Part shown: piece after piece, positions 1-6,948 of the stretch
How the letters are laid out: every line of letters begins with the position of its first letter
How positions within the stretch are numbered: position 1 is the first letter of the stretch
Source: Azonexaceae bacterium
Lineage (GTDB): Bacteria; Pseudomonadota; Gammaproteobacteria; Burkholderiales; Rhodocyclaceae
NCBI GenBank assembly: GCA_009469685.1
Contig: SSTA01000011.1
Span: 1 to 6,948, forward strand
Length of the DNA: 6,948 bases
Reading direction: 5' to 3'
Notes under the pieces: generated by a model
Database searches by the model: none
Told to the model about the DNA's origin: nothing
Seen by the model: the letters and a program-made list of their open reading frames with translations, nothing else
Made by a program: the position numbers and the translations under genes

Positions 1-566
1 ACGGGCACGTTCTTGAACAGCGCGGTAACGTACTCGAAAGCCTTCTGCTCGTTGCCGCCCGGCTGCTTCAGGGCCCAGGCCCAGGCAGCCAGGTAGTTCC
101 AGCGGGCACCGCCGGAAGTCTTGGGGTTGGGGGTGATGACGGCGACGCCAGGTTTGGCCAGGTCGCCCCAGTCCTTGATCCCCTTGGGGTTGCCCTTCCG
201 TACAAGGAAGACGATGGTCGAGGTGTAGGGCGAGGCGTTGTTCGGAAAGCGACTCTGCCAGTTGGGCACCACCAGCCCTTTATCGGCCAGGGTGTCGACG
301 TCGTAACCCAGAGCCAGGGTGACCACATCGGCTTCCAGGCCATCCCACACCGACCGTGCCTGCTTGCCGGAACCGCCGTGGGACTGCCTGATCTGCACCA
401 CCTGTCCGGTCCTGGCCTGCCAGTGCCGGGCGAAAGCTGAGTTGAAATCCTTGTACAACTCCCGGGTCGGGTCGTAGGAAACATTAAGGAGGTTGACGTC
501 GGCCAGGGTAGTAAAGGAAGCACCGGCCAGGCACAGGACGGTGAGCCATCTGGAGAAAGCGGTCAT
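1..566 (-). CDS. sbp: Periplasmic sulfate-binding protein, N-terminal part (cut by window edge)
   Basis: This gene encodes the solute-binding subunit of a sulfate/thiosulfate ABC importer, which captures the anion in the periplasm and hands it to the CysTWA-type permease. Translation from the ATG at 566-564 gives 188 residues before the window ends, of a family usually near 330. The N-terminus is a signal peptide: a short basic start (MTAFSRW), a hydrophobic core and a likely cleavage after TTLA near residue 22, followed by [16 protein letters not shown], the classic beginning of mature sulfate-binding proteins. Further family motifs are SHGGSGKQ, the [13 protein letters not shown] segment, and [16 protein letters not shown] near residue 150. 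The ribosome binding site is weak. The gene reads in the same direction as the rtc operon but is separated from rtcA by about 245 bases and an AT-rich region, so it probably has its own promoter and is unrelated to RNA repair. The choice of Sbp over CysP is by overall resemblance only. Confidence 0.9.
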
Positions 567-599
567 GGCAAGTCTCAAGTCAGGGGGAGGACGAACCTT

Positions 600-655
600 A
601 GTGGATACAGTTATAATCACAAAGTCTAAATAATTATTTTTATATAACCACATGG
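600..655 (-). promoter_or_regulatory. AT-rich probable promoter/regulatory region of the sulfate-binding protein gene
   Basis: This stretch is strikingly AT-rich within a GC-rich window and lies 35-90 bases upstream of the sulfate-binding protein start. On the minus strand a TATAAC hexamer (615-610) could be a -10 box, but no good -35 box stands at the right distance. Sulfate-uptake promoters in proteobacteria are usually activated by CysB, which binds AT-rich DNA upstream of a poor -35, and that would suit this layout. No CysB site was verified. The rest of 567-811 shows no gene and no convincing terminator for the rtc operon. Confidence 0.35.
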
Positions 656-811
656 TGGAAACCTTCCCTAGACGCGCCGTCGCACGCGCCATGGCCGACC
701 CTCATCTCTTCGTATGAATCCGAGCGAAGGCGCGGTCAGTCAACGAATGCCCTGAGCCGCCAGATCAATGCTCGCTTCAGCTCGGTAAGTCTGGCAACGC
801 ATCCTCTTCGG

Positions 812-1825
812 TCAGGCCAAACTCACCCGCATACGTTTTTCAACTTCTTCAAATGCAAAACGTACCGGAAGGAATGCCTCGATGACCTTGCAATTGGTCA
901 TGAGATGCGAAGACAACGCGTGCGTGGTAAAACTCCCCTGTCCGGCCAGTGCCATCGGCAGCAGCAACTGATCGGCCAGATGTTCGCCGACCGGAACGCC
1001 GCTGTCGCGAAAAAGGCGCGCTTCACGCGCCGCGCGGTCGGCGACCGTTTCCGCCGGCACGCCCCTTTCGCCGCAAGCGGATATCACCTCCGTCATTTCC
1101 GCATACTCGAGCACCAGCAGCAGGACGTTGCCCGGCCCCTCGTTGCTCGGGAGCACGCGCAATTCCTCGTCCAGTACGCCAAGCTGGCTGGCCGCCCGCT
1201 GCATCTCGCGCTTGGCGACTTCGGCCGGCACTCCGGCCACTACGCCAACTGCGCTTTGACGGCGCAGATCGCCACGGGAGTTCAGGTGCAAGGGCCGCCA
1301 AGCCGCAACCGGCTCGGTCGATGCCAGCATCTCGCCGCCGCCCGCCGGGTAGAACCCGTGGCGCTGCAATTGGATGTCCAGCGTTACCCCCATGCGCAGC
1401 AATAGGGGCTGCCAAGTGCGGATCAGAAAATCAGCCGGCGGTGCAGCCGGATTGTGGGTGCCGCCGCTGATGCGTAGCGTGCTCGGCCCGTCGGCAAACC
1501 ACAGCGCCGGCAATACCGTCTGCAGCACCAGCGTGCAGCTGCCGGCGGAGCCGATGGCGTGGAAATAGTCGCCGCCGCGCACCGGTCCCGGCTTGAACCG
1601 CAGGCGCTGCGATCCTGGCGCAGCGCCTTCCACCTCGGCCCCGCACACCGCCGCCGCCGCCTGGACCGCCGTCAGGTGCTGGCGTAGCAGCCCCGGCTTC
1701 TTGCGTCCGGCGCGAATGCCCTCGATGGCAAAGGGGATTCCGGTAACCATCGACAGGCTCAAGGCCGTCCGCAGAATCTGGCCCCCGCCCTCGCCACGGG
1801 AGCCGTCCAGCTCGATCCATTCCAT
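812..1825 (-). CDS. rtcA: RNA 3'-terminal phosphate cyclase RtcA
   Basis: RtcA converts an RNA 3'-phosphate to a 2',3'-cyclic phosphate using ATP through a covalent histidine-AMP intermediate, and can also act on 2'-phosphates and adenylate 5'-phosphate ends. The product from the ATG at 1825 is 337 residues, matching the usual length of about 340. It opens with MEWIELDGSRGEGGGQILR, the family N-terminal signature, and carries IRAGRKKPGLLRQHLTAV, GSAGSCTLVLQTVLPALW, the APPADF segment, RHGFYPAGGG, GPGN and LADQLLLPMALAG. The catalytic histidine is in SSHLMTN at about residue 307. The tail aligns with the E. coli protein to its end (RMRVSLA versus TRVSIE). An in-frame TTG at 1846 overlaps the upstream stop, but the ATG has a purine-rich AAGAAAGAG upstream and begins at the conserved N-terminus, so it is preferred. 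It is the last gene of the operon, 17 bases after the nucleotidyltransferase gene. Confidence 0.97.
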   Translation of the reverse strand: MEWIELDGSRGEGGGQILRTALSLSMVTGIPFAIEGIRAGRKKPGLLRQHLTAVQAAAAVCGAEVEGAAPGSQRLRFKPGPVRGGDYFHAIGSAGSCTLVLQTVLPALWFADGPSTLRISGGTHNPAAPPADFLIRTWQPLLLRMGVTLDIQLQRHGFYPAGGGEMLASTEPVAAWRPLHLNSRGDLRRQSAVGVVAGVPAEVAKREMQRAASQLGVLDEELRVLPSNEGPGNVLLLVLEYAEMTEVISACGERGVPAETVADRAAREARLFRDSGVPVGEHLADQLLLPMALAGQGSFTTHALSSHLMTNCKVIEAFLPVRFAFEEVEKRMRVSLA

Positions 1826-1842
1826 GGTGTTGTTCTCTTTCT

Positions 1843-2673
1843 TCAATCCTTTTCCTGGGAGACCGCCAGTACCGTTCGCATGAGGAAAGCATCGAGTGCG
1901 GCAGCTTCGCCTTCCGGTTTCTTGTAGTCGGCATCGACCGCGGTCCGCGCCAGCTCGCTTTCGACAAAGGCGTGGATGCCCGGCCAGCGCGGACTGTACT
2001 CGGCTTCGCCGGACCGCATCTTGATTGCCAGCAGCGCGTTGATTTCAACCCGCAGCGCCTCATCGGTCACCAGATACCCGGCCAGATCGGCGAAGCGCAT
2101 GGGCGGCTGGCCGAGGCCACGTTCGATCCACAGTGCCGCCAGCAGCGGGCGCAATACGTAGAGGTATTTTTTCAGCCGCACGCTCTCGCCCTGCAAGTAG
2201 CCGCGAAAGTTGCGATGTGCCATCGCCAGGTAGTGATAACGGCCGCGCTGCGGCGAGAACCACTGCGCCGCCAGATCACGAATTTCCCCAGCCCAGGCCT
2301 CGTGTTGCCGATAGATCACCGGCGAATCCAGCCATTCGAGCAGTACCGGATTGGCGCGGCGCAACAGACGCAAGGTTTTACGCAGCTCCCATCCGCCCAC
2401 GTCCAGCTCGTCGCTGATCGGCAATTCGATCACATCGCGCCTCGGCTCGACGGCCAGATACCAGGGCAGGCGATGCACATAAAGAAAACGCACGTCGTAA
2501 TCGCTGTCCGGCGAAGCAAAACCCCAGCCCCGGCTACCCGATTCGCAGGCGTAGAGTACGCTCACATCATGCGCCACCTCGATATCCGCCAGCGCCTGAA
2601 TGACGCGCTGGCGGACCGCCGGGGCGATGGGATGGGCGCTCAGTATCTTGCAGGCGTCCAGCGATTCAGCCAT
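1843..2673 (-). CDS. RlaP-type nucleotidyltransferase (RNA-repair-associated pol-beta family)
   Basis: This 276-residue protein looks like a member of the DNA-polymerase-beta nucleotidyltransferase superfamily, of the kind named RlaP (RNA-ligase-associated pol beta, also described as YcgL-like). The fold signature is at residues 43-60: CESGSRGWGFASPDSDYD contains the helix-turn GS (46-47) and, after the usual spacing, the metal-binding pair D58 and D60. A third acidic residue is expected in the following strand; ELD (89-91) before VGGWELRK is a candidate. The C-terminal half is helical, rich in Arg and Lys, including QGESVRLKKYLYVLRPLLAA, which would suit RNA or nucleotide binding. It starts 3 bases after the rtcB stop, with an AAGGA ribosome site lying inside the rtcB end, so the two are translationally linked, and rtcA follows 17 bases later. 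Its position between ligase and cyclase suggests that it adds nucleotides to damaged RNA ends before sealing; substrate and nucleotide are unknown. Confidence 0.88.
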   Translation of the reverse strand: MAESLDACKILSAHPIAPAVRQRVIQALADIEVAHDVSVLYACESGSRGWGFASPDSDYDVRFLYVHRLPWYLAVEPRRDVIELPISDELDVGGWELRKTLRLLRRANPVLLEWLDSPVIYRQHEAWAGEIRDLAAQWFSPQRGRYHYLAMAHRNFRGYLQGESVRLKKYLYVLRPLLAALWIERGLGQPPMRFADLAGYLVTDEALRVEINALLAIKMRSGEAEYSPRWPGIHAFVESELARTAVDADYKKPEGEAAALDAFLMRTVLAVSQEKD

Positions 2674-2676
2674 GGC

Positions 2677-3897
2677 TCATCCTTTCACACACACCACCTG
2701 ACGCAGCGTATGCACGACCTCCACCAGCTCGCGCTGGGCGTGCATGACGGCGTCGATGTCCTTGTAGGCCATCGGGATTTCGTCGATGACTTCGCTGTCC
2801 TTGCGGCATTCCACGTGGGCGGTGGCCCTGATCTGGTCGTCCACGGTGTAACGGCGCTTGGCTTCATTGCGGCTCATGGCGCGGCCCGCGCCGTGGCTGC
2901 AGGAACAGAAGGATTCTTCGTTACCCAGGCCGCGCACGATATAGCTGCGGGCGCCCATCGACCCGGGAATGATCCCCAGTTCGCCTCTTTTCGCCGACAC
3001 GGCGCCTTTGCGCGTTACCAGAACCTCGCTCCCGAAGTGGCTCTCGCGCTGGACGTAGTTGTGGTGGCAGTTCACCGCTTCCACGTCGGCCGCAAATGGT
3101 TTGGCGATGATCTGCCGGGCGGCGGCGACCACATGGGCCATCATCACGTCGCGATTGCGGCGGGCGTAGTCCTGCGCCCAACCCACGGCTTCGACGTAGT
3201 CGGCAAAGTGGTCGGAACCTTCCTCGAAGTAAGCGAGATCCTTGTCCGGCAGATTGGCGATGTGTTGGCGCATATCGGTCTGGGCCAGCTCGATGAACAG
3301 GTTGCCGATGGCGTTCCCCACCCCGCGCGAGCCGGAATGCAGCATGAACCAGACCTGGTCGGCCTCGTCCAGGCAGACTTCGATGAAGTGGTTACCGGTT
3401 CCCAGGGTCCCCAGATGCTTGTGGTTGTTGGTGTTCTTCAGGCGCGGGTATTTTTCGGTGATGCGCGCAAAGCCCGGCAGCAGCGCCGACCACGTGGCGT
3501 CGACCGTATCCGGCGGATTTTCCCAGGCGCCCTTGTCGCGGCGGCTCTGGCGCGGCGGCGTACGCCCGTGCGGCACTGCAGCCTCGATGGCCGATCGCAG
3601 GCCGTGCAGGTTGTCCGGCAGGTCGGAAGCGCTCAGGGTGGTCCGTGCCGCCATCATCCCGCAGCCGATGTCGACCCCCACGGCTGCCGGGATGATGGCA
3701 CCCTGCGTCGGAATCACGCTACCGATGGTCGATCCCTTACCCAAATGCACGTCCGGCATCACGGCCAGGTGGCGGAAGATGAAGGGCATCTGCGCCGTGT
3801 TCATCAGCTGCTTGCGGGCGTCGTCCTCGACCGGCACGCCTTCTGTCCACAGCTTGATCGGCTTGCCTTGATTCACTTTCTGAGTCTGATAAGTCAT
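2677..3897 (-). CDS. rtcB: RNA-splicing ligase RtcB (3'-phosphate/5'-OH ligase)
   Basis: RtcB joins RNA ends bearing a 3'-phosphate or 2',3'-cyclic phosphate to 5'-OH ends in a GTP- and manganese-dependent reaction through a covalent histidine-GMP intermediate; it repairs cleaved tRNA and other RNAs. The product is 406 residues (E. coli 408) and closely resembles the E. coli enzyme along its whole length. Visible landmarks are VMPDVHLGKGSTIGSV, AAVGVDIGCGM with the metal-binding Cys79, VPHGRT, LGTLGTGNHFIEVCLDE, MLHSGSRGVGN, NCHHNYV, GIIPGSMG and SFCSCSHGAGRAMSR, whose His near 335 is the expected guanylylated residue. The C-terminus LRQVVCVKG is canonical. The ATG at 3897 has AAAGGAAA just upstream and starts at the conserved N-terminus; the longer reading from 4008 adds 37 residues that do not belong to the family. 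No archease gene is visible. Its leader carries a tRNA-like element and a hairpin. Confidence 0.98.
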   Translation of the reverse strand: MTYQTQKVNQGKPIKLWTEGVPVEDDARKQLMNTAQMPFIFRHLAVMPDVHLGKGSTIGSVIPTQGAIIPAAVGVDIGCGMMAARTTLSASDLPDNLHGLRSAIEAAVPHGRTPPRQSRRDKGAWENPPDTVDATWSALLPGFARITEKYPRLKNTNNHKHLGTLGTGNHFIEVCLDEADQVWFMLHSGSRGVGNAIGNLFIELAQTDMRQHIANLPDKDLAYFEEGSDHFADYVEAVGWAQDYARRNRDVMMAHVVAAARQIIAKPFAADVEAVNCHHNYVQRESHFGSEVLVTRKGAVSAKRGELGIIPGSMGARSYIVRGLGNEESFCSCSHGAGRAMSRNEAKRRYTVDDQIRATAHVECRKDSEVIDEIPMAYKDIDAVMHAQRELVEVVHTLRQVVCVKG

Positions 3898-3899
3898 CT

Positions 3900-3945
3900 G
3901 CTTTCCTTTCGGCCTACAGCGCGATGGTAACGGCTGGCGGCCTAT
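3900..3945 (-). other. Stem-loop in the rtcB leader
   Basis: Between the tRNA-like element and rtcB the transcript can form a hairpin with two helices: GGCC pairs with GGCC and, inside a small internal loop, CAGC pairs with GCTG, leaving a 12-base loop CGTTACCATCGC. The 3' arm ends about 10 bases before the rtcB ribosome binding site AAAGGAAA. It could influence rtcB translation or be a processing site. There is no run of T after it, so it is not an intrinsic terminator. Confidence 0.3.
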
Positions 3946-3961
3946 TCTCCTTGCATTTTGT

Positions 3962-4016
3962 CGGTGGGCATGGCGGGACTCGAACCGGCTTGAGCTGCCA
4001 CCGGGCATTGCTCCGG
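3962..4016 (-). ncRNA. tRNA-like 3' end (T-arm plus acceptor strand) before rtcB
   Basis: On the operon strand this element contains a tRNA T-arm, GCCGG-TTCGAGT-CCCGC (one internal C-C mismatch), followed by a 7-base acceptor-like strand CATGCCC and then ACCG, close to the A-CCA end of a tRNA. Before the T-arm is a compact hairpin: GAGC pairs with GCTC, and inside it TGCC pairs with GGCA around a CGGT loop, like the long variable arm of a class II tRNA. I could not find a 5' acceptor strand, a D-arm or an anticodon arm, so it is a truncated tRNA mimic and not a tRNA gene. It sits 65 bases before the rtcB start. It shares the TGCCYGGTGGC hairpin and the general order of parts with the element at 6146-6208. 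Confidence 0.6.
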
Positions 4017-4030
4017 CGTGCAGGGAAGCT

Positions 4031-4180
4031 TCAAACGCGCATCATCCCGAGAACCTCGCGCAGACCCCGGGACTGCATCGTCGAATACCGCTCCCCGCCG
4101 AAGCTCTCGGGGTCGCCCTTCGCTGGTTTCGCCACCTGTTTACGGGCCGCTCGCCTTTTCGCGTTCGCGCCCTTTCCCTG
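4031..4180 (-). pseudogene. In-frame open extension after the zinc-ribbon gene stop (49 codons)
   Basis: Directly after the TGA of the zinc-ribbon gene the same reading frame stays open for 49 more codons to a TGA at 4033-4031. The translation is protein-like: a basic linker (QGKGANAKRRAARKQVAKPA) and then residues ending with STMQSRGLREVLGMMRV. About 78% of its third codon positions are G or C, as expected for coding DNA here. No good separate start and ribosome site is visible, though an in-frame ATG (after GGGGAG at 12 bases) could make 16 residues. It may be the original C-terminus of the zinc-ribbon protein, cut off by a recent stop codon, or a readthrough tail. The C-terminal lengths of homologues would decide. 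Confidence 0.35.
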
Positions 4181-4603
4181 TCAATACCCATGGGTCGGAG
4201 CGGCCCGCCGGGCTTGTTTTCTGGACAAGCCGGCTTGCGACACTTGCCGGGCCATTTCCTTGCGCTGGCGCTCACGTTGGCGGCAGGGCCGGCAACGTTT
4301 GGCGACGGCGTATTGCGAACCGCCAAGGGTTTCGTACCACCAGCGCTGTTGCTCGGCTGTCCATACGCACTCGGCTCCGCAGTCGCAACAAGAGAATGCC
4401 CGGTCGACGTAGTAACCCCGTTGGGCAAACTCGCTCAGGCCGTAGCTGTTGCTGGCCATCAGTTTGTTGTAATCCACTCGCACCACCGGGCCGATCGGGA
4501 CAAGCGCCATCATGGCGCAGCGTTTTCGCGCTTCCAGACGGCGTACCCGGCGCGCCGATTTGATTTCCGCACGCCGTTGTTTTCCGCTTCTGTAACCTTC
4601 CAT
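4181..4603 (-). CDS. Small zinc-ribbon protein of the RNA repair operon
   Basis: This 140-residue protein has a very basic N-terminus (SGKQRRAEIKSARRVRRLEA) of the kind found in nucleic-acid-binding proteins. A zinc-ribbon follows: C72-C-D-C75 in FSCCDCGAECVWTAEQQRWW and C104-R-P-C107 in AKRCRPCRQ. The spacing, the VWTAEQ segment and the RCxxCR knuckle match the family called 'probable zinc-ribbon domain' (zf-trcl). A third, basic section ends at PTHGY. Function is not established; RNA or ribonucleoprotein binding is an inference from the charge and the zinc knuckles. The ATG at 4603 is chosen because AAGGAG stands 8 bases upstream; a TTG at 4651 would add 16 residues without support. It lies 55 bases after the slipin gene, and 283 bases containing a tRNA-like element separate it from rtcB. 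The frame remains open beyond the stop. Confidence 0.8.
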   Translation of the reverse strand: MEGYRSGKQRRAEIKSARRVRRLEARKRCAMMALVPIGPVVRVDYNKLMASNSYGLSEFAQRGYYVDRAFSCCDCGAECVWTAEQQRWWYETLGGSQYAVAKRCRPCRQRERQRKEMARQVSQAGLSRKQARRAAPTHGY

Positions 4604-4658
4604 GCCACGTTCTCCTTCATGCGCGTTGCCCGCAGCAGCGGGAGTTTCCAACCCATCC

Positions 4659-5795
4659 TCACTTCGCCAGGGTCACCAGACCGTTCAATACCTGATCGAG
4701 ACCGCCGAATACCGAGATCCGGTCGATACGTTCGGCTACCCGTTCCAGGGTTTCCAATTCCTTCAAACGCAGGGCGACCGGGCTGTCTTCCATGACCTTG
4801 GCGGTGTTGAGCAGCGAACGGGTCGCCGCCGTTTCCTCGCGGCGCCGGATCACGTTGGCTTCTGCCGCCTTTCCGGCTTCCACCACCTGCGCCAGGATGG
4901 TCTTCATCTCGCCCGGCAGCACGATGTCCTTGACGCCGACACCGCCGATTTCCAGGCCGAAGCCGGCCAGTTTTCTGGCGACATGCGCGCCGACGACTTC
5001 GTCGATCAACTGCTTGTTTTCGAGCAGTTCGTCGAGGTTGCGCGTCCCCACCGCCGCCCGCAGGCCGAATTGCAGCTCGCGATAGAGGTGTTCGGCCGGC
5101 TTGGCCAGCTTGGCGAAGGCCGTGCTCGCGTCGTCGAAACGCCAGGTAGCGGCGAGGTTGAGGCGCAGCCCCACCTTGTCGCGGGTGAGGATTTCCTGGC
5201 CGGTCACTTCCATGCTCTGCCAGCGCATATCGACCAGCTCGACCTGCAGGTCCCGGTTGAATCGCCAATAGGCGGTCACCCCCGGCGACAGCAATGGCTG
5301 TTGCACGCCGTCGATACGCAGCAGGCCCACATGCGCCGCCGGTACCTGCACAACGAGAACGCCATTCAGTCCCAACACCGGGCGACCGCGCAACGACGGT
5401 TGCAACTGGCGTTGCACCATCTCCATGGGCAGGGCGGCGGCCGCGCGCAGATCGAGTTTTTCCAGGCGCTGCACGACCATTCCGCGCCAGAAGAAGCGGC
5501 GAGTTGCCGGCGGCAATACCTCGACCAGGACATCGTTTTCATAGCGCAGCCCGACTTCGTCCTCGTTGAGTTCCATACAGACGAAATAACGCTCGGCCTC
5601 AGCCGGCTCGTTCTGGCGCAGGTAATCGACGAGGTCGATATCGAGCATCGGCGCATCGGTGTGCCACAGGGTCAATGACAGCTCATTGAACGGATCGAAA
5701 AAGTAGTGGCGACCCGGATTGAGAATGCGCTGGAAATCGCCATTGCGCAGCAGGGCGGCCCGTTCGTTCTTTTTCACGATAAAACGCTTCAACAT
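4659..5795 (-). CDS. Slipin / band-7 (SPFH) family protein
   Basis: This 378-residue protein belongs to the stomatin/slipin/HflC superfamily, which forms oligomeric scaffolds on membranes. The SPFH core is at roughly residues 140-300, with typical slipin features: SMEVTGQEILTRDKVGLRLN, the LYRELQFGLRAAVGTRNLDE segment, and GLEIGGVGVKDIVLPGEMK, followed by an Ala/Glu/Arg-rich coiled coil (AEANVIRRREETAATRS). Unlike most slipins it has no clear N-terminal transmembrane helix, and it carries about 130 extra N-terminal residues. In that part the motif of a beta-hairpin before the core (LLRxGxxQxxLxPG) occurs three times, at about residues 11, 79 and 155. The ATG at 5795 has GAAGGAG 6 bases upstream; a GTG at 5819 adds only eight residues. 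Slipins are recurrent neighbours of RtcB. Here it is the first well-supported protein gene after the sigma54 promoter, suggesting that repair may be organised on a scaffold or the membrane. Confidence 0.92.
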   Translation of the reverse strand: MLKRFIVKKNERAALLRNGDFQRILNPGRHYFFDPFNELSLTLWHTDAPMLDIDLVDYLRQNEPAEAERYFVCMELNEDEVGLRYENDVLVEVLPPATRRFFWRGMVVQRLEKLDLRAAAALPMEMVQRQLQPSLRGRPVLGLNGVLVVQVPAAHVGLLRIDGVQQPLLSPGVTAYWRFNRDLQVELVDMRWQSMEVTGQEILTRDKVGLRLNLAATWRFDDASTAFAKLAKPAEHLYRELQFGLRAAVGTRNLDELLENKQLIDEVVGAHVARKLAGFGLEIGGVGVKDIVLPGEMKTILAQVVEAGKAAEANVIRRREETAATRSLLNTAKVMEDSPVALRLKELETLERVAERIDRISVFGGLDQVLNGLVTLAK

Positions 5796-5815
5796 TTTCT
5801 TCTCCTTCGTCGTCT

Positions 5816-5980
5816 TCACAATTCGTCACCTGGCTTGCCGGCGCACGCCGGTCCGGCGGGCGCTCCGGTCGGCTCCTGCGGGGGAGCGCCCGGAGCGGGC
5901 GGACGAGGCTGGCAGCGGCCCAGGCAATAGCGCCCAAGCCACGCGGCCCCTGCCGCCCGGCACCGGATGCCCTGCCGCAT
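5816..5980 (-). CDS. Possible small protein, proline-rich tail, upstream of the slipin gene
   Basis: A 54-codon frame runs from an ATG at 5980 to a TGA that sits just before the slipin ribosome site. The product begins MRQGIRCRAAGAAWLGRYCL and has a Pro-rich tail (RPPAPGAPPQEPTGAPAGPA) ending in GKPGDEL, with four Cys at residues 7, 19, 23 and 46. The frame is open further upstream but has no earlier start. Evidence against it is that all three minus-strand frames are open here, as often happens in GC-rich DNA, third-position GC does not separate them, and no ribosome site precedes the ATG. The placement of its stop and the protein-like composition are the only support. I do not recognise a family. 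Confidence 0.3.
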   Translation of the reverse strand: MRQGIRCRAAGAAWLGRYCLGRCQPRPPAPGAPPQEPTGAPAGPACAGKPGDEL

Positions 5981-6055
5981 GAGCGGACCGAAGCGTCGGG
6001 CCGGACCGGTGGCGGGTGCTTGCGCATACCGCAGCCGGCGGGTACTGCAATAAGC

Positions 6056-6074
6056 ACTGTCGTAACAGGACAGT
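6056..6074 (-). ncRNA. Isolated anticodon-arm-like hairpin (GUU loop)
   Basis: On the operon strand, ACTGTC and GACAGT form a perfect 6-bp stem around the 7-base loop CTGTTAC. This is the size and pattern of a tRNA anticodon loop: C32, U33, then GUU at 34-36, the anticodon of tRNA-Asn, then A37. It starts at the discriminator-like A of the preceding tRNA-like element. No U-tract follows, so it is not a terminator. It may imitate an anticodon arm for a nuclease or repair enzyme; this is an inference from shape alone. Confidence 0.45.
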
Positions 6075-6147
6075 TTCCGGAGCGGGATTCGAACCCGCGT
6101 CAGACTGTTGATGAGACGGTTGCTCTACCCGACTGAGCTATCCAGTG
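6074..6147 (-). tRNA. tRNA-like element with CAU anticodon, degenerate acceptor stem
   Basis: The minus strand folds as a near-complete tRNA of about 73 bases. It has TA at positions 8-9, a D-arm GCTC-AGTCGGGTA-GAGC with the invariant GG, an anticodon arm ACCGT-CTCATCA-ACAGT (4 of 5 pairs) with U33 and anticodon CAU at 6113-6111, a 5-base variable loop, and a perfect T-arm GCGGG-TTCGAAT-CCCGC. The acceptor stem CACTGGA/TCCGGAA pairs in only 5 of 7 positions, including one G-U, with the terminal two open. The 3' end is A-CTG, not CCA, and position 37 is C instead of the near-universal purine. Its 5' CA overlaps the CCA of the previous tRNA-like element. A tRNA finder may report tRNA-Met/Ile(CAU), but the open acceptor end and C37 make ordinary decoding doubtful. 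It lies inside the leader of the sigma54-driven RNA repair operon. Confidence 0.7.
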
Positions 6148-6208
6148 GCGGGATGACCGGGAATCGAACCCGAGCGAGCCACCAGGCACCCCAATATCGC
6201 TTTCCCGC
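6146..6208 (-). ncRNA. Truncated tRNA-like element with T-arm and GCCA end
   Basis: This 63-base element ends as a real tRNA does: T-arm TCGGG-TTCGATT-CCCGG, acceptor strand TCATCCC, then G-CCA. Six bases at its 5' end, GCGGGA, pair with TCCCGC in the 3' end and close the element. Between them, GCGA pairs with TCGC around an inner GCC-TGGT-GGC hairpin resembling a class II (Leu/Ser/Sec) variable arm. There is no D-arm and no anticodon arm. The next tRNA-like element begins without a gap. Its 3' part repeats the sequence found 75 bases upstream at 6222-6235. Confidence 0.6.
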
Positions 6209-6235
6209 GACGGCGGCATACGGCGGAATGACCGG
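6147..6235. repeat. Direct repeat of a tRNA 3'-end sequence, 75-bp period
   Basis: GGCGGGATGACCGG at 6147-6160 and GGCGGAATGACCGG at 6222-6235 (plus strand) are identical in 13 of 14 positions and exactly 75 bp apart, the length of one tRNA. Each is the end of a T-stem and acceptor strand on the operon strand. They suggest duplication of a tRNA-like unit followed by decay or divergence. Confidence 0.6.
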
Positions 6236-6254
6236 AATACTCCTGATTCCACCG
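6221..6254 (-). ncRNA. Minihelix-like long hairpin at the start of the operon leader
   Basis: CGGTGGAAT pairs with ATTCCGCCG (nine pairs, one G-U). The helix continues past one C-C mismatch with A-T, and then with GGA/TCC over a two-base bulge to a GTAT loop. Its 3' strand, TCATTCCGCC, is the same acceptor-like sequence as in the element at 6146-6208, so the hairpin may be a tRNA acceptor minihelix. With the sigma54 promoter placed where it is, it would be within the first 100 nucleotides of the transcript. Confidence 0.5.
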
Positions 6255-6261
6255 CACCGGC

Positions 6262-6275
6262 GGGGTCGCAACCCC
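6262..6275 (-). other. T-arm-like GC hairpin in the leader
   Basis: GGGG-TTGCGA-CCCC is a short, strong hairpin whose loop resembles a T-loop (TTCGA-N-T) with a rearranged centre. It lies at about nucleotide 35-45 of the predicted transcript, before the minihelix. It is either a decayed T-arm or an independent stem. Confidence 0.35.
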
Positions 6276-6317
6276 TAGCCCGTCGGCCTTGCCGCAAGTC
6301 GGCGATGACTCTCCTAT

Positions 6318-6333
6318 TGCGAGAGGCGTGCCA
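6318..6333 (-). promoter_or_regulatory. Sigma54 (-24/-12) promoter of the RNA repair operon
   Basis: On the minus strand TGGCAC-GCCTC-TCGCA matches the sigma54 consensus TGGCAC-N5-TTGCA in 10 of 11 defined positions, with the obligatory GG and GC exactly 10 bases apart. Transcription should start about 12 bases past the GC, near 6308, so the tRNA-like elements fall in the 5' leader. Sigma54 dependence agrees with the divergent rtcR gene, whose family activates sigma54 promoters of rtc operons. Confidence 0.8.
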
Positions 6334-6347
6334 GGGCAGCGGAAATC

Positions 6348-6360
6348 GATCAACTGATTG
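6348..6360 (+). promoter_or_regulatory. IHF-like site between promoter and upstream repeats
   Basis: GATCAACTGATTG matches the IHF consensus WATCAANNNNTTR in all defined positions except the first. It lies about 15 bp upstream of the -24 box and before the repeats at 6417-6447, where IHF usually bends DNA to bring a sigma54 activator to its promoter. The consensus is loose, so chance matches are common. Confidence 0.4.
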
Positions 6361-6416
6361 AATTACAGGGATTTAATCGCCATGGATCGAATTGGCGGAG
6401 TAATAAATACGATCGG

Positions 6417-6447
6417 TTGGTATAGTGATTTATAAATTGATATAGTG
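6417..6447 (+). promoter_or_regulatory. 20-bp-spaced direct repeats: candidate RtcR enhancer and rtcR promoter
   Basis: TTGGTATAGTG (6417-6427) and TTGATATAGTG (6437-6447) are identical in 10 of 11 positions and 20 bp apart, about two helical turns. They lie about 100 bp upstream of the sigma54 promoter, the usual place for an activator's binding sites. The same DNA also makes a fair sigma70 promoter for rtcR: TTGGTA (6417-6422), an 18-bp spacer, and TATAGT (6441-6446), about 70 bp before the rtcR start. If both readings hold, RtcR bound here would also repress its own gene. Confidence 0.45.
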
Positions 6448-6475
6448 CCCGATGCGATCGCACGGCCTCCAGAAA

Positions 6476-6488
6476 AGCCCCTTGGGCT
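6476..6488 (+). other. Small hairpin in the rtcR leader
   Basis: AGCCC-CTT-GGGCT forms a 5-bp stem with a three-base loop in the untranslated leader of rtcR, 12 bases before its GAGGA ribosome site. There is no T-tract. It may affect rtcR translation or simply be chance in GC-rich DNA. Confidence 0.2.
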
Positions 6489-6516
6489 CCCCGTCGACCT
6501 GAGGATTTTTCATGCC

Positions 6517-6948
6517 ATGAAAAAAACCGTCGTCATCGGCTTTCTCGGTACCCAACTTGACTACGCGGGCAAAGGCAGCGCGCGCTGGGACAAATGGCGG
6601 CCGACGGTAGCCCTCTGCCAGCAGGAAGATCTGGTCGTGCATCGGCTGGAGCTGATCCACGACGCCCGCAGTCGAGGGCTAGCCGAACGCGTCGGCAACG
6701 ACATTGGCCGCATATCGCCGGAAACCGAAGTCCGGCGGGTGGAAATGGAATTGCGCGACCCTTGGGATTTCGAAGAGGTCTACACCGCCCTGCACGACCT
6801 CGCCCGCGGCTACCCCTTCGAGACGGAAAACGAGGATTACCTCATCCATATCACCACCGGTACGCACGTTGCGCAGATCTGCTGGTTTCTGCTCGCGGAG
6901 GCGCGATACCTGCCGGCCCGTCTGTTGCAGACTTCGCCGCCGCGCAAG
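6517..6948 (+). CDS. rtcR: Sigma54-dependent activator RtcR, N-terminal part (cut by window edge)
   Basis: RtcR is the transcription activator of rtc RNA repair operons, with an N-terminal sensor domain, a AAA+ sigma54-activating ATPase and a C-terminal DNA-binding helix-turn-helix; full length is usually near 530 residues. Only the first 144 residues are in the window, and they are the sensor domain. They closely follow the E. coli protein: MKKTVVIGFLGTQLDYAGKG, RWDKWRPTVALCQQEDL, RLELIHDARSRGLAE, DPWDFEEVYTALHD, YLIHITTGTHVAQICWFLL, LPARLLQTSPPRK. This domain is CARF-like (Rossmann fold) and is thought to respond to RNA ends carrying 2',3'-cyclic phosphate. The start is the ATG at 6517, with GAGGA 11 bases upstream; an ATG at 6512 stops after two codons. 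It diverges from the operon, with the shared control region between them. The ATPase and helix-turn-helix are outside the window, so intactness cannot be judged. Confidence 0.96.
   Translation, partial: MKKTVVIGFLGTQLDYAGKGSARWDKWRPTVALCQQEDLVVHRLELIHDARSRGLAERVGNDIGRISPETEVRRVEMELRDPWDFEEVYTALHDLARGYPFETENEDYLIHITTGTHVAQICWFLLAEARYLPARLLQTSPPRK

Follow-up and report, generated by a model that had tools for sequence, protein, structure and literature searches.

Tandem tRNA-like domains in a conserved leader RNA that accompanies slipin in RNA repair loci

The window, the whole 6,948-nucleotide stretch of DNA analysed here, comes from an Azonexaceae bacterium and holds an RNA repair locus whose genes were assigned through Pfam. 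The N-terminal part of rtcR, which encodes a sigma54 activator, lies on the plus strand (6517..6948; Pfam RtcR) and diverges from a series of genes on the minus strand: slipin, the gene tied to the leader RNA (4659..5795; SPFH/Band_7 family, Pfam Band_7), a small ORF with a treble-clef zinc finger between slipin and rtcB (zf_Tbcl, PF13451; 4181..4619), the RNA ligase gene rtcB (2677..3903; Pfam RtcB), the gene of an RlaP nucleotidyltransferase (1843..2673; Pfam RlaP) and the RNA 3'-phosphate cyclase gene rtcA (812..1846; Pfam RTC). A preliminary description of this DNA had proposed an RNA repair operon of the RtcR/sigma54 type, and the divergent rtcR, a sigma54 promoter, rtcB and rtcA bear this out, the regulation itself being predicted. 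Among the 120 best matches listed, the closest named relatives of the slipin are from Azonexus, Dechloromonas and Accumulibacter. The zinc-finger ORF has matches in three of the 80 slipin loci used for comparison (L002, L003 and L005). Just before rtcB lies a possible third tRNA-like 3' half (3962..4030, minus strand) with a T-arm and an ACC-like end; a T-arm motif is present in the slipin–rtcB gap of 7 of the 75 loci that have such a gap, the window included, and an ACCA end in six relatives. For the corresponding T-arm of L001, Rfam returned only an 11.7-bit match to the tmRNA T-arm, under the cut-off. Two other matches under the cut-off, DnaX before rtcB in L001 (E 0.05) and AS-pc02 inside slipin (E 0.14), were taken as chance.

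For comparison, a slipin alignment of 23 sequences was used as the query and the best 80 of 189 loci were taken. In 51 of the 80 a divergent rtcR is the adjacent gene, giving 52 RtcR-linked leaders with the window. The sigma54 -24/-12 promoter of the window, TGGCACG-N4-TCGCA (6318..6333, minus strand), has one mismatch, and the spacing between a sigma54 site and its start point would place the start of transcription near 6307. A promoter just upstream of the array had been anticipated, and such a site is found in the window and in all 52 RtcR-linked leaders, the best match having one mismatch in 43 leaders and two mismatches in the other 9; the same search in reversed leaders never gave fewer than two mismatches and gave two in 2/52. 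The distance from the promoter to the first structured part, the 5' module, is about 15–26 nt (median 21) in 52/52 of these leaders with the module length set at 82, so that the module should begin near the first base of the transcript. The leader would thus open the transcript of the RtcR/sigma54 promoter.

The structured and conserved element covers about 470 nt of the minus strand, from about 6307 to 5837, and runs in the order 5' double hairpin, first tRNA-like domain (TLS1), abutting second tRNA-like domain (TLS2), hairpin and long-range-paired 3' domain, followed by slipin. The preliminary description had recognised an array of abutting tRNA-like pieces at 6056–6300; all four pieces are present on the minus strand and are conserved, and the extent assigned to them was too short, since the element continues to about 5837. 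What had been called an acceptor-like minihelix is the 5' module, a double hairpin (6206..6296) identified by covariation. R1, a covariance model built for this module from 42 loci plus the window, matches positions 6213–6294 with 74.9 bits in the window, itself one of the training sequences. Run against the 80 slipin loci and the window, R1 gave one match each in the window and in 77/80; in the three that it misses (L007, L010 and L049) the sequence stops too near upstream. Eight whole genomes holding such loci had a single match each. When two families were searched with R1 alone, 2/41 and 3/40 genomes matched, the centre genomes counted, and in the three new genomes found in this way slipin lies directly downstream in 3/3, with RtcR in one and with HNH and tRNA genes in two. 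Across 321 genomes of the class the centre genome alone matched, with at most 14 candidates scored per genome, and hence no figure for prevalence is given.

TLS1 (6146..6192, minus strand) consists of an acceptor stem, a short arm, a T-arm and G-CCA, and corresponds to the element earlier read as a truncated T-arm followed by GCCA. In the window its acceptor strands (6192–6186 and 6156–6150) form 6/7 pairs and the D-arm is absent, as it is in many loci, which keep the acceptor and T-arm; group alignments give a full cloverleaf in most Pseudomonas relatives. Six or seven of the seven acceptor pairs can form in 75/77 loci, as compared with 37.8 +/- 3.7 loci (maximum 50) when the strands are exchanged among loci. 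The helix appears in the consensus fold of the group without RtcR and is absent from the RtcR-group consensus, and when the consensus fold is mapped onto the window, the T-arm of TLS1 is seen but its acceptor strand pairs elsewhere. An exact N-CCA follows TLS1 in 27/77 loci, and the junction between TLS1 and TLS2 has a CCA triplet in 62/79.

TLS2 (6077..6145, minus strand), with an acceptor (6145–6141/6081–6077), a D-arm, an anticodon arm and a T-arm, is the nearest to a tRNA. ARAGORN reports tRNA-Met(cat) at 6147–6073, and the Rfam tRNA model (RF00005), the use of which the preliminary description had proposed, scores it at 44.3 bits, above the curated cut-off of 29. The near-complete tRNA fold claimed there therefore stands, while its CAU identity proved incidental: the CAT of the window (6113–6111) is not conserved across loci, the anticodon arm is hypervariable, and the anticodon was rejected as a clue to function. 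The elbow of the domain is almost invariant, with a fully paired T-stem in 79, a fully paired D-stem in 77, the T-loop in 79 and the GG of the D-loop in 79 of 79 loci. The seven acceptor positions, from the outer to the inner, pair in fractions of 0.20, 0.46, 0.63, 0.94, 0.94, 0.95 and 0.95 of these loci; the third pair counted from inside is G-C in 32/48 and C-G in 14/48 sequences. Against the 7-bp acceptor and CCA end of RF00005, TLS2 has an acceptor of 4–5 bp and a CCA in 16/79. A 7-nt anticodon loop with a conserved anticodon, as in that family, is likewise not kept across the loci; in loop sizes obtained with a custom script, 38 of the 79 have 7 nt (15 different triplets, U33 in 28), 22 have a tetraloop, 21 of these being GNRA or UNCG, and 19 have other sizes. 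TLS2 keeps the tRNA elbow and not the decoding end and, given its short acceptor, variable or tetraloop-capped anticodon arm and lack of a regular CCA, it does not appear to be a functional tRNA.

These features bear on two explanations of the array, both of which we regard as improbable. The tRNA-like domains could be RNase P or RNase Z sites at which the operon transcript is cut and its ends are protected, as might be expected from a T-arm and some acceptor kept throughout and from the CCA triplets at the junction and the exact N-CCA after TLS1; an acceptor of 4–5 bp is, however, expected to be a poor substrate of these enzymes, and processing would leave the conserved 5' module, the 3' domain and the need for two domains unexplained. 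The array had also been suggested to act as a decoy for a tRNA-cleaving nuclease, which would lower the damage during repair. An anticodon arm that is hypervariable and yet paired would fit an arms race with such an enzyme, and Hughes et al. proposed the Y RNA YrlA as a competitive inhibitor of an anticodon nuclease (PMC7790460). The replacement of the anticodon loop by a tetraloop without an anticodon in 22/79 TLS2 weakens this idea, and one or two copies per transcript would presumably be little bait.

It should be noted that the stability of the array is unremarkable. The folding energies are ordinary (z of -0.51 for the leader, -0.49 for TLS2, -0.20 for TLS1 and -1.65 for the 5' module), and we rejected energy as proof of the leader or of either tRNA-like domain because it is not significant; the case for the array thus rests on comparison. 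Within the window, GGTTCGAWTCC with at most one mismatch occurs three times where 0.32 occurrences are expected; two of the three lie in the array, and 1/200 shuffles reached this number. Two strict T-arm motifs are present in 48/52 RtcR-linked leaders, and ARAGORN calls a tRNA in 40/52, with many different anticodons. Covariation was counted in alignments from which near-identical sequences had been removed, at thresholds of 88 to 96% depending on the run. In the alignment of the 5' module (A2; the window and 42 loci from 57 rows, L012 and L077 having failed the end pattern), 92.7% of the cells of 24 pairs in 43 sequences are paired and 19 pairs changed on both sides, which 0/500 shuffles reach; double changes amount to 167 cells as against 47 +/- 7 after shuffling, and slid partners pair in 38–53%. 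In that of TLS2 (A3; the window and 47 loci from 59 rows), 95.6% of cells are paired in 48 sequences, with 118 double changes against 34 +/- 5, 0/500 shuffles reaching this, and 33–47% pairing of slid partners. These shuffles leave relatedness in and the consensus fold was derived from the same alignments, which makes the cloverleaf, known beforehand, the cleaner test. Under a stricter, custom null that permutes along the tree, the pooled 67 sequences gave five pairs with E<0.05, all in helices: they fall in the 5' module, in the T-stem of TLS1 and in the anticodon stem of TLS2; taken by group, the 45 RtcR-linked sequences gave 0 such pairs and the 25 without RtcR gave three. Of the 20 top-ranked among more than 100,000 column pairs, 17 (RtcR-linked) and 16 (without RtcR) fall inside the consensus fold. 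L049 was left out of the full alignments because it reaches the contig end. The conservation and covariation in related loci on which the preliminary description had staked its case are thus found, in the paired T-arm motifs as well as in the compensatory changes.

Upstream of slipin, TLS2 was found in 79/81 loci (the 80 and the window), slipin being the anchor of the search, and the two misses, L007 and L010, have just 25 and 319 nt of upstream sequence. No RtcR was found in 29/80 slipin loci, and 27 of these carry TLS2, including two (L005 and L049) in which the stretch is too short for an RtcR call; L005 is probably RtcR-linked, as a sigma54 site is present. An HNH-like protein, searched for with an ORF of L055 and identified as PF14279 in L055 and L045, ends upstream of the array in 23/27 loci without RtcR and in 0/52 RtcR loci. 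Further upstream, 11/27 loci without RtcR have at least three tRNA genes, and up to 17. Loci with both a tRNA bank and the HNH gene include L035, L037, L045, L055 and L068 and are mostly from Burkholderiales. The proximity of such banks could mean that the array is a remnant of one, made up of decayed or ordinary tRNA genes, and TLS2 is indeed scored as a tRNA by ARAGORN and Rfam; the covarying shortened acceptor, the tetraloops, and a place and spacing that are fixed across Rhodocyclales, Burkholderia and Pseudomonas make this origin highly unlikely.

RtcR operons were sampled from the other side in four overlapping searches, which gave 9/115, 13/321, 28/398 and 11/145 genomes. The searches covered a class, a phylum and two orders, were drawn around array-carrying genomes and may overlap in species with the 80 loci. 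Where slipin is the first gene recognised, the leader has a tRNA-like T-arm in 9/9 operons and at least two in eight; ARAGORN makes a call in 6/9, and the other three (L123, L126 and L127) count by the T-arm motif, L126 having one. Operons beginning with rtcB have a tRNA in 1/20 (L130), and those beginning with rsr have a tRNA-like motif before rsr in 1/11 (L102, assigned to this class from translation and not by program), the Rfam scan covering 6/11. The L130 tRNA is apparently a true tRNA-Pro (65 bits) between rtcR and rtcB. The motif is hence present in 9/9 slipin-first operons versus 2/31 others (Fisher p = 2e-7, kinship ignored). Not entered in this comparison were the centre genomes (L092 and L101), L100 with its 26 nt upstream, three loci in which RtcR is weak or missing (L112, L113 and L138) and three with an unrecognised first gene and no T-arm (L097, L109 and L140); T-arm matches in L117 and L133 were not scored as leader, since they fall within the first gene. 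The 5' module was seen in the slipin-first operons L116, L119, L123, L126 and L127 and weakly in L106 (E 0.24), and was not recognised in L094, L096 and L099, where the tRNA-like part is kept and the module is either diverged or absent. Between its sigma54 promoter and a distant slipin, L106 has three tandem tRNA-like domains, and across a junction there the YrlA model scores 34 bits, under its threshold. In one E. coli strain, the 188 nt between rtcR and rtcB hold no tRNA-like motif.

The array therefore follows slipin rather than RtcR. The proposal that it is a sensor whose cleavage products activate RtcR is very hard to reconcile with its occurrence in 27 slipin loci where no RtcR is seen in the stretch covered, or with the lack of a tRNA-like motif in 29 of the 31 sampled rtcB- or rsr-first operons and in the E. 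coli leader, and we consider it most improbable. These findings are consistent with an RNA whose role, be it service or control, concerns the slipin side of the system and not RtcR. In four of the 79 loci (L023, L042, L043 and L069) the RNA and slipin are present and rtcB was undetected in the 6 kb downstream. A search of plasmid DNA with a leader from a locus without RtcR found 30 records with short matches to the part spanning TLS1 and TLS2; the single plasmid region inspected, from Vibrio vulnificus, has three genes and neither slipin nor rtc genes.

The part of the leader between TLS2 and slipin begins with a hairpin directly 3' of TLS2 (6057..6073, minus strand; fold z -3.19), a consensus helix and the last hairpin of the array as first described. 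Its loops differ between groups in the alignments and no common loop that would block the Shine–Dalgarno sequence is evident by eye; a shared anti-Shine–Dalgarno loop was considered by eye only and not retained. It is followed by a conserved GCAGTACCCGCCGG element (6035..6048, minus strand), found in the alignments of three groups and in the RtcR-group consensus, and by the long-range-paired 3' domain (5837..6039, minus strand), which, with the consensus fold mapped onto the window, closes with the helix 6039–6034/5842–5837, about 40 nt ahead of the slipin start codon and before its ribosome-binding site. This domain also contains several of the covarying pairs that rank highest. Leaders without RtcR likewise contain the 5' module, TLS1 and TLS2, but they end in a 3' domain that is conserved and particular to them.

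A review names the thrS operator as a tRNA-like element (PMC8394870), and the leader could act in cis in a comparable manner, with an encoded tRNA-binding repair protein or RtcB binding the mimic and setting the output of slipin or the operon until damaged tRNA titrates the protein away. Such control is suggested by the closing of the 3' domain so near the start codon and by the position of the RNA, which adjoins slipin on the same strand in 79/79 TLS2-bearing loci and in 3/3 new genomes. The element is nonetheless very large for an operator, and conservation in TLS2 is lowest in the anticodon arm, the handle of the thrS mimic. As a shared loop to block the ribosome-binding site is also not seen, we regard a cis-acting leader as unlikely, though a real possibility.

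No known family accounts for the whole RNA. With Rfam 15, the window at E<=1 matched tRNA, YrlA and AS-pc02 only, 11 relatives at the cut-off gave 27 matches, all to tRNA, and 12 more loci at E<=0.05 gave only tRNA plus, under the threshold, YrlA and a single plastid match. Full-text searches of the open-licence literature brought to light no account of tRNA-like RNAs tied to slipin/rtcB, although an earlier mention may exist elsewhere, and those that paired slipin or SPFH proteins with RtcB gave no paper on an RNA-binding role of slipin. The nearest relative in kind is YrlA (RF02553), likewise a tRNA mimic in an RtcR-controlled RNA repair operon with D- and T-arms kept. YrlA, encoded in the rsr-yrlBA-rtcBA operon, has a tRNA-like domain (PMC7790460), and according to a review its stem binds Rsr and this domain binds PNPase (PMC8394870). 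The junction at which the T-arm of TLS1 leads into the D-arm of TLS2 scores 23.9 bits with the YrlA model (E 0.12), under the curated cut-off of 69 bits, and the match before rsr in L102 scores 37.9 bits, also under it. The leader further differs from YrlA in that its partner gene is slipin and that, at about 470 nt, it combines two tRNA-like domains with further domains as opposed to a model of 114 positions. The window and the 80 slipin loci gave no match to rsr; the same query hits 10 loci of the RtcR sample.

Large structured RNAs of the GOLLD and ROOL type resemble the leader of the loci without RtcR, which lies near tRNA banks together with an HNH gene. GOLLD and ROOL have been placed near tRNA islands, a title cited in that source referring to GOLLD in Mycobacterium tRNA arrays (PMC12286853), and tRNA array units of Mycobacterium avium have a conserved HNH gene (PMC12803027). 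Unlike these, the leader has tRNA-like domains of its own and adjoins slipin and mostly rtcB, and neither the window (E<=1) nor 11 relatives (at the cut-off) have an Rfam match to GOLLD, ROOL or OLE. Slipin had no match in phage records. In Anabaena, TrcR represses a tRNA bank, slipin (alr0740), rtcB (all3526) and an HNH gene (all8564), which rise together under translation stress (PMC10272220); this trn operon and TrcR regulon unite the same components, a tRNA bank, slipin, rtcB and HNH, from separate loci and under a repressor. The reuse of a tRNA-like fold inside a longer RNA is known from tmRNA, T-box and thrS-type mimics, to none of which the window (E<=1) or the 11 relatives (at the cut-off) have an Rfam match.

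We tentatively favour, at somewhat less than even confidence, the view that this is a tRNA-mimicking RNA which is induced by stress and works as a partner of the slipin/RtcB repair system, much as Y RNA is a partner of Ro60 (Rsr). A ribonucleoprotein partner is suggested by analogy with the sister arrangement, in which Y RNA and rsr are paired in rtc operons, and it is this pairing, the co-induction in Anabaena and the HNH arrays of M. avium that lead us to prefer a partner RNA, with the cis-acting leader as its main rival. Damage would signal through RtcR and the leader RNA would be made first; its elbow modules would then dock a tRNA-binding protein, be it a repair enzyme, a nuclease or a modification enzyme, onto an assembly organised by slipin. 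From these comparisons we infer that the RNA would be transcribed, be stable as a separate molecule and act through a partner protein by a mechanism of this kind. Several points tell against a partner RNA: adjacency to slipin on the same strand is equally expected of a cis-acting leader, the searches gave no paper on RNA binding by slipin, the folding energies are ordinary, and under the tree-based null the RtcR group by itself gives no pair with E<0.05. The parallel with Y RNA is also loose, as 1/11 rsr-first loci has the motif before rsr, although Y RNAs may lie after rsr, beyond the stretch covered.

Taking the partner RNA further led us to speculate that it represents a new class of large ornate RNA, a damage-induced scaffold with tandem, largely anticodon-free tRNA mimics that would form a ribonucleoprotein with the slipin membrane scaffold and RtcB for tRNA quality control, and that would have evolved in parallel to Ro60–Y RNA and to the large RNAs found with tRNA arrays. 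We hold this to be possible but somewhat doubtful. Because the TLS1/TLS2 junction has the permuted T-arm/D-arm order of YrlA, Y RNAs may even derive from tandem mimics.

A conserved slipin-tied RNA by an RtcR promoter, mimicking the tRNA elbow with a dispensable anticodon, offers a concrete object for testing, and a covariance model together with named loci from Rhodocyclales to Pseudomonas is available as a resource. The RNA links the Y RNAs of rtc operons, stress-induced tRNA banks and the large ornate RNAs beside tRNA arrays, and it bears on the question of why RNA repair operons have slipin and tRNA-like RNAs.
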